A DNA stretch of 64,000 bases from Promicromonospora sukumoe (GTDB lineage: Bacteria; Actinomycetota; Actinomycetes; Actinomycetales; Cellulomonadaceae), in contig NZ_JACGWV010000002.1 of the NCBI RefSeq assembly GCF_014137995.1, positions 62,001 through 126,000 on the forward strand. Direction: 5' to 3'. The stretch's first letter is position 1, and every line of letters starts with the position of its first letter. Below the pieces are notes generated by a model. It saw nothing but the letters and a program-made list of their open reading frames with translations, was not told the origin of the DNA and made no database searches. Positions 1 through 64,000 of the stretch are shown here, piece after piece. The position numbers and the translations under genes are program-made.

Positions 1-1
1 G

Positions 2-43
2 GGCAGCGAGGGCCGGGTGCTGCGCGAGGCGCTGCGCCGCTGA
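2..43 (+). CDS. 3' end of an unidentified gene
   Basis: Only the last 13 codons and a TGA stop are inside the window. The tail ends in ...REALRR, a charged helical-looking C-terminus. It runs towards the long palindrome just downstream and converges with the VKOR gene. Too little is present to assign a family, and it could also be chance reading of high-GC sequence. Confidence 0.35.
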   Translation, partial: GSEGRVLREALRR

Positions 44-79
44 GCCCGCGCCCCACCGCGGAACGGGAGAACGGAAGAG

Positions 80-126
80 AGGTGTGTTGCCCTGCGTAGA
101 CACTGTCTACGCAGGGCAACACACCT
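80..126. terminator. perfect 23-bp inverted repeat, likely bidirectional terminator
   Basis: Two 23-nt arms (left arm begins AGGTGTGTTGCCCTGCGTAG) are exactly complementary around a single C at 103. It lies between a plus-strand gene end and the minus-strand VKOR end, where a shared terminator is expected. No T-run follows on either side, as is common for actinobacterial hairpin terminators. It is the only copy of this arm sequence in the window. Confidence 0.65.
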
Positions 127-185
127 CCAGGACGTGGACTCTCCCCCGGGACCCGGAGCCGCGACCGGCTCCGGGGCGGGGCAGG

Positions 186-857
186 TCAGAACGACGCGAC
201 CAGGTCCCCACCCACCGAGAGCATCAGCCACGCCACGGCCGCGACGTAACCAATGATCAGGATGATGTGCCGGTTGCCGACCATCACGTTCCGCAGGCCG
301 GCGCCGACGGGCAGGTCGCCCGACTGCACGCCGCGCACCAGCTGGTACCAGAGCAGCGGCCACATGATGGTCCACACGACCATGCAGTAGGGGCACAGCG
401 CGACGATGACGTGGAAGCTCGTGTACATCAGGAAGAACACGAGCGCCTGGCCCAGCACGGTGCCGACCAGCAGCGACATCCAGTACCAGCGCGGCAGGCG
501 GGCGCCGACCAGCAGCACCACGCCCGTCGTGATCACGACAGGGAAGGCCGCCACGCCCAGGTAGGGGTTCGGGAAGCCGAGCAGCGCGCCCTGCCACGAG
601 GACATCGCGGCGCCGCAGTCGACGAACAGGTTGATGCTGCAGGACGCCGTCCGGTCCGGGTCGAGCAGCTTGAGGTACTTCTCCCAGGCCAGGGCGAACG
701 AGGCGGCGAAGCCGACCGCGCCCAGCACCACCAGGAGCAGCGCCATGGCCCGGCCGCCGAGCGGCGTGGGGCCCGTCACCGCGACGTCGTTCTCGCCGTC
801 CGGCGAGCTGTCCAACGAGCTGTCCGACGACGTCGTGGTCGCCCCGGTATCAGTCAC
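186..857 (-). CDS. vitamin K epoxide reductase (VKOR) family protein
   Basis: 223-residue integral membrane thiol oxidoreductase. Bacterial VKORs reoxidise periplasmic DsbA-like proteins and pass electrons to quinone. Residues 1-35 are a polar, Ser/Thr/Asp-rich cytoplasmic tail; about five hydrophobic segments follow. Both cysteine pairs of the family are visible: the loop pair C73 and C81 (SC..., DCG) and the active-site CPYC at C155-C158. No DsbA-like partner lies next to it. It is downstream of the MFS gene on the same strand with a 46-nt gap, so the two may share a transcript, which would end at the palindrome at 80-126. Confidence 0.9.
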   Translation of the reverse strand: MTDTGATTTSSDSSLDSSPDGENDVAVTGPTPLGGRAMALLLVVLGAVGFAASFALAWEKYLKLLDPDRTASCSINLFVDCGAAMSSWQGALLGFPNPYLGVAAFPVVITTGVVLLVGARLPRWYWMSLLVGTVLGQALVFFLMYTSFHVIVALCPYCMVVWTIMWPLLWYQLVRGVQSGDLPVGAGLRNVMVGNRHIILIIGYVAAVAWLMLSVGGDLVASF

Positions 858-903
858 CCGGCCTACGCTACCGGCGCAGTCTGGGACATTGCTGGGATCC
901 TGG

Positions 904-2136
904 TCACAGAGTCGTCTCCGTCTGCTGGTGCACCACTCGCTGCCGCCCGAACGCCAGGATCATGCCCAGGCCCAGCACGGTGACGACGGCCCCGGCCCAG
1001 GCCGGCGCGAGGTAGCCCCAGCCCGCGTCGATGACCACGCCGCCCAGGAACGCGCCGGCGCCGTTGGCGACGTTGAGCCCGGCGTGGCACAGCGCGGCGC
1101 CCAGCGACGGCGCACCGGGCGACAGGTCCATGAGCCGGGTCTGGAACGCGAGGCCCAGCATCTGCGAGGTGACGCCCAGCAGGAACAGGGAGATCAGCGC
1201 GGGCACCACCGAGGCGCCGGTCAGCGCGAACAGGACGAGCGAGGCGGCGGTCGCCACGAAGCCGATCAGCACGGCGCGCAGCACACCCCGGTCGGCGAGC
1301 CGCCCGCCGATCTGCGTGCCCACCGTCATGCCGACGCCGAACAAGGCCAGCACCCAGGGCACGGCCCCGCCCGGCAGGCCGGTCACGCCCGTCATCGTCG
1401 GGGCCACGTAGGTGTAGACGGCGAACATGCCGCCGAACCCGACCGCGCCCGCCACGAACGCGAACCACAGCGGGGCGTTGCGCAGGGTCGCCAGCTCGGT
1501 CCGCACCGAGCGGCCCTCCCCGCCCGCGCCGGCCGGGATGAGCCGCCAGAGCCCGGCGAGCGTCGCGATCCCGAGCACGCCGATCAGCACGTAGGAGGTG
1601 CGCCAGCCGAACGCCTGGCCCACCCACGTCGACAGCGGCACGCCGACGACGTTCGCGATGGTCAGGCCGGTCATCATGGTCGCCACGGCCCGCCCGCGCT
1701 GGGCCGGCCCGGCCACGGCGGCGCCCACCGCGGCGCCGACGCCGAAGAACGCGCCGTGCGGCAGCCCCGCGAGGAAGCGGCCGACCACGAGCCAGCCGAT
1801 GTCCGGCGCCGCCGCGGACAGCACGTTCGCCACCGTGTAGAAGGCCATCAGCGCGAGCAGCAGGCGCTTGCGCGACATCCGGGCGGCGGCCACGGTCAGC
1901 AGCGGCGCCCCGACGACCACGCCGAGCGCGTACGCCGTGATGGTGTGCCCCACCTGCGGGTCGGTCGCGCCGAGGTCGGCTCCGACGTCGGGCAGGAGGC
2001 CCATCGCGGCGAACTCGGTGGTGCCGATGGTGAACCCACCCACGGCCAGCGCGACCAGCGCGGGCGCGGCCCGGCGCATCGAGCCGGCCTGGTCCGGAGC
2101 CTGGTCCGGGGCGTTCTGGGGCGCACTCGTCGCCAT
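904..2136 (-). CDS. MFS transporter, AraJ/sugar-efflux-like
   Basis: 410 residues with about 12 predicted membrane spans. The start of the first span (GGFTIGTTEFAAMGLLP) is the signature of the AraJ/SotB/Bcr-like drug and sugar efflux branch of the major facilitator superfamily, and RMSRKRLLL matches the loop 2-3 basic motif. It is probably a proton-driven exporter in the cytoplasmic membrane with unknown substrate. It lies between the DtxR-type regulator and VKOR on one strand; the 78-nt gap to the regulator shows no clear iron box, so metal control is not supported by sequence. Confidence 0.85.
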   Translation of the reverse strand: MATSAPQNAPDQAPDQAGSMRRAAPALVALAVGGFTIGTTEFAAMGLLPDVGADLGATDPQVGHTITAYALGVVVGAPLLTVAAARMSRKRLLLALMAFYTVANVLSAAAPDIGWLVVGRFLAGLPHGAFFGVGAAVGAAVAGPAQRGRAVATMMTGLTIANVVGVPLSTWVGQAFGWRTSYVLIGVLGIATLAGLWRLIPAGAGGEGRSVRTELATLRNAPLWFAFVAGAVGFGGMFAVYTYVAPTMTGVTGLPGGAVPWVLALFGVGMTVGTQIGGRLADRGVLRAVLIGFVATAASLVLFALTGASVVPALISLFLLGVTSQMLGLAFQTRLMDLSPGAPSLGAALCHAGLNVANGAGAFLGGVVIDAGWGYLAPAWAGAVVTVLGLGMILAFGRQRVVHQQTETTL

Positions 2137-2214
2137 GAGGTCTCCGTGGTGTCGTATCGATTCGGCTGACCGTCGGCGACACCGGCGACGAACAAGAAGG
2201 GAACGGGGAGCAGA

Positions 2215-2919
2215 CTACTCCTGCGACACCCAGACGCGGGAGGCCGCCAGCAGTCCGAGATCGGCCACGCGCTCGTCGGGCTCCCCCGCGGGCGCGCACG
2301 TCCACGCGACGGCAACCGTCCCCGCGAACTCGCGCCGCGTGGTGACCTCCACGCGCATGTCCAGGTCGAGGCCCAGCTCGGCGAGGTAGCGCAGCGCGTC
2401 CGGGTCGGCGTCCGAGATGCGCACCACGATGCCGGCGTCGCCCGCGTGCATCGTCGACAGCGGCACGGCGTCGGGCCGCACGACCGTGCCGTCGGCCGCC
2501 GGGATCGGGTCGCCGTGCGGGTCGCGCGACGGGTTGCCGAGCCGCGCCGCCATCCTCTCGACGAAGACGTCGGAGACGGCGTGCTCCAGCACCTCGGCCT
2601 CGTCGTGCACCTCGTCCCAGCCGTACCCGAGCTGTTCCACGAGGAACGTCTCCAGGAGCCGGTGCCGACGCACCATGACGAGCGCGAGGCGGCGGCCCTC
2701 GTCGGTCAGCCGGATCGCGCCGTACCGCTCGTGCTCCAGCAGGCCCTGCCCGCTCAGCCGGCGCACCGTCTCCGAGACCGTGGAGGCGCCCACGCCGAGC
2801 CGGTCGGCCAGGTGCTTGGTGGTCACCTTCTCGTCCGACCACTCCTGCGCGGACCAGACCGCCTTCAGGTAGTCCTGGGCGACGGGCGTCAGCTCGGCCG
2901 GGTCGGTTGTGGTCTCCAC
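2215..2919 (-). CDS. DtxR/MntR-family metal-dependent repressor
   Basis: 234 residues: N-terminal winged helix (about 10-70; recognition region VGASTVSETVRRL), a dimerisation/metal domain (about 75-135), and a C-terminal FeoA/SH3-like domain (about 150-230). The metal site reads HDEAEVLEH: the position of the DtxR/IdeR cysteine ligand is Glu109, followed by Glu112 and His113. That resembles manganese-type MntR sites more than iron-type DtxR, while the C-terminal domain is DtxR-like. I infer a Mn(II) or mixed-metal sensor. It ends 78 nt before the MFS gene and starts next to the metallophosphoesterase end. Confidence 0.88.
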   Translation of the reverse strand: METTTDPAELTPVAQDYLKAVWSAQEWSDEKVTTKHLADRLGVGASTVSETVRRLSGQGLLEHERYGAIRLTDEGRRLALVMVRRHRLLETFLVEQLGYGWDEVHDEAEVLEHAVSDVFVERMAARLGNPSRDPHGDPIPAADGTVVRPDAVPLSTMHAGDAGIVVRISDADPDALRYLAELGLDLDMRVEVTTRREFAGTVAVAWTCAPAGEPDERVADLGLLAASRVWVSQE

Positions 2920-2928
2920 GCCCCGAGC

Positions 2929-4596
2929 CTAGTTGCCCGACGGCGACGACGAGGGCGTCGGTCCGGCATCCGGCCCGCCGTCGGGCGCCAGGTCGGGCAC
3001 CTCGTCGGGCAGCGGGACCGTGGGCGGGATGGCCTGCCGCTCGCTGACGGCGGCCTCCCCCTCGGGCGTGACCTCGACGAGCTGCCAGTCCACGAACCGG
3101 CGCCGCTCGGGGTCGAACCGCAGCACCGTCATCTCGGAGGTGTCGCGCAGCGGGCCGACCGACGTGTTGCCCTTGGTGGCACCGCCCGTGCTCGCGTTGA
3201 CGTACCGCACGCCGTAGCCCACGACGTCCGGCCCGATCCGGGTGTGCATGTGCCCCGAGATCTGGAACGGCACGCACCCCGACTCCAGGGCCGCGTCGCC
3301 GACCGCGGGCTGGTGGATCAGCAGCAGGTCCACGCGGTCCTCGCCCGTGTACCCGCCCAGCCCAGCCTCGCCGGCCGCCTCGCACGCCGTGTCCCGCAGC
3401 CGCTCGCCGGCCTCGGCGGGCGTCTCCTCGCGGGCGACCACGGTGCCGCCGCCGATCCGCGTCTCCAGCGGGTCCCGGTCGCCCAGGATGCGCACGCCGT
3501 CGACCTCGACCACCTCGCCGTCGAGCACGACCTGCCGGTTGGCGAGCTCCGTGGCCGTCGTCAGGCGCGAGTCGTGGTTGCCGTCGGAGACGACGAACGG
3601 GACGCCGTCCGGGACCGCGGAGGCGAACGAGTCCACGCAGACCGACTCCACGCTCGTCCCGTTGATGGTGGTGTCCCCGGCGTTCAGCATGACGTCGGGG
3701 GCCACCCGGTCCGCGAGGTCCCGGATCAGGGGTGTCATACCGGTGTTGCAGTGCAGGTCCGAGACCAGCAGGAACGTCACGTAGTCGGTGGCCTCCGGGT
3801 CCGTCGACGCCGTGTCGTCCGGCTCGCCGGCCGCCGCGTCCTGCTCGGCGACCCGCGCGTCCCACGCCGCCATCAGCTTCTCCCGGGCGCCCGCGTAGAA
3901 CACCTCGTTCGCCTGGTAGGTCTCCACGAGCTGACCGCTGTAGGTGTCGATCACGCCCGCGAGACGGCCCGTGATGCGCGCGCCCTCCAGCGCCGTCCCC
4001 GCGAACACCGGCGACGCGGGCAGGGCGGCTCGCTCCTCGGGCCCCGCGCTCGCGGTGGCGGTCGCGGCCACCAGCACGACGACGACGCCGGCGGCGGTGA
4101 TCTCCCAGGTCCGCGACGCGACGGCCCGGGCGAGCTCCCGCCGTCGGGCGGCGCCGAGCAGGAGCCGCAGCCCGTACGCGGACCCGACCAGGACGACCGC
4201 CGCGACCGCCGCGCCGCGCAGGGCGTCCCAGACCAGAGCCGAGGCCACGGTGGCGATCGTCTGCTGCGGGGTGTCGAAGAACTGCAGGTACCCGTCGAGG
4301 TCGCCGGCGAGCGCGTCGAAGCTCGCGGCGTCGACGGCGGCGAGGTCGGCGGGGATCTCGTGCACCGTGATCCGCACGCCGAGCGTCAGGGGCAGCGGGG
4401 AGTCGGTCACGACCGTGCCGAGCGGGCCGAGGTCGGCCACGATCTCGTCGTCCGCGGTGATCGCGTAGGTGGCCTCGTGCGGTCCGAGACTGAGATCGGC
4501 TCTCGCCGTCGTGATCCCGAACATCAGGCACAGGAGGGCTGCTGCCACTCCCGCGAGGGTCCAGCGCAGCCAGCGGGGCGGGTTGGGGCGACTCAT
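2929..4596 (-). CDS. membrane-anchored metallophosphoesterase
   Basis: 555 residues. The ATG at 4596 is preceded at short distance by AGAGGGG and is followed at once by a membrane segment (8-30); two more lie at about 126-148 and 166-184. A large calcineurin-like phosphoesterase domain follows, probably extracytoplasmic, with the metal-binding blocks SDLHCN (D280, H282), NAGD (305-308), GNHD (339-342) and GHMH. The tail is Asp/Pro/Ser-rich (PDLAPDGGPDAGPTPSSSPSGN region). The substrate is unknown; the family hydrolyses phosphomono- or diesters. It is divergent from the SRPBCC gene. Confidence 0.82.
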   Translation of the reverse strand: MSRPNPPRWLRWTLAGVAAALLCLMFGITTARADLSLGPHEATYAITADDEIVADLGPLGTVVTDSPLPLTLGVRITVHEIPADLAAVDAASFDALAGDLDGYLQFFDTPQQTIATVASALVWDALRGAAVAAVVLVGSAYGLRLLLGAARRRELARAVASRTWEITAAGVVVVLVAATATASAGPEERAALPASPVFAGTALEGARITGRLAGVIDTYSGQLVETYQANEVFYAGAREKLMAAWDARVAEQDAAAGEPDDTASTDPEATDYVTFLLVSDLHCNTGMTPLIRDLADRVAPDVMLNAGDTTINGTSVESVCVDSFASAVPDGVPFVVSDGNHDSRLTTATELANRQVVLDGEVVEVDGVRILGDRDPLETRIGGGTVVAREETPAEAGERLRDTACEAAGEAGLGGYTGEDRVDLLLIHQPAVGDAALESGCVPFQISGHMHTRIGPDVVGYGVRYVNASTGGATKGNTSVGPLRDTSEMTVLRFDPERRRFVDWQLVEVTPEGEAAVSERQAIPPTVPLPDEVPDLAPDGGPDAGPTPSSSPSGN

Positions 4597-4685
4597 CCCC
4601 TCTACCTTTTCATGCGTCCGGTTGTTGATGCGTCCCCGGCCCCGGTACCTGGGCGCCAGGGCGCCCGGGACGGCACGATGTGGGC

Positions 4686-5177
4686 ATGTTCGTCCTCGAG
4701 TCCGTCTGGCGCCCGGCCGCACCCACCGCTCAGGTCTGGTCGGTCCTCGCCGACCCCCGGTTCACCTGGCCCGACTGGTGGCCCGGCCTGACGGCGGGGG
4801 CGATCCACGGCGTCGTCGGGCCGGACGGGCTGGCGGCACCCGGGACGTGGACGCAGCTGCGGGTGCGCAGCCCGCTCGGGTACGCGCTGCGGTTCCGGCT
4901 CGACCTGACGGAGACGACGGCGCCGTCCGACGGCGTGCCCGGCCGCGCGCGGATGGACGTCACCGGGGACCTGGAGGGACGGGCGGACGTGACGGTGTCG
5001 GACGGGGCGCCGTCGTCGGCGGAGGTGCGCCTGCTCTGGCAGGTGACGCCCAGGCCGCCCTGGTTCCGTGCGGCGGCGACCCTCGCCCCCGCGCCCCTGG
5101 CCTGGGCGCACTCGCACGTGATGCGCGCGGGCGAGCGCGGCCTGACGGCGCACCTGAGCCCCGCGCCGCCCGCCTGA
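4686..5177 (+). CDS. SRPBCC (polyketide cyclase/START-like) family protein
   Basis: 163 residues with the helix-grip pattern of SRPBCC proteins: an N-terminal strand (FVLESVWRPAAP), the helix QVWSVLADP that often opens these domains, and a WPDWWPGL motif. Such proteins bind hydrophobic ligands in a closed cavity; the ligand here cannot be told from sequence. A GTG two codons upstream (4680) is an alternative start. It is convergent with ku, 40 nt away. Confidence 0.7.
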   Translation: MFVLESVWRPAAPTAQVWSVLADPRFTWPDWWPGLTAGAIHGVVGPDGLAAPGTWTQLRVRSPLGYALRFRLDLTETTAPSDGVPGRARMDVTGDLEGRADVTVSDGAPSSAEVRLLWQVTPRPPWFRAAATLAPAPLAWAHSHVMRAGERGLTAHLSPAPPA

Positions 5178-5217
5178 TCGTCCGGGACGGGCGCCGGGAC
5201 GCGTGCCCGGGGCGAGG

Positions 5218-6027
5218 TCAGCCCGTCTTGCGGCGGGACTTCTTCGCGTCGGCGACGCTGCGCTTGAGGGCCTCCATGAGGTCGACGACCTCGGCGCCCT
5301 CGCCCTCCTCCTCGGCCTTCTCACCGAACGTCGCGGCCGTGTCGACGGACTCGCCGGCCTCCAGCTTGGCGTCGACGAGCTTGCGGAGCTGCACCTGGTA
5401 CTCGTCCTCGTAGTCCTCGGGCGTGAAGTCCGCCTCGAAGGAGCCGACGAGCTGCGCCGACATCGTGAGTTCCTTGGCGGTGACCTTCGCGGGCTCGTCG
5501 AGGGACGGGAACGCGGCCTCGCGGATCTCGTCGGCCCAGAGGAGGGTCTGGAGCACCAGGACCTCCTCGCGGACCCGCAGCGCCGCGAGCCGGGTGCGCT
5601 GCCGCAGCGCGAACTTCACGACCGCGGTGCGGTCGGTCTCCTCCAGCGTGCGGCGCAGCAGCACGTACGCCTTCGTGGACTTGGAGTCGGGCTCCAGGTA
5701 GTACGTCCGGTCGAACATGATCGGGTCGATCTGCTCGCTGGGCACGAACTCGACCACCGAGATCTCGCGGTCCCGCTCGGCGGGCAGGTCGGCGAGGTCC
5801 TGCTTGGTGAGCACGACGGTGCGGTCGCCGTCGTCGTACGCCTTGTCGATGTGCTCGTACGGCACCACCTCGCCGTCGATCTCGCACACGCGCTTGTACC
5901 TGATACGTCCGCCGTCGGCGTCATGCACCTGGTGCAACGGCACGTCGTGGTCCTCGGTCGCGCTGTACAGCTTCACCGGGACGTTGACGAGACCGAAGGT
6001 CACGGCACCCTTCCAGATCGCCCTCAT
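5218..6027 (-). CDS. ku: non-homologous end joining protein Ku
   Basis: 269 residues, close to the usual 250-300 of bacterial Ku. It begins MRAIWKGAVTFGLVNVPVKLY, the hallmark opening of the Ku beta-barrel, and ends in a Lys/Arg-rich tail. Ku homodimers thread onto double-strand breaks and recruit LigD. The polymerase-ligase partner ligD is 540 nt away on the opposite strand, with only the small thiol-disulfide gene between, so the complete two-gene NHEJ system is here. Confidence 0.96.
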   Translation of the reverse strand: MRAIWKGAVTFGLVNVPVKLYSATEDHDVPLHQVHDADGGRIRYKRVCEIDGEVVPYEHIDKAYDDGDRTVVLTKQDLADLPAERDREISVVEFVPSEQIDPIMFDRTYYLEPDSKSTKAYVLLRRTLEETDRTAVVKFALRQRTRLAALRVREEVLVLQTLLWADEIREAAFPSLDEPAKVTAKELTMSAQLVGSFEADFTPEDYEDEYQVQLRKLVDAKLEAGESVDTAATFGEKAEEEGEGAEVVDLMEALKRSVADAKKSRRKTG

Positions 6028-6083
6028 CCTTCTATGGTGCGCCCCAAGCGCACTACATGCCCAGGTTTAGTCCTTGACCGAGG

Positions 6084-6428
6084 TCAGAGGCCGCAGCGGT
6101 CCAGCTTCGCCGCGAGCTCCGCGTTGGTGGGCTCCACCAGGTGCTCGCCGTCGGGGAACACCAGCACGGGGATGGACTTGCGGCCGGTCAGCGCCTCGGC
6201 CTCGTCGGCCCGGGTGGGGTGCGCGGCGAGGTCCACGTAGACGTAGTCCACACGCCGGACGTCGAGCACCGCCTTGCTGCGGCGGCAGTCGCGGCACCAC
6301 TCGGCGCCGTAGACGGTGAGCCGCTCGGGCCGGTCGATCGACGGGGCGGCAGCCGCCGTCCGGGGCGCCGCAACCGCGTCGATCGAGATGTCAGAAATCA
6401 CTCGCGGGAGCCTAGCGGAGATCTTCAC
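6084..6428 (-). CDS. mycoredoxin/glutaredoxin-like protein
   Basis: 114 residues. After an Ala-rich 30-residue leader comes a thioredoxin fold with LTVYGAEWCRDC: active-site C45-x-x-C48 (CRDC), then the cis-proline segment SIPVLVF. Actinobacterial mycoredoxins of this size reduce protein-mycothiol mixed disulfides. The CRDC pair differs from the usual CGYC/CPWC, so substrate specificity is uncertain. The gene lies between ku and ligD and reads with ku; the grouping with NHEJ may be chance. Confidence 0.8.
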   Translation of the reverse strand: MKISARLPRVISDISIDAVAAPRTAAAAPSIDRPERLTVYGAEWCRDCRRSKAVLDVRRVDYVYVDLAAHPTRADEAEALTGRKSIPVLVFPDGEHLVEPTNAELAAKLDRCGL

Positions 6429-6565
6429 CCCGCCACTACACCGTTCGAGTGATCTCCGCGACTCGGGAGCAGGAGGTACAACAGGGCTCCGGAGCGAGCG
6501 TTGGCGACGCGAATCCGGGCGGAGGCGGCCGAGCGCGCGCAGGCTCCCGGCGGCACGATGGTGGG

Positions 6566-9109
6566 ATGGCGACGACGCAGACGGTGACGGTCGACGGGCA
6601 CCGCCTGCGCCTGAGCAACCTCGACAAGGTGCTGTACCCGGCGTCGGGCACCACCAAGGGCGAGGTGCTGCACTACCTGGCGGAGGTGGCGCCCGTGCTG
6701 CTGCCGCACGCCGCCAACCGGCCCGCCACGCGCAAGCGGTGGCCCGACGGCACGGGTGGGCAGATGTTCTTCCAGAAGAACCTGGATGCCTCGACCCCCG
6801 ACTGGGTCAAGCGGAGGTCGATCCAGCACAAGAAGTCCGCCAACGACTACGTACTGGTCAACGACCTCGCGACCCTGACCTGGCTGGGCCAGACGGCGAC
6901 GCTGGAGCTGCACACGCCGCAGTGGCAGTTCGGTCGTACGGGAGCGCGCCTCGACCCCGACCGGCTCGTGCTGGACCTCGACCCGGGGCCCGGCGCCGGG
7001 CTCGCCGAGTGCGCCCAGGTGGCCCGCTGGGCCCGCGAGATCCTGCGCGGCATGGGCCTGGAGCCGTACCCCGTCACCTCCGGGTCCAAGGGCCTGCACC
7101 TGTACGCGGCGCTGGGCAAGGCCGCCGACACCCGGCTCGACTCCGACGCCGTGTCCGCCGTCGCGCACGAGCTCGCGCGGTACCTGGAGGCCGAGCACCC
7201 CGACCTGGTGGTCAGCGACATGAGCAAGGCGCTGCGGTCGGGCAAGGTGCTGGTCGACTGGTCGCAGAACAACGGGAACAAGACCACGATCGCGCCCTAC
7301 TCGCTGCGCGGGCTCGACCGGCCCTGGGTCGCCGCGCCCCGCACCTGGGCCGAGCTGGACGACCCGGACCTGGCCCAGCTCACCCCCGAGGACGTGCTCG
7401 CCCGCATCGCGTCCGACGGCGACCTCCTCGCGCCCCTGCTGGAGGGGCACCTCTCCGCCCTGGAGCCGACGCCGGAGCGCCTGGCGACGTTCCAGAAGCT
7501 GGAGACCTACCGCGCCAAGCGGGATCCCGCGAAGACCCCGGAGCCGTTCGGGCCGGGCGGGGACTCGCAGGCCGATCCCACCTCGCAGGCCGGCCCCGCC
7601 TCGCGGGTCGAGCCTGTCGAGACCGACCCCACCTTCGTCATCCAGGAGCACCACGCCCGCCGCCTGCACTGGGACTTCCGCCTGGAGCACGAAGGCGTGC
7701 TGGTGAGCTGGGCCCTCCCCCGTGGCGAGCCCACCGACCCGGCGAAGAACCACCTGGCCGTGCAGACCGAGGACCACCCCCTGGAGTACGGGTCCTTCGA
7801 GGGCAGCATCCCCGGCGGCGAGTACGGGGCCGGCGAGGTCACGATCTGGGACTCCGGAACCTACGACCTGGAGAAGTGGCGCGACGACGAGGTGATCGTG
7901 ACCCTGCACTCGGCGGAGCGCGGTGCCCGCCGCCTCGCCCTGATCCGCACCGGCGGGCGCGACGGCGACGCCGAGAACAACTGGCTGATCCACCTCACCA
8001 AGGCCCAGCCCGGCGCCCCCGCCCCGGTGAGTGCTGGACATTCGCCCCCTTCCGCACCCGAGACCGGGCAGATACCCAGCACTCAACGAGAGGCGGGGGC
8101 GGGTGGACGACGTCGGCCCATGCTCGCGACCGCCGCCGCGCCCGGCGACCTGACCCGGACCGACGACTGGGCCTTCGAGATGAAGTGGGACGGCTTCCGC
8201 GCCCTCGCCCACGTCCAGGACACCGAGACCGTGCGCCTCGTCAGCCGCTCCGGGCAGGACCTCACCGTCACGTTCCCCGAGCTCGCGGCGCTCGCCGCCC
8301 AGGTCGACGCCACGCGGCTGCCCGTCGTGCTCGACGGCGAGATCGTCGCCCTCGACCGCGCCGGCCGGCCCGACTTCCGCCGCCTCCAGCACCGCGCCAA
8401 CCTCCGCAAGGAACGCGACGTCAACCGTGCCAAGGCCCAGGTCCAGGTGGACCTCATGCTGTTCGACGTGCTGGTCGCCGACGGCGACGACGTCACCGGC
8501 CGCCCGTACACCGAGCGGCGCGAGCTCCTGGAGTCCCTGGTCACGCCCAGCGCGCCGATCCACCTCCCGCCCGCGTTCGACGGCGACCTCGACGCCGCCC
8601 TGCGCACCTCCCGCACCCTGCGGCTGGAGGGCGTGGTCGCGAAGCGGCACGGCTCCACCTACGCGGGACGGCGGTCGCGCGAGTGGCTCAAGATCAAGCA
8701 CCAGGCGATGCAGGAGGTGGTCGTCGTGGGCTGGCGGCCCGGCCGCGCCGACGCGTCGGTCATGGGCTCGCTGCTCATGGCGGTGCCCGACGGCGAGGGC
8801 GGGGGCCTGCGCTACGTGGGGCGCGTCGGGACGGGCTTCTCCGAGCGCGAGCGCCGCGAGATCACGGCGCGGCTGCGCGGCATGGAGCGCAAGACGCCGG
8901 GGGTGTCGGGCGTGCCCGCCGAGGACGCGTCGGACGCCCGCTGGGTCACGCCCAGCCTGGTGGGCGAGGTGACGTACGCGGACTGGGCCGAGGGGTCCGA
9001 CGGCGCCTCGGGCGAGCGGCGGATGCGGCACTCGGTGTGGCGGGGCTGGCGTCCGGAGAAGTCGGCGGAGGACGTCGTCGTCGAGGCTCCCCCACCCGCG
9101 GCAACCTGA
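6566..9109 (+). CDS. ligD: multifunctional DNA ligase LigD (polymerase-phosphoesterase-ligase)
   Basis: 847 residues from ATG 6566; the upstream in-frame codons do not resemble the family. Domain order is POL (about 15-300, with the catalytic LDLDPG), 3'-phosphoesterase (about 360-480, opening HHARRLHWDF), and ATP-dependent ligase (about 515-840) with the adenylated lysine in EMKWDGFR (K540). This is the mycobacterial order. Together with Ku it trims, fills and seals double-strand breaks. Both interdomain linkers hold repeat sequence: a VEPVET-type repeat at about residues 346-353, and a decayed palindrome at about 489-507. Confidence 0.96.
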   Translation: MATTQTVTVDGHRLRLSNLDKVLYPASGTTKGEVLHYLAEVAPVLLPHAANRPATRKRWPDGTGGQMFFQKNLDASTPDWVKRRSIQHKKSANDYVLVNDLATLTWLGQTATLELHTPQWQFGRTGARLDPDRLVLDLDPGPGAGLAECAQVARWAREILRGMGLEPYPVTSGSKGLHLYAALGKAADTRLDSDAVSAVAHELARYLEAEHPDLVVSDMSKALRSGKVLVDWSQNNGNKTTIAPYSLRGLDRPWVAAPRTWAELDDPDLAQLTPEDVLARIASDGDLLAPLLEGHLSALEPTPERLATFQKLETYRAKRDPAKTPEPFGPGGDSQADPTSQAGPASRVEPVETDPTFVIQEHHARRLHWDFRLEHEGVLVSWALPRGEPTDPAKNHLAVQTEDHPLEYGSFEGSIPGGEYGAGEVTIWDSGTYDLEKWRDDEVIVTLHSAERGARRLALIRTGGRDGDAENNWLIHLTKAQPGAPAPVSAGHSPPSAPETGQIPSTQREAGAGGRRRPMLATAAAPGDLTRTDDWAFEMKWDGFRALAHVQDTETVRLVSRSGQDLTVTFPELAALAAQVDATRLPVVLDGEIVALDRAGRPDFRRLQHRANLRKERDVNRAKAQVQVDLMLFDVLVADGDDVTGRPYTERRELLESLVTPSAPIHLPPAFDGDLDAALRTSRTLRLEGVVAKRHGSTYAGRRSREWLKIKHQAMQEVVVVGWRPGRADASVMGSLLMAVPDGEGGGLRYVGRVGTGFSERERREITARLRGMERKTPGVSGVPAEDASDARWVTPSLVGEVTYADWAEGSDGASGERRMRHSVWRGWRPEKSAEDVVVEAPPPAAT
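7603..7624. repeat. VEPVET-type repeat inside ligD (POL-PE linker)
   Basis: Contains the core GGTCGAGCCTGTCGAGACC, which recurs at 28.0, 38.4, 47.5, 59.8 and 63.3 kb. It is translated here as RVEPVET in the linker between polymerase and phosphoesterase domains. The reading frame is kept. Confidence 0.75.
8029..8084. repeat. imperfect palindrome translated within ligD (PE-LIG linker)
   Basis: The 9-bp ends GAGTGCTGG and CCAGCACTC are exact inverted repeats. The next ~14 positions inward still pair at more than half of sites, so this looks like a decayed palindrome of the same general build as those between genes. It keeps frame and adds a Ser/Pro/Gly-rich linker between the phosphoesterase and ligase domains. 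Confidence 0.6.
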
Positions 9110-9131
9110 GGACTGTCGATGACCGGCGGAT

Positions 9132-9202
9132 GTGCGCTTCTACCCAGTGATTGCGCCCGGATCCGGGCCGATCCCGGGCGTAATCGCTGGGTAGAAGCGC
9201 AC
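9132..9202. repeat. long intergenic palindrome after ligD
   Basis: 29-nt arms starting GTGCGCTTCTACCCAG pair with two or three mismatches around a short GC-rich loop. It lies between ligD and the next co-directional dehydrogenase gene (gap 9110-9326), so it may be a terminator for ligD. The rest of the gap, to the ATG at 9327, holds a GC-rich leader with no recognised feature. Confidence 0.6.
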
Positions 9203-9326
9203 CTGGGTGTCGCGGGTGTTGCGCGCGGCGCTTGGCACACTATTACCCCGGTGGGCGTGCGGGGTGTGCCCCGCCGCACCTGGCGGACGCGGAATACCCG
9301 CGTCCGCCGGGCCCGTTGTCGCCTGC

Positions 9327-10247
9327 ATGCGAGCCATCACCTACGCCAAGTTCGGCAGCGCCGACGTCCTCGAGCTCACCGAGCAGCCCGACCCCCACAT
9401 CGGCCCCGACACCGTCGTCGTCCGCGTGAAGGCATCGTCGGTCAACCCGGTCGACTGGAAGATCCGCGAGGGTTATCTGCAAGGCCTCATCGACACCGAG
9501 CTGCCCGCGATCCCGGGCTGGGACGTCGCCGGCGTCGTCGAGCAGGTCGGCCTCGACACCCCGGAGTACCAGGTGGGCGACGAGGTCTACGGCTACGTGC
9601 GCAAGGACACCGTGCACGGCGGCACCTTCGCCGAGCTGGTCGCCGCGCCCGTGCGCACCCTGGCCCGCAAGCCCGCGTCGCTGAGCTTCGAGGAGGCCGC
9701 GGCGGTGCCGCTCGCGGGCCTCACCGCCTACCAGGCGATCCAGCGGGCCGGCGTCAAGGACGGCCAGACCGTGCTGGTGCACGCCGCGGCCGGCGGCGTC
9801 GGCGCGTTCGCCGTGCAGATCGCCAAGGCGCTGGGCGCCCGCGTCATCGGGACGGCCAGCGAGCGGAACCACGAGTTCCTGCGCGGTCTCGGCGCCGAGC
9901 CCGTGACCTACGGCGACGGCTTGGCCGACCGTGTCCGCGCCCTCGCGCCCGAGGGCGTCGACGTCGTCCTCGACTTCGTGGGCGGGGTCGTTGCGGACAG
10001 CGCCGGTCTCCTGGCCGACGGCGGCACCATCGCGTCGATCACCGACTCCACCGCCCGCAGCGAGCACGGCGGCCACTACGTGTGGGTGCGGCCGTCGACC
10101 GCCGACCTCGACGCGCTCACAGCGCTGTTCGACGCCGGCAAGCTGTCCGTCGAGGTCGCGCAGGTCTTCGACCTCGCCGACGCCGCGGACGCGCACCGGG
10201 CCAACGAGTCCGGCCACACCCGCGGCAAGGTCGTGGTCCGCGTCTGA
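9327..10247 (+). CDS. NADPH-dependent quinone oxidoreductase-like (zinc-free MDR) dehydrogenase
   Basis: 306 residues from ATG 9327, where the family alignment starts (MRAITYAKFG). GroES-like half about 1-125 with SSVNPVDWKIREG, and a Rossmann half with AAAGGVGAFAVQIAKALGA around 150-170, as in zinc-independent quinone oxidoreductases. No structural or catalytic zinc cysteines are seen. It probably reduces quinones or enones with NADPH in the cytoplasm; the true substrate is unknown. It stands alone between two palindrome regions. Confidence 0.85.
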   Translation: MRAITYAKFGSADVLELTEQPDPHIGPDTVVVRVKASSVNPVDWKIREGYLQGLIDTELPAIPGWDVAGVVEQVGLDTPEYQVGDEVYGYVRKDTVHGGTFAELVAAPVRTLARKPASLSFEEAAAVPLAGLTAYQAIQRAGVKDGQTVLVHAAAGGVGAFAVQIAKALGARVIGTASERNHEFLRGLGAEPVTYGDGLADRVRALAPEGVDVVLDFVGGVVADSAGLLADGGTIASITDSTARSEHGGHYVWVRPSTADLDALTALFDAGKLSVEVAQVFDLADAADAHRANESGHTRGKVVVRV

Positions 10248-10294
10248 CGCTGGGGCGGCTGGCGCTGGCGTCAGCCGCAGGGGCTCCTCCGCGC

Positions 10295-10356
10295 GATCGG
10301 CAGGACGTCAGGTGATCGGCGGTTCGAGCTACCGATCACCTGACGTCCTGCCGATC
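10295..10356. repeat. family-B palindrome, copy 1
   Basis: Perfect 25-bp arms (GATCGGCAGGACGTCAGGTG then ATCGG) flank a 12-nt loop. It sits between convergent genes, so a terminator role is plausible. Related copies are at 10488, 11686 and 12932. Confidence 0.75.
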
Positions 10357-10487
10357 ACCCGGACGGGCGCAGACCGCGCCACGCCGGACGTAGCAGCGCG
10401 ATCGGGCCACGTCGAGCTGAGCGCGGCACCGCGCCGGGCCGACGCCGGTGACGGGGCTGGTGTCGGCCGCGGCGGCTCGTCCGCGTG

Positions 10488-10567
10488 ATCGGCAAGACGT
10501 CAGGTGATCGGCAGTACGTCAGGTGATCGGTAGTTCGAACTGCCGATCACCTGACGTACTGCCGATC
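10488..10567. repeat. family-B palindrome, copy 2, with extra half-unit
   Basis: Perfect 25-bp arms at 10506-10530 and 10543-10567 (GATCGGCAGTACGTCAGGTG then ATCGG). An extra unpaired half-unit (GATCGGCAAGACGTCAGGT) abuts it at 10488, so the half-arm is a unit that can be repeated in tandem. Confidence 0.75.
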
Positions 10568-10650
10568 ATCCGGGCGGGTGTAGCTCGCAGCGAGGCGGGC
10601 GCAGATCGCTCCCGGCCGGACGCAGCAGCGCGACCGGGCGGGAGCGGGGC

Positions 10651-11178
10651 TCAGCCGTAGACCGGCGGGTAGGCGATCTTGCCGCGCAGCGTCGCGTCGG
10701 CCGGGTCGTACGCCGGAAGCAGGTGGACCTGGCCCGCCTCGGGCGGTGCCCAGTCGGGCAGCTGCATCTCGATGCCGTGGTCGCGGGACGCGACGAACCC
10801 GAGCGGGCCGTAGTAGACCGGGCTGCCCTCCAGCACGACGAACGGCTCGCCGGCCTGCGCGGCACCCGCGAGCGCGGCCCGGACCAGCGCCGAGCCGATG
10901 CCGCGGCGCTGGTGCCCCGGCAGGACGCCGAGCGGCGTCAGCATCGCGACCTCGCGCTCGCCGGTCTCGCTCGTGACGGTGCAGCCGGTGATCATGACGT
11001 GGCCCACCACGTCGCCGTCGGACACCGCCACCAGCGACGTCGCCGGGCGGTAGATCCAGGACTCACGGATTCGGTCGACGCCGTCGGCGACCCGGTCCTC
11101 GTTGAAAGCCGCGACCTGTACCGTGCGGATCGCGGGGAAGTCCTCCGGGGTCTCGGGCCGGATCACCCAGTCGGTCAT
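10651..11178 (-). CDS. GNAT family N-acetyltransferase (YhbS-like)
   Basis: 175 residues. GNAT fold with the acetyl-CoA motif LGVLPGHQRRGIGSALVRAAL (Q/RxxGxG/A) in the middle and VVLEGSPVYYGPLGF after it, the typical ending of YhbS-type predicted acetyltransferases. Substrate unknown. It follows the VOC gene with an ATGA overlap (11175-11178), so the two are translationally coupled. Confidence 0.85.
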   Translation of the reverse strand: MTDWVIRPETPEDFPAIRTVQVAAFNEDRVADGVDRIRESWIYRPATSLVAVSDGDVVGHVMITGCTVTSETGEREVAMLTPLGVLPGHQRRGIGSALVRAALAGAAQAGEPFVVLEGSPVYYGPLGFVASRDHGIEMQLPDWAPPEAGQVHLLPAYDPADATLRGKIAYPPVYG

Positions 11179-11630
11179 GCGTCGGCGGGCTCGGCCGCGG
11201 CGGCCTGTGCGACCGCCTGCTCCGCCGCTTTCTCGCCCGCCGCGACCTCTTCCCGCGAGCGCAGGACGCAGAACTCGTTGCCCTCCGGGTCAGCGAAGGT
11301 CACCCAGCCCGAGCCGGGCCCGTAGATCCCGCGGTGGTCGGCGACGACGATGGCGCCGTGCGCCTTGACCCGCTCGATCTCGGCGTCGCGCAGATCCGCG
11401 CGCGGGCGCAGGTCGAGGTGCACCCGGTTCTTGACCGACTTGGCCTCCGGCACCTCGATGAACAGGACGTCGACCCCCTTGCCGTCCGGGTCGACGATCA
11501 CGCACTCCTCGTGACCGGGCAGGTTGGGGTCGCCGGGCACGTCCTGGTAGCCGAGCACCGGCTTCCACCACTCGGAGAGCGAGTAGGGGTCGGACGAGTC
11601 CACGGTCACGTGCGAGATGAAGGAAGCCAT
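11175..11630 (-). CDS. VOC (glyoxalase/dioxygenase superfamily) protein
   Basis: 151 residues, two beta-alpha-beta-beta-beta repeats: MASFISHVTVDSSDP...WWKPVLGYQ and HLDLRPRADLRDAEIERVKAHGA..., ending FADPEGNEFCVLRS, the usual close of glyoxalase-like domains. The ATG at 11630 is where homology begins. The Ala/Glu-rich tail (131-151) is dispensable-looking. Enzymatic role unknown; these small VOC proteins include antibiotic-binding and isomerase types. First gene of a two-gene unit with the GNAT gene. Confidence 0.85.
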   Translation of the reverse strand: MASFISHVTVDSSDPYSLSEWWKPVLGYQDVPGDPNLPGHEECVIVDPDGKGVDVLFIEVPEAKSVKNRVHLDLRPRADLRDAEIERVKAHGAIVVADHRGIYGPGSGWVTFADPEGNEFCVLRSREEVAAGEKAAEQAVAQAAAAEPADA

Positions 11631-11685
11631 GCGGGGACCCTGACACAGGAGCTCCCGCGCACCCAACGCAATAAGCCGATGGCGG

Positions 11686-11751
11686 GTGGTCGGCAGAAGG
11701 TCAGGTGGTCGGCACCTCGGACTGCCGATCACCTGACGTTCTACCGACCAC
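11686..11751. repeat. family-B palindrome, copy 3, overlapping a gene end
   Basis: 29-nt arms (GTGGTCGGCAGAAGGTCAGG...) with three mismatches. The distal arm includes the TAG stop codon of the downstream minus-strand gene (11741-11743), so its last codons come from the palindrome. It lies between two co-directional genes. Confidence 0.7.
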
Positions 11752-12754
11752 TCGCCCGCCCGCGTGAGCGGGCGGGGCCGGTGGGTTGGGTGGGTCGGTT
11801 GGGAGGAGTGGGCGGGGCAGAGGGGGCCGGTGGGAGGTGGTGGAGCGGGGTCAGGGCCTCGCGGAAGTCGGACGGGAAGCGGCGGAGGATGCGGTTCTCC
11901 GCCTGGTCGGGCGTGTCGGACGACGTCACGCGGACGACGCCCCAGCCCTCTTCGCGCAGGTGGTCCTCGCGGCGCTTCTCGTCGAACAGCGCGCGGTCGG
12001 CGTCGTGTCCGGGGCCCAGGGCACCGCGGGTGTACTTGACTCGTCCGTCGAACTCGGCCAGCAGCCGGAACTCCTTCCAGCCCAGGTCGGCGCGGAATTC
12101 GCCGTGCGGCGTGCGCACCTGGAGCTGTGTGGTCGGGCGGGGCAGGCCGGCCCGCGCGACGATGTACCGCAACCAGGTCTCCCACACGGATTCCGCGCCC
12201 GGGTCCGCCAGCTCCAGCACCTGCCGTGCCCGACGGCGCCCCCGTGGGTCGCGCCGGACGTCCAGCACGGCGAGGGCGGCAGCCCGGTCCATCCCGAGCG
12301 CCAGCGCGTGGTCCGCGATGACGAGCGCGAGCAGCGGGTGCAACGCGACACAGCAGTCGACGACGGTGCGCTCCAGGCTGGTCGTCGCCACGCCGTCGAT
12401 CACGGTCCGCTCGTTCTCGGCGAGGTCGAGCCGGTGGCGCGCGATGTCGCCGGCGGAGGCCGACGAGGCCCGGTACTTCTGCACGACATGGACACGGTCG
12501 GGCAGCTGCCACAGCCGCAGCCCGTGCAGCAGCGCGGCGGACTCGTGACTCACCCACGCCTTGCGGAGCTGCGCGGCGACCGCCTGGATGCGGGCCAGGG
12601 CCTGCTCGTCGGCGTCACGGAACCGGTCGCCGGTCGACGGCTGCGGACTGCGATATGCGCCTCGGCGGATCCGCTCCGCCCGGTTGGTCCGGAGCGCGCG
12701 GCGCAGCGCCTCCCGGTCATGGTGGCGAGCGAGGACGATCCCGGTCTGGTTCAT
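11741..12754 (-). CDS. AbiEi-antitoxin-like / DUF559-type protein with nuclease-like C-terminus
   Basis: 337 residues from ATG 12754 (an upstream start at 12796 is possible). The N-terminal third (REALRRALRTNRAERIRRGAYRSP) resembles the winged-helix opening of AbiEi-like type IV antitoxin domain proteins. The C-terminal part has a Vsr/DUF559-like restriction-endonuclease pattern: FRADLGWKEFRLLAEFDGRVKY (candidate Asp, Glu, Lys) followed by RREDHLREEGWGVVRV. The tail is Pro/Thr-rich, and the stop lies inside a palindrome. No AbiEii-type toxin partner is adjacent, so it is solitary. Function unknown; family call by pattern only. Confidence 0.6.
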   Translation of the reverse strand: MNQTGIVLARHHDREALRRALRTNRAERIRRGAYRSPQPSTGDRFRDADEQALARIQAVAAQLRKAWVSHESAALLHGLRLWQLPDRVHVVQKYRASSASAGDIARHRLDLAENERTVIDGVATTSLERTVVDCCVALHPLLALVIADHALALGMDRAAALAVLDVRRDPRGRRRARQVLELADPGAESVWETWLRYIVARAGLPRPTTQLQVRTPHGEFRADLGWKEFRLLAEFDGRVKYTRGALGPGHDADRALFDEKRREDHLREEGWGVVRVTSSDTPDQAENRILRRFPSDFREALTPLHHLPPAPSAPPTPPNRPTQPTGPARSRGRASGR

Positions 12755-12931
12755 GCCTCGACGGTGCAGCACGGTCCCGTAACGCGGCGGCCGCACTGCC
12801 CCTGCCTGTGCACCAACCTCCGGAACGAGCCGCTGTGGTCGCGCTCCCGGCAGCCCACCCCCTCACCGAGGGTCTCTCCACACCGCCAACAATCTGCCCG
12901 ATGCCGCACTGCGAACCGCGACAGCAGAGCT

Positions 12932-13014
12932 GTGGTCGGCAAGACGTCGGGCGGTCGGCAGAATGTCAGGTGGTCGGCAGCTCGGAATGCCGATGATCTG
13001 ACATTCTGCCGACC
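12932..13014. repeat. family-B palindrome, copy 4, with extra half-unit
   Basis: 27-nt arms at 12953-12979 and 12988-13014 (GGTCGGCAGAATGTCAGGTG...) with few mismatches. A preceding extra half-unit (GTGGTCGGCAAGACGTCGGG) starts at 12932, as in copy 2. It lies between two minus-strand genes in a 290-bp gap (12755-13044). Confidence 0.7.
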
Positions 13015-13044
13015 ACTCGGAACCAGCCGCCGCGCCAGCAGCGG

Positions 13045-14049
13045 TCAGCTCGGGGACGAGCGGCCGTGGCGCCAGTAGCCCACGAAGTCGACGTGCGCCT
13101 TGGGCACGCCGCGCTCCCCCACCAGGTGCCGGCGCGCGCCCGTGGCCAGCGCCGACTCGCCGATCGTGAAGGCGTAGACGTCGCCGGTGTGCCCCAGGTC
13201 CAGCGCGCACAGCTCCGCGAGCGCCGCCTGCCCCGGGACGACGTGCGCGGCGGCCGGCGCCACGCCAACCACAGCGCCGCCTGCCGCACCGCCAACCGCG
13301 GCGGCACCGTCCGCACCACCCCCGCCGCCCGCGGCAGCACCGCCCGCAGCGGCACGCGCAGCACCGTTTGCAGCAGCACGCACGGCACCGCCCGCCGCAC
13401 CGGCCCCAGCACCGTCGCCCCGCACCACCCAGCGCACCTCGACGCCGGCCGGGACGCGGAACTCCTGCGTGTCGGCGGCCGTCGGCACCTCGACGAGGGC
13501 GACGCCGCGGGCGTCGTCGGGCAGGGACTCGCAGATGCCCGCGACCGCGGGCAGGCCGGACTCGTCGGCGACCAGGAGCGTCCAGTCGTGGTCGTGCCGC
13601 GGGTTGTAGGTGATGCCCTGGTCGAGCACCCCGACGCGCACCCCCTGCTCGGCGGCCTGGGCGAAGCCCGCCCCCGGGCCTGCGGCGTGCGCCTCTGCGG
13701 AGTCGGAGTCGTCCTCCCCCGCGTGCAGCACGAAGTCGACGTCGATCTCGTTCAGGTCCGGGCGCGCGGCGCGGACCGTGTAGTTGCGCACCCACGGCCG
13801 GCGGGCCTTGGGCGTGGTGAGGTACTCGGCGTACCAGAGCCCGGAGGTGCGCGTCGGGAGGCGCAGCATGTCCTGGCCGGGGCGCGGCAGGAACAGGCGG
13901 AACCACTGGTCGTAGCCGGCGGGCGTGAACCGGTCGAGCTCGTCGCCGCCGAGCGTCACGCGCATCATGTTCGGCGTGACCTGCTGGGTGCGGATGACCT
14001 CGGCCATGACGACGTGCGGGTCGACGGCCTTGCGCCCCTTGAATGCCAT
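13045..14049 (-). CDS. siderophore-interacting protein (FAD-dependent ferric reductase)
   Basis: 334 residues. N-terminal FAD-binding barrel with the SIP motif RNYTVR (88-93) and VDFVLHAG; C-terminal NAD(P)H-reductase half with VADESGLPAVAGI (161-171) and the closing VGYWRHGR. SIPs reduce ferric siderophores in the cytoplasm. Residues about 211-265 are an Ala/Gly-rich low-complexity run inserted in the reductase half that is not part of the family. A DtxR-type iron box lies 8-25 nt upstream, so repression by iron is very likely. It follows the DHA2 MFS gene. Confidence 0.92.
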   Translation of the reverse strand: MAFKGRKAVDPHVVMAEVIRTQQVTPNMMRVTLGGDELDRFTPAGYDQWFRLFLPRPGQDMLRLPTRTSGLWYAEYLTTPKARRPWVRNYTVRAARPDLNEIDVDFVLHAGEDDSDSAEAHAAGPGAGFAQAAEQGVRVGVLDQGITYNPRHDHDWTLLVADESGLPAVAGICESLPDDARGVALVEVPTAADTQEFRVPAGVEVRWVVRGDGAGAGAAGGAVRAAANGAARAAAGGAAAGGGGGADGAAAVGGAAGGAVVGVAPAAAHVVPGQAALAELCALDLGHTGDVYAFTIGESALATGARRHLVGERGVPKAHVDFVGYWRHGRSSPS

Positions 14050-14056
14050 GTACTGA

Positions 14057-14074
14057 GGTTAGGCATACCTAACT
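14057..14074. promoter_or_regulatory. DtxR/IdeR iron box upstream of siderophore-interacting protein
   Basis: GTTAGGCATACCTAAC (14058-14073) has exact 6-bp arms GTTAGG/CCTAAC, the half-site of the IdeR/DtxR consensus (TTAGGTTAGGCTAACCTAA). It overlaps the last codons of the upstream MFS gene and lies just before the ATG of the SIP gene, which implies an internal iron-regulated promoter and a short or absent leader. Confidence 0.85.
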
Positions 14075-15487
14075 GGATTTGACCAGGTTTGCGTCGGGAT
14101 CTACTCCACGCACGTTCCGGATGCCGACCAGGGACACCAGCCCGCCGAGGATCAGCAGGCCCGCCGTGACGAGGAACGCCCGGTGCAGCGAGGCGACGTC
14201 GAGCACGCCGCCCGTGATGATCCCCGCGAACGCGACGGTCACGAGGCCCGCCACCCGCGCGACGGCGTTGTTCACCGCGGAGCCGATGCCGGCGTCGTGC
14301 GTGGGGACGGCGCCGAGGATGGCGGCGGTGAGCGGCGCCACCGTGATCGAGAGTCCGAGCCCGAACACGAGCTGCCCCGGGAAGACCTGCGTGAGGTAGT
14401 TGGCGGTCTCGTCGATCGAGAGCATCAGGAGGAAGCCGACGCCCGCCACGATCGGGCCCACGGTCATGAACAGCCGCGGCCCGTACCGGCCGGCGAGCGT
14501 GCCGAACCAGGCCGACAGCCCGATCATCGCCAGCGTCGTCGGCAGCTGGGCCACACCCGACCAGGTGGCGGAGTACCCGGCGACCTGCTGCAGGAACAGG
14601 GTGAGCACGAAGCCGCCGAGGGACAGCGCGCCGTAGATCGCCGTCGTCGCCAGGTTGCCCCAGGCGAAGTTGCGGGCCTTGAACAGGCCGAGCGGCAGCA
14701 TCGGGTCGGCCGCCCGCCGCTGGTAGAGCACGAACGCCACGAGCATCACCGCACCCCCGATGACCGACGTCAGGATGAGCGCCGACGTCCAGCCGAGCCG
14801 CTCCCCCTCGATGAGCCCGAACACGACCCCCGCGAGGCCGAACGCCGCCAGCACCGCCCCGGGGATGTCGATGCGCCGCCCGGGCTCGCCCTCCGCGGCG
14901 GGGACGCCGCGCAGCAGCCAGAGCGTCACGGCGATGACGGGCACGTTGATCCAGAACACCCAGCGCCACGACGCGAAGTCGACCAGCATGCCGCCCACGA
15001 ACGGGCCGAAGATCATGGCGCCCGTGGTCAGCGCGGTCCACCGGCCGATCGCGCGGGACTGCGCCTCGCCGCTGAACGTCGCGATGATCAGCGCGAGGGA
15101 GCTCGGCACCAGCAGGGCGCCGCCCACCCCCTGCAGGGCGCGCGCGAGGACGAGGAACGGCCCGGTCGGCGCGAGCGCGCACAGCACGGAGGCCACCCCG
15201 AAGCCGACCAGCCCGATCGCCAGCACGCGCCGTCGGCCGTAGACGTCGGAGACCGAGCCGGCCACCAGCATCAGCGCACCGAGGGTGATGAGGTACGCGT
15301 CCACGACCCACTGCTGCAGGGACAGCGCCTCCATGCCGGGCCCCGACAGCTCGTCGGCGATCGAGGGCAGGGCGACGCTCACCACCGTGCCGTCGAGGAA
15401 CGACACGAAGGAACCGAGGACGGCGACGACGAGGACTCGTCTCTGGAGCGTGGTCACGGGCCTCACGCTATGCCCGCTCACCGACAA
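14069..15487 (-). CDS. MFS transporter, DHA2 (EmrB/QacA) family
   Basis: 472 residues, about 14 membrane spans. The first span ends FLDGTVVSVALPSIADEL, the classic DHA2 motif; SDVYGRRRVLAIG is loop 2-3 motif A. A GTG ten codons downstream (MTTLQRRV...) may be the true start. It ends inside the iron box that precedes the siderophore-interacting protein gene on the same strand, so it might export a siderophore, but multidrug export is equally compatible. Confidence 0.87.
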   Translation of the reverse strand: MSVSGHSVRPVTTLQRRVLVVAVLGSFVSFLDGTVVSVALPSIADELSGPGMEALSLQQWVVDAYLITLGALMLVAGSVSDVYGRRRVLAIGLVGFGVASVLCALAPTGPFLVLARALQGVGGALLVPSSLALIIATFSGEAQSRAIGRWTALTTGAMIFGPFVGGMLVDFASWRWVFWINVPVIAVTLWLLRGVPAAEGEPGRRIDIPGAVLAAFGLAGVVFGLIEGERLGWTSALILTSVIGGAVMLVAFVLYQRRAADPMLPLGLFKARNFAWGNLATTAIYGALSLGGFVLTLFLQQVAGYSATWSGVAQLPTTLAMIGLSAWFGTLAGRYGPRLFMTVGPIVAGVGFLLMLSIDETANYLTQVFPGQLVFGLGLSITVAPLTAAILGAVPTHDAGIGSAVNNAVARVAGLVTVAFAGIITGGVLDVASLHRAFLVTAGLLILGGLVSLVGIRNVRGVDPDANLVKSS

Positions 15488-15552
15488 TCACCCCGGGTGC
15501 CGCGAGAATTTCGCCCACCCCCGTCCGCCCCCGCATCCGGCACCATCTCCCC

Positions 15553-16122
15553 ATGCACGATCACCCCACGCCCGATCACCCCACGCACCTGACGATCCGC
15601 CCCGCGACCGCCGACGACGCCGCGGCCTGCGCCGCCATCTACGCCCACTACGTGCTCGACACCCACGTCAGCTTCGAGGCGGACCCGCCGGACGCCGCCG
15701 AGATGGCACGGCGCATCGCGAGCTGCTCGGAGCGCCACGCGTGGCTCGTAGCGGTGGAGGCCAGCACCGGCGCCGTCGTCGGCTTCGCCTACGCCGCGCC
15801 CTACTCGCCGCGCGAGGCGTACCGCTGGTCGGCCGAGACGAGCGTGTACCTGGAGCAGGGCCGACGCCGGACGGGCGCGGGCCGGGCCCTGTACGAGGCC
15901 CTCTTCGAGCGGCTCACCGAGCGCGGCTACCGCCGGCTGGTGGCCGGCCTGGCCCTGCCGAACGAGGCCAGCCTCGGCCTGCACGCCGCCCTCGGCTTCG
16001 AGGTGGTGGGCACGTTCCATCAGATCGGCTGGAAGCACGGCCGCTGGCACGACGTCGCGCGCCTGCAGAAGGACCTCGCGCCCGGGCTCGGGGACGCGCC
16101 GCCCGCCGGCGAGCCTGGCTGA
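15553..16122 (+). CDS. GNAT acetyltransferase, phosphinothricin/methionine-sulfone type (copy 1)
   Basis: 189 residues. TIRPATADDAAACAAIYAHYV at the start, SFEADPPDAAEM, and WSAETSVYLEQGRRRTGAGRALYEAL (acetyl-CoA motif) are the marks of the pat/bar-like GNAT group, which acetylates phosphinothricin or methionine sulfone/sulfoximine. The end (GTFHQIGWKHGRWHDVARLQKDL) also fits. It is followed by a clear paralogue, which suggests tandem duplication. A role in amino acid analogue detoxification is inferred from family. Confidence 0.88.
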   Translation: MHDHPTPDHPTHLTIRPATADDAAACAAIYAHYVLDTHVSFEADPPDAAEMARRIASCSERHAWLVAVEASTGAVVGFAYAAPYSPREAYRWSAETSVYLEQGRRRTGAGRALYEALFERLTERGYRRLVAGLALPNEASLGLHAALGFEVVGTFHQIGWKHGRWHDVARLQKDLAPGLGDAPPAGEPG

Positions 16123-16198
16123 CCTACCCGTTGCGCGGGTCGCCGTCAATTCAGTGTTGCGATCAGGCGGGCCGTCCGGAACACGAAAGGATTCGGGG

Positions 16199-16834
16199 AT
16201 GGACAGCATCGTCCGCGTCGCGACACCCGACGACGCCGCAGCCTGCGCCGCCATCTACGCCCCCTTCGTCGCCGACTCGGCGGCGACCTTCGAGACCCGT
16301 CCGCCGGACGCCCGGGAGATGACCAGACGCATCGAGCGGTTCTTCGGCCGGGAGACCTGGCTGGTGCTGGAGTCGCACGGCACGGTCGTGGGCTTCGCCT
16401 ACGCCAAGCCGTTCGCGGACCGCCCGACGTTCCGCTGGACGCTCGAGACCAACGTGTACGTCGCGACCGAGCACCAGCGCGTGGGCGGCGGCCGCGCCCT
16501 GTACGAGGCGCTCCTGACCCGGCTGGCGCGCCGCGGCTACCACCGCGTCGTCGCGAGCATCGTGCTGCCCAACGACCCGGCGATCGCGCTGCACGAGGCG
16601 GTCGGGTTCCAGCGGGCGGGCTCGTTCGAGAAGATCGGCTGGAAGCTCGGGGCGTGGCGTGACGCCGTCATGTTCCAGCGCGACCTCGTGGCCGACGACG
16701 GCCTGGCACCCGGCAACCGCACCGCCGACGCCGAGCTCCAGGGCCTGCTCACGCCGGAGCCGCTGGAGGTCACGCGTACGCCGCTGCTGCGCCCGCACCC
16801 GGCGGAGGACCAGGTCGCTTATTTCGGCGACTAG
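16199..16834 (+). CDS. GNAT acetyltransferase, phosphinothricin/methionine-sulfone type (copy 2)
   Basis: 211 residues from ATG 16199, preceded by GGATTCGGGG. It shares with the gene just upstream the blocks DDAAACAAIYAPFV, TFETRPPDAREM, RWTLETNVYV..HQRVGGGRALYEALL and KIGWKLGAWRDAVMFQRDL. The C-terminal 40 residues (after RDLVADDG) are an extension rich in Pro/Leu absent from copy 1. The two genes read the same way with a 76-nt gap. Confidence 0.86.
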   Translation: MDSIVRVATPDDAAACAAIYAPFVADSAATFETRPPDAREMTRRIERFFGRETWLVLESHGTVVGFAYAKPFADRPTFRWTLETNVYVATEHQRVGGGRALYEALLTRLARRGYHRVVASIVLPNDPAIALHEAVGFQRAGSFEKIGWKLGAWRDAVMFQRDLVADDGLAPGNRTADAELQGLLTPEPLEVTRTPLLRPHPAEDQVAYFGD

Positions 16835-16889
16835 ATCGCCTCTGTTTTGGGCTCGCCCCCGCCCGCACCCGTTGCCTAGGGTCGCCTGC

Positions 16890-18095
16890 ATGAGCCTCAC
16901 CGTGCGCCGGATCGAGTACGCCGACCAGCCCGACTACACCCGCCTGGGCGGCGAGGCGTTCGGCGTGCCCGCGACCGGTCCCTCGGTGCCGACGAGCGAG
17001 GAGTGGGCGGCGTCGGGCTTCCGCGAGTGGGGTGCGTTCGACGGCGAGGGCCTGGCCGCCCGCCTGCGGGTGTACGGGTTCACGTCGTGGTTCCACGGCG
17101 CCCGGGTCCCGACGGCGGGCGTCGCGGGGGTCGCCGTGGAGCCGGAGCGGCGCGGCTCCGGCCACATCGGGCGGCTGTTCCGCGCGGCGCTGGACGAGGC
17201 CCGCGAGCAGGGCGACGTGCTCTCCGCGCTCTTCCCGTCGGCGCCGGGCATCTACCGCCGCCTGGGCTACGAGGTGGTCGGCTCGTTCGACGACGTCGAC
17301 GTGCCGCTGCAGAACCTGAACCGGGTCGCGGCGCCCGCGGGGGTCGTGACGAGGCGCGCGACGACGGCGGACTTCGACGCCGTCGTCGCGGTGCACCGCC
17401 GGTGGGCCGCCGCGCAGAACGGGCCGGTCTCGCGGGCGGAGAAGCCGTTCTGGACCCCGCCGGAGAAGTTCTTCGCCGACTACACGGGTGTCACGCTGGC
17501 GATCGCCGGCTCGGGCGAGGCGGTCGGCTTCGCGAGCTGGTCGCGCGGCGAGGGGTACACGCCGTCGACCACCGTGATGGAGATCGACGACCTGATCGCC
17601 CTGACGCCGGACGCCGCCCGGGCCCTGTGGCGCACCCTCGGCAGCTTCTCGACGGTGGTGGGCACGGCGCGCGTGGCGACGTCGGGCCTGGACCCGGCCT
17701 GGCTGGTGCTGCCCGACCTGACCACGAGCGTGCACGCCGCGCACCCGTACATGCTGCGGGTGCTGGACGTGGCCGGCGCGCTGGGCGGCCTGGCGTCGCC
17801 GCTGGAGGGGGTGCGCGTGCCGTTCGCGGTCCGCGGCGCGGAGGATATCGCGGGCGCGTGGACGCTCACGGTGGCCGACGGCGTGACGCACGTCGCGCGG
17901 GACGCCGTCGCCGTCGAGGACGCGCACCACGACCGGCCCGTGCTGGACGCGAACGGGCTGGCCCTGCTGTACGCGGGAGCGCAGTCGGCGGCGAACCTGC
18001 GGTTCGGGGGGCACCTGACCGGGCCCGAGGCCCACGACGCGGCCCTGACCGCGCTCTTCGCGGGCCGCCAGGTCCACGTCCGCGACTACTTCTAG
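16890..18095 (+). CDS. Eis-like GNAT acetyltransferase
   Basis: 401 residues from ATG 16890. Layout as in Eis proteins: first GNAT domain with VAGVAVEPERRGSGHIGRLFRAAL and YRRLGYEVVG, a second degenerate GNAT domain (about 150-280), and a C-terminal sterol-carrier-like domain (LYAGAQSAANLRFGGHLTG), ending in VRDYF; Eis uses a C-terminal carboxylate in catalysis. Eis enzymes acetylate multiple amines of aminoglycosides and lysines; the natural substrate here is unknown. Third acetyltransferase gene in a row. Confidence 0.85.
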   Translation: MSLTVRRIEYADQPDYTRLGGEAFGVPATGPSVPTSEEWAASGFREWGAFDGEGLAARLRVYGFTSWFHGARVPTAGVAGVAVEPERRGSGHIGRLFRAALDEAREQGDVLSALFPSAPGIYRRLGYEVVGSFDDVDVPLQNLNRVAAPAGVVTRRATTADFDAVVAVHRRWAAAQNGPVSRAEKPFWTPPEKFFADYTGVTLAIAGSGEAVGFASWSRGEGYTPSTTVMEIDDLIALTPDAARALWRTLGSFSTVVGTARVATSGLDPAWLVLPDLTTSVHAAHPYMLRVLDVAGALGGLASPLEGVRVPFAVRGAEDIAGAWTLTVADGVTHVARDAVAVEDAHHDRPVLDANGLALLYAGAQSAANLRFGGHLTGPEAHDAALTALFAGRQVHVRDYF

Positions 18096-18151
18096 TCCCC
18101 TGCGTCTAGTCCCTGCGCCGGAGACGCCCGGGGGCGGCGGATAATCGGCGG

Positions 18152-18370
18152 GTGGATATTCCTGTCGGCTGGTCTGTCGTGCTCATCGTCACCGCGGTCT
18201 GGAACCTGGTCATCTGGCCGCGGTTCTGGCAGCGCATCGTCGCGGACCCGCGCTCGCGCGACGCCGACGGCCGGGCCACGAAGTTCCTCACCGTGCACAG
18301 CGTCCTGATCGCGGTCTCGCTGGGCCTCGGCCTCGCGGTCGGCGTCCTGGGCGTCCTCACCCTCATCTGA
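18152..18370 (+). CDS. SCO4848-family small membrane protein
   Basis: 72 residues with a GTG start. Two membrane segments (about 6-24 and 48-70) flank a short loop WPRFWQRIVADPRSRD; the pattern WNLVIWPRFW...DPRS...FLTVHSVLIAVSLGLGLAVG matches what I remember of the SCO4848 family of actinobacteria. Function not known. It precedes the TetR gene by 83 nt on the same strand. Confidence 0.75.
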   Translation: MDIPVGWSVVLIVTAVWNLVIWPRFWQRIVADPRSRDADGRATKFLTVHSVLIAVSLGLGLAVGVLGVLTLI

Positions 18371-18424
18371 CCGGCTAGCGCCGGAACCGCCGTCCCCGGC
18401 ATCTCGGACCGACGACGGTTGCCG

Positions 18425-18446
18425 CCATACCTGGAGGTAGGTATGG
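18425..18446. promoter_or_regulatory. likely TetR operator
   Basis: Perfect inverted repeat CCATACCT-N6-AGGTATGG ending 7 nt before the TetR start codon. Its position between promoter and start, and its symmetry, suggest autorepression of the TetR-PPOX pair. Confidence 0.75.
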
Positions 18447-18453
18447 TGCGGGC

Positions 18454-19074
18454 ATGAGCAGCGCCACCTCCGCCCGCGACCGCCTGGTCGACGCCGCACA
18501 GGACCTCTTCGCCGCCCAGGGCGTCGGGCCGACGAGCCCGCGCGCCGTGCTGGCGGCGTCCGGCGTCGGGCAGGGCAGCCTCTACCACCACTTCCCCACC
18601 AAGCACGACCTCGCCGTCGCCGCCGTCGGCGCCACCGTCGACGACGCGCTCGCCCGCGCGATGCGCACGCTCGACAGCGACTCCCCCGCGGTCGAACGCC
18701 TCGTCGCCTACCTCGAACGGCCGCGCGAGGCGCTGGCCGGCTGCAAGATCGGCCGCCTCACCGCCGACCAGGCCGTGATGGACGACGACGGCCTGCACGA
18801 CGTCGTGACCGCCTACTTCGTGCGGCTGCTGCGCGCCCTCACCCAGATCTTCCGCGAGACCGACCTGCCCGACGACGTCGCCCGCGACCGCGCGCACGCC
18901 GCCCTCGCGATCATCCAGGGCGGCTACGTCCTGGCCCGCGCCACGCGGGACCCCGGCGCGCTCGCCGCGGCGGTGCGCGGCTTCGTCGGGCTGCTGGACC
19001 AGGGCCCGCAGGCCCGGAACGAGCCGGACCGGCCGAGCCAGCACTCGACGCCGACCCCGAAGGAGAACCCGTGA
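18454..19074 (+). CDS. TetR/AcrR family transcriptional regulator
   Basis: 206 residues. Helix-turn-helix at about 25-50 (TSPRAVLAASGVGQGSLYHHFPTKHDL), then an alpha-helical ligand domain; the block GCKIGRLTADQAVMDDDGL is typical of the LmrA/YxaF-like TetR group. An exact 8-bp inverted repeat lies just upstream. The stop overlaps the start of the next gene by 4 nt, so both are made together. Confidence 0.9.
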   Translation: MSSATSARDRLVDAAQDLFAAQGVGPTSPRAVLAASGVGQGSLYHHFPTKHDLAVAAVGATVDDALARAMRTLDSDSPAVERLVAYLERPREALAGCKIGRLTADQAVMDDDGLHDVVTAYFVRLLRALTQIFRETDLPDDVARDRAHAALAIIQGGYVLARATRDPGALAAAVRGFVGLLDQGPQARNEPDRPSQHSTPTPKENP

Positions 19075-19724
19075 CGTTCCGCGAGCGCCTGCGCGCGCTG
19101 CCCAGCTTTGCCCGCCCCGGCCTGCCGGTCTTCGACACCGCGGCCGTGCCGCCCACGCCGCACGAGCTGTTCGTGACGTGGATCGAGCAGGCGATCGACG
19201 GCGGCCTCCTGGCCCCGCAGGCCGCGACGCTGTCGACGGCGGACGCGGCGGGCCGGGTGCACGCCCGCACCCTGGTGCTCAAGGACGTGACGGTGGACGG
19301 CTGGTGGTTCGCCTCGCAGTCGAGCGGCCCGAAGGGCCGTGACCTGGCGACGAACCCGAACGCGGCGCTGACGTTCTTCTGGCCCGAGCTGGGGCGGCAG
19401 GTCAAGGTGACGGGTACGGCGGCGTCGGCGGGGGCGGAGGCGGGCCGGGCGGACTTCGTCGCGCGGTCGGACCTGTCGCGCGCCGCGGGCCTGGTGAACC
19501 ACCAGAGCGAGCCGCTGGGCTCGCACGAGGAGTACGCGGACGCGTTCGCCGAGGCGCTGCGCACCGTGACCGCCGACCCCGGGCTGGCGGCCCCGGACTG
19601 GACCGCCTACGTGCTGGCCCCCACGGAGGTGGAGTTCTGGCAGGCGCCCGACGACGGCCCGCACACCCGCCTGCTGTACCGGGCCGAGGCCGACGGCTGG
19701 TCCACGAGCCTGCTCTGGCCCTGA
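19071..19724 (+). CDS. pyridoxamine 5'-phosphate oxidase-like flavoprotein
   Basis: 217 residues, GTG start in a GTGA overlap with the TetR gene. Split-barrel FMN fold: AATLSTADAAGRVHARTLVLKDV, GWWFASQSSGPKGRDLATNP (phosphate-binding block like PdxH) and FFWPELGRQVKVTG. PdxH proper ends in a conserved RLxP motif; here the end is WSTSLLWP, so it is PdxH-like rather than clearly PdxH. Likely an FMN-dependent oxidase or reductase under TetR control. Confidence 0.85.
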   Translation: MTFRERLRALPSFARPGLPVFDTAAVPPTPHELFVTWIEQAIDGGLLAPQAATLSTADAAGRVHARTLVLKDVTVDGWWFASQSSGPKGRDLATNPNAALTFFWPELGRQVKVTGTAASAGAEAGRADFVARSDLSRAAGLVNHQSEPLGSHEEYADAFAEALRTVTADPGLAAPDWTAYVLAPTEVEFWQAPDDGPHTRLLYRAEADGWSTSLLWP

Positions 19725-19762
19725 GCCTGCCCCTGACCGAGCCACGCGCCAGACGCACCCCC

Positions 19763-19806
19763 GTGTCAGACCCACAGGTCCCTCGGGTGACCTGTGTGTC
19801 TGACAC
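19763..19806. repeat. family-C palindrome, copy 1
   Basis: GTGTCAGACCCACAGGT / ACCTGTGTGTCTGACAC, 17-bp arms with one mismatch around a CCCTCGGG-containing loop. It lies between two plus-strand genes. An ATG-like reading through it creates a spurious N-terminal extension of the next gene. Confidence 0.75.
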
Positions 19807-19843
19807 CTCGATCCAGCCCCGCCCCTACGAAGGGATACCCCCT

Positions 19844-20545
19844 GTGACGACCGCACCGAGCAGCACACCCAGCACCTCCCCGAGCACCGACCTGATCGCG
19901 CATGCCCGTACCGACGCCGCGGCGGGGCTGGACGCGCTGCTGTCCGCCGTCGGGCGGCTGACCGCCGACGACCTCGCCGGGCCGTCGACCCTGGAGGGCT
20001 GGACCCGCGGACACGTGCTGGCGCACGTCACGGCCCTGGGTACGGCCATGCTCGGGCAGGTGCGCGCCGTCGGGCGCGGCGAGGTGGTGCCCGTGTACGC
20101 GAGCCCGGAGGCCCGGGCCGCGGGCATCGAGGCGGGCGCCGGGCGCACGACGACGGAGCACCTCGCCGCCCTCGGTGCCCTCCGGGACGACCTGGGCAGC
20201 GCGTGGCCCGAGCCCGGCTCGCCGCAGTGGGACGCCCCGAGCGGGTACCGCGGCGGGCCGCTGTCGGGCTGCGTGCTCGCCTGGTGGCGTGAGGTGCGCA
20301 TCCACTCGGTCGACGCGCTCGCCGGCACCGCGCAGGCGGTCGGGTACGAGACGTGGGACGACGCGCTGTGCGCGCACCTGCGCGACTTCCTCGCGGTGCG
20401 GCTGCCCGACGGCGTGTCCGTGGACGACGTCGCCGGCGACCCGCGGGACGTCACCGCCTGGCTGGCGGGACGGACGCCGGCGAACCCGCTGCCCGGCGAC
20501 CTGCCGGAGCTCGGCCCGTGGCCGTCGGCGCTGCCGGCCGCCTGA
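19844..20545 (+). CDS. mycothiol-dependent maleylpyruvate isomerase-family enzyme
   Basis: 233 residues from the GTG at 19844, 12 nt after AAGGGA. A longer reading from 19763 would begin inside a palindrome and is rejected. DinB-like four-helix bundle with the metal-ligand set of this family: H61 in GWTRGHVLAHV, and E150/H154 in WREVRIHSVDA (ExxxH). The family uses mycothiol as cofactor to isomerise maleylpyruvate; many members have other, unknown substrates. No gentisate-pathway genes are nearby. Confidence 0.85.
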   Translation: MTTAPSSTPSTSPSTDLIAHARTDAAAGLDALLSAVGRLTADDLAGPSTLEGWTRGHVLAHVTALGTAMLGQVRAVGRGEVVPVYASPEARAAGIEAGAGRTTTEHLAALGALRDDLGSAWPEPGSPQWDAPSGYRGGPLSGCVLAWWREVRIHSVDALAGTAQAVGYETWDDALCAHLRDFLAVRLPDGVSVDDVAGDPRDVTAWLAGRTPANPLPGDLPELGPWPSALPAA

Positions 20546-20553
20546 GCCCACCG

Positions 20554-20599
20554 CGTGTCAGACGCTCAGGTCCCCCGAGGGACCTGAGCGTCTGACACG
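20554..20599. repeat. family-C palindrome, copy 2
   Basis: CGTGTCAGACGCTCAGGTCC and its complement, 19-20 bp arms, nearly perfect. It lies between the convergent isomerase and SDR genes (65-bp gap), where a bidirectional terminator is expected. Confidence 0.75.
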
Positions 20600-20609
20600 T
20601 TGTGGGTGC

Positions 20610-21569
20610 TCACGCGGTGTCGCCGACGGCCGCCGCGAAGCTGACCCCCGTGAGCCGCTCGGACATCTCCCAGACGCGGGCGGCCTCCTCGACGCTGCGC
20701 AGCGGCGCGTACAGCTGCTGCTCGGCGGGCCGCCCGCCCAGGTTGCCGGGGCCGCTGGGCCCGTAGAGCACGCCGGGCCGGGCGGCGGGGTCGGTCGCGG
20801 CCATCAGCGCGGGCAGCCCCGCCGTCCGCGGGGTGCCGAGCAGGATACCGTGCTCGGAGAGCCAGCGGATCATCCGGATCTGCGGCGTGTCCTCGCTGCG
20901 CCCGATCTCGGGACGGGCGGCCAGCAGGTTGGTGGGCGCGACGCCGGGGTGGGACAGGTTGCTGGTGATGCCCCAGCCCTGGGCCCGGCTGCGGCGCTCC
21001 AGCTCCAGGCCGAAGAGCCCGAACGCGATCTTCGACTGGCCGTAGGCCCGCATCACGTCGTACGAGCGCTCCCAGTTCAGGTCGTCCCAGTTGATGGCGC
21101 CGCTCCGGGCCGCGACGCTGACCTGGGAGGTGACCCGGGCCCCGCCGTCGCGCAGCAGGGGCAGGAGGTGGCCGACCAGGGCGAAGTGGCCCAGGTGGTT
21201 GGTGCCGAGCTGCAGCTCGAAGCCGTCGGCGGTGCTCTGCCGGCTCGGCGGCCGCATCACGCCCGCGTTGTTGATCAGCACGTGGATCGGCCGGCCCTCC
21301 TCGCGCAGGGTGTCGCCCAGGGCGGCCACCGAGTCCAGCGAGGAGAGGTCGAGGTTGCGCAGCGAGAGCCGAGCGTCGGGCACCGTGCGCCGGATGGTGG
21401 TGACCGCGGCCTCGCCCTTGCGGGGGTTGCGGACGGGCATGACCACCTCGGCGCCCGCCGCGGCCAGCCGGGTCGCCATGCCCAGCCCCATCCCGTCGCT
21501 CGCGCCGGTGACCAGCGCGCGCTTCCCGGCCAGGCTCGGCACGGTGATGTCCATCGGTGTGCGTGACAT
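20610..21569 (-). CDS. SDR family NAD(P)-dependent oxidoreductase (retinol-dehydrogenase/WWOX-like)
   Basis: 319 residues. Classical SDR signatures: [10 protein letters not shown] (21-30), LINNAGV, an NHLGHF block and the catalytic YGQSK. Extended C-terminal part like the RDH/protochlorophyllide-reductase-like group. Probably oxidises or reduces a hydrophobic alcohol or ketone; substrate unknown. The 192-bp gap to the divergent mqo gene contains promoters for both, with ATCACGTGAT (21701-21710) as a short perfect palindrome of unknown use. Confidence 0.88.
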
Positions 21570-21761
21570 GGGCCCCGCTCCTTCGTGTCGTCGTTGACAC
21601 CGATCCTGGGCGGCCGGCGCGGACCTATCCAGGACCTGACGATCACAGGCTGCGTACAGGCACGCGTGAGAAAGGCCGCGTGAGGGACGTCACGGAACAC
21701 ATCACGTGATTCATGCCACAGCGCTCGTTCCGCTTTTCACAAGCGCGCTATCTTTCTAGGC

Positions 21762-23255
21762 GTGACTTCTTACCTCCAGACAGCCCCGCGTCCCTCCGAA
21801 GAGGTCGACGTCGCGCTGATCGGCGGGGGGATCATGAGCGCCACGCTGGGCGCGCTGCTCACGATCCTCGAGCCGACCTGGCGTGTCGGGATCTACGAGC
21901 GCCTCGACGAGGTGGCCCTCGAGTCGTCGAACCCGTGGAACAACGCGGGCACCGGCCACGCCGCCCTCTGCGAGCTGAACTACACCCCGGAGCGCAAGGA
22001 CGGCTCCGTCGACATCTCCAAGGCGGTGAAGATCAACGAGCAGTTCCACACCTCCCGCGAGTTCTGGAACCACCTGCTCACCGCCGGTCTGATGGAGGGC
22101 ACCGACTTCATCAACGTCACCCCGCACATGACGTTCGTGCGCGGCGCCGAGAACGTCGACTTCCTGCGCCGTCGCTTCGACGCACTGAGCGCGCACCCGC
22201 TGTTCGGCGACATGGAGTTCAGCTCCGACCCCGAGGTCATCGGGCAGTGGACGCCGCTGATGACCCTGGACCGCGACGCCGACGAGCCCATCGCGGCCAC
22301 GCGCGCCGCCGCGGGGACCGACGTCGACTTCGGGTCGCTGACCAAGAAGCTCGTCGAGTTCGCCACGGCGCACAACACCGAGCTGCACCTGAACCACGAG
22401 GTCCGGGGCCTGAAGAAGCTGCGGGACGGGCGCTGGCGCCTGACCCTGAACGACCGCTCCTGGAACGCGGGCACCCGCCGTCGCACCGTCCGGGCGAAGT
22501 TCGTCTTCGTGGGCGCGGGCGGCGGCGCGCTGCCCCTGCTCCAGGCCTCGGGTATCAAGGAGGCCCGCGGTTACGGCGGCTTCCCGATCTCGGGCGAGTT
22601 CCTGCGCACCGCGAACCCCGAGATCGTCGCGCAGCACAACGCCAAGGTCTACGGCAAGGCCGACGTCGGCGCACCGCCGATGTCCGTGCCGCACCTGGAC
22701 ACGCGCATCGTGGACGGCAAGAGCTACCTGATGTTCGGCCCCTACGCCGGGTTCAGCCCGAACTACCTGAAGAAGGGCAAGTACCTCGGCCTGATCACGT
22801 CGCTGCGCCTGCACAACATCGGCACGATGCTCGGCGTCGCCGCGAAGAACATGGACCTCACCGGCTACCTGGTCGGCCAGGTCGTCGCCGCTCCGGAGAC
22901 CAAGTTCCACGAGCTGCAGCGGTTCATGCCGACCGCGCAGCCGGGCGACTGGGAACAGATCACCGCGGGCCAGCGCGTCCAGGTGATGAAGTGGGTCAAG
23001 GGCAAGGGCGGCGTGCTGGAGTTCGGCACCGAGGTCGTCGCGTCCCAGGACGGCACCATCGCCGGCCTGCTCGGCGCCTCCCCGGGCGCCTCGACCGCCG
23101 TCGCCGCCATGACCGGCCTGCTGGAGCGCTGCTTCCCCGCCAAGTACGCCGAGTGGGAGCCGCAGCTCACCACCATGATGCCGAGCCTCGGTGGCGGCGT
23201 GGCCGACGACGCCGCGCAGCTCGCCCAGGCGGAAAAGGTCCCGGCGGGCGCCTGA
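21762..23255 (+). CDS. mqo: malate:quinone oxidoreductase
   Basis: 497 residues with a GTG start, the usual length. FAD-binding LIGGGIMSATLGALL (19-33), SSNPWNNAGTGHAALCELNYTP and the Mqo-specific GAGGGALPLLQ, FGPYAGFSPNYLKKGKYL and the closing PSLGGGVADD blocks are all present. This membrane-associated flavoprotein oxidises malate to oxaloacetate and reduces the quinone pool, an alternative to NAD malate dehydrogenase in the TCA cycle. Monocistronic, ending at a strong hairpin. Confidence 0.97.
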   Translation: MTSYLQTAPRPSEEVDVALIGGGIMSATLGALLTILEPTWRVGIYERLDEVALESSNPWNNAGTGHAALCELNYTPERKDGSVDISKAVKINEQFHTSREFWNHLLTAGLMEGTDFINVTPHMTFVRGAENVDFLRRRFDALSAHPLFGDMEFSSDPEVIGQWTPLMTLDRDADEPIAATRAAAGTDVDFGSLTKKLVEFATAHNTELHLNHEVRGLKKLRDGRWRLTLNDRSWNAGTRRRTVRAKFVFVGAGGGALPLLQASGIKEARGYGGFPISGEFLRTANPEIVAQHNAKVYGKADVGAPPMSVPHLDTRIVDGKSYLMFGPYAGFSPNYLKKGKYLGLITSLRLHNIGTMLGVAAKNMDLTGYLVGQVVAAPETKFHELQRFMPTAQPGDWEQITAGQRVQVMKWVKGKGGVLEFGTEVVASQDGTIAGLLGASPGASTAVAAMTGLLERCFPAKYAEWEPQLTTMMPSLGGGVADDAAQLAQAEKVPAGA

Positions 23256-23286
23256 CGCCGGCGGCCCGGCTGGCCCGGACGTAGTT

Positions 23287-23340
23287 GAGCGCGGGGGTAG
23301 TTGCACTCTCACTTCTGAGAGTGCAACTACCCCCGCGCTC
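23287..23340. terminator. 25-bp perfect inverted repeat between mqo and MFS gene
   Basis: Arms of 25 nt (left begins GAGCGCGGGGGTAGTTGCAC) are exactly complementary around a CTTC loop. It lies between convergent gene ends, so it is best read as a bidirectional terminator. Only copy in the window. Confidence 0.75.
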
Positions 23341-23362
23341 ATTTGTGTGCACGACGGCGCCG

Positions 23363-24649
23363 TCAGCCACCCAGCGTGCCCTGCGGCAGCTCGCGGAGCC
23401 GCGCCAGCGGCGAGACCAGGATGCTCCACGTGGCGAGGCAGTGGACCGCGGCCATGAGCAGGATGGTCTCGCGGACCCCGAGCACCCCGCCCAGCCAGCC
23501 CGCGGCGACCCCGGCCACCGGCATCGTGCCGAAGTTGACCACCTGCATCACCGTCATCACGCGCCCCCGCAGCCCGGCCGGCACGTAGCGCAGGCGCCAC
23601 GCGTTGCGGATCACGTTGCCCGAGACGACGCACAGGCCGACCAGGAACCCGCCGGCCCCGCTGATCGCCGCGCCCCACCCCGGCAGTCCCGCGCCCACGA
23701 GCAGCGCCGTCGGCCCGGAGAGCACGAGCAGCACGGTGGAGGCCCGCCCGCTGCCGAGCCGCGCGCTCAGGAACGGCGCCACGACCGCGCCGACGACGCC
23801 GCCGGCACCCGCCAGCGCGAGCACCGCGCCGACCCCGGCCTCCGTGAGCCCGAGGTCGCGCACCAGGAACAGGACCAGGAGCGCCCCGTACCCGGTGAGC
23901 CCGAAGTTCGACGCGCCGCCCATCCCCACGAACCACGGGAGGTAGCGGTCGCGGCGGACCAGCTCCACGCCCTCCCGGATGCGCGCCGTGAGTCCGTCCG
24001 CCGGGCCGACCGGGCCGACCGGGCCGTCCTCGGGCGCGGCGGCGCGGGCCGGCCGGATGCGCCACAGGCACACCGCCGACCAGAGGAAGGTCAGCGCGTC
24101 GAGCGCGAGCCCGAGCGCCGCCGTCAGCCACTGCGCCAGCAGGCCGCCGAGCCCGGGGCCGGCGACGTTCGCCGCGGACTCGGTGCCAAAGAGGCGCGCG
24201 TTCGCCGCCTCGAGCTGGCCGGCGGGCACCACCTCGGGCAGGAACACCTGGTACGCGGTGCGGAAGAACACCGTGCAGACGCCGCCCACCATCGCGACCA
24301 CCGCGATCTGCACCAGGGTGAGGACGCCGAGCGCGAACGCCACGGGCACGCTCGCGAGCGAGACCGCGGCGGCCAGGTTCGCGACGATCATCACCGGCCG
24401 GGCCGGGAGCCGGTCGACCCAGGCCCCCACCGGCAGCCCGATGAGCAGCCAGGGCAGCCAGGCCGCCGCGGTGATCAGGCCCATCCAGGCGGGCCCGGCG
24501 TCGAGCTGCGTCACCGCGAGCAGCGGCAGCAGGGCCGACGTCGTCGCGTTGCCCACGACGCTCACGCCCTCCCCCAGCCACAGGAGGCCGAAGGCCCGGT
24601 TGCGTGCGAGCGGCACTACGACTTCGGAGGGCGCGGTCGACGTCGTCAT
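23363..24649 (-). CDS. MFS transporter, DHA3/EntS-like
   Basis: 428 residues from ATG 24649. About 12 spans; FGLLWLGEGVSVVGNATTSALLPLLAV at the N-terminus, FFRTAYQVFLPEVVPAGQLEAANARLFGTESAANVAGPGLGGLL in the middle and LRYVPAGLRGRVMTVMQVVNFGTMPVAG are typical of the macrolide-efflux/EntS branch. Probably an exporter. The ArsR-type regulator precedes it on the same strand. The acyltransferase operon lies upstream of both, also on this strand, which makes it a candidate exporter for that product. Confidence 0.87.
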   Translation of the reverse strand: MTTSTAPSEVVVPLARNRAFGLLWLGEGVSVVGNATTSALLPLLAVTQLDAGPAWMGLITAAAWLPWLLIGLPVGAWVDRLPARPVMIVANLAAAVSLASVPVAFALGVLTLVQIAVVAMVGGVCTVFFRTAYQVFLPEVVPAGQLEAANARLFGTESAANVAGPGLGGLLAQWLTAALGLALDALTFLWSAVCLWRIRPARAAAPEDGPVGPVGPADGLTARIREGVELVRRDRYLPWFVGMGGASNFGLTGYGALLVLFLVRDLGLTEAGVGAVLALAGAGGVVGAVVAPFLSARLGSGRASTVLLVLSGPTALLVGAGLPGWGAAISGAGGFLVGLCVVSGNVIRNAWRLRYVPAGLRGRVMTVMQVVNFGTMPVAGVAAGWLGGVLGVRETILLMAAVHCLATWSILVSPLARLRELPQGTLGG

Positions 24650-24666
24650 GCCGAGCAGGCTATATC

Positions 24667-24694
24667 TACAACAGTTCTTGTACAACAGTCTTTG
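24667..24694. promoter_or_regulatory. AT-rich direct repeats, likely operator/promoter of the MFS gene
   Basis: Two adjacent 14-nt repeats, TACAACAGTTCTTG and TACAACAGTCTTTG, differ at two positions, and TTGTACAA at 24678-24685 is a palindrome across the joint. The stretch is far less GC-rich than its surroundings and lies 18 nt upstream of the MFS start, between it and the ArsR-type regulator gene. Confidence 0.6.
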
Positions 24695-24732
24695 CAGAAA
24701 CTCCGCGGGCGCGGCCTACGGAGCGAGCAGGA

Positions 24733-25308
24733 CTACGGCCGGGACGGGAACGCCCGCGCGAACAGGAAGACGTGCTCAGCCCTCGGGTCGTCCGCCGCCG
24801 CTCGCCCCCGCTCCTTCCAGCGCCCCACCAGCTCGTTGACCTCGTCGGTCAGCTCCTGCAGCTCGCCGGGCGTCAGGCGCAGCCAGCTGTCGGTGGAGAG
24901 CTCGGCCCGGCTCCAGTCGTCGTCCTGCTCGGGGCGCTCCAGCCAGGTGCGGGCGCGCTCGACCTGACGCGCCAGCATGAACTCCTCGGCGGCCACGGCC
25001 TGCCGCTGGCTCTCGGCGTCGGGCGGCAAGGTGGAGCGGCCCCAGGTGATGGAGCGCGCCGCCCGGCGCCACCAGCGTTCGCGCCGGTCACGGGCCAGTT
25101 CCGGCGCCTCCTCGACCAGCCCGGCGGAGGCCAGCACCCGCATGTGGTGGCTGATGCTCCCGACGGCCAGCCCCGTGCGCTCCGCCAGCACCGACGCCGT
25201 CGCGGGGCCGTCGGCCGTCAGCGAGTCGAGCAGGCGGGAGCGGGCCGGGTTGGCCAGGGCCGTGACCGCCTTGGCCTCGGTGAGCGTGCGGACGTCGTCG
25301 GTAGCCAT
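24733..25308 (-). CDS. ArsR-type winged-helix regulator
   Basis: 191 residues from ATG 25308. N-terminal winged helix (about 8-75): LTEAKAVTALANPARSRLLDSLTADGPATASVLAERTGLAVGSISHHMRVLASAGLVEE, as in ArsR/HTH_20 proteins, without the metal-binding cysteines. The C-terminal half is a charged helical region (WGRSTLPPDAES..., TPGELQELTDEVNELV) seen in regulators paired with MFS pumps. Probably controls the following MFS gene through the repeats at 24667-24694. Confidence 0.85.
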   Translation of the reverse strand: MATDDVRTLTEAKAVTALANPARSRLLDSLTADGPATASVLAERTGLAVGSISHHMRVLASAGLVEEAPELARDRRERWWRRAARSITWGRSTLPPDAESQRQAVAAEEFMLARQVERARTWLERPEQDDDWSRAELSTDSWLRLTPGELQELTDEVNELVGRWKERGRAAADDPRAEHVFLFARAFPSRP

Positions 25309-25383
25309 GCAGGCAGAGTAGGACGGCGCCACCGGCGTCGTCGCCCCCGACGCCCGTCCCGGCGCCCCGGACGCGGGGTGGGC

Positions 25384-26931
25384 TCAGCCCGCCAGACCCG
25401 TCAGGCGCTCCGACCAGCGGTCCAGCACGGCGTCGACCGTCGTGACGGCCTCCGGGGTGCGGGGCATGCGGGCGCGGACGGCGATGCCGTCGTCCGTGCG
25501 GGACACCCAGACCTGCAGGTCGTCGGCGCGGGTCGCGGCCGACACGTGGTGCGCGCCCCGCCCGGCGGACGCCGCGTGCCCGGGCAGCCGCCGGTAGTCC
25601 AGGTACGACACCTGGAAGATGTCGGTGCGGGGGAACCGCAGCGGGCTCGGCAGCGTGCCGACGACCTGCTCCAGCGGCACCGCGGCCAGCTCCCGCGCGG
25701 CCCGGAGCGCCTTGGCGGTCGCGGCCAGCGCGGTGTCCGCGTCGTGGCGGGCGGTGTGCGCCGGCCTGGCCCAGGCCCGGGCCGGCGCGCCCGCGGGGCC
25801 GACGCCGGGGTCGACGCGCAGCGGCACCGTCGTGGTGTGCCAGCCCACGGACCGGCGGGCGGCGTCGTCCGCGCGGGTGTGCACCGGCAGCAGGGTGTGC
25901 AGCACGCCGGGCCCGCCCAGGTCCGCGACCGCCCCGGCGAGCGTGACCAGCACGGCCGCCGACGTCGACGCGCCGGCCGCACGGGCGCGCGCCGCGACGG
26001 CGTCCGCGGTCGCGGCGTCGGCCAGGGGGCGCACGACCGTGCGCTGCGGCGCGCGCTCGCCCTCGGGCACGCCGAGCGGCAGCGGGAACGTGGGCAGCGC
26101 CCAACCGCGTTCGCGCAGGAAGCCGTGCCAGGCCGCGAGGCGCGGGTCGTCCGGGGCGACGAACGCGGGCCCCGGCGCGTCGCCGGGTGCGGGACCGTGG
26201 GGGCCGGGGTCGGGCACCGGACCGTGGGGCCCGGGGTCGGACGCGTCGAGCAGGACGGGACCGACCTCGGGTTGGCCGAGGGCGGACGGGTCCGGCACGA
26301 TCGCGGTCGCCTCGGCGCCGTCCTGCCCCGCAGCTGTTCCGGCGGAACCGCGTCGCGCCGCGCCCCCGAGACGCGCCCCGGCCCGCTCCGCGTACCGGGC
26401 GGCGAGCTCGTCGACGACGACGGTGGTCGACCAGGCGTCCGTGTGCAGGTGGTCCATCCCCAGCACGACCGTCGACCGGTCCGGCCGGCTGATCGCCGCG
26501 GGCAGGAACGCCGGGTAGCCGAACGGCGCGCACCGCCGGACGAGCCGCTCCACCAGGTGCTCGCGGGTGTCGCCGACCGTGCGCGTGACCGGGCCGTCGT
26601 GGCGCCGCCAGCGCAGGCCGTCGGCGTCGTGCCGCACCAGCGCAACGTCCTCGGGCGCCGGACGGCGGACGGCCTCGACCCGCAGGCCGGGGTGGGCGGC
26701 CACGAGGTCGCGGAAGGCCGCCTCCAGCGCGCCGGGGGCGACCGGCCCGTCGACGTCGAACGCGGCGGTGATCCACACGCTCGGCTCACCGGCGGCGGCG
26801 CCGAGGAGGTGGTTGCGCTGGTTGTACGTCGGCACCGCCGGGACCGGGGCGGACCCCGCGGACGGGGTGACGTCCCAGGTCAGGATCTGGCCGGGCGCCG
26901 GCTCCCAGAGGTCAGCCGAGAGGACCCGCAC
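25384..26931 (-). CDS. stand-alone condensation/acyltransferase-like protein (HxxxD), third gene of operon
   Basis: 515 residues from GTG 26931, chosen because GGGAGG lies 6 nt upstream; it overlaps the previous gene by 20 nt. It has the build of CoA-dependent acyltransferase/condensation-domain proteins: FRDLVAAHPGLRVEAV (usual RHexLRt region, degenerate), LGMDHLHTDAWS (H161-xxx-D165) and a C-terminal IFQVSYLDYRRLPG block shared with its two operon partners. A Gly/Pro/His repeat (DPGPHGP twice) sits at about 235-255. No carrier or adenylation domain. It may form an ester or amide; substrates unknown. Confidence 0.72.
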   Translation of the reverse strand: MRVLSADLWEPAPGQILTWDVTPSAGSAPVPAVPTYNQRNHLLGAAAGEPSVWITAAFDVDGPVAPGALEAAFRDLVAAHPGLRVEAVRRPAPEDVALVRHDADGLRWRRHDGPVTRTVGDTREHLVERLVRRCAPFGYPAFLPAAISRPDRSTVVLGMDHLHTDAWSTTVVVDELAARYAERAGARLGGAARRGSAGTAAGQDGAEATAIVPDPSALGQPEVGPVLLDASDPGPHGPVPDPGPHGPAPGDAPGPAFVAPDDPRLAAWHGFLRERGWALPTFPLPLGVPEGERAPQRTVVRPLADAATADAVAARARAAGASTSAAVLVTLAGAVADLGGPGVLHTLLPVHTRADDAARRSVGWHTTTVPLRVDPGVGPAGAPARAWARPAHTARHDADTALAATAKALRAARELAAVPLEQVVGTLPSPLRFPRTDIFQVSYLDYRRLPGHAASAGRGAHHVSAATRADDLQVWVSRTDDGIAVRARMPRTPEAVTTVDAVLDRWSERLTGLAG

Positions 26932-28651
26932 CGGTCGCCTCCCGGCGCTCGTCCGGGGCGGCGGTCTCGCGGGCGGGTGCACCGGCGGGCGCACCGACGG
27001 ACGCTCCGGCCGGCTCAAGGTGCGGCGCGGCGTCCCCCGCGGCGGGCACTGCATCGGCCCCTGGGTCGGCCTCCGCGTCGCCAGGCGCCTCGGCCCCTGG
27101 CCCGGACTCTGCAGGTTCCGCTACGGCTGCCACTGCGACGGCCCCTGGCTCGGCCGCGACGTCGTCCGCTGCGGCCGTCTCGGCGACCGCCGACGCGAAC
27201 GTGGCCGTCAGCTCGGCGAGGTACCGGTCGACGGCGGCCTGCGCCGCGGGCGTGTCCGGCGTCTGCGTGACGACGTACAGCCGCTCGTGGTCGCGGTTGA
27301 CCCAGAGGGAGGCGTTCGCGGTGCACCCCTCCCCCGTGAAGTGCAGGCCGTTGTCGTAGGCCGGGCGCCCCGCGCCGGGGAAGCGCCGCAGGTCGAGGTA
27401 GCTGATGAGCTGCGGGCTGCCGAGCGAGGCGGGGTCGAGCACGCCGCCCGCCAGCATGACGCCGAGCGCGGCGTGCACCGGCACCTCGGCGGCCTTCCTG
27501 GCCTGACGGAACGCGGCATCGGCGGCGGGCAGCACGGCGGCGAACGACGCCGGGCCGCCGCCTGAGACCGGGCCGGCGTCGTCGGACACCGGGAAGGTGA
27601 CCGGCGCGAAGTTGCACAGCCAGCCCTGCGTGGTCTCGAAGCCCGGCCCGCGCGTGCCGACGACGGTGACGCCGAACCAGTCGGCAGCCCCGGTCAGCCG
27701 GGTGTCGGTGAGCGCGATCCCGGCGAACACCGCGCCGGTGAACCGGGCGCCGCGGGCGGCGGCCAGCGCGTCGAGCCGCGCGAGGCCGGCTCCGTCGAGC
27801 AGGGTCGCGGACCGGATCTTCACGGGCGCCGTCTCGCCGGGCGGCAGGCCGAGGTCCAGGACGAACTGCGGCAGCCGGCCGCCGTGGGCGGTCACGGCGT
27901 CGGCCCAGGCGCGGATCTGGGGCGCGTCGGGCGGGGTCTCGGCAGCGAGCGCGTGCTCGGCGCGGGCGTGGTCCAGGAACGAGCCGGTGGTGGGCGGTCT
28001 CGACAGGCTCGACCCGCGGGGATCGCCGGAGGTGTCCGGCTCGGCCAGCTCCGCGGCGTACAGCTCCTCGATCTCGCTGAGCACCATGAGCTGGGAGCCG
28101 CCGTCGGTGAAGGCGTGGTCGCAGCCCCAGAACAGGCCGAACCCGTCCTCGGTGACCACGGCGCCGAGCGCGAACGGGGCCCAGGAGCCGGGGCGGCAGG
28201 CGGCGTCGAAGGTCGCGGTGAGGTGCTCGGTGACCCACTCGTCCCAGGACCGTCCGGGCCCCGGCGAGAGGGCGGGGACCGGCACGGGCGTGAAGCCGAC
28301 GGCGTCCGCGGGGACCAGGTGCCGCACCGGGTCGCCGCCGTCGGCGCAGGCGTCGACGTCGAACCAGGTGCGCAGGCCCTCGTGCCGGCGGACGAACCGG
28401 GTCAGGGCGCGGGCCAGGGCGTCGCCGTCGAACGGGCCGTCGAGGTAGGTCGCGGTGCCGGTCCAGGCGCGGTGCGTACCGCCGGAGGCGCGGCGCGCCG
28501 CGAAGGCCCGCAGGTGGTCGCCCTGCAGGAACGACGGCGGGCCCGGGTCCACGGGGGCGTCCTGCGCGGCGGCGAGCGCCTCCGCCGTCGGCCGGAGGTG
28601 GACCACCCGCCCGGGAGCGGAGGTCCAGGTGCCCAGGGCGCCGAGGATCAT
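26912..28651 (-). CDS. stand-alone condensation/acyltransferase-like protein (HxxxD), second gene of operon
   Basis: 579 residues, ATG in a 4-nt overlap with the upstream gene. RFVRRHEGLRTWF (86-98) and FWGCDHAFTDGGSQ (H179-xxx-D183-G184) are condensation-domain core motifs in the canonical form; SYLDLRRFPGAG near residue 420 is shared with its neighbours. The last ~90 residues are an Ala/Glu/Pro/Gly-rich tail of low complexity. A repeat of the VEPVET type is translated in a surface-like loop (SRGSSLSRP). Likely an active acyl- or aminoacyl-transfer enzyme; partner unknown. Confidence 0.75.
   Translation of the reverse strand: MILGALGTWTSAPGRVVHLRPTAEALAAAQDAPVDPGPPSFLQGDHLRAFAARRASGGTHRAWTGTATYLDGPFDGDALARALTRFVRRHEGLRTWFDVDACADGGDPVRHLVPADAVGFTPVPVPALSPGPGRSWDEWVTEHLTATFDAACRPGSWAPFALGAVVTEDGFGLFWGCDHAFTDGGSQLMVLSEIEELYAAELAEPDTSGDPRGSSLSRPPTTGSFLDHARAEHALAAETPPDAPQIRAWADAVTAHGGRLPQFVLDLGLPPGETAPVKIRSATLLDGAGLARLDALAAARGARFTGAVFAGIALTDTRLTGAADWFGVTVVGTRGPGFETTQGWLCNFAPVTFPVSDDAGPVSGGGPASFAAVLPAADAAFRQARKAAEVPVHAALGVMLAGGVLDPASLGSPQLISYLDLRRFPGAGRPAYDNGLHFTGEGCTANASLWVNRDHERLYVVTQTPDTPAAQAAVDRYLAELTATFASAVAETAAADDVAAEPGAVAVAAVAEPAESGPGAEAPGDAEADPGADAVPAAGDAAPHLEPAGASVGAPAGAPARETAAPDERREATGAGPLG
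27996..28019. repeat. VEPVET-type repeat in the second condensation-like gene
   Basis: GGTCTCGACAGGCTCGACC followed by CGCGG, in the opposite orientation to the ligD copy; translated as part of GSSLSRP. Frame kept. Confidence 0.7.
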
Positions 28652-30105
28652 GCGACCGCCTCGCTCAGGCCCGCGGTGCCGAACGCGCGGAAGGAGGCGC
28701 GCAGCTCCTCGACCAGGGCGTCCATCGCGGCGTGCGCCTCGGGGGTGTCGGGGTGGCGGGCGGAGACGTTGAGGCCGTCGTGGGTGCGCAGGAACCAGAG
28801 GTAGAGCTCGTCGGTGCCGTACGCGGGGCTGCGCAGGGTGCGGGCGTCCCAGGTGCTCCAGCGCTCGGCGCCGGGCACGAACCGCGTGTCCACGTACGAG
28901 ACGGCGAGGTGCGGGCCGTCGGTGATGCCGCCGAGCTCCGCGATGCGGGCGAACGAGTAGCGCACCAGGGGTTTCCCGGCGGCGATCGCGGCGTGCACGC
29001 GTTCGACGGCGGCGGTCAGCGCGGTGCCGTCGACCACGTGGCCGGAGTCGCGGCCCCCGTCGAGGGCGCGCAGCACCGGGTCCACGCCGTCCAGGTCCAG
29101 GTCCACGGGGCACAGGCCCACGTACCAGCCGACGGCGGCCGCGTGCTGCGGCGCGTACCGGGTGTGCATCGGCAGGACGAACCGGAGCCGGTCGATGCCG
29201 TGCACCCGCCGCGCGGCGTGCGCGAACAGGGCCAGCACCCCGGACTGGGCGGAGGCGCCGCGGGCCCGGCTGCGGGCGCTGAGGTCGTCGGTCTGGTCCG
29301 TCGTGGCGAGCCACTCCGAGCGCGAGGCCTGCCGCAGGGCGGCCTCGGCGTCGTCGGCGGCGGGGTGCGTGATGCCGTCGCTGCCGTAGCGGGGGAACGT
29401 GGCGCCCGCCCCGAGGAAGTCGAGCCAGCGGTGCACAGGCTCGCCGTCGGAGGCGAGCGTCATGGCGAGCTTGCGGTCGTCGGCGGAGAAGTCGACGTGG
29501 GAGCCGACCTCCAGCGCGCGCAGCTCGGCGTCGGGCACGCCGCGACGGGCGGCGTCGTACAGGGAGACGATCTCCTCGAACCAGAGGAGCTGGGAGTAGG
29601 CGTCCATCACGGAGTGGTCGGCGCCGAACGCGAGCACGAAGCTCTCGCCGCCGCCGGAACCTACGGCCGGCTCCGGCACGACCGTGGCGAGGACGCAGTG
29701 CGGCCAGGCGGTCGGCGAGACGTCGGCGAGCAGGCTGGGCAGCAGCGCCGTGACCTGGTCGCCGGTCAGGTCGCCGACGACGAGGTCACGGATGGCGACA
29801 GCCTCGGCCGGGGCGGTGACGCGGCGCCAGCCCGCGCCGGCGTCGCGGGTGACGGTGGTGCGCAGCACCTCGTGGCGGCTCACCCAGGCGTGGATGGCCC
29901 GGCGCAGCGGCTCCGGCTCGTAGGGCCCGGGCACGCGGAGCACCGACCCGATCCAGGAGCCCGGCTCGGAGTCGCGCAGGTGCGCCTCGTGCCCCGGGGA
30001 CAGGTCGCGGGGGTCCTGGTGCCAGCGTCCGGCGTCGGCGCGCGGCGTCCAGGACGTGACGACCCCGGCGGGCAGGTCGTAGTCCGAAAGCTCGGTGTAT
30101 TCCAT
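28648..30105 (-). CDS. stand-alone condensation/acyltransferase-like protein (HxxxD), first gene of operon
   Basis: 485 residues from ATG 30105. WVSRHEVLRTTV (74-85), LAFGADHSVMDAYSQ (H164-xxx-D168) and RFVLPMHTRYAP with VSYVDTRFVPGAE follow the order of condensation domains. The Gly after the catalytic Asp is replaced by Ala. First of three overlapping genes reading leftwards; the 80-nt leader carries GGTATAAAGG on its strand. The three proteins are clearly related to one another but diverged, which suggests different substrates acting in sequence. Confidence 0.75.
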   Translation of the reverse strand: MEYTELSDYDLPAGVVTSWTPRADAGRWHQDPRDLSPGHEAHLRDSEPGSWIGSVLRVPGPYEPEPLRRAIHAWVSRHEVLRTTVTRDAGAGWRRVTAPAEAVAIRDLVVGDLTGDQVTALLPSLLADVSPTAWPHCVLATVVPEPAVGSGGGESFVLAFGADHSVMDAYSQLLWFEEIVSLYDAARRGVPDAELRALEVGSHVDFSADDRKLAMTLASDGEPVHRWLDFLGAGATFPRYGSDGITHPAADDAEAALRQASRSEWLATTDQTDDLSARSRARGASAQSGVLALFAHAARRVHGIDRLRFVLPMHTRYAPQHAAAVGWYVGLCPVDLDLDGVDPVLRALDGGRDSGHVVDGTALTAAVERVHAAIAAGKPLVRYSFARIAELGGITDGPHLAVSYVDTRFVPGAERWSTWDARTLRSPAYGTDELYLWFLRTHDGLNVSARHPDTPEAHAAMDALVEELRASFRAFGTAGLSEAVA

Positions 30106-30294
30106 GCGTGCGCGCCCCTCGATCGGTCTGTGGGCACGGCCAGCACGACGTCGGACGAGTTCCGCGGTCCCCTTGCGGCGACCTTTATACCGGATTCGCC
30201 GGGTGAAAGTTAGTCCCTCCGTAATGCCCGGTATGGTCGACATCGTGAACCCCGCGGTCCCCGCCGGGGACCGGAACCGACCGGAGAGACGAGC
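30106..30294. promoter_or_regulatory. divergent promoter region of the acyltransferase locus
   Basis: This 189-bp gap separates the leftward three-gene operon from the rightward acyltransferase gene. It is less GC-rich in its middle. Minus-strand GGTATAAAGG (30182-30191) is a -10-like element whose exact 10-mer recurs upstream of the minus-strand gene at 36352. ATACCGG (30187-30193) and CCGGTAT (30228-30234) form an inverted pair that could be an operator for both directions. Confidence 0.6.
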
Positions 30295-31890
30295 GTGACG
30301 GAACCGCCACCCGCACTGCGCCTGCAGTTCGCCGACGACATGTTCCTGCGCCGCCACGAGGGAGCCACGAGCCCGGCCGTGAACCAGGTGCTGTGGCGCC
30401 TCGACGGTCCGTTCGACGCCGCCCGGCTGCGTGACCTGGCCGAACACCTCGCCGCCGGGGCGCTGCACCGGCGCGTGGTGCGGTCCCGCGTGCCCGGTGC
30501 GCGGCACCGCTGGGCGCCCGCCGGCACGCTGCCGGTGCTGGACCTGCAGACGGCTGCCGTGCCCGAGGGCGGCGTCGGCGCCTGGGCGCAGGCCCAGGCC
30601 GACGTGCCGCTCGACCCCGCGCGGGGCCTGTCCTGGCGGATCTCCGCGGCGGACGTCGCGGGGCGTCCGGGCGGACGTCCCGGGGCGGGCGGGCCCGTGG
30701 CCGGCTCGATCGTCTCGCTCACCTGCGCGCACGCCGTGGCCGACGGCGCCGCGCTGATCGACGCCGTCGTCCGCGCCGCGACCCACGCCGAGCCGCTCGC
30801 CGTGCCGGTCCCCGAGCGCGGCAGCCGGGCGCTGCTCGCCGACGCCGCCGACGCCGCCGCGCAGGCCGCCGCCGTCGCGCGCTGGGCCCGGGACAAGGCG
30901 CGGGCGACGGCGCAGGCCGCGGCGCGCGAGGTCGCGCCGCAGGGGGCGCGGGCACAGGTCTCGGGAGGCACGGTGCACGAACCGGTGCCGCCACCGCCGC
31001 CCGAGATGGGTCTGCCTGCTGGGCCGGGCGGTCCCGGTGGTCCCGGCGGTCCTGCCGGACCGGGCGCGGGGGCACCGCCCGCCACGCGGCTCATGCCCGC
31101 GGTGCCGGGCCGGCCCGGCACCGCGCCTGGTGGCGCGCCCGTCGCGTCTGGCGCCCCCGCAGAGCCGGGCGCCGTCGTCGCCCCGGCCGCGCCCGGTCCC
31201 GCGGACGACCCCGCATGGCGTGTCCCCGTGCTGCACGTCGAGCTCCCGGCCGACCAGGTGACGCAGGCCGCCGCCGCGCACGGCGGCACGCCCAACACCT
31301 GGTTCGTCGCGTTCCTCGCCCGCCTGGTGCACGCGACCGGCCGGTTCCCTGGCGAGCCCGTGCCCGTCGCGCTGCCGGTCTCGACCCGCGGCGCCGACGA
31401 CCCCCGGGCCAACTCGACCAAGATCGCCCGCGTCACCATCCCGGCCGACGTGCTCGCCCACCGCGACCTGAGCTGGGTCCGGGCGGCGGCCAAGGAGGCG
31501 TACACCGCCGTCGGGCAGACGGAGCCCGGCGTGGCCCCGGTGCCGCTCGAGCTGGTGCAGATGCTGCCCGACAACCTGGTCAGCCGCCTGCCGCAACCGC
31601 CCGTCGCCGCAGCGCTGGCCTCCAACCTGGGCCGCCCGCCCGAGGGCTACACCCAGGCCGCCGGCGGACCCGTGCGCGCGGTCGCGACGCTGTCGCACTA
31701 CCAGGGCGCGTCGTCGGCCGAGCTGCGCGCCGCGGGCGGCGGGCTGGTCGCCTTCTGCACCACCGCCGGCCGCACGACGACGCTCAGCGTCGCCGCCCTC
31801 GACCCCGACCGCGTGCCCGACGCCGCGGCCCTGCGCCGCCTCGTGCTCGCCGAGGCCGAGGCCTGGAAGCTCCCGGCGGCCCCGTGGTGA
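30295..31890 (+). CDS. HxxxD acyltransferase-like protein, paralogue A
   Basis: 531 residues, GTG start 10 nt after GGAGAGA. LRLQFADDMFLRRHEG opens the protein; SLTCAHAVADGAAL gives the motif H146-xxx-D150-G. A Gly/Pro/Ala-rich insert (about 235-300) splits the two halves. The second half has NTWFVAFLARLVHA, VALPVSTRGADDPRANST and LASNLGRPPEG, which recall WS/DGAT and PapA-type acyltransferases more than NRPS condensation domains. It shares the opening, the LDPxRGxxW block and the SNLG block with the gene at 33401. It probably moves an acyl group from CoA to a hydroxyl; unproven. Confidence 0.72.
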   Translation: MTEPPPALRLQFADDMFLRRHEGATSPAVNQVLWRLDGPFDAARLRDLAEHLAAGALHRRVVRSRVPGARHRWAPAGTLPVLDLQTAAVPEGGVGAWAQAQADVPLDPARGLSWRISAADVAGRPGGRPGAGGPVAGSIVSLTCAHAVADGAALIDAVVRAATHAEPLAVPVPERGSRALLADAADAAAQAAAVARWARDKARATAQAAAREVAPQGARAQVSGGTVHEPVPPPPPEMGLPAGPGGPGGPGGPAGPGAGAPPATRLMPAVPGRPGTAPGGAPVASGAPAEPGAVVAPAAPGPADDPAWRVPVLHVELPADQVTQAAAAHGGTPNTWFVAFLARLVHATGRFPGEPVPVALPVSTRGADDPRANSTKIARVTIPADVLAHRDLSWVRAAAKEAYTAVGQTEPGVAPVPLELVQMLPDNLVSRLPQPPVAAALASNLGRPPEGYTQAAGGPVRAVATLSHYQGASSAELRAAGGGLVAFCTTAGRTTTLSVAALDPDRVPDAAALRRLVLAEAEAWKLPAAPW

Positions 31891-31931
31891 GAGGGCGAGG
31901 CTCAGGCTCAGGCTGTGTTCTCGGGCGCCCG

Positions 31932-32002
31932 AGCCTGCGGCTCCGCTCCGGGCGCGTGCCTCGTCCCTCGGCCCCCACCCTGCGCTGCGCCTTCGGCTCA
32001 GG
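31932..32002. repeat. 3'-end dispersed element E, copy 1
   Basis: About 70 bp beginning GCCTGCGGCTCCGCTCCGGG and ending CTGCGCTGCGCCTTCGGCTC, repeated with ~85% identity at 62118-62184. It abuts the TGA stop of the minus-strand glycosyltransferase gene (31998-32000), as copy 2 abuts the hutH stop. The ends are partly complementary. Confidence 0.7.
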
Positions 32003-33347
32003 CTCCGGCGGAGGCGCTGACCACGGCGTCCGCCGCCGCCGCGACCGCATGGTCCGGCGGCACCAGGCGGCCGCCGAGCGCGGCGGCGCGGGCCGCGGTG
32101 GCGTCGTCGAGCACCTCGGCCAGCGCCCCGGCGAGCACGCCGGGCTCGGTGAGCGTGCTCGCCCGGCGGGCCACGCCCACGCCCGCACCGCGCAGCAGGT
32201 CGCCCCACATGGGCTGGTCCGCGGAGTACCAGCCGACGACGGCGGGCAGGCCCGCGCGCAGCGCCGCCGCCGTCGTCCCGGCACCGCCGTGGTGCACGGC
32301 CGCGCGGCAGCGGGGCAGCACCGCCGCGTGGTCGACGGCGCCGACCACGCGCACCCGTTTCCCGTCCGGGCCGGGAGCACCGGTCGCGCCATCGGCACGA
32401 CGAGCGCCGTCGGCCCCCGAGAAGTCGTTCCAGCCCGCGCTGACCAGCGCGCGCACCCCCAGGTCGGCGCACGCGGCGTCGACGGCGGCGAGCAGGGCGG
32501 CCGGATCGGCCACGGGCATGGAGCCGAAGCCGACGTAGACGGGCGGCTCGCCGTCGTCGAGCCACGCGTCGAGGCTTGCCGCGCCGCCGTCACCGCCGCC
32601 GTCGACCCCGGAACCGGAGCCGGTCTCCCCGAGGCGCGCCCGGGCGTCGTCGTCCAGCGCGAGGAATCCCGTGAGCGGACGGCGCGGGCCCCACTCGCCG
32701 ACCAGGCCGGGCGCGAGCGCCGGGTCGTAGGCCTGGACCTCGACCGCCCCGGCGTCGCGCAGGCGGGTGGGCAGGTGCACGCGCGTGCCGCCGAGGCCGA
32801 GCGCGGCGCGCTGGTCGTTCTCGGCGCGGCGGGTCAGGCCCCAGCGCACCCGCTCCCCCAGCGCCCAGACGGTGCGGGTCGCGCGCGGGCCGCGCACACC
32901 GCTGACGGGCGAGACCACGCCGTTGGCCCGGACCGGGCAGTAGTGCAGCGCCGCCATGGCGAGGCCGCGCCGCTCGGCGACCGCGGCGGCCACCTCCTGG
33001 CCGAGCAGGCCGGTGACCACGGTGTCGGCCCCGCCGACGTCGTCGAGCAGCGCGAGCAGCCCGGTACGCAGCTCGTCCCAGCCCGCCGATGCCACGGCGC
33101 GCAGCGCCCGCACCCGGCGCACCGGGTGCGCGGACCGCATGTCGCGCCGCACCAGGTCGGAGCCCAGGAGGGCCGCCGAGTCGATGCCGAGCGGCACCGG
33201 GTCCAGGCCCAGCCGGCCGGCCAGCGGCACGAGGTTCGGCGCCACGCCGGTGACCACCTCGTGGCCGCGTCGGCGCAGCTCCAGCGCGACCGCCAGGGCC
33301 GGCTGGACATCTCCTCGACTGCCCACCAGGGCCATGACATGACGCAC
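31998..33347 (-). CDS. GT1-family glycosyltransferase (Gtf/MGT-like)
   Basis: 449 residues, GTG start. MALVGSRGDVQPALAVALELRRRGHEV (5-31) is the acceptor-side signature of the antibiotic/glycopeptidolipid Gtf and sterol glucosyltransferase group; VYVGFGSMP (270-278) and VHHGGAGTTAAALRAGLP...ADQPMWG (351-382) are the donor-binding PSPG-like region with the Q-P pair (Q378). It transfers a sugar from a nucleotide donor to a hydrophobic aglycone in the cytoplasm. It lies, on the opposite strand, between the two paralogous acyltransferase genes, so the product may be an acylated glycoside or glycolipid (inference). Confidence 0.88.
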   Translation of the reverse strand: MRHVMALVGSRGDVQPALAVALELRRRGHEVVTGVAPNLVPLAGRLGLDPVPLGIDSAALLGSDLVRRDMRSAHPVRRVRALRAVASAGWDELRTGLLALLDDVGGADTVVTGLLGQEVAAAVAERRGLAMAALHYCPVRANGVVSPVSGVRGPRATRTVWALGERVRWGLTRRAENDQRAALGLGGTRVHLPTRLRDAGAVEVQAYDPALAPGLVGEWGPRRPLTGFLALDDDARARLGETGSGSGVDGGGDGGAASLDAWLDDGEPPVYVGFGSMPVADPAALLAAVDAACADLGVRALVSAGWNDFSGADGARRADGATGAPGPDGKRVRVVGAVDHAAVLPRCRAAVHHGGAGTTAAALRAGLPAVVGWYSADQPMWGDLLRGAGVGVARRASTLTEPGVLAGALAEVLDDATAARAAALGGRLVPPDHAVAAAADAVVSASAGA

Positions 33348-33400
33348 GCGCGCACCCTATCCGCCCGCCGACCACCCGCCCGCCCGGCATCGGAGACGTC

Positions 33401-34897
33401 TTGACCAGCCCAGCGACCAGTCCTGTGACCAGCACCGTGACCAGTTCAGCGCCACGCGCCGCCCCGAGCACGACGACCGCTCCGCCGCCCGGTCCCGCGG
33501 CGAGCAACCGCCTCACCTACGACGACGACCTGTTCCTGCGCACGCGCCGGGTGCTCGGCGTGGCCGTGGTCAACCAGACGGTCTGGCGGCTGCCGGCGCC
33601 GCTGGACCTCGACGCGCTGCGCGCCCTGCACCGCGGTCTGGCCGAGGGTCCGCTCCAGCGCGTGGTGCGGCCCGGGCGCCTGCCGGGGGCCCGCGCGCGC
33701 TGGTCGGCGTCGACCACGCTGCCCGACCTGCTCATCGGGTCCGCGCCGGTGCCCGAGAACTACGTGCTCGCCTGGGCGGACGAGCAGTCCCAGGTCAGCC
33801 TGGACCCGGAGCGCGGTCCCACCTGGGCCCTGGCCGCGGCGCGCACGACGAGCGGCGGGACGGTGCTCAGCCTCGTGACCTCGCACGTCGTCGCCGACGG
33901 CGGGATGCACGTGGGCGCCCTGGAGGCGGCCGTCGCCAGCGCCGCCGCACGCGGGGCCTTCGTGGGCGGGTACGCCGAGGGGGCGCCGTCGTCGGACAGC
34001 CGCCGCCTGCCCAAGGAGGGCGAACGCATCCGCACGGGCCTCGTGGCCGACCTGCGCGACGCGACCGAGCAGGCGCGCGCCGCCGTCGGGGGCCTGCGCC
34101 GGATGGCGCGGCAGGGGCCGGTGCCGCCGATCATGGCGCAGCAGTCCGCGGACCGGCCGCGCCCTGCCCCGCGCCCGGACGACGCCGAGCCCGCGCACCC
34201 GCCGATCGTCGTCGTCGACACGGACGCCTCGACCTGGCACCGCGCGGCCCACGCCGCGGGCGGGACGGCGAACAGCCTGCTCATCGCGGTGTGCACGGAG
34301 ATCCTGCTCGCCGCGGGCGCCGCGACCGCGGGCATGCCGGTGCGCGTGTCGCTGCCCGTGAGCCTGCGGCAGCCCGGCGACCTGCGGTCCAACGCGACGT
34401 CAGGGGTGTCCATCGCCGTGGACACGACCGTGACCCCCGCGCCCGAGCGGGCCGGCGTGATCGCCGACATGGGCCAGATCCGGGCGCGGGCCAAGGCCGA
34501 GTTCGCGGCCCTGACGTCGGGCACCCGGGTGGACACCCTGGGCCCGCTGAAGCCGCTCATGCAGATGGTGCCCGACGCCGTCGCGAAGAAGGCGGCGCGC
34601 GACGGCACCGCGCCGCTGTGCCTGGCCTCCAACCTGGGCCGGCTACCAACGGCGTTCGCGGCGCCGCTCGGGACGCCCGCGTCCAGCGTGCTCATGCGCG
34701 GCGTGACGCAGGGGCTCACCCGCGGCCGGATGCGGCAGATGCGCGGCGGCCTGGACTCCTGGTGGTCGGAGCACAACGGCATCGCGACCCTGGCGGTGCT
34801 CGGGCTGGACGAGGATCGGCTCGGCACCGCGGCCCAGGTGCGCGCGGCGGTCGAGGCGGTCTACGCGCGGCACCGGCTGCCGGTCCGCTTCTGGTGA
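33401..34897 (+). CDS. HxxxD acyltransferase-like protein, paralogue B
   Basis: 498 residues; a TTG at 33401 gives a Thr/Ser/Pro-rich lead of ~35 residues, and a later start is possible. RLTYDDDLFLRTRRV, VVNQTVWRL, LDPERGPTW, SLVTSHVVADGGMH (H162-xxx-D166-G), PVRVSLPVSLRQPGDLRSNAT and LCLASNLGRLP match paralogue A at 30295 block by block. It is an acyltransferase of the WS/DGAT-PapA-like superfamily by pattern. It starts 53 bp from the divergent glycosyltransferase start, so the pair shares a promoter region. Ends 45 bp before a family-A palindrome. Confidence 0.72.
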   Translation: MTSPATSPVTSTVTSSAPRAAPSTTTAPPPGPAASNRLTYDDDLFLRTRRVLGVAVVNQTVWRLPAPLDLDALRALHRGLAEGPLQRVVRPGRLPGARARWSASTTLPDLLIGSAPVPENYVLAWADEQSQVSLDPERGPTWALAAARTTSGGTVLSLVTSHVVADGGMHVGALEAAVASAAARGAFVGGYAEGAPSSDSRRLPKEGERIRTGLVADLRDATEQARAAVGGLRRMARQGPVPPIMAQQSADRPRPAPRPDDAEPAHPPIVVVDTDASTWHRAAHAAGGTANSLLIAVCTEILLAAGAATAGMPVRVSLPVSLRQPGDLRSNATSGVSIAVDTTVTPAPERAGVIADMGQIRARAKAEFAALTSGTRVDTLGPLKPLMQMVPDAVAKKAARDGTAPLCLASNLGRLPTAFAAPLGTPASSVLMRGVTQGLTRGRMRQMRGGLDSWWSEHNGIATLAVLGLDEDRLGTAAQVRAAVEAVYARHRLPVRFW

Positions 34898-34941
34898 GCG
34901 GCAACCCCTGACTGTCGGTACCCCGACGGGCGTTCCCCTTT

Positions 34942-34995
34942 GAGACCTAAGTTTCTTCGCTTTCGGTGGCCCCAAAGCGAAGAAACTTAGGTCTC
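34942..34995. repeat. family-A palindrome, copy 1
   Basis: 22-bp perfect arms (GAGACCTAAGTTTCTTCGCT then TT) around a 10-nt loop, between the convergent acyltransferase and ketopantoate-reductase-like genes. Position fits a bidirectional terminator. Four more copies lie at 42.2, 42.5, 55.5 and 58.7 kb. Confidence 0.8.
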
Positions 34996-35036
34996 GAAGG
35001 AGAAGACGACAGCAGCCGGACCTCGGAAGACGGTCG

Positions 35037-35927
35037 TCAGGCGACCGACGCCGCCAGACGGTCCACCGTCGCCCGGAGCACCGGCAGGTCGTACCCGTGC
35101 CGCCCGCCCGCGCGCAGGATCGCGCCGCCGATGGCGTCCAGCTCGCCGGGCCGTCCGGCGGACAGGTCGGCCTCCAGGGAGCCGACCGTCAGCGGCGGCA
35201 TCCCGGCGAGCTGTCCGCGCAGGTCGGCGCCCGTGGAGGGCACGCCCTCGGCCGTGGCGACGGCGGCGATCTCGTCCAGCAGGCCGGCGGTGAGCGCCGG
35301 GTCGCGCTCCAGCGCGTCGGCGATCCCGGTCTTCCACGTCGAGGTCAGCAGCGACAGGGCCGCGAGGAACCGCAGCTTCTTCCAGAGCACCTCGGCCTCG
35401 GTGCCGCCGGTCTGGAGCGCGGCGCCCGTGTCGCGCAGGGCGGCGGTCAGGCCGAGGTCGGCGGCGGCGTCAGGCACGACGATACTGAGCAGGTCGAACG
35501 AGTGCGTGACCGTCGCCGGGCCGGGGCCGCCCACCGGGGTGCGGCGCGTCTGGCCGGCGATCGTCGCGCCCAGCACGGTCGCGCCGGGCGCCGCCGCGCG
35601 CAGCGGCACCATGTGCTCGACCCCGTTGAGGAAGGCGAGCACCTCGGCCGGATCGGCGTCGCGCAGCAGGTCGGCGGCCGCGGGGACGCCGTCCGCCTTG
35701 ACCGCGACGACCACCTGGGCGCCGCGCGGCACGGTCGTGGACGCAGCCAGCGGCGCGTGCCACGAGCCGAACATGTCGGAGACGACGTCGAGGCCGTGCT
35801 CGGCGATGTGCGCCGCGGTCGCCTCCCGGGCGACCACGGTCACGTCGTGCCCCGCGCGCTGCAGCAGCGCGGCCAGCAGTCCGCCGATCGCACCGGGGCC
35901 GACGACGGCGACGGGCCGGTCGCTCAC
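35037..35927 (-). CDS. ketopantoate reductase-like (ApbA/PanE family) oxidoreductase
   Basis: 296 residues, GTG start in a 4-nt overlap with the upstream membrane protein gene. N-terminal Rossmann VAVVGPGAIGGLLAALLQRAGHDVTVVAR (about 6-35), AVKADGVPAA, and the C-terminal catalytic-lysine helix KKLRFLAALSLLTSTW with a late PPLTVGSLEADLSAGRPGELD block. PanE makes pantoate for coenzyme A, but many paralogues have other substrates, and nothing here shows it is the biosynthetic enzyme. It may belong to the same regulon as the acyltransferases through the shared promoter 10-mer. Confidence 0.82.
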   Translation of the reverse strand: MSDRPVAVVGPGAIGGLLAALLQRAGHDVTVVAREATAAHIAEHGLDVVSDMFGSWHAPLAASTTVPRGAQVVVAVKADGVPAAADLLRDADPAEVLAFLNGVEHMVPLRAAAPGATVLGATIAGQTRRTPVGGPGPATVTHSFDLLSIVVPDAAADLGLTAALRDTGAALQTGGTEAEVLWKKLRFLAALSLLTSTWKTGIADALERDPALTAGLLDEIAAVATAEGVPSTGADLRGQLAGMPPLTVGSLEADLSAGRPGELDAIGGAILRAGGRHGYDLPVLRATVDRLAASVA

Positions 35928-36352
35928 GCGGCCATCCGCACGGGCGGGTGCCCCTTGGTCTCGGGCAGCGCGGTGGGCCGCGCCGACCGGCGCCGCCGGA
36001 TGGTCACCAGCACCCCGGCCGACGCCGCCGCGAAGGCCAGCACGCCGTAGCCGGTGGACCACGCGTCCAGGTCGACCGTCAGCGTGAACGCGACGATCGC
36101 CCCGACCGGCGCCAGCATCCCGACCGGCACGGACCAGCGCGCCAGGCGCAGGGCCCGCGCGGTCCGGGCCACGGACCAGCCGACGACGGCCCACGTCAGC
36201 AGCGTCAGCGTCGCACCGCCGACGGACGCGAAGACCTCGCCGCCGTTCTGGGCGTTCGAGGGCGGCCCGAAGTAGAAGAGCTCGGTGGTCGCCACAAGCA
36301 CCAGGAACCCCACGATCGCGGCCGTTCCGGTCACGAGAGAGCGTGTCAACAC
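35924..36352 (-). CDS. small four-span membrane protein, unknown function
   Basis: 142 residues with four likely membrane segments (about 8-24, 44-62, 73-92 and 98-117) and a basic C-terminal tail (TIRRRRSARP...). I do not recognise a family. It overlaps the PanE-like gene by 4 nt and precedes it, so the two form one operon. The promoter 10-mer GGTATAAAGG lies ~46 nt upstream. Confidence 0.7.
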   Translation of the reverse strand: MLTRSLVTGTAAIVGFLVLVATTELFYFGPPSNAQNGGEVFASVGGATLTLLTWAVVGWSVARTARALRLARWSVPVGMLAPVGAIVAFTLTVDLDAWSTGYGVLAFAAASAGVLVTIRRRRSARPTALPETKGHPPVRMAA

Positions 36353-36397
36353 TCGGCCTCCGCACTGAGGGACTGCGCCGGACTCTCCTGGCGCGCC

Positions 36398-36407
36398 CCT
36401 TTATACC
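36398..36407 (-). promoter_or_regulatory. GGTATAAAGG promoter element shared with the acyltransferase operon
   Basis: The minus strand reads GGTATAAAGG, a strong -10-like element 46 nt upstream of the membrane protein ATG. The identical 10-mer occurs 77 nt upstream of the acyltransferase operon (30182-30191), also on the minus strand. In a sequence of this GC content a chance repeat of this AT-rich word at two leaders is unlikely. Confidence 0.6.
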
Positions 36408-36529
36408 AACTTGTCTTCGCGCGGTGTCAGCGCGCCATCCTCAATTCACCCACAGACGACCACCGTAATGCAAAAGTCGCTGGCCGTGGGGGCGCCCGGT
36501 GCCACCGCGCCCGCCGTCGTCGGCTGCCC

Positions 36530-37960
36530 TCACAGCGCCTGCACGATCAGCTCGACCTGGTCCTTCGCGTCCCCGAACAGCATGGCGGTGTTCTCGCGGA
36601 AGAACAACGGGTTCTGCACACCGGCGTAGCCCGTCGCCATCGACCGCTTGAAGACGACCACTTCCCGGGCCTGCCACACCTCCAGCACCGGCATGCCCGC
36701 GATGGGCGACGCCGGGTCGTCCTGGGCGGCCGGGTTCACCGTGTCGTTGGCGCCGATCACGAGCACGACGTCGGTGTCGCCGAAGTCGTCGTTGATCTCG
36801 TCCATGCCGAGCACCTGGTCGTACGGGACCTTCGCCTCGGCGAGCAGCACGTTCATGTGGCCCGGCAGACGGCCGGCCACGGGGTGGATGCCGAACCGCA
36901 CGGTGGTGCCGCGCGCCGTGAGCCGGGCGACGAGGTCCGCGACCGGGTACTGGGCCTTCGCCACGGCCATGCCGTAGCCCGGCACCACGATCACCGACCG
37001 GGCGGCGGTCAGCCGGTCGGCGACCTCCAGCGCCGTCGTCTCGCGATAGGTGCCCTGCTCGGCGGGGGCTCCTTGCGCGACGACGCCGGTCCCCGTGCCG
37101 TACCCGCCCAGGATCACGCTGACGAACGACCGGTTCATCGCGCGGCACATGAGGTAGCTGAGGATCGCACCGGACGACCCGACCAGCGCGCCCGTGATGA
37201 TCAGCAGGTCGTTGCCGAGCATGAAGCCGGCCGCGGCGGCCGCCCACCCCGAGTAGGAGTTCAGCATCGAGACGACGACGGGCATGTCGCCGCCGCCGAT
37301 CGCCGCCACCAGGTGCCAGCCGAGGGCCAGCGCGACGAGCGTCATGAGCAGCAGCGGCACCAGGCCGGACTCCCCCGCCGTCAGGAACCACCACAGCAGG
37401 GCCCCGCACGCGACGAGCGCGGCCAGGTTGAGCCAGTTGCGGCCGGGCAGCAGCAGCGGCGACGAGCGGAGCCGGGCCGACAGCTTGCCGAACGCGACCA
37501 CCGACCCGGTGAACGTGACGGCGCCGATCAGCACGCCGAGGAACACCTCGACCAGGTGGACGGTCCCGCCGGCGCCGTCGGCCCCGCCGGTGGACCCGCC
37601 CGAACCGGGATCGGTCAGGTAGGAACCGAAGCCCACCAGCACGGCTGCCGCGCCGACGAACGAGTGCAGCAGCGCGATGAGCTCGGGCATCTGCGTCATC
37701 TCGACGGTCCGCGCGCGCCACGTGCCGACCGCCGCCCCCACCAGCAGGACGAACAGGATCAGGGCCGCCGTCACGCCGACGGGCCGCTCGGACCGGTCCA
37801 GGGCCAGCGCGATCGTCGCCACCAGCGCGAGCGCCATGCCCGTCATGCCGAGCAGCACGCCGCGCCGCGCCGTCTCCTGCTTCGAGAGCCCGGCGAGCGA
37901 CAGCACGAACAGTACCGCCGCGACCAGGTAGACCGCCTGCACCACCGACTCGACGCTCAT
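36530..37960 (-). CDS. pntB: NAD(P) transhydrogenase subunit beta
   Basis: 476 residues. About eight membrane spans in the first 270 residues, then the soluble NADP-binding domain with [69 protein letters not shown] and the closing [22 protein letters not shown], all diagnostic of PntB. With PntA it couples proton entry to NADPH formation from NADH. Its start overlaps the pntA stop (ATGA), so the two are translationally coupled. Confidence 0.96.
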
Positions 37961-39657
37961 CGCCCGCCCCCGCCCTTCGTGTCAGACCCACGGGTCCCTC
38001 GGGGGACCTGTGGGTCTGACACGTCGATGGGGGTGTGGTGGAACATCGCGAGCATGCGGTGCGTCACCAGGAACCCGCCGAAGATGTTGATGCTCGCCAC
38101 CGCCGAGGCCAGCACGGCCAGCGTGGTGACGACCGGGTCCGCCGACCCGATCTGCAGCATCCCGCCCACCAGGATGATCCCGGAGATGGCGTTGGTCTGG
38201 GACATCAGCGGGGTGTGCAGGGCGTGGCTGACGTGCGAGATCACGTAGAACCCGACCACGACGGCCAGGGCCAGCACGGTGAAGTGCGCCGCCTGGTCCG
38301 GCGGGGAGACCGCCACCGCGAGCGCCGCGAGCACGGCGCCGAGGGCGACGAGGACGACGCGCGCGAACGAGGCCCGGCCGCCCGCCGTCGGCCGGCCGCC
38401 GCCACCCGCTGGTCGAGCCCCGCCTACCGCTGGTCGAGCTTGTCGAGACCCTGGTGAGGTCTCGACAGGCTCGACCCGCGAAGGCCCGCCCGGCGTGGTC
38501 TCGACAGGCTCGACCGGCGAAGGCGCAGGCGCCGAGACCGCCACCGGGGGCGGCGGCCACAGCACCTCGCCGCCGGCGGCCACGGTCATCCCGCGCACGA
38601 CGACGTCGTCCGGGTCGAGCGCGAGCCGCCCGTCGCCGTCGGGCGTGCCGAGCCGGACCAGGTTCGCGACGGCGGTGCCGAGCAGCTCGGAGGTGTGCCG
38701 GGGCATGCGGTCGGGCAGGTCGGTGTACCCGAGCACCACGACGCCGTTGTCGCTGACGACGCGCTCCCCCGGCACGGTCAGCTCGCAGTTGCCGCCGCCG
38801 GGCGAGGCGAGGTCCACGATCACGCTGCCGGGCCGCATGCGCGCGACCATCTCGGCGGTGATCGTGGTGGGCGCCGTCCCGCGCACGAGCGCCGTCGTGA
38901 TCACGATGTCGGCGGCCGCGGTCTCGACGGCGTAGGCGCGCAGCGCCGCGGCCTCCTGGTCGGCGGTGAGCGCGGCGGCGTATCCGTCGGCGCTGACCTG
39001 CTGCGCGGCGTCGTCGGCCCGGACGACCGTGGCGCCCATGGACTCGATCTGCTCGGCCACCTCGGGGCGCACGTCGAAGGCGCGCACCTGCGCGCCGAGG
39101 CTGCCCGCGGCGCCGATGGCCGCGAGCCCGGCCACGCCCGCGCCGATGACGAAGACGTTCGCGGGCGGGGTGGTGCCCGCAGCGGTGACCTGGCCGGCGA
39201 ACATGCCGCCGAACTCGGCGGCGGCCTCGACCACGGCCCGGTACCCCGCGACGTTCGAGAGCGCGCTGAGCACGTCGAGCGACTGGGCCCGGGAGATGCG
39301 CGGCACGGCGTCGAGCGCGAGGGCGGTGACGCCGCGGTCCGCGAGCGCGCGCACCAGGTCGGGCCGGGCGGCGGGCGCGACCTGCGCGACCAGCACCGCC
39401 CCGGGCCGCAGCGCAGCGGGGCCGGGAGCGCCGAGGTCGTCCGGCGCCCGCGTGAGCACGACGACGTCGGCGGCCCACGCCTCGGCGTCGGGCACGACGG
39501 CGGCTCCCGCGGCCGCGTAGGCGGCGTCGGGAAAGCCTGCCCCCGCCCCTGCTCCCGCCGCCACGAGGACCTCGTAGCCCAGGCCGACCAGGCGGCCCGT
39601 GGTCGCGGGGGTGGCGGGCACGAGCGGCCCGCCGTCGTCCGGTACGCCGATGCGCAT
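37957..39657 (-). CDS. pntA: NAD(P) transhydrogenase subunit alpha, with repeat insertions
   Basis: 566 residues from ATG 39657. NAD-binding alanine-dehydrogenase-like domain (1-370: [42 protein letters not shown]) fused to the four-span membrane part (from about 450: [16 protein letters not shown]..., [12 protein letters not shown]...[14 protein letters not shown]). Actinobacteria often split these parts; here they are one chain. The linker (about 385-440) holds VEPVET twice, and the last ~20 residues ([14 protein letters not shown]...) are encoded by a family-C palindrome. Neither insertion breaks the frame. Confidence 0.95.
37978..38023. repeat. family-C palindrome, copy 3, translated as the PntA C-terminus
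   Basis: CGTGTCAGACCCACGGGTCC with its complement; arms pair with one mismatch. It lies inside the pntA reading frame just before the overlapping pntB start. A terminator here would silence pntB, so at this place the element is unlikely to stop transcription. Confidence 0.8.
38409..38519. repeat. cluster of VEPVET-type repeats in pntA linker
   Basis: Four units: partial GCTGGTCGAGC at 38409, full unit at 38430-38450, inverted unit at 38458-38480, and another inverted unit at 38497-38519. The two central ones form a hairpin with a CTGGTGA spacer. All are in frame within the PntA interdomain linker. Confidence 0.8.
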
Positions 39658-39736
39658 GTGACCCTCCTTGCTCACACGCGCAACCTACCTCCGCGACCCC
39701 CGCCGCGGGCACTACCACCTGCGATGGGGGCGGGTG

Positions 39737-41077
39737 TTATGCCGTGTCGCCCGGCGCGTCCTGCTCGGCCGGAGCGCGCTCGACCGGCACCGGGAAGGTG
39801 ACGGGGATGCTCGTCGGCTGGCGGATCCACAGGGTCCGCTCCCAGGCGACGTCGGCGGCGGGGATGCGCAGCACCGCCTCCAGCCGGCGCAGGAGGGTCT
39901 CGACGGCGATCCGCGCGATGACGCGGGCCGTCCGGGGCGCCGGGCACGCGTGCGGGCCGGTGCCGAAGGAGACGTGCGCGCGGCTGCCCACGTGGTCCCA
40001 CGGGTCGCCCGTGGTGGTGCGCGGGTCCGTGTTCGCGGCGTGGATCGCGAGGATCACGGGGTCGCCCGCCGCGACGAGCTTGTCGTCGAGCACCACGTCC
40101 TGGCGGGCGAACCGGGGCAGGCTGTGGAGCGTCGGCGTGGAGCGCGACAGCACCTCGTCCATGGCGCTGTCCAGGTCGATGCGGCCGCCGTGCAGCCGCC
40201 CCGAGAACCGTGCGTCGGTCAGGGTGAGCAGCAGGGTCTGCGCCACCCAGGCCGTGAGCGTCAGGTTGCCCGAGTAGGCCACGGTGAGCAGCGTGTGGGT
40301 GACCTCGACGTCCTCCCGCATGCCCGGGTGCGCGACCAGGGAGCTCGCCAGGTCCCGCCGCGGGTGCTCCCGGCGGAGCACGACCAGGTCGCCGAGCATC
40401 CGGTCCACCTCGTGCACGGCGTCGGCGGCGTCGGTGCCGCCTCCCGCGACGCGGCGCGTGAGGTCGAACAGGCGCTGCCCGTCCTCCGGGTCGAAGCCGA
40501 TGATGTCGGCGACCACGAGGAACGGGACCACGGACGCGTACTCCAGCATCAGGTCCGCGCGGCCCCGGTCCTCGAACCGGTCGATGAGCAGGTTGCAGAA
40601 CGACCGCACCTTGGCGGCGACCAGCGGCTCCGAGAGCTGCTCGAACGCGTCGTCAAGGGGTTCGCGCAGGCGCTGCCGCAGCGCGCCGTCGGCGTGGTTG
40701 GCGGACATCCGCTGGTGCGACGTGAACGCGGGGCGCAGGCCCGACGTGCGCGGCAGCCCGCCGCGGGTGTGCCCGCTCCAGAGCTGCGGGTTGGTGGCGA
40801 ACACGTGCTCGTTGCGCATGATGTCGTAGACGAGCCGCTGGCCCATGACCAGCCACGCCGGCACCCCGGGCTCCAGCTCGACCGGGGCCACCTCGCCCCA
40901 CTCCTTCTCGAGCTCGTCGTAGAGCTCGCGGGGGTCGGCCAGCTCCGACGCGCGGACCAGCGGCCTCAGCCGCGGGATGGTGCCCAGCCGCAGCGGCCGG
41001 GTGGCCCGCCAGGGCCGCTCCTCGGTGGTGCGCTCGTCGGTGGTGCGCTGGTCGGTGTTGCGCTTGTCATCGAGCAC
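39737..41077 (-). CDS. cytochrome P450 lacking the ExxR arginine (CYP157/conservon-like)
   Basis: 446 residues. Heme-binding FGTGPHACPAPR with Cys378 is clear. WGEVAPVELEPGVPAWLV (60-77) resembles conservon-associated P450s. The I-helix reads YSGNLTLTAW (268-277), with the acidic residue replaced by Leu. The K-helix reads DEVLSRSTP: E308-V-L-S311, so the Arg of ExxR is missing, as known for CYP157 family members. The N-terminal 24 residues are a Thr/Asp/Glu/Arg repeat. No ferredoxin gene or conservon GTPase genes are adjacent. Divergent from an IclR regulator. Confidence 0.85.
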   Translation of the reverse strand: MLDDKRNTDQRTTDERTTEERPWRATRPLRLGTIPRLRPLVRASELADPRELYDELEKEWGEVAPVELEPGVPAWLVMGQRLVYDIMRNEHVFATNPQLWSGHTRGGLPRTSGLRPAFTSHQRMSANHADGALRQRLREPLDDAFEQLSEPLVAAKVRSFCNLLIDRFEDRGRADLMLEYASVVPFLVVADIIGFDPEDGQRLFDLTRRVAGGGTDAADAVHEVDRMLGDLVVLRREHPRRDLASSLVAHPGMREDVEVTHTLLTVAYSGNLTLTAWVAQTLLLTLTDARFSGRLHGGRIDLDSAMDEVLSRSTPTLHSLPRFARQDVVLDDKLVAAGDPVILAIHAANTDPRTTTGDPWDHVGSRAHVSFGTGPHACPAPRTARVIARIAVETLLRRLEAVLRIPAADVAWERTLWIRQPTSIPVTFPVPVERAPAEQDAPGDTA

Positions 41078-41387
41078 CGTGGCAGGACCTCCCGCGGGAC
41101 CGCACCGGCGCGCGCCGACAGGCCGGATACCGGTGGGAGACTTGTCGGATATGACCTAGTTCGTGTATTTTCATTGATTCACCGTATCTGTGCAGTCGTC
41201 CGTGATCGCGCAGGGTGAACCCAGCCGCGTTGCTACCTTGTACCGTGACCTTGGCCACAGCCGTGGCTAACATGTCTGCGAGGGCAGACAAAGAGTCGCA
41301 CCCTCGAACCACCCTGTCGAGACCTATCGGGTCACGATCACCGTCGATCTGACACCGTTTTAAAGCACCGTCGAGCAAGGGGGGCAC
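41078..41387. promoter_or_regulatory. divergent P450/IclR promoter region
   Basis: 310 bp without a gene and with markedly lower GC than its surroundings (for example around 41150-41200). It has two small inverted repeats: GCCACAGCCGTGGC near 41254, and TGTCTGC-GAGG-GCAGACA at 41273-41290, a plausible IclR operator. AAGGGGGGCAC before the IclR GTG is its ribosome-binding site. Confidence 0.6.
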
Positions 41388-42149
41388 GTGACACTGGACT
41401 CCGAGCGGGAGCGCCCCGACGACCTCGTGCAGAGCGTCGCCCGCGCCTTCCGCGTACTAGAGGTCGTGACCCGCTTTCCGGGCCTGCCCGTGAAGGCGAT
41501 CGCACGTCGCAGCGGCCTCAACCTCTCCACCACGTACCACCTCGTGCGCACGCTCGCGTACGAGGGTTACGTGACCCGGCTCAAGGACGGTACGTACGAC
41601 GTCGGCGAGCAGGTGAGCCACCGGTTCTACGAGCAGCTCGGCTCGCTCGGCCGGGGACCCAACACCCGCGAGGTGCTGCGCCACCTCGCGCAGAGCAGCG
41701 GCTACAGCGCGTACCTGGGACGTATCAGCGCGGGCCGCGTCGTGGTCGTCGACTACGCCGAGGCGCCCGGCTCCCCGTACATCGAGGACCTGGAGCGCGG
41801 GCTCGACGTCTCGGCGCACGCCACCGCGCTCGGCAAGGCGCTGCTGCTGGGCATGTCCCGCCGCGAGCGGCACGAGCTGGTGGTGGAGGCCGGGATGCGC
41901 AAGTTCACCCCGCGCACCGCCGCCGACATGTCGTCGCTCGACGCGCAGCTCGCCCGCCTGCGGCTCGACGGCGTGGTCGAGGAGCACGGCGAGTTCCGCA
42001 ACGACATCGCGTGCGCCGCCCACCTCGTGCCCAAGCGTGGCGGCGGCGACACGGCGTGGGCCGTCGGGCTCAGCATCCCCGGCGAGGTCGTGCCGCCGCA
42101 CGCCCGCCGCGAGCTGAGCCTGGTCGCGGGAGACCTGACCGGGATCTGA
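41388..42149 (+). CDS. IclR family transcriptional regulator
   Basis: 253 residues, GTG start after AAGGGGGG. Winged helix at about 10-75 (SVARAFRVLEVVTRFPGLPVKAIARRSGLNLSTTYHLVRTLAYEGYV), then the IclR effector domain with DYAEAPGSPYIEDLERGLDVSAHATALGKALLLGM and VEEHGEFRNDIACAAHLVP. The effector is unknown. It is divergent from the P450 gene and probably controls it. Confidence 0.93.
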   Translation: MTLDSERERPDDLVQSVARAFRVLEVVTRFPGLPVKAIARRSGLNLSTTYHLVRTLAYEGYVTRLKDGTYDVGEQVSHRFYEQLGSLGRGPNTREVLRHLAQSSGYSAYLGRISAGRVVVVDYAEAPGSPYIEDLERGLDVSAHATALGKALLLGMSRRERHELVVEAGMRKFTPRTAADMSSLDAQLARLRLDGVVEEHGEFRNDIACAAHLVPKRGGGDTAWAVGLSIPGEVVPPHARRELSLVAGDLTGI

Positions 42150-42220
42150 CCGCCGTCGCCGCCCCCGGGCCGACGTGGTCGGCCCGGGGCGCTGCGCTGC
42201 GGTCGGCGTCGGCACCTCTT

Positions 42221-42282
42221 CTTTGAGACCTAAGTTTCTTCGCTTTGCCGCCTCGCAAAGCGAAGAAACTTAGGTCTCAAAG
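42221..42282. repeat. family-A palindrome, copy 2
   Basis: 28-bp perfect arms, the longest in the window, around a 6-nt loop (CGCCTC). The arm core is GAGACCTAAGTTTCTTCGCT. It lies between the convergent IclR and lipid kinase gene ends. Confidence 0.8.
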
Positions 42283-42320
42283 GGAAGCTGCGGACCGGCC
42301 GTTGCAACATCGGGAGACGA

Positions 42321-42485
42321 GCCCGCAGTCCGGACGACGTCGGGCGACGGGCCGGCGGCCTGGACGACGTCGGCGGCCCGCAGTCCGGACGACGTCGGGA
42401 GCCGGGCCGTCGGCTTGGACGACATCGGCGGCCCGCGGTTCGGACGACGTCGGAAGCCGGGCCGGCGGCTTGGACGACGTCGACC
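42321..42485. repeat. three 55-bp tandem repeats
   Basis: Units begin at 42321, 42376 and 42431, each opening GCCCGCAGTCCGGACGACGT (third unit: GCGGTTC) and containing GGACGAC(G/A)TCGGC near the end. The sequence is GC-rich and non-coding on either strand as far as I can judge. It lies between two family-A palindromes. Confidence 0.75.
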
Positions 42486-42494
42486 ATCTCCTTT

Positions 42495-42548
42495 GAGACC
42501 TAAGTTTCTTCGCTTTGGGGCGCCCCAAAGCGAAGAAACTTAGGTCTC
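42495..42548. repeat. family-A palindrome, copy 3: 54-bp perfect palindrome at the lipid kinase end
   Basis: Fully self-complementary with no loop (centre GGGGCGCCCC). The lipid kinase gene reads through the whole element and stops with TAG in the distal arm (42500-42502), so the last 15 or so residues (PKFLRFGAPQSEET) come from the palindrome. Confidence 0.8.
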
Positions 42549-43672
42549 GAAGGAGAGGTGCGGACCGGCCGTTGCGGCGTCAGGCCGGGACACAAGAGGG
42601 TCAGCGACTCGTGGTGCGCCCTGATCGTCACCGGGACCGGGCCCATGGGCTCGCCGTCGGCGTACGTGACCAGGCCCGCCGGGGCCACGAGTCGGACGGC
42701 GGGGGTGCGCAGCGTCGTGACCTCCGGCCGCTCGACGTGCGTGCCGGCCTTGATGAGCGAGTCGAACGCGAGCAGCCGGAACCGGCCCATCGCCTGCACG
42801 AGCGTGACGTCGAGCAGCCCGTCCGTCGGGTCCGCGTCGGGGCAGATCGGCACGCCGCCGCCGTAGGTCCGGGTCAGGCCGATCGCGAGCATGTACCCGT
42901 CCTGCTCCAGCCCGCCCACGTCCAGCCCACCCGTGTCCAGTCCGGCAGCGTCCAGTCCGGCAGCACCCGGGCCGACGGCGTCCAGCCCGTCCGCCGTCGG
43001 CCCAGCGGCATCCGGCCCGACGGCGGCCGCCCCACCCGGCCCGCCCGGCTCCACAGCTCTCGGCCCGGAACCGCCCGGCCCACCCACGCCAGCCTCGTCC
43101 GCACCGACCGGCTCCAGCCGGTACCCGAACCGGCGCAGCCGCAGCCACTCCAGGTAGACCGCGGCCAGGTACCGCGCCGGCCCCCGGGGCCAGGTCATGC
43201 GGTTGGTGCGCTCATTGGTCAGCGAGTCGAGGCCGGCGCAGAGCACGGTGACGAAGTGCCGCACCGTGCCGTCGGCGGCGGTGACGGTGCCCGTGTCGAC
43301 GCGGCGGTGGGCGCCGTCGAGCGCGAGGTCGGCGGCGGCCGCGGCGTCGTCGAGGGGGATGCCGTGCTGGCGGGCCAGGTCGTTGCCGGTGCCGCCGGGG
43401 ATCAGCGCGAGCGGGATGCCCGAGGACAGCAGCGGCCCGAGCACCGAGGAGACCGTGCCGTCCCCGCCGGCCACGACGACGACGTCGGGCCGGGCGTCGA
43501 CGGCCTGCCGCCCGAGCGCGACGGTCTCGTCCGCGTCGGCGCCCTCGTAGACCTTCACGTGCGCGCCCCGGGACCGCAGCCGTTCGACGGCGACGCGGGC
43601 GCCGTCCGCCCCCGCGCCGTGGCCCGAGGCGGGGTTCACGAGCACCGCGATGTGCCCGACCTGCTCACTCAT
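42500..43672 (-). CDS. diacylglycerol kinase-like lipid kinase with repeat insertion
   Basis: 390 residues. DAGK catalytic domain: VLVNPASGHGAG (10-21), VVVAGGDGTVSSVLGPL (69-85) and LIPGGTGNDLARQHGI are the nucleotide-binding motifs; CPDADPTDGLLDVTLVQ and YADGEPMG follow in the C-terminal half. Between them, about 190-255 is a five-residue repeat (GLDAA-GLDTG-GLDVG) and Gly/Pro run that is not part of the family, encoded by 15-bp tandem repeats. The C-terminus is encoded by a palindrome. It phosphorylates a lipid such as diacylglycerol. Next upstream on the same strand is a family-C palindrome, then the AGPS-like gene. Confidence 0.88.
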   Translation of the reverse strand: MSEQVGHIAVLVNPASGHGAGADGARVAVERLRSRGAHVKVYEGADADETVALGRQAVDARPDVVVVAGGDGTVSSVLGPLLSSGIPLALIPGGTGNDLARQHGIPLDDAAAAADLALDGAHRRVDTGTVTAADGTVRHFVTVLCAGLDSLTNERTNRMTWPRGPARYLAAVYLEWLRLRRFGYRLEPVGADEAGVGGPGGSGPRAVEPGGPGGAAAVGPDAAGPTADGLDAVGPGAAGLDAAGLDTGGLDVGGLEQDGYMLAIGLTRTYGGGVPICPDADPTDGLLDVTLVQAMGRFRLLAFDSLIKAGTHVERPEVTTLRTPAVRLVAPAGLVTYADGEPMGPVPVTIRAHHESLTLLCPGLTPQRPVRTSPSRPKFLRFGAPQSEET

Positions 43673-43690
43673 GGCCGCAACCTACCCGAG

Positions 43691-43734
43691 GTGTCAGACG
43701 TACAGGTCCCTCGGGTGACCTGTAGGTCTGACAC
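43691..43734. repeat. family-C palindrome, copy 4
   Basis: GTGTCAGACGTACAGGT / ACCTGTAGGTCTGACAC, one mismatch, loop with CCCTCGGG. It lies between the AGPS-like gene and the lipid kinase gene, which read the same way, so it may separate their transcripts. Confidence 0.75.
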
Positions 43735-43757
43735 GTCCGGGCGAAGCTCGCGAGCCG

Positions 43758-45365
<1,608 letters not shown>

Positions 45366-45512
45366 ACGTCCTCCGGGTCGGGTCGTCGGGTGCGGTTGTC
45401 GGGTGCGGTCGTCGGTCCGGCGGGTCGCGTCGCGGGCGCCCGGCCGTCCGGTCGGCGTCGGACCAGGCCGGCGTTGGCCTCTTCGCGGCGCCGCGTTACA
45501 GTGTTACACAAG

Positions 45513-46154
45513 ATGACAATTCGTAATGCAGGCCCGGACGGAATCACACCGGCCCCCGACGCCTTCGACACTGCCCCCGGCGGCTCCTCCGAGTCTGCCG
45601 ACCGCACCGAGGCGCGCCTCCTGGAGGCCGCGTCCCGGCTCGTCGCCACGCGCGGCACCCGCGGCCTGTCCGTCACGGAGCTGGCCCGCGCGGCCGGCGT
45701 CTCGCGGCCCACGGTCTACCGCCGCTGGGAGTCCGCCGACGACGTGCTGCGCGCCCTGCTCGCGCACCGCGCCCAGCTCGTGATCACCGCCGTGGGCCCG
45801 CGGGCCGCCGACCGCGCGACGATCGTCGCCAAGGTGGTCCGGTTCGGCGACCTGCTGCGCGCCGACCCGGTGTTCGGGCGCCTGCTGACCGACGAGCCCG
45901 AGGTCTTCACGCGGTACGCGTTCGAGCGGATCGGCCGGTCGCAGCGCGTGATCCTGGAGTGGCTCGCCGCCGCGATCGGCGCCGCCCAGCAGGGCGGCAC
46001 GGTCCGCGCCGGTTCCGCCACGGACCTCGCGGTCATGGTGCTGCTCATCTCCCAGTCCGCGGTGCTCTCCCAGCGCACCGTCACCACCGTGATCGACGAC
46101 GACGCCCTGCGGGCCGAGCTCGCGCACGCCCTGGACGGTTACCTCCGCCCCTGA
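45513..46154 (+). CDS. TetR family transcriptional regulator
   Basis: 213 residues from ATG 45513. HTH at about 45-75 (GLSVTELARAAGVSRPTVYRRWESADDVLRALLAHRA), followed by a helical ligand domain. Upstream, GTTACAGTGTTACAC (about 45495-45509) contains a repeated GTTACA word and may be its operator. It lies between the divergent AGPS-like gene and glpD, 65 nt before glpD on the same strand, so it probably controls both. Confidence 0.88.
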   Translation: MTIRNAGPDGITPAPDAFDTAPGGSSESADRTEARLLEAASRLVATRGTRGLSVTELARAAGVSRPTVYRRWESADDVLRALLAHRAQLVITAVGPRAADRATIVAKVVRFGDLLRADPVFGRLLTDEPEVFTRYAFERIGRSQRVILEWLAAAIGAAQQGGTVRAGSATDLAVMVLLISQSAVLSQRTVTTVIDDDALRAELAHALDGYLRP

Positions 46155-46219
46155 CCAGGACGCCGCACCCCGGCGTCCGCCACCCCCGCCACCAGGACCC
46201 CGACCCGGAAGCAGGACCG

Positions 46220-47800
46220 ATGCAGCGCACCGCCCTCACCGCCCGGCGCCGCGCGCGCGAGCTCGACGAGCTCGCCGCCGAGCCGGTGGACCTGCTGGTG
46301 GTCGGCGGCGGCGTGACCGGCGTCGGCGTGGCCCTGGACGCCGCGGCGCGCGGCCTGTCCGTCGCCCTGGTCGAGGCGCACGACCTCGCCTGGGGCACCT
46401 CGCGGTGGAGCTCCAAGCTGGCGCACGGCGGCCTGCGGTACCTCGCCACGGGCGACGTCGGTGTGGCCCGCGAGAGCGCCCGCGAGCGGCACGTGCTGAT
46501 GACGCGCACCGCCCCGCACCTGGTCCGGGCGCTGCCGCAGGTGCTGCCGCTCACCTCGGGCGTCGGGCCGCGGCAGGGCATCACCGCGGGCATCGGGTTC
46601 GGGCTCGGCGACCTCCTGCGGCGCGACGCCGGGACGTCGTCGGACGTGCTGCCCGCACCGCGCCTGGCCCGGCCGGGCGAGGCCGCCCGGCTCGTGCCGG
46701 CGGTCGCCCGCGAGCACCTGCACGGGGCGTGGGTGGCGCACGACGGCCAGCTCGTCGACGACGCGCGGCTCGTCGTCGCCCTGGCCCGCACCGCCGCGGG
46801 GCGCGGGGCGAAGATCCTCACCCGCGTCCGGGCGACGGACCTGCGCGCCGACGGCGCCACGCTCCAGGACACGCTGACCGGCGCCACCCTGACGGCGCGC
46901 GCCCGCGTGGTCGTGAACGCGACCGGCGTCTGGGCCGGGACGGTGGACCCGTCCGTGCGGCTGCGGCCGAGCCGCGGCACCCACGTCGTCGTGCCCGCCG
47001 CCCGGCTGGGCTCGCCGGCGGGCGCACTCATGGTGCCGGTACCCGGCTCCGGCTCGCGGTTCGTGTTCGCGCTGCCGGCCCAGCTCGGCCGCGTCATCAT
47101 CGGCCTCACCGACGAGGAGGCGCCCGGCCCCGTCCCCGACGTGCCCGTGCCCACGCCGTCCGAGATCGACTTCCTGCTGACCACGGTCTCGCGCGTGCTG
47201 GACCGCCCCCTGCTGCCCGACGACGTCGTGGGCGCCTTCGCGGGGCTGCGGCCCCTCGTGGACCGAGCCGGGCCGGACGACGGCGCGGGGCCGGGTTCCG
47301 CCGACCTCTCCCGCAGGCACCTGGTGGAGGTGTCGCCGTCGACGGGCGCGGTCAACGTGCTGGGCGGCAAGCTGACGACCTACCGGAGCATGGCGGAGGA
47401 CGCCGTCGACCTGGCCGTCAAGTACGCCGGCCTCACCGCGGGCCCGTGCTGGACGACGAACCTGCCGCTCGTCGGTGCGAACCCGCTGGTCGAGCCCGTC
47501 GAGACCCGGGCCGAGGCCCTCACCCCCGCCCTCGTCGCCCGCTACGGCGCGGAGGCGGAACAGGTGCTGGCCGCGGCGACCCTGCCGGGTGCGGAGTCCG
47601 CCGTCGGGCAGGGCATCGCGGGCACCGAACATCTGGACGTCACGCGGGCCGAGGTCGAGTGGGCGGTCACGCACGAGGGCGCGCTCGACGCCGACGACGT
47701 CCTGGACCGCCGCACCCGCATCGGCCTGGTCCCGGCGGACCGGGCCGCGGTACGCGACGTCGTCGAGGAGCTGGTCGGGGCCGCCCTGGCGCGCCTCTAG
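46220..47800 (+). CDS. glpD: glycerol-3-phosphate dehydrogenase/oxidase
   Basis: 526 residues from ATG 46220. FAD motif LLVVGGGVTGVGVALDAAARGLSVALVE (25-52), GTSRWSSKLAHGGLRYLATGDVGVA, and VVNATGVWAG, PSRGTHVVVPAARL, VNVLGGKLTTYRSMAEDAVD; the C-terminal domain is about 430-526. It oxidises sn-glycerol 3-phosphate to dihydroxyacetone phosphate and reduces quinone at the membrane. A VEPVET repeat unit sits between the two domains (NPLVEPVETRAEAL). DHAP from this step is the backbone used by AGPS-type enzymes. Confidence 0.95.
   Translation: MQRTALTARRRARELDELAAEPVDLLVVGGGVTGVGVALDAAARGLSVALVEAHDLAWGTSRWSSKLAHGGLRYLATGDVGVARESARERHVLMTRTAPHLVRALPQVLPLTSGVGPRQGITAGIGFGLGDLLRRDAGTSSDVLPAPRLARPGEAARLVPAVAREHLHGAWVAHDGQLVDDARLVVALARTAAGRGAKILTRVRATDLRADGATLQDTLTGATLTARARVVVNATGVWAGTVDPSVRLRPSRGTHVVVPAARLGSPAGALMVPVPGSGSRFVFALPAQLGRVIIGLTDEEAPGPVPDVPVPTPSEIDFLLTTVSRVLDRPLLPDDVVGAFAGLRPLVDRAGPDDGAGPGSADLSRRHLVEVSPSTGAVNVLGGKLTTYRSMAEDAVDLAVKYAGLTAGPCWTTNLPLVGANPLVEPVETRAEALTPALVARYGAEAEQVLAAATLPGAESAVGQGIAGTEHLDVTRAEVEWAVTHEGALDADDVLDRRTRIGLVPADRAAVRDVVEELVGAALARL
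47486..47507. repeat. VEPVET-type repeat in glpD interdomain linker
   Basis: CTGGTCGAGCCCGTCGAGACCC, one change from the core seen elsewhere (GGTCGAGCCTGTCGAGACC); in frame as LVEPVET. Confidence 0.7.
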
Positions 47801-47809
47801 GAGGCGGCT

Positions 47810-48610
47810 CTAGGAGGCTTCGGGAGAGGGCGCGGGCGACGCGGGCGGCGTCGGGGCGGGTTCTCGTTCCCGGCCCGGCGCGCGCAGCACCGACAGCGCC
47901 ACCATGCAGGCGATGAACCCGAGCAGCCAGCCGCCCGGGATGTCGCTCAGCCAGTGGTAGTCCAGCCAGGACATGAGGGCGCCCGCGATCATCACGATGA
48001 CAGCGACCACGGGGATCATCGTGCGCAGCCGGGACACGCTCGGGTACAGCCCGTGCTGGGTGAACAGCAGACACAGGATGAAGAAGCCGGTAAAGAACGT
48101 GTTCGCCGCATGACCCGACGGGAACGCCTGGCCACCGGCGTGCAGCACGTCCATGTTGTGGTGCGGGCCCGTACGGCCCAGGCCGAACTTGGTGCCATAG
48201 CCGATCAGCGCGATGGTCGCGAGGCCCGCCAGGACGGCGAGCACCGGGCGGCGCGTGCAGATGTCCCAGAGCGAGCCGGGGCCGCCCTGCTTGCGGGCCA
48301 CGTAGAGGGCGGTGCCACCCACCATCGGGATGGTGAACATGCGCTCGCCCGTGACGCTGGCGACGATGTCGAGGAAGGCCTTCTCCCACCCGACGGGGTG
48401 GTGCGAGTCCACGTAGTAGTGGAACTGCCAGTCCCACGCGATGAACGGTCCGCGGACGATCACCTGCCAGATGAGGAAGGCGAAGACCAGCACGCCGATG
48501 ACGGCGGCGACCGCGGAGCTGCGCCAGGTGGGACGGGTCGACGGGTCGAGCAGAGCCCCTGTCGATTGTGACTCCACGCGGGTACCACCCCTGCCGTCTG
48601 ATTGCGCCAT
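47810..48610 (-). CDS. PAP2-family membrane phosphatase
   Basis: 266 residues from ATG 48610. Six likely membrane spans. Acid-phosphatase signature spread as in PAP2: KFGLGRTGP (variant of KxxxxxxRP), QAFPSGHAAN (PSGH) and MSWLDYHWLSDIPGG (the third motif, with the essential His). Removes phosphate from lipid phosphates such as phosphatidate or polyprenyl diphosphate. The gene is convergent with glpD, 9 bp apart. The tail is Pro/Ala-rich. Confidence 0.88.
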   Translation of the reverse strand: MAQSDGRGGTRVESQSTGALLDPSTRPTWRSSAVAAVIGVLVFAFLIWQVIVRGPFIAWDWQFHYYVDSHHPVGWEKAFLDIVASVTGERMFTIPMVGGTALYVARKQGGPGSLWDICTRRPVLAVLAGLATIALIGYGTKFGLGRTGPHHNMDVLHAGGQAFPSGHAANTFFTGFFILCLLFTQHGLYPSVSRLRTMIPVVAVIVMIAGALMSWLDYHWLSDIPGGWLLGFIACMVALSVLRAPGREREPAPTPPASPAPSPEAS

Positions 48611-48825
48611 CGAGCCGATCCTACGGGTCCCGGGGTGAATGTTCGGTACCGTAAATGTGTCCGGCAGGCGCTGCGGGTAACGATCTCGGCACGCTCTCAC
48701 CGGCTCAGGGCCGACCGTATACCGTCCGCCTGGGACAAGGCCCCGGGCCGGGCCCGCGAGGCCCGGCGACGGTGCCCCGGAAGGTGCGCGAGATCACCCC
48801 GATGTTCACCCGCCGGCCCGGGGGG

Positions 48826-49848
48826 TCAGCCCCGCGGCGGCGCCGTGCTCTCCCGGACCTCGAGCTCCACGGGGACCACCTCGTGCAGGTCCCCGGCACC
48901 CGCCTTGGCCGGGCCCCCGCCCGCCCGGACCTCCTGCAGCAGCCGGGCCACGAGGCGGCGGCCGATCTCTCCGAAGTCCTGCACCACGGTGGTCAGCGGC
49001 GGCCAGAGGTACTCGGCGAGCAGGATGTCGTCGAACCCCACCACGGACACGTCGCCGGGCACCTCGCGCCCGGCCTCGTGCAGGGCCCGCAGCACCCCGG
49101 CGGCCATCTCGTCGTTGGCGCAGAACACGGCGGTGACCTCGGGGTCCGCGGCGAGCCGCCGTCCGGCGTCGTACCCGGACCCGGCCGTCCAGTCCCCCGG
49201 AACGATCTCGGGGACGGGACGCCCGGCCGCCACCAGCGTGTCCCGCCACGACTCGGCCCGCAGCTGCGCGGGCGCCGAGCCGGCCGGGCCCCGGACGTGG
49301 TGCACGGTGCGGTGCCCCAGGTCCAGGAGGTGCTGGGTGGCGCGGCGGGCGCCGTCGACCTGGTCTGCGCCGACGGCGGGGTGGTGGCCCACGAACCGCG
49401 AGTCGGAGACCACGACGGGCAGGTGGGGCGGCAGCGCGAGCGAGTCGGGCGTGACGGTCTCGGCGCGCACGATCACCAGCCCGTCGATGGCCTGGTGGGA
49501 GAGCCGGGTCGCCGCGGCGGCCACGACGTCGGACGACGGGTTCTCGACGTCGATCAGCGTGACCGTGTAGCCCTCGTTGCGCGCCGCCTCGACGACCGCC
49601 TCGATGGTGCGGGACTCGCCGGTCCGGGCGAGCCCGTGGGCGATCATCCCGATGGTCCTGAAGCTCCCGTACCGCAGGGCGCGCGCCGCCGTGTTGGGCG
49701 CGTAGCCGAGCTGCGCCATCGCGGCGAGCACCTTGTCCCGCGTCGCGGGACGCACGTTGTCGAGTCCCATCGACACACGGGAAACGGTCTGGGTCGACAC
49801 ACCGGCCAGCACCGCGACGTCCCCCAGGGACGGACCTCTGCCCTCCAC
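48826..49848 (-). CDS. LacI family transcriptional regulator
   Basis: 340 residues; I choose GTG 49848 because GAGGAGG lies 8 nt upstream, although ATG 49905 is in frame. HTH at the start: PSLGDVAVLAGVSTQTVSRV; then a periplasmic-binding-protein-like domain with VTAVFCANDEMAAGVLRALHEAGREVPGDVSVVGFDD. Divergent from the sugar ABC operon, with the perfect palindrome TGTTGACGTCAACA between. I infer repression of transport and beta-galactosidase genes, relieved by a galactoside. Confidence 0.93.
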   Translation of the reverse strand: MEGRGPSLGDVAVLAGVSTQTVSRVSMGLDNVRPATRDKVLAAMAQLGYAPNTAARALRYGSFRTIGMIAHGLARTGESRTIEAVVEAARNEGYTVTLIDVENPSSDVVAAAATRLSHQAIDGLVIVRAETVTPDSLALPPHLPVVVSDSRFVGHHPAVGADQVDGARRATQHLLDLGHRTVHHVRGPAGSAPAQLRAESWRDTLVAAGRPVPEIVPGDWTAGSGYDAGRRLAADPEVTAVFCANDEMAAGVLRALHEAGREVPGDVSVVGFDDILLAEYLWPPLTTVVQDFGEIGRRLVARLLQEVRAGGGPAKAGAGDLHEVVPVELEVRESTAPPRG

Positions 49849-49933
49849 GGCATCCACCTCCTCGTGATGTGCCTCGCACCGGTGCGCGCTTGACACCTCC
49901 GGCAACTCACGAGCACCCTAGTCCGCGTCACCA

Positions 49934-49947
49934 TGTTGACGTCAACA
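49934..49947. promoter_or_regulatory. LacI operator
   Basis: Perfect 14-bp palindrome TGTTGACGTCAACA in the divergent LacI/ABC gap. Even-length operators with a central CG are typical of LacI-family sites. It lies 41 nt before the permease TTG start. Confidence 0.8.
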
Positions 49948-49987
49948 CGACGCCATGCTGACCCCACTCGTGAAGGAGCGACTTCCC

Positions 49988-50905
49988 TTGACCACGCTCG
50001 CATCGCCGCCGGCCGTGCCCAAGACCCTGGGGCGTGCCCGACGCCGCTCCCGCTGGACAGGCTGGGGCTTCGTCGGCCCCTTCATGGCCGTGTTCGCCCT
50101 GGTCTTCCTCGCACCGATCGTCTACTCGCTCTGGCTGAGCATGTTCCAGACGCAGCTCGTGGGCGGCACCTCGTTCGTAGGGTTCGACAACTACGCCCGG
50201 GTGCTCACCGACCCCCAGTTCTGGGACGGCGCGGGCCGCGTGACGCTGTTCCTGCTGGTCCAGGTGCCGGTGATGCTCGGCATCTCGCTGCTCGTCGCCC
50301 TCGCGATCGACAGCGGCCGGCTGTACGGGCGTGACTTCTTCCGCCTGACGATCTTCCTGCCGTACGCCGTGCCCGGTGTGGTCGCGGCGCTCATGTGGGG
50401 CTTCATGTACGGCGAGCGCTTCGGCCTGGTCGGCAACGTCAACGACCTGTTCGGCACGAGCATCCCCGACCCGCTGGCGTCCGCGCTGGTACTCCCCGCG
50501 ATCGGCAACATCGTGACCTGGGAGTTCGTGGGCTACAACATGCTGATCTTCTACTCGGCGCTGCGCGTGGTGCCCACCTCGCTGTACGAGGCCGCCGAGA
50601 TCGACGGCGCCGGCCCGTGGCGGGTGATCTCCGCGATCAAGCTGCCCGCCATCCGCGGCGCCCTCGTGGTCGCGACCATCTTCTCGATCATCGGCTCGTT
50701 CCAGCTCTTCAACGAGCCGAGCATCCTGCAGCCGCTGTCGCCCAACTACATCTCGACGCACTACACCCCGAACCTGTACGCCTACTCGCTGTCCTTCTCC
50801 GGCCAGCAGTACAACTACTCGGCCACGGTGGCGATCATCATGGGCGTGCTCACGATGCTCGTGGCCTACGTGGTGCAGCTGCGCGGCATGCGCAAGGAGG
50901 CCTGA
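49988..50905 (+). CDS. sugar ABC transporter permease (MalF-like)
   Basis: 305 residues from TTG 49988, 9 nt after GAAGGAG; an ATG at 49955 gives a longer reading. Six membrane spans; the EAA loop reads EAAEIDGAGPWRVISAIKLP. It pairs with the next permease to form the channel of a CUT1-family importer. No ATPase gene is present; such systems in actinobacteria use a shared ATPase (MsiK type) from elsewhere. Confidence 0.93.
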   Translation: MTTLASPPAVPKTLGRARRRSRWTGWGFVGPFMAVFALVFLAPIVYSLWLSMFQTQLVGGTSFVGFDNYARVLTDPQFWDGAGRVTLFLLVQVPVMLGISLLVALAIDSGRLYGRDFFRLTIFLPYAVPGVVAALMWGFMYGERFGLVGNVNDLFGTSIPDPLASALVLPAIGNIVTWEFVGYNMLIFYSALRVVPTSLYEAAEIDGAGPWRVISAIKLPAIRGALVVATIFSIIGSFQLFNEPSILQPLSPNYISTHYTPNLYAYSLSFSGQQYNYSATVAIIMGVLTMLVAYVVQLRGMRKEA

Positions 50906-50908
50906 GCC

Positions 50909-51835
50909 ATGACGAACGTCCTGATGACCGCGCCCACCGTGCGCCCCCGCAAGTCCCCTCCGCGCCTGCGCAACCGCCGCACCTCGCACGCCCGGCCCAC
51001 GCGCAGCATCCTGCTGACGGTGCTCACGGCCCTGATCGGCCTGTACGCGCTGATCCCGCTGGTGTGGCTGCTGATCAACGCGACCAAGACGCAGCCCGAC
51101 CTGTTCAGCTCGTTCGGCCTGTGGTTCAGCGGCGACTTCGCCCTGTGGGACAACATCGTCGGCGTCCTGACCTACGACGGCGGCGTCTTCGGGCGCTGGT
51201 TCCTCAACACGCTGCTCTACGTGGTGGTCGGCGCGGGCGGTGCCACGCTGCTGGCCCTGCTCGGCGGCTACGGCCTGGCGAAGTTCAACTTCCCCGGCAA
51301 GCGCGCCGTGTTCGCCGTCGTCATCGGTGCCGTGGCCGTGCCCGGCACCGCCCTGGCGGTGCCCACGTTCCTCATGTTCGCCAACCTGGGCCTGACCAAC
51401 ACGCCCTGGTCCGTGATCATCCCGTCGCTCATCTCGCCGTTCGGGCTCTACCTCATGTGGACCTTCGCGGCCGACGCCGTGCCCGACGAGATCATGGAAG
51501 CCGCCCGGATCGACGGCGCCAGCGAGGCGCGCACCTTCTTCCAGGTGTGCCTGCCGATGATGGCGCCCGGCATCGTCACGGTGCTGCTGTTCACCGTGGT
51601 GGCGACGTGGAACAACTACTTCCTGCCGCTGATCATGCTGCGCGACCCGGACTGGTACCCGCTGACCCTGGGCCTGAACGCGTGGAACGCGCAGGCGACC
51701 ACGGCCGGCGGCGAGGCGATCTTCAACCTCGTCATCGCCGGCTCCCTCCTGACCATCCTGCCGCTCATCGTGGCTTTCCTGCTCCTGCAGCGCTACTGGC
51801 AGTCGGGTCTCGCCGCCGGCAGCGTCAAGGAGTGA
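50909..51835 (+). CDS. sugar ABC transporter permease (MalG-like)
   Basis: 308 residues, ATG 3 nt after the first permease stop. Six spans (for example LTALIGLYALIPLVWLLIN), and the EAA loop EAARIDGASEARTFFQVCLP. Heterodimer partner of the upstream permease. A basic N-terminus (RPRKSPPRLRNRR) is cytoplasmic. Confidence 0.94.
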   Translation: MTNVLMTAPTVRPRKSPPRLRNRRTSHARPTRSILLTVLTALIGLYALIPLVWLLINATKTQPDLFSSFGLWFSGDFALWDNIVGVLTYDGGVFGRWFLNTLLYVVVGAGGATLLALLGGYGLAKFNFPGKRAVFAVVIGAVAVPGTALAVPTFLMFANLGLTNTPWSVIIPSLISPFGLYLMWTFAADAVPDEIMEAARIDGASEARTFFQVCLPMMAPGIVTVLLFTVVATWNNYFLPLIMLRDPDWYPLTLGLNAWNAQATTAGGEAIFNLVIAGSLLTILPLIVAFLLLQRYWQSGLAAGSVKE

Positions 51836-51901
51836 GCACCCCCAGCACGACGGCACTGCCAGAGACCTGATCCGACTGACGATGAAGTGAGAGGAACCAC
51901 C

Positions 51902-53242
51902 ATGACCATCCGCCACCACCGCGCCGTGGGCGCGCTCGCCGCGGCGAGCGCCCTGGCGCTCACCCTGACCGCTTGCGGTTCGGGGTCCGACGGCGGCGAC
52001 GCCGCGGAGACCGTCTCCCCCGAGGACGTGTCCGCGGCTCTCGAGGAGGGCGGCGACCTGCTGGTCTGGGCGTGGGAGCCCACGCTGGACCAGGTCGTGA
52101 AGGACTTCGAGGCCGAGTACCCGAACGTGAACGTCGAGCTGGCGAACGTCGGTACCGGCAACGACCACTACGTGGCCCTGCAGAACGCGATCAGCGCGGG
52201 CTCGGGCGTGCCCGACGTCTCCCAGATGGAGTACTACGCCCTGCCGCAGTTCTCCATCGGCGAGTCGCTGGCCGACCTCGCGCCCTTCGGCGCGAGCGAG
52301 CTCGACAGCACCTACTCCCCCGGCCCGTGGGGCGCGGTGACCAGCGGTGAGGCCGTGTACGGCCTGCCCATGGACTCCGGCCCGATGGCGCTGTTCTACA
52401 ACGCGAAGACGTTCGAGGAAGCCGGCGTCGAGGTGCCGGCCACGTGGGACGAGTTCGCCGACGCCGCCAAGAAGATCAACGAGTCCGACCCGAACGCGTA
52501 CATCACCGCCGACAACGGCGACGCCGGTTTCGCGACGTCGATGATCTGGCAGGCCGGCGGCCACCCCTTCGCGGTGGACGGCACGGACGTGACCGTGGAC
52601 CTCGGCGACGAGGGCTCGGCCAGGTTCGCCGAGATGTGGCAGGGGCTGCTCGACGACGACCTCGTCGCCAACGTCCCGGCCTGGTCCGACGAGTGGTTCC
52701 AGGGCCTGGGCAGCGGCGAGATCGCCGCGCTGGTGACGGGCGCCTGGATGCCCGCGAACCTGGAGTCGGGCGCCGCCCCGGCGTCGGGCGACTGGCGCGT
52801 CGCGCCCATGCCGCAGTGGACCGAGGGCGAGAACGCGACGGCCGAGAACGGCGGCTCCGCGCTGTCGATCACCGAGGCGAGCGACAAGAAGGCGCTGGCC
52901 TACGGGTTCCTCGAGTACGCGAACGCCGGTGACGGCGTCGCGACCCGCCTGGAGGGCGGCAACTTCCCGGCGACGCTCGCCGACCTGAACGACGAGGCGT
53001 TCCTCGCCGAGGAGTCCGAGTACTTCGGCGGGCAGAAGATCAACGAGGTGCTCTCGGCGTCGGCCACCGGCGTGGTCCCGGGCTGGCAGTACCTGCCGTA
53101 CCAGGTCTACGCGAACAGCGTGTTCCCCGACACCGCGGGCCAGGCCTACACCGGCTCGACGTCGCTCGCGGACGGTCTGGGCGCCTGGCAGGAGTCGATC
53201 GTCAAGTACGGCAACGAGCAGGGCTTCACCGTCGGCGAGTGA
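51902..53242 (+). CDS. sugar-binding lipoprotein of ABC transporter
   Basis: 446 residues from ATG 51902. Lipoprotein signal with lipobox LTAC (Cys25) and an acidic spacer after it; the mature part is a CUT1 solute-binding fold (DLLVWAWEPTLDQVVKDFEAEYPNVNVELANVG..., GLPMDSGPMALFYNAKTFEEAGVEVPATWDEF). Gene order is unusual, with the binding protein after both permeases. It is followed by a strong hairpin that would limit readthrough into the beta-galactosidase gene and keep this gene at a higher level. Confidence 0.94.
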   Translation: MTIRHHRAVGALAAASALALTLTACGSGSDGGDAAETVSPEDVSAALEEGGDLLVWAWEPTLDQVVKDFEAEYPNVNVELANVGTGNDHYVALQNAISAGSGVPDVSQMEYYALPQFSIGESLADLAPFGASELDSTYSPGPWGAVTSGEAVYGLPMDSGPMALFYNAKTFEEAGVEVPATWDEFADAAKKINESDPNAYITADNGDAGFATSMIWQAGGHPFAVDGTDVTVDLGDEGSARFAEMWQGLLDDDLVANVPAWSDEWFQGLGSGEIAALVTGAWMPANLESGAAPASGDWRVAPMPQWTEGENATAENGGSALSITEASDKKALAYGFLEYANAGDGVATRLEGGNFPATLADLNDEAFLAEESEYFGGQKINEVLSASATGVVPGWQYLPYQVYANSVFPDTAGQAYTGSTSLADGLGAWQESIVKYGNEQGFTVGE

Positions 53243-53266
53243 GCCGCGGCTGAGCTGCTGACCGGT

Positions 53267-53298
53267 ACGACGGCGGGGGGGCCTTCCCCCGCCGTCGT
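53267..53298 (+). terminator. hairpin (attenuator/terminator) between binding protein and beta-galactosidase genes
   Basis: 13-bp perfect arms ACGACGGCGGGGG / CCCCCGCCGTCGT around GGCCTT. No T-run follows. It sits in the 136-bp gap between two genes of the same operon, so partial termination or mRNA 3'-end protection is likely. Confidence 0.75.
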
Positions 53299-53378
53299 CC
53301 CATGTCCCCACCCACTTCCCTACCCACGTCCCACGCCTCGTGCCTCTGCCGCACGGCCCACCCCCTGAGGAACACCAC

Positions 53379-55229
53379 ATGCCGACGTTCGAGATCGGAC
53401 CCGAGGACTTTCTGCTCGACGGCGAGCGGATGCAGGTCGTCAGCGGAGCGCTGCACTACTTCCGCGTGCACCCCGACCAGTGGGCCGACCGGATCCGCAA
53501 GGCCCGGCTCATGGGCCTGAACACCATCGAGACGTACGTGCCGTGGAACTTCCACGCGCCCGAGCCGGACACGTTCGACCTGACCGGGCGGCGCGACCTC
53601 GGCCGGTTCCTGGACCTGGTGGCCGCCGAGGGGCTGCACGCGATCGTGCGCCCGGGGCCCTACATCTGCGCGGAGTGGGACGGCGGCGGGCTGCCCGGCT
53701 GGCTGTTCGCCGACCCCGCCGTCGGCGTGCGGCGGCACGAGCCGCGGTTCCTCGCCGCGATCGGCACGTACTTCGCGAACCTGCTGCCCCTGGTGGCCGA
53801 GCGCCAGGTGACGCGCGGCGGCCCCGTGCTCATGGTGCAGGTGGAGAACGAGTACGGCGCCTACGGGGACGACCCGCTGCCCGAGCGGCAGAAGTACCTG
53901 CGCGCGCTCGTGGACCTGACGCGGGAGCAGGGCATCGACGTGCCGCTGTTCACCTGCGACCAGGCCGACGACGAGATGCTCGCCCGCGGCGGCCTGCCCG
54001 AGCTGCACAAGACGGCGACGTTCGGCTCGCGCAGCAAGGAGCGGCTGGAGATCCTGCGCCGGCACCAGCCCAAGGGCCCGCTGATGTGCATGGAGTTCTG
54101 GAACGGCTGGTTCGACTCGTGGGGGCTGGAGCACCACCTCGCGCCCGCCGAGGCGAACGCCGCCGACCTGGACGACCTGCTCGCGGCGGGCGGCTCCGTG
54201 AACCTCTACATGTTCCACGGCGGCACCAACTTCGGGCTGACCAGCGGCGCCAACGACAAGGGCATCTACCGGCCCATCACGACGTCGTACGACTACGACG
54301 CGCCGCTCGCCGAAGACGGCACGCCGACCGCCAAGTACCACGCGATGCGCGAGGTGATCGCGCGGCATCTTCCGGTGGCGGAGGATGTTCCTGCTGGTCT
54401 TGCTGCTCTTGGGGGCGGGGGTGCTGGTGACGGCGGGGGTGCTGGTGCGCCGGCGTCACCCGTGCTCGACGTCGACCTGTCCGCCCACGTGGTGCCGCTG
54501 GCCCACGCACTGCCGAGCCTGCTCCGCGAGGACCTGCGCGCGTTCACGTCGACGCCCACGACCGACGACCTGCGGCAGTGGTCGGGCTTCTCCGTCTACC
54601 GCACCCGCATCCGGCCCGACGACGCCGTCCTGACCGTCGCCGAGGTGCGCGACCGCGCCGTCGTCCTGTTCGACGACGAGCAGATCGGCGTGCTCGACCG
54701 CGGCTCGCACACCTTCGCCGTCCCGCTGCCCGCCGCCGCGGGCGACCTCACGCTGCTGGTCGAGGACCAGGGCCGGGTCAACTACGGCCGGCGGATCGGC
54801 GAGCCCAAGGGCCTCATCGGGCCGGTGCGGACCGCGGTGCGCACCATCGACGAGTGGGAGGCGGGCGCCCTGCTCGTCGAGGACGCGCCGGAGCTGCTCC
54901 GCGCCGCCCTCGACGCGCCGGGTCGTGCGCTACCGGTCGCGGACCGCGGTCTGCGGCCGGTCGGCGCCGGCCTGTACCGCGCGACGTTCGACTCGGTCGG
55001 CGGCGCCGACCACTTCCTGCGGCTCGACGGCTGGACCAAGGGCCTGGCCTGGGTCAACGGCGAGCTGCTCGGCCGGTACTGGAGCCTCGGGCCCACGCAC
55101 ACGCTGTACGTCCCGGGCCCGCTGGTGCGCGAGTCGGGCAACGAGCTGGTGCTCCTGGAGCTCCACGGCGCGGCAACGGCGAGGGCGCGTTTCGTCGCCG
55201 CCCCGGACCTGGGCATCACGGAACAGTAG
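53379..55229 (+). CDS. GH35 beta-galactosidase
   Basis: 616 residues from ATG 53379. (beta/alpha)8 domain with ALHYFRVHPDQWADRIRKARLMGLNTIETYVPWNFHAP (24-60), acid/base Glu158 in QVENEYGAYG, and nucleophile Glu239 in MCMEFWNGWFDSWG; C-terminal beta-sandwich domains hold the galactose-binding-like end. No signal peptide, so it acts in the cytoplasm on imported galactosides. A Gly-rich insert at about 345-370 (AALGGGGAGDGGGAGAP) sits between the catalytic and sandwich domains. Under LacI with the ABC genes. Confidence 0.93.
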   Translation: MPTFEIGPEDFLLDGERMQVVSGALHYFRVHPDQWADRIRKARLMGLNTIETYVPWNFHAPEPDTFDLTGRRDLGRFLDLVAAEGLHAIVRPGPYICAEWDGGGLPGWLFADPAVGVRRHEPRFLAAIGTYFANLLPLVAERQVTRGGPVLMVQVENEYGAYGDDPLPERQKYLRALVDLTREQGIDVPLFTCDQADDEMLARGGLPELHKTATFGSRSKERLEILRRHQPKGPLMCMEFWNGWFDSWGLEHHLAPAEANAADLDDLLAAGGSVNLYMFHGGTNFGLTSGANDKGIYRPITTSYDYDAPLAEDGTPTAKYHAMREVIARHLPVAEDVPAGLAALGGGGAGDGGGAGAPASPVLDVDLSAHVVPLAHALPSLLREDLRAFTSTPTTDDLRQWSGFSVYRTRIRPDDAVLTVAEVRDRAVVLFDDEQIGVLDRGSHTFAVPLPAAAGDLTLLVEDQGRVNYGRRIGEPKGLIGPVRTAVRTIDEWEAGALLVEDAPELLRAALDAPGRALPVADRGLRPVGAGLYRATFDSVGGADHFLRLDGWTKGLAWVNGELLGRYWSLGPTHTLYVPGPLVRESGNELVLLELHGAATARARFVAAPDLGITEQ

Positions 55230-55342
55230 CCGGAGGCGGCGCCGGCTGTCGTGATGCCGGCCGTCGTCGTCACCGGCCCGTGGCCGACCGGTGCGTCGTC
55301 AACCGTCGTCGTCGTCGGCTGTCGCCGCCGACCGCCGTCGTC

Positions 55343-55396
55343 GAACGTAGGGTTGGTCGCTCTAAGAGCCCTCTTAGAGCGACCAACCCTACGTTC
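55343..55396. terminator. 26-bp perfect inverted repeat
   Basis: Arms of 26 nt (GAACGTAGGGTTGGTCGCTC...) complementary around CC. Position after the beta-galactosidase gene fits a bidirectional terminator with hutI. Single copy in the window. Confidence 0.7.
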
Positions 55397-55498
55397 AGTT
55401 GTAGGCCCACCCGGTGCCGCCCGGGGACGTCGGCGACCGACCCGAGCGGTGCCGCCCGGGCCGACGTCGACCGATCCCCCGCGGGGGACATCTCCTTT

Positions 55499-55552
55499 GA
55501 GACCTAAGTTTCTTCGCTTTCGAGCCCGCCAAAGCGAAGAAACTTAGGTCTC
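55499..55552. repeat. family-A palindrome, copy 4
   Basis: 22-bp perfect arms (GAGACCTAAGTTTCTTCGCT then TT) around a 10-nt loop, between convergent gene ends. Confidence 0.8.
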
Positions 55553-55681
55553 GAAGGTGAGTGCCGCTGCGGGCAGGTCGGACAAGTCAGGTACGTCGGG
55601 CAGCTTGGGTCGGACGGTCAGCTGGTCGGTGCGCTGGGCGGTCAGTCGGACGGTCAGGGGGCGGCCGGGCTCGCGGGCTCG

Positions 55682-57061
55682 TCAGACGGCGCGGGTGCCC
55701 GACTGCCAGACCTGGTGGATCAACGGGACGCCCGGGCGGTAGGACAGGTAGGTGTGGCTGGGGGCGTCGAGGACGGTCAGGTCGGCGCGGGCACCGATCC
55801 CCAGGTGCCCGACGTCGTCCCGGCGGAGCGCCGCCGCCCCGCCCGCCGTCGCCGACCAGAGCGCCTCCGCGGGACTCATGCGCATCTCGCGCACCGCGAG
55901 CGCCACCACGAACGGCATGGACGACGAGTAGCCCGAGCCGGGGTTGCAGTCCGTGGCCAGCGCGACCGGCACGCCCGCGGCGAGCAGCCGGCGGGCGTCG
56001 GGGTACGGCGACCGCGTCGAGAACTCGACGGCGGGCAGCAGGGTCGCGACCGTCCCGAGCCCGGCACCAGGCCCGACGTCGAAACGCCGCACATCCCCAG
56101 ATCCGACGTCGGCAGGCTGTCCAACACCAGGCCTTACGTCGGCGGGGCGCCCGTGCCCAGCCTCGGCGTCGGCGAGGCGCACCGCTTCGGGAGCGAAGCC
56201 GCGGGAGGCGGCGCCGCTCCAGGAGGCCGCCAGGGCGTCGACGTCGGCGTCGGTCAGGTGGGTGCAGTGGTCCACGCTCGCCGCACCGACCTCGACCGCG
56301 AGCCGCACGCCGGGGCCGGCCGCGAGCTGGTTGCCGTGCACGCGGGCGCCGAGCCCCGCCCGGAGGCCGGCGAGCAGGACGGCGCGGGACTCGTCCTCGT
56401 CGAAGGCCGTGGGTGCAGCGGGCTCGCAGAACACGTCGACCCAGCGGGCGTGCGGCGCGCACGCGGCGAGCATCGGGCCGGTGACGAGGTCGATGTAGCC
56501 GGCTCGGTCGTCGGCGTACTCGGCCGGGACGGTGTGGGCGCCGAGGTACGTCGTCTCGGGCGTGAGCTCGCGGGCGATCCGGAGCGTGCGGGCCTCGGTG
56601 GCGATGTCCTGGCCGTAGCCGCTCTTGATCTCGACGGTCGTGGTGCCCTGCGCGAGCATCTCGCGCACCAGCGCCCGGCCGCGCGCCCGCAGGTCGTCCT
56701 CGCTCGCGGCGCGCGTGGCGGCGACCGTCGTCGCGATGCCGCCGCCCGTGTAGGGCTCGCCGGTCATGCGGGCGGCGAACTCGGCGGCGCGGTCGCCCGC
56801 GAAGACGGTGTGCGAGTGCGAGTCCACGAACCCGGGCAGGACGCAGCGCCCCGCGAGGTCGACGACGTCGTCAGCCGCCGGTGCCGACGACGCCGGCCCC
56901 GTCCAGGCGATCCGGCCCTCCTCGATCACGACGGCGGCGTCGGGCACGATGCCGATCCCGTCCGGGGCGAACCCCTCGCCGCCCGCGAGGCCCGGCCCCG
57001 ACCCGCCGTGCGCCGGGTCGTTGGTGACCAGCTCGCCGATGTTCGTCAGCAGCACGCTCAT
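55682..57061 (-). CDS. hutI: imidazolonepropionase
   Basis: 459 residues from ATG 57061. Amidohydrolase metal motif [17 protein letters not shown] (about 95-111), [28 protein letters not shown] and ATDCNPGS, all specific to HutI. It opens imidazolone-5-propionate to formiminoglutamate. A low-complexity stretch ([25 protein letters not shown]..., about 300-345) is inserted between beta strands. Its start overlaps hutF by 4 nt; last gene of the hut operon. Confidence 0.95.
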
Positions 57062-58623
57062 GCGTCGCTCCCCCTCGTGATGTCCTGTGCGGCCGCGGGT
57101 CGGGCCGTGGTCTGGCCGACGACGGCGTCCTGACCGGCGGCAGGCAGCCCCGCGCGTTGGCCGACTGCGGGCAGCCCGGCAGCCTTGCCGACGACGGCGG
57201 TCTGGCCGGCCGCCGCCCAGAGCTCCTCGATCGCCTCGACGAGCATGCGGGCGACGTCGCCGGCCCGGTGCACACCGTCGCGCACCACGAGGTCGCCGCC
57301 CGCGACGACGTCGGACACGTCGGCCGCGCCCGCGACCAGCACGACCTGGGCGGGGTCGGTCCCGGCGGTGCGGGCCGTGTCGAGGCGTACCGCGACCAGG
57401 TCGGCGGGGGCGCCCACGGCGATCCGTCCGGCGTCGGGGCGGCCGAGCGCGGCGTGCCCGGCCGACGTCGCGATCTCGACGAGGGTCGCCGGGGCGAACG
57501 CGCCGCGCCGTCCGGACGCGAGCCGCTCGTGCTCCTCGACGCCGCGCGCCTCCGCGAGCACGTCGGCGGTGACGTGCTGGTCCGTGCCGACCGACAGCGG
57601 GGACCCCGCGCGCGCCAGCCGCAGTCCCGGGGCGATGCCGTCGGCGAGGTCGCGCTCCGTCGTCGGGCAGAGGCAGACGCCCGTGCCCGAGGTACCGAGC
57701 AGCGCGACGTCGTCGCCGGTCAGGTGCACGGCGTGGACGGCGGTGGTGCCGGGGCCGAGCGCGCCGGCGTCGTGCAGGAGCCGGGTCGGGGTGACGCCGA
57801 GGGCCGCGAGCGCCGCCTCGTTCTCGCCCGGCTGCTCGGACAGGTGGACGTGCAGGGGCGCGCCCGCCGCCCGGGCCCAGCGGGCGACGGCGGCGAGCTC
57901 GTCCGAGGCGACGGCGCGCACCGAGTGGGCGGCGGCGCCGACGAGCGCGCGGTCGTCGTCGGCCCAGGCGGTGCGCAGCGCGTCCACACGCGCTGCCCAC
58001 CGCTCGACCGAGCCGTCGCCGAACCGGGCCTGCTCCGGCGCGAGGGGCTCGTACCCGGCGGGGCCCAGGCCGCCGTGCAGGTAGCAGGTGTCGAGCAGCG
58101 TGAGGTGCACGCCCGCGTCCCGGGCGGCGGAGCGGAGGGCCTCGGCCATGGCGTTCGGGCCGCCGTCGGCCGCGGGGTACGGCGTGCCGTCGGGGCGGTG
58201 GTGCACGTAGTGGAACTCGCCGACGGCGGTGGTCCCGCCCAGCGACATCTCGGCGAAGACGGCGCGGGCCAGCCGCTCGTACCGCTCCGGCGTCAGGGCC
58301 GCTGCGAGCGCGTACATTCCGTCCCGCCAGGTCCAGAAGGATCCGCCGTCGGCATGGGTACGGCCGCGCAGGGCGCGGTGGAACGCGTGCGAGTGCGCGT
58401 TGGCGAGCCCCGGGAGCACGACGCCGCGCAGGCGCACATCGCCGTCCGACGCCGGGACCCCGGGCTCGACGGCGACGATCCGTCCGCCGTCGGTCACGAC
58501 CCGCACGGACTCGACGACTCCGCCGGGGGCTGGCCCGTCGTCGGCCTGGGTCGATCCGCTGACAGACCTGCCGGTGCCGCCGACTCCCGGCAGCCAGGCC
58601 CGCTCGCACCAGAAGCCGCTCAT
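57058..58623 (-). CDS. hutF: formimidoylglutamate deiminase
   Basis: 521 residues. Amidohydrolase fold: [18 protein letters not shown] (metal His pair), [23 protein letters not shown] (deiminase block) and [20 protein letters not shown] (late Asp). Converts formiminoglutamate to N-formylglutamate and ammonia, the two-step route. The last ~45 residues are an Ala/Gly/Gln repeat ([19 protein letters not shown]). Upstream on the same strand, after a family-A palindrome, is the M20 amidohydrolase that could take the next step. Confidence 0.93.
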
Positions 58624-58672
58624 GACTCTCCTCTCGCGTTCCGTGCTCCGTCGCTGTTCGTGTCTGTCCTTC

Positions 58673-58726
58673 GAGACCTAAGTTTCTTCGCTTTGGCCGG
58701 CCGCAAAGCGAAGAAACTTAGGTCTC
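58673..58726. repeat. family-A palindrome, copy 5, inside the hut operon
   Basis: 22-bp perfect arms with a GC loop containing GGCCGGCC. It lies between the amidohydrolase and hutF genes, which read the same way within the pathway operon, so it either splits the operon in two or acts in some other way than termination. Confidence 0.8.
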
Positions 58727-58736
58727 GAAAGAGAGG

Positions 58737-60374
58737 TCACGGAAGGCCCTGTCGAGCTGGCGCGGCCGACCCGGCCGAGCCGACAGCCGACCCTGCCCGG
58801 GCGACCGGCGTCGCCGACCTGCCCAGCGGGACGGCCGGGGTCGTCAGCAGGTCCGCGAGGACGGCGGTCAGGGCCTCGACGCCGGCATCGCAGTCGGACT
58901 GTTCGGCGTGCTCGGCCGGCGAGTGCGACACCCCCGTCGGGTTGCGCACGAACAGCATCGCGGTCGGCACGCCGGCCGCCGCGAGGATGCCGGCGTCGTG
59001 CCCGGCGCCCGTGCCGATCACAGGGGCGGGCAGGTCGGAGCCAGGCCGCCCGACGACGTCGGCGAGCCGCGCCGCGAGCGCCGGGTCGAACACTGTCGCG
59101 GGCGTCCAGGACTCCTCGACGGGCGCCCACTCCCCCAGCCCGCCGAAGACGCCGGACCCACTCGACCCGCCGAGCCCCCCGCCCGTGCCCGGCCCGCCGC
59201 GTCCGCCGGGCCCACCCGGCGCAGATGAGCGCAGACCTGGTCGCTCTCCGGGCACTCTTTCCGCTACCGGACCCGCGGTCATGTGCCCGGCCTCCACCGG
59301 GACCGCACCGCCCACACCGCCCGGGCCGCAGAGCACCGCGAGGACGGCGTCCTCCGTCTCGGCGCGGGCGTCGATCCAGGCACGCACCCGCGACGGGATC
59401 GCGTTGACGCCGTTGGGCTCCACCTCGACCTTGGCCAGCGTCGCGAGCGCCCCGGCCTGCTCGGCGGCGGCGCGGACGTCGGTGATCAGTCGCGCGAGGT
59501 CGAGCATCGGGTCGTGGCGGTGCGCCAGCGGCGTGGTGCCGGCGTGGTTGGCCTCGCCCGCCAGGTCGACGCGCCAGCGGCCGTGCGGCCAGATCGCGGC
59601 GCCGACGGCGACGGGCGCCGCCTCGTCCGCGGGCAGGTCGGCGAGGTACCGGCCCTGTTCCACGTGCAGCTCGACGAAGACGCCGATCCGCGCGAGGGCC
59701 TCGTCGTCGCGCCCGTAGTGCTCGAGCGACACGCCGCCGCTGCCCCAGCTCCCGCTACCACCGACGCCGACGCCGACGCCGCTGGTCGAGCTTGTCGACA
59801 CCTCACCAGGTCTCGACAGGCTCGACCCGCGAGACGAGCTAGACACGCCCGAACCGCCCGGCGAGACCCGCCCGAGCACGTCCGCGAGGCTGTCGCCCGT
59901 CCGGTCGCGCAGCGCGAGCAGCCGGTCCGCCGAGACGGTCCCCGTGACCGCCCGCGAGCCAAGGCAGGCGAGCCCGAACCGCGCCCCTTCCTCGTCGGAG
60001 AAGTTCACGATCGCCAGCGGCCGAGCGGGCACGACGCCGGACGCCCGCAGCGCGTCCAGCGCCGCGAACGCGCTCACCACGCCCAGCGGACCGTCGAACG
60101 CGCCGCCGCCCGGCACCGAGTCGAGGTGGCTGCCGGTCACGACGCCGGGCCCGTCGGCGTCCGGGTCGCCCCACCACGCCCACTGGTTCCCGGCTCGGTC
60201 CGTCGTCACGTCCAGGCCGCGCGCCGCGGCCTCGGCGGCGAACCACTCGCGCAGGGCCAGGTCGTGCACGGTCCAGGCGAACCGCTCGTACCCGCCCGAC
60301 GACGCCCGCCCGACGTCGGCGATCGCCCCGAGCAGGCCGCCCGCGGCAGACGAACCCGCACCCGACCCCGTCAC
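58737..60374 (-). CDS. M20 amidohydrolase (allantoate amidohydrolase/N-carbamoylase-like) of the hut operon
   Basis: 545 residues, GTG start in a 4-nt overlap with hutU. Zinc ligands of the hydantoinase/carbamoylase group are in place: [10 protein letters not shown] (H83), GAFDGPLG (D94), SDEEGARFG (E128, E129), VELHVEQG (H237) and the late [17 protein letters not shown] is the hinge/substrate block. Two inserts enlarge it: about 171-217 (holding repeat units) and about 375-425 (Gly/Pro run). Actinobacterial hut operons often carry this gene and lack hutG; I infer it acts on N-formylglutamate. Not proven. Confidence 0.85.
59782..59833. repeat. inverted pair of VEPVET-type repeats in the amidohydrolase gene
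   Basis: Units CTGGTCGAGCTTGTCGACACC and GGTCTCGACAGGCTCGACC face each other around TCACCA, forming a hairpin. The spacer is the reverse complement of the one in the pntA pair (TGGTGA). Translated in an inserted loop ([12 protein letters not shown]). Confidence 0.8.
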
Positions 60375-62047
60375 GCCCCCTCCCGCATCGGCACCCGCAG
60401 CCCGCCGCGCTCGGCGGCCGCCACAGCGTCGTCGTACCCGGCGTCGACGTGCCGCAGCACGCCCGTCGCCGGGTCGTTCGCCAAGACCCGCGCGAGCTTC
60501 TCGGCCGCCAGCGCCGTCCCGTCCGCGACGGAGACCTGGCCGGCGTGGATCGACCGCCCCATGCCGACGCCGCCGCCGTGGTGCAGCGACACCCACGTGG
60601 CGCCCGAGGCCGTGTTGACCAGGGCGTTCAGCAGCGGCCAGTCCGCGATCGCGTCGGAGCCGTCGGCCATCGACTCCGTCTCCCGGTACGGGGACGCCAC
60701 GGAGCCGGAGTCGAGGTGGTCGCGTCCGATCGCGAGCGGCGCCGAGATCTCCCCCGACGCGACGAGCTCGTTGAACCGCAGGCCCGCGACGTCGCGCTCC
60801 CCGTGCCCGAGCCAGCAGATCCGGGCGGGCAGCCCCTGGAACGCGACGCGCTCCTGGGCGGCGCGGATCCAGCGCCCGAGGTGGTCGTCGTCGGGGAACA
60901 GGTCGAGCACGGCCTGGTCGGTCACGGCGATGTCGCGCGGGTCGCCCGACAGCGCCGCCCAGCGGAACGGCCCCTTGCCCTCCGCGAACAGCGGCCGGAT
61001 GTACGCGGGCACGAAGCCCGGGAAGTCGAACGCCCGCCCGTACCCGCCCTGGCGCGCCTCGTCGCGGATCGAGTTGCCGTAGTCGAACACCTCGGCGCCC
61101 GCGTCCTGGAAGCCGACCATGCCCTCGACGTGCCGCGCCATCGACTCGCGCGCCCGCTCGGTGAACCCCTCCGCGTTCTTCTCCGCCTCAGCGGCCCAGT
61201 CCTCCAGCGCCACCCCCGACGGCAGGTACGACAGCGGGTCGTGCGCCGAGGTCTGGTCCGTGACGACGTCCACCTCGACGCCGCGGCGCAGCAGCTCCGG
61301 CACGACGTCGGCGGAGTTGCCGACCACGCCCACGGACAGCGCCCGGCGCTCCTTCTTGGCGGCCAGCGCCAGCTCCACGCCCTCGTCCAGGGACGACGCG
61401 ACGACGTCGAGGTAGCGCGTCTCGACGCGGCGGTGCAGGCGGGCCGGGTCGACGTCGACCACGAGGCACACGCCGCCGTTGAGCGTGACGGCGAGGGGCT
61501 GCGCGCCGCCCATGCCGCCGCAGCCGCCCGTCAGGGTGAGCGTCCCGGCCAGCGTGCCCGAGAACCGCTTGGCGGCCACGGCCGCGAACGTCTCGTACGT
61601 GCCCTGCAGGATGCCCTGGGTGCCGATGTAGATCCAGGAACCGGCCGTCATCTGCCCGTACATCGTCAGGCCGAGCTGCTCCAGCCGCCGGTGCTCGGGC
61701 CACGTGGCCCAGTCGCCCACGAGGTTGGAGTTGGCGATCAGCACGCGCGGCGCCCACTCGTGCGTCCGCAGCACGCCCACCGGACGGCCCGACTGGACCA
61801 GCAGGGTCTCGTCCTCGCGCAGGTCCGTCAGCGAGCGGACGATCGCGTGGTAGCTCGGCCAGTCGCGCGCCGCCCGGCCGGTGCCGCCGTAGACCACCAG
61901 GTCGTCGGGCCGCTCGGCCACCTCGGGGTCGAGGTTGTTCATCAGCATGCGCAGCGGCGCCTCGGTCTGCCAGCTCCGGGCGGTCAGGGTGGTGCCGCGC
62001 GCGGCGCGGACGGCGACGGGGGTCCCCCGGTCGTACGGCTGGTTCAC
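60371..62047 (-). CDS. hutU: urocanate hydratase
   Basis: 558 residues from GTG 62047, 6 nt after GAAGGAG. NAD-dependent HutU with [55 protein letters not shown] (173-192) and the catalytic-region Cys411 in [12 protein letters not shown]. Turns urocanate into imidazolone propionate. It starts the second segment of the hut operon after hutH, from which it is separated by a 133-bp gap with dispersed element E. Confidence 0.97.
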
Positions 62048-62117
62048 TTGGGTCTCCTTCGGCTCAGTTCGACTGGGGTTGCGTAGGTGCAGTGCTCTGT
62101 TTGTTTCTCGACTGAAT

Positions 62118-62184
62118 CTGCGGTTCCGCTCCGGGCGAGTGCCTCGTTCCTCGGCCCTCACCCTGCGCTGCACCTCCGTTTCAG
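62118..62184. repeat. 3'-end dispersed element E, copy 2
   Basis: Core CTGCGGTTCCGCTCCGGGCG to TGCGCTGCACCTCCGTTTCA matches copy 1 at 31932-32002. It abuts the hutH TGA stop, and the flanks CTCGACTGAA (62108-62117) and TTCAGTCGAG (62179-62188) are perfect inverted repeats. It lies between hutH and hutU, which read the same way. Confidence 0.75.
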
Positions 62185-63890
62185 TCGAGGTGCCCGACGG
62201 CGCCCGCGGCCGCCGCCTCGATCCGCCCGTCCGCCACGAGCCCCACCACGTGCTCGATCTCCGGGGCGAGGTAGCGGTCCGGTCCGGGGCCGGGCACGAC
62301 GGCGCGGACGGCGTCGTGCACCGCCCCCGTACCCGCCGCCGCGGCCTCTTCGCGCAGGTCCAGGGCGCGCGTGGCCGTCAGCACCTCGATGGCGAGCACC
62401 CGGGTGAGGCCGTCGACGGAGCGGCGCAGCTTGCGGGCGCCGGCCCAGCCCATGGACACGTGGTCCTCCTGCATCGCGGAGCTCGGGATCGAGTCCACGC
62501 TCGCGGGCGCGGCCAGGCGCTTCAGCTCCGAGACGATCCCGGCGGCCGTGTACTGGGCGATCATGTGCCCGGAGTCGACGCCGGGGTCGTGCGCCAGGAA
62601 CGCCGGCAGGCCCTCGTTGCGCGCGACGTCGAGGAACCGGTCGGTGCGCCGCTCGCTCATGCTCGCCAGGTCGGCGGCCGCGATGGCGAGAAAGTCCAGC
62701 ACGTAGGCGACGGGCGCCCCGTGGAAGTTGCCGTTGGACTCGACCCGCCCGTCCGACGTGACGACGGGGTTGTCGATCGCGGAGGCCAGCTCCCGGCCCG
62801 CGACCGTGGCAGCGTGGTCCAGGGTGTCGCGGGCGGCGCCGTGCACCTGGGGCGCGCAGCGCAGGGAGTAGGCGTCCTGGACGCGGGTGCACGCGGGGTT
62901 CCCGGCGTCGTCCAGCGCGCGGTGGCTCGCCATGAGCGGCGAGCCCGCCAGCAGGCGGCGCATGTTCGACGCCGACGCCGCCTGGCCGGGGTGCGGCCGC
63001 AGCGCGACCAGGTCCTCGGCGAACGGGGCGTCCGAGCCGAGGAGAGCCTCGACGGACAGGGACGCGGCGACGTCGGCCGTGGTGAGCAGGCGGCGCAGGT
63101 CGTGGATCGCCAGGCAGAGCATGCCGAGCATGCCGTCGGTGCCGTTGATGAGGGCCAGACCCTCCTTCTCGGCGAGGACCAGCGGCTCGATCCCGGCGTC
63201 GGCGAGCGCCTGCGCGGCGTCGATGGTGTGGCCCTCATCGCCGGTCGAACCCACTTCGCTGGTCGAGCCTGTCGAGACCCCCGCTCCCGTCGAGACCCCC
63301 GACCGAACGACCCGCACCCGCCCCTCCCCCATGGCGGCGAGCGCGACGTGCGCGAGCGGCGCGAGGTCGCCGGAGCAGCCGAGCGACCCGTACTCGTGCA
63401 CGACGGGCGTGATGCCCGCGTCGAGCATGGCGGCGTAGGTCAGCGCGGTGACGGGGCGGGCGCCGGTGTGCCCGGTGACCAGGGTCGCGAGCCGCAGGAG
63501 CTGGAGGGCGCGCACCACCTCGGTCTCGACCTCCGGGCCGGAGCCGGCAGCGTGCGAGCGCACGAGGCTGACCTGGAGCTGGGCCCGCATCTCGGTCGGG
63601 ATGTGCCGGCGGGCGAGCGCCCCGAACCCGGTGGAGACGCCGTAGTGGGGCACGGTGTCGTGGGCGAGGTCCTCGATGACGGCGCGGCTCTGCACCATCC
63701 GGGCCAGCGCGCTCTCGTGGATCTCGACGGACGCGCCGTACCGGGCGACGGCCACGACCTGCTCGACCGTGAGCGGGGTGCCGTCGAGGACGACGTGCCG
63801 GGGCAGGTCGTGCGGGTCCTGTGCCTGGGTCGGTTCGGGGGCGGCCGCGCCGGTGGCGGGCGTCGTCGCCGCGTCGTGCAGGGTGCTCAT
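62181..63890 (-). CDS. hutH: histidine ammonia-lyase
   Basis: 569 residues from ATG 63890. MIO-forming site in [17 protein letters not shown]172-S173-G174 in place of the usual A-S-G. Other conserved blocks: [23 protein letters not shown]...[27 protein letters not shown] and [13 protein letters not shown]. First step of histidine breakdown, histidine to urocanate. A loop at about 197-219 is expanded by repeat-derived [13 protein letters not shown] ~30-residue Ala/Thr-rich lead precedes the fold. Confidence 0.96.
63259..63279. repeat. VEPVET-type repeat in hutH loop
   Basis: CTGGTCGAGCCTGTCGAGACC followed by a partial second unit (CCGTCGAGACC, 63287-63297). Translated on the minus strand as [14 protein letters not shown] in a surface-like loop. 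Frame kept. Confidence 0.75.
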
Positions 63891-64000
63891 GCGCTCATCG
63901 AACCCCGCCGCGGCTTCCGCAGCGCGCCCGCAACCGGCGATAGAGTCTGGGATACGAGACATCCGCCGGGAGCCCGTTCCGGGATGCGGTGCGCGGCTGG
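63891..64000. promoter_or_regulatory. hutH upstream region
   Basis: Contains GTCTGGGATACGAGAC (63945-63960), an imperfect palindrome with GTCT/AGAC ends, and a moderately AT-richer stretch suited to a promoter for the leftward hut operon. The right edge of the window may hold the start of a divergent gene (regulator); nothing can be said of it. Confidence 0.45.

Follow-up and report, generated by a model that had tools for sequence, protein, structure and literature searches.

The acyltransferases PapA1, PapA2, PapA3 and PapA4 belong to the mycobacterial acyltrehalose pathways (SL-1, DAT/PAT and LOS). A papA4 mutant was found without LOS, as given in the passages of PMC5706390 on this gene. 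The genetic basis of succinoyl trehalolipids is termed still poorly understood in PMC8396431, in its passages on these lipids. Four papA genes of Rhodococcus sp. I2R are listed there as succinoyl trehalolipid candidates by annotation only, and this strain produces succinoyl esters of di- and trisaccharides that bear hexanoyl, phenylacetyl and 3-hydroxy acyl groups and whose sugar is "presumably" trehalose. The acyltransferase TlsA from Rhodococcus sp. SD-74 is involved in succinoyl trehalose lipid synthesis (Inaba 2013, as cited in PMC8396431), and its nearest homologues in I2R are the same four papA genes, at ~30% similarity. Likened to the present locus by description only, TlsA is one gene, whereas a multi-gene set is found here. 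Another resemblance is to the GPL enzymes Atf1 and Atf2, which are encoded in a locus that likewise contains a glycosyltransferase, acetylate the sugars of a surface glycolipid, and are reported with ten predicted transmembrane domains (PMC10400925, in its passages on these enzymes).

The window analyzed in this study is a 64-kb stretch from the genome of the soil bacterium Promicromonospora sukumoe. A six-gene locus was found at positions 25384-34897, consisting of three overlapping genes on the minus strand (A, B and C), two paralogues on the plus strand (D and F) and one GT1 glycosyltransferase gene (GT). Its features are as follows.

25384-26931, minus strand: gene A, PapA-type HxxxD acyltransferase with HLHTD, 515 aa, GTG start
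26912-28651, minus strand: gene B, PapA2-like HxxxD acyltransferase with HAFTDG, 579 aa, C-terminal tail of low complexity
28648-30105, minus strand: gene C, PapA-type HxxxD acyltransferase with HSVMD, 485 aa, first in the minus-strand operon
30106-30294, no strand: divergent intergenic stretch between C and D, putative promoter region from the gene layout
30295-31890, plus strand: gene D, HxxxDG protein with HAVADG, 531 aa, insert rich in Pro, Gly and Ala, from a family without a Pfam model
31998-33347, minus strand: gene GT, GT1/GT-B glycosyltransferase with HHGGAGT ... DQP, 449 aa
33401-34897, plus strand: gene F, paralogue of D with HVVADG, 498 aa, TTG start

This gene content and the five motifs had been claimed in the original prediction from the letters of the DNA. 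All of them were found, and conserved homologues exist for all six genes. The extent of the locus was claimed as 25384..36352, which covers the six-gene core but overshoots its true limit at 34897; the genes at 35.0-36.4 kb (PanE/ApbA-like and a small membrane protein) are flank and recur at other Promicromonospora loci. The first 20 nt of A lie within the end of B, and B and C overlap at ATGA. An alignment of relatives displays conservation of the start of C (MEYTEL), and the TTG start of F seems homologous to the GTG starts in loci L010 and L013. The identity between F and D is 31%. The sigma-70 consensus was not found in the stretch between C and D, and the promoter and terminator scan yielded no candidates. 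We consider it reasonably probable, from comparisons at the sequence level, that the product of the six genes is an acylated sugar glycolipid of the acyltrehalose type, made from CoA-linked acyl groups.

Taken alone, the HxxxD motif counts for little, because 34-84% of shuffles of the five proteins contain such a string by chance. The case for HxxxD enzymes is thus built on profile matches and conserved catalytic residues. The Pfam Condensation model matched A with 35.2 bits and C with 37.4 bits, and B scored 30.5 bits against a cut-off of 30.6. B is similar to PapA2 (PDB 6aef) over residues 5-488 of 579 (E=4.7e-35), while the single sequence of A matched the same structure only over residues 257-496 (5.4e-9). 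The catalytic His and Asp are invariant in the relatives, in 32/32 rows of the A bin, 84/84 rows of the C bin and 171/171 rows of the B bin, the last of which takes in further paralogues. PF16911 (PapA_C, PapA5 subfamily) and PF03007 (WES, WS/DGAT) had no match in A, B, C, D and F at E<=1, and PF03007 also had none in 40 D-family members at 0.01; membership of the five proteins in the PapA5 subfamily and in WS/DGAT was ruled out on these results. From their matches, A, B and C are judged to be related to the trehalose acyltransferase PapA2, which acts on trehalose-2-sulfate, with weaker support for A.

The single sequence of C matched PapA2 at 2e-5, ranked below an NRPS condensation domain at 1.6e-6. 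Together with the Condensation matches of A and C, and with an NRPS-type frame of 2546 aa on contig C1 of this genome, this ranking would fit a relic or partial lipopeptide pathway, in which detached condensation domains use substrates that are bound to carriers and produced by other parts of the genome. We regard such a pathway as quite improbable, since the top match of the C-family profile is PapA2 (7.3e-40), the NRPS-type frame lies on a different contig, and an NRPS module of condensation, adenylation and carrier domains was not found, adenylation and carrier matches being absent from the window. PF00501, PF00109 and PF00550 had no match at E<=0.001 across the 64 kb, which bears out the claim that adenylation domain, carrier protein and ketosynthase are lacking. 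The scan of ten genes at 23.4-36.4 kb likewise detected no MMPL. Although the locus shares PapA-type acyltransferases with the SL-1, DAT/PAT and LOS pathways, and B resembles PapA2 over most of its length, it differs from the mycobacterial LOS, SL-1 and PAT loci, with their linked PKS, FadD and MmpL, in lacking ketosynthase and AMP-binding matches in the window and MMPL among the scanned genes. Three co-operonic PapA proteins accompanied by D and F are a further difference from the mycobacterial acyltrehalose loci.

D and F did not reach the curated cut-offs of Pfam and NCBIfam. The single-sequence search of PDB gave a weak best match for D (0.3) and none for F. The D-family profile matched the Txo2 condensation domain at 3.1e-6 and PapA5 (8s6l) at 0.0017, and profile comparison with C by hhalign aligned the HxxxD motifs with a probability of only 32% and E of 4.9e-4. 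PF02458 was touched by one of 40 D-family members, at 0.0051. The His is conserved in 93/93 and the Asp in 92/93 rows of the D bin, and both in 41/41 rows of the F bin. Judged by the conserved motif and the profile similarity of the D family, D and F can be assigned to the HxxxD superfamily. The assumption of five HxxxD proteins is therefore retained at the level of the superfamily, but they form two families rather than a single group, with three PapA-type proteins and two unnamed ones.

Proteins of the D/F type were also found in two loci that are probably from Mycobacterium. The LOS-like locus L086 holds D/F-type proteins beside a PapA-type protein, GT, PKS and MmpL, and the GPL-like locus L091 holds one with a GT1 glycosyltransferase, NRPS and a Sap-family protein but no PapA. 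Both share with the Promicromonospora locus a D/F-type protein beside a GT1 enzyme, and L086 also the PapA-type protein; unlike it, L086 is centred on PKS with MmpL, and L091 on NRPS with the Sap-family protein. The D/F-type protein in L091 raised the idea that D and F are Atf-type GPL acetyltransferases. At the level of description, this was ruled out by the ten transmembrane domains reported for Atf, as 19-residue windows with hydropathy >1.6 number none in D and one in F.

The glycosyltransferase scored 54.6 bits with EryCIII-like_C, above the cut-off. HHGGAG is present in 85 of 86 GT rows, the remaining row being gapped, and HHGGAGT and DQ are the donor-site motif of GT-B enzymes. The nearest solved structures, GtfB (4.3e-24) and sterol 3-beta-glucosyltransferases (~1e-20), act on aglycones. 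This would suit a non-trehalose product, in which GT attaches a sugar to a hydrophobic aglycone, resembling a sterol, hopanoid, carotenoid or macrolide, and this sugar is then acylated by the HxxxD enzymes. We hold this to be unlikely, because tblastn detected no GT in the stretches of 8/8 tested loci keeping A, B, C and D/F, while 2/2 positive controls were found. The acyltransferases of these eight otherwise complete loci seem to find their acceptor without GT, unless a GT is located elsewhere in those genomes, and the absence fits the addition of an optional sugar. Lack of GT is seen in the locus of P. umidemergens (L011). Moreover, the inspected layouts, in which a minority of neighbours were profiled, revealed no conserved neighbouring gene for aglycone synthesis.

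GT also has weak similarity to the rifamycin-inactivating Rgt (64.9 bits, far below the 800-bit cut-off), and the neighbouring MFS protein to drug efflux models, below their cut-offs. Self-protection, with GT and the acyltransferases inactivating antibiotics alongside the MFS pump, is nevertheless highly improbable, since the MFS gene is variable in relatives and a resistance set would not be expected to keep five acyltransferase-type proteins conserved in fixed slots. Of the seven other Promicromonospora loci that extend as far as the next conserved gene, three (L008, L011, L014) have the MFS+ArsR pair after A and four (L007, L009, L010, L013) lack it. MFS was ruled out as a pathway member by this distribution, and export by the MFS protein at 23.4-24.6 kb, as originally proposed, has to be dropped. 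ABC-2 exporter genes adjoin the set in several relatives.

With its order nearly unchanged, the set is shared by many actinobacteria that are only distantly related, among them members of Promicromonospora, Nocardioides, Amycolatopsis and Rhodococcus. Among 79 loci, C-B-A occur in order in 67, at least one D/F protein in 68, GT in 60, and all of them in 55; the D/F protein was undetected in 11. In six loci (L043, L048, L051, L062, L080, L085), long stretches contain PapA-type genes but no D/F and no GT. The original prediction was to fall if the genes were never kept together in relatives, and their co-occurrence reveals a conserved module instead. Phylogeny matches the gene order: slot and clade agree for A in 67/67, B in 76/77 and C in 79/79, the D slot forms one clade of 40, and D and F fall into separate clades. 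The C-slot clade also takes in 23 of 37 genes from the fourth slot (C'). At 1e-60, C was matched in 11 of the 13 listed genomes of its own genus (one a fragment), and in one genome among the other 24 genera of the family, without a D-like match. Both C and D are lacking in two genomes of the same genus (G006, G097). Genome G450 has a C-like gene (393 bits) and no D-like match. In the C tree, the nine rows from Promicromonospora share a group with those from Nocardioides, Microbacterium, a Nocardioidaceae MAG and two metagenomes (support 0.972; sister support 0.61). The distribution of C matches and this grouping, the latter read from the C tree alone, hint at horizontal transfer of the set.

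The closest arrangement already described is that of I2R. Its papA genes, on contig 9, have stop-to-stop distances of 1448/1407/2995, nearly equal to those of C-B-A-C' in the Rhodococcus loci L029 (1448/1404/2964) and L041 (1448/1421/3000); the likeness to L029, L031 and L041 is a match of spacing alone, not of sequence. The statement that no pathway of such content had been described was thus too strong, although GT, D and F are not connected with these papA genes in the passages of PMC8396431 that list them. Promicromonospora differs from I2R in the absence of the fourth PapA (C') and in the location of the set at another chromosomal site. The I2R products resemble the product proposed here in being acylated di- and trisaccharides.

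An acyltrehalose-type product is consistent with these comparisons. Most probably the set attaches several fatty acyl groups to a sugar, for example trehalose, giving a soap-like surface glycolipid. Trehalose as the acceptor is proposed from PapA2 homology and I2R. Each of A, B and C would transfer its own kind of acyl group, medium-chain or 3-hydroxy, from acyl-CoA to different hydroxyls, and D and F may add further ones, e.g. short-chain, succinyl or acyloxyacyl groups. GT would add an optional third sugar, leading to di- and trisaccharide forms. With no polyketide synthase linked, ordinary CoA pools would supply the acyl groups, and export would depend on a non-linked transporter in Promicromonospora and on the linked ABC-2 exporter in several relatives. 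Genes of the OtsA and TreY families are present in the same genome; both are widespread and prove little. The original reading as a locus for a polyacylated glycoside or glycolipid therefore stands as the best supported, with its genes kept together and its MFS export removed.

More tentatively, stand-alone HxxxD acyltransferases of the D/F type may make up a new family, one that adds second-tier acyls (short-chain, succinyl, acyloxyacyl) to acyltrehaloses. The set would be a polyketide-free and mycolate-independent acyltrehalose pathway that has passed as one unit between orders of actinobacteria, and its offshoots would include the genes for succinoyl trehalolipids in Rhodococcus and portions of the glycolipid loci in mycobacteria; we see this as possible, with the balance against it. 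PapA, acyltransferase, trehalose and Nocardioides were not found together in papers. PapA-type sets, studied mostly in mycobacteria, are widespread beyond them, and the D/F family, which has no Pfam model, is now connected to a probable role in sugar acylation. The six-gene module, whose slots match clades across genera, provides a candidate that can be tested, and its host does not belong to the genera that bear mycolates.

The locus consists of six genes within positions 25384-34897 of the window, in a host genome of 6.5 Mb on four contigs; the window itself spans 62001-126000 of contig C2.

25384-26931, minus strand: A, PapA-type HxxxD protein
26912-28651, minus strand: B, PapA-type HxxxD protein
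28648-30105, minus strand: C, PapA-type HxxxD protein
30295-31890, plus strand: D, protein of a second HxxxDG family
31998-33347, minus strand: GT, GT1 glycosyltransferase, placed between D and F
33401-34897, plus strand: F, paralogue of D

Genes C, B and A overlap by 4 and 20 nt on the same strand and, by this layout, are read as an operon. In database searches, D and C came closest to proteins from Promicromonospora sukumoe, at 97 and 98% identity, respectively. The original prediction placed the locus at 25384-36352. Its six genes stand, while the PanE/ApbA-like reductase and small membrane protein at 35.0-36.4 kb are flank and recur beside other Promicromonospora loci (the reductase often), together with two further flanking genes, putatively pntAB from sequence reading. 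D carries a long Pro/Gly/Ala-rich insert joining its two halves at about residues 225-305. B has a low-complexity C-terminal tail (26912-27200), and its matched stretch is 579 aa versus 506-508 in three other Promicromonospora loci (L008, L011, L014).

When the five proteins were shuffled, an HxxxD string arose by chance in 73% (A), 64% (B), 84% (C), 43% (D) and 34% (F) of the shuffles, and therefore the motif reading alone is little proof. In Pfam, A and C exceed the Condensation cut-off and B lies just below it (30.5 vs 30.6); D gives nothing at E<=1, and the single match of F, to DUF6468, is below its cut-off. No NCBIfam model reached its own cut-off for any of the five. In PDB searches, B matched PapA2 over residues 5-488 (4.7e-35) and A over residues 257-496 (5.4e-9). 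For the single sequence of C, an NRPS condensation domain ranked highest (1.6e-6), followed by PapA2 (2e-5); the profile from 24 C relatives gave PapA2 as top match (7.3e-40). D and F are 31% identical, and single-sequence PDB searches gave no usable match for either. A D profile of 40 sequences matched the condensation domains Txo2 (3.1e-6) and Txo1 (3.7e-4) and PapA5 (structure 8s6l, 0.0017); against the C profile the motifs aligned, with a probability of only 32%. GT has GT-B-type domains, with GtfB, GtfA and sterol glucosyltransferases as relatives.

Scanning genomes once with the C profile gave 79 loci, from the best 80 of 101 confirmed stretches; four of them (L007, L012, L034, L037) are short contig ends. 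Leaving out rows of <300 aa and assigning gene positions (slots) by distance, C is present in 79/79 loci, C and B in 77, C, B and A in order in 67, at least one D/F protein in 68, GT of the same family in 60, and everything in 55. The genes are thus kept together in relatives. The order F-GT-D-C-B-A is complete in Promicromonospora, some Nocardioides, Saccharomonospora, Amycolatopsis (where exporter genes sit between F and GT) and Rhodococcus/Rhodococcoides. A second layout in Williamsia, Gordonia and Nocardia has, upstream, one or two D/F-type genes and often two GTs. Locus L067, labelled Kitasatospora arboriphila, is nearly identical in layout and scores to Williamsia muralis L056 and L058; its assembly is perhaps contaminated or misnamed.

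A phylogenetic tree of 287 PapA-type proteins places 67/67 A-slot proteins in one clade (support 0.966) and 76/77 of the B slot in another (0.992), the exception fitting Flexivirga L078 with A and B rearranged. All 79 C-slot proteins fall in a clade of support 1.0, which also holds 23 of the 37 fourth-slot PapA genes (C'); inside it, 78 C-slot rows lie apart from C' in a split without support. The D slot is a single clade of 40 including the window D (0.993), separate from that of the window F. Catalytic His and Asp are kept in the aligned homologues of A (32/32), B (171/171, including further paralogues), C (84/84), D (His 93/93, Asp 92/93) and F (41/41); the GT motif HHGGAG is kept in 85 of 86 rows, the remaining one being gapped. 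Since slots match clades and catalytic residues are kept, the members look like distinct, active enzymes inherited together.

Class-wide, a C-profile PapA-like match (E<=1e-40) was found in 58 of 394 genomes and a D-like match (1e-10) in 37, with only the best few candidates scored per genome. At >=380 bits, a cut picked after the list was seen, eight genomes including the window's own have a C match, and seven of them a D-like gene within 10 kb (none in G450). Within the family of the window, C is matched at 1e-60 in 12 of 200 genomes: eleven of the same genus and one other (G027), where no D-like match was found. Two nearly complete genomes of the genus (G006, G097) gave no match to C at 1e-60 or to D at 1e-10, and an incomplete one (G128) has locus pieces only.

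Beyond A lies an MFS transporter and ArsR-type regulator pair (23363-25332). Counting the window, it follows A in 4/8 Promicromonospora loci (also L008, L011, L014); in L007, L009, L010 and L013 it is missing and A directly meets the next conserved gene, putatively mqo from sequence reading. It is a separate variable pair that the set does not need, which speaks against the suggested export by the MFS protein at 23.4-24.6 kb. ABC-2 exporter genes adjoin the set by profile in Williamsia L044 and Nocardioides L018. Sequence clustering places them there in Gordonia, Nocardia, Amycolatopsis and Flexivirga as well. By tblastn, GT was found in both controls (L013, L018) and not in the locus stretches L011, L015, L016, L017, L021, L023, L025 and L055; the acyltransferases therefore seem to work without it.

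In many Mycobacteriales loci the set is near maf (28 loci) and a gene for a carboxyltransferase (23) on one side, and near genes for a rhodanese (32), sufE (23) and a biotin carboxylase (33) on the opposite side, with one member of each profiled; the names accD5, accA3 and sseA apply to genes of this flank. Tsukamurella tyrosinosolvens (L098, NZ_LR134451.1, 563-15398) has a different set here, bordered by carboxylase-maf genes on one side and sulfurtransferase-sufE-carboxylase genes on the other. It comprises a GT1, a D/F-type protein and three proteins resembling PapA5 (PF16911); past sufE there is also a PapA-type protein. This position has the look of a glycolipid island whose content can be exchanged.

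Acyltransferases of the PapA type and GT1 enzymes have been described before; an M. marinum papA4 mutant is reported to lack LOS (PMC5706390). No description of the six-gene set or of D/F was found in the literature searched, mostly outside subscription papers. D/F-type proteins also stand beside a PapA-type protein, PKS, GT and MmpL (L086), beside an NRPS together with two GTs and a Sap-family gene (L091), both genomes being of one genus, probably Mycobacterium, and with a PapA-type protein and MmpL (L087, resembled by L088 and L089 with a putative MmpL). These neighbours tie D/F to glycolipid loci. On the conjugative rhizobial plasmid pSfreNXT3b of Sinorhizobium fredii (L099, 6600-14338), a condensation protein of the PapA type, scoring 438 bits against the B profile, adjoins a sulfotransferase, with glycosyltransferase, GMC oxidoreductase and aminotransferase genes; similar matches occur on plasmids of S. 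americanum, S. terangae and Cupriavidus taiwanensis. By analogy, this layout recalls sulfoglycolipid synthesis.

The genome that contains the window also has genes for proteins of the OtsA and TreY families. Rhodococcus sp. I2R makes succinoyl di- and trisaccharide esters, sorted by their primary acyl chains into di-, tri- and tetraesters; they carry hexanoate, phenylacetate and 3-hydroxy medium-chain acids, some of these groups being secondary, on the 3-hydroxyl, and four papA genes are listed on a single contig (PMC8396431). Their stop-to-stop spacing, 1448/1407/2995 (PMC8396431), is near that of C-B-A-C' in L029 (1448/1404/2964), L031 (1448/1398/2964) and L041 (1448/1421/3000), the remaining Rhodococcus loci being further from it. 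Because of these products and the near-equal spacing, we propose that A, B and C would each transfer one CoA-borne acyl group to trehalose, that D and F may add further or secondary acyl groups, and that GT may attach a third sugar; we infer the acceptor, the kinds of acyl group and the sequence of steps. Three unidentified glycolipids, noted for Promicromonospora noduliphila (PMC13274763), fit a glycolipid product without proving it. The locus is filed as a new version of PapA-type glycolipid biosynthesis, not as one proven to belong to the succinoyl trehalolipid pathway.
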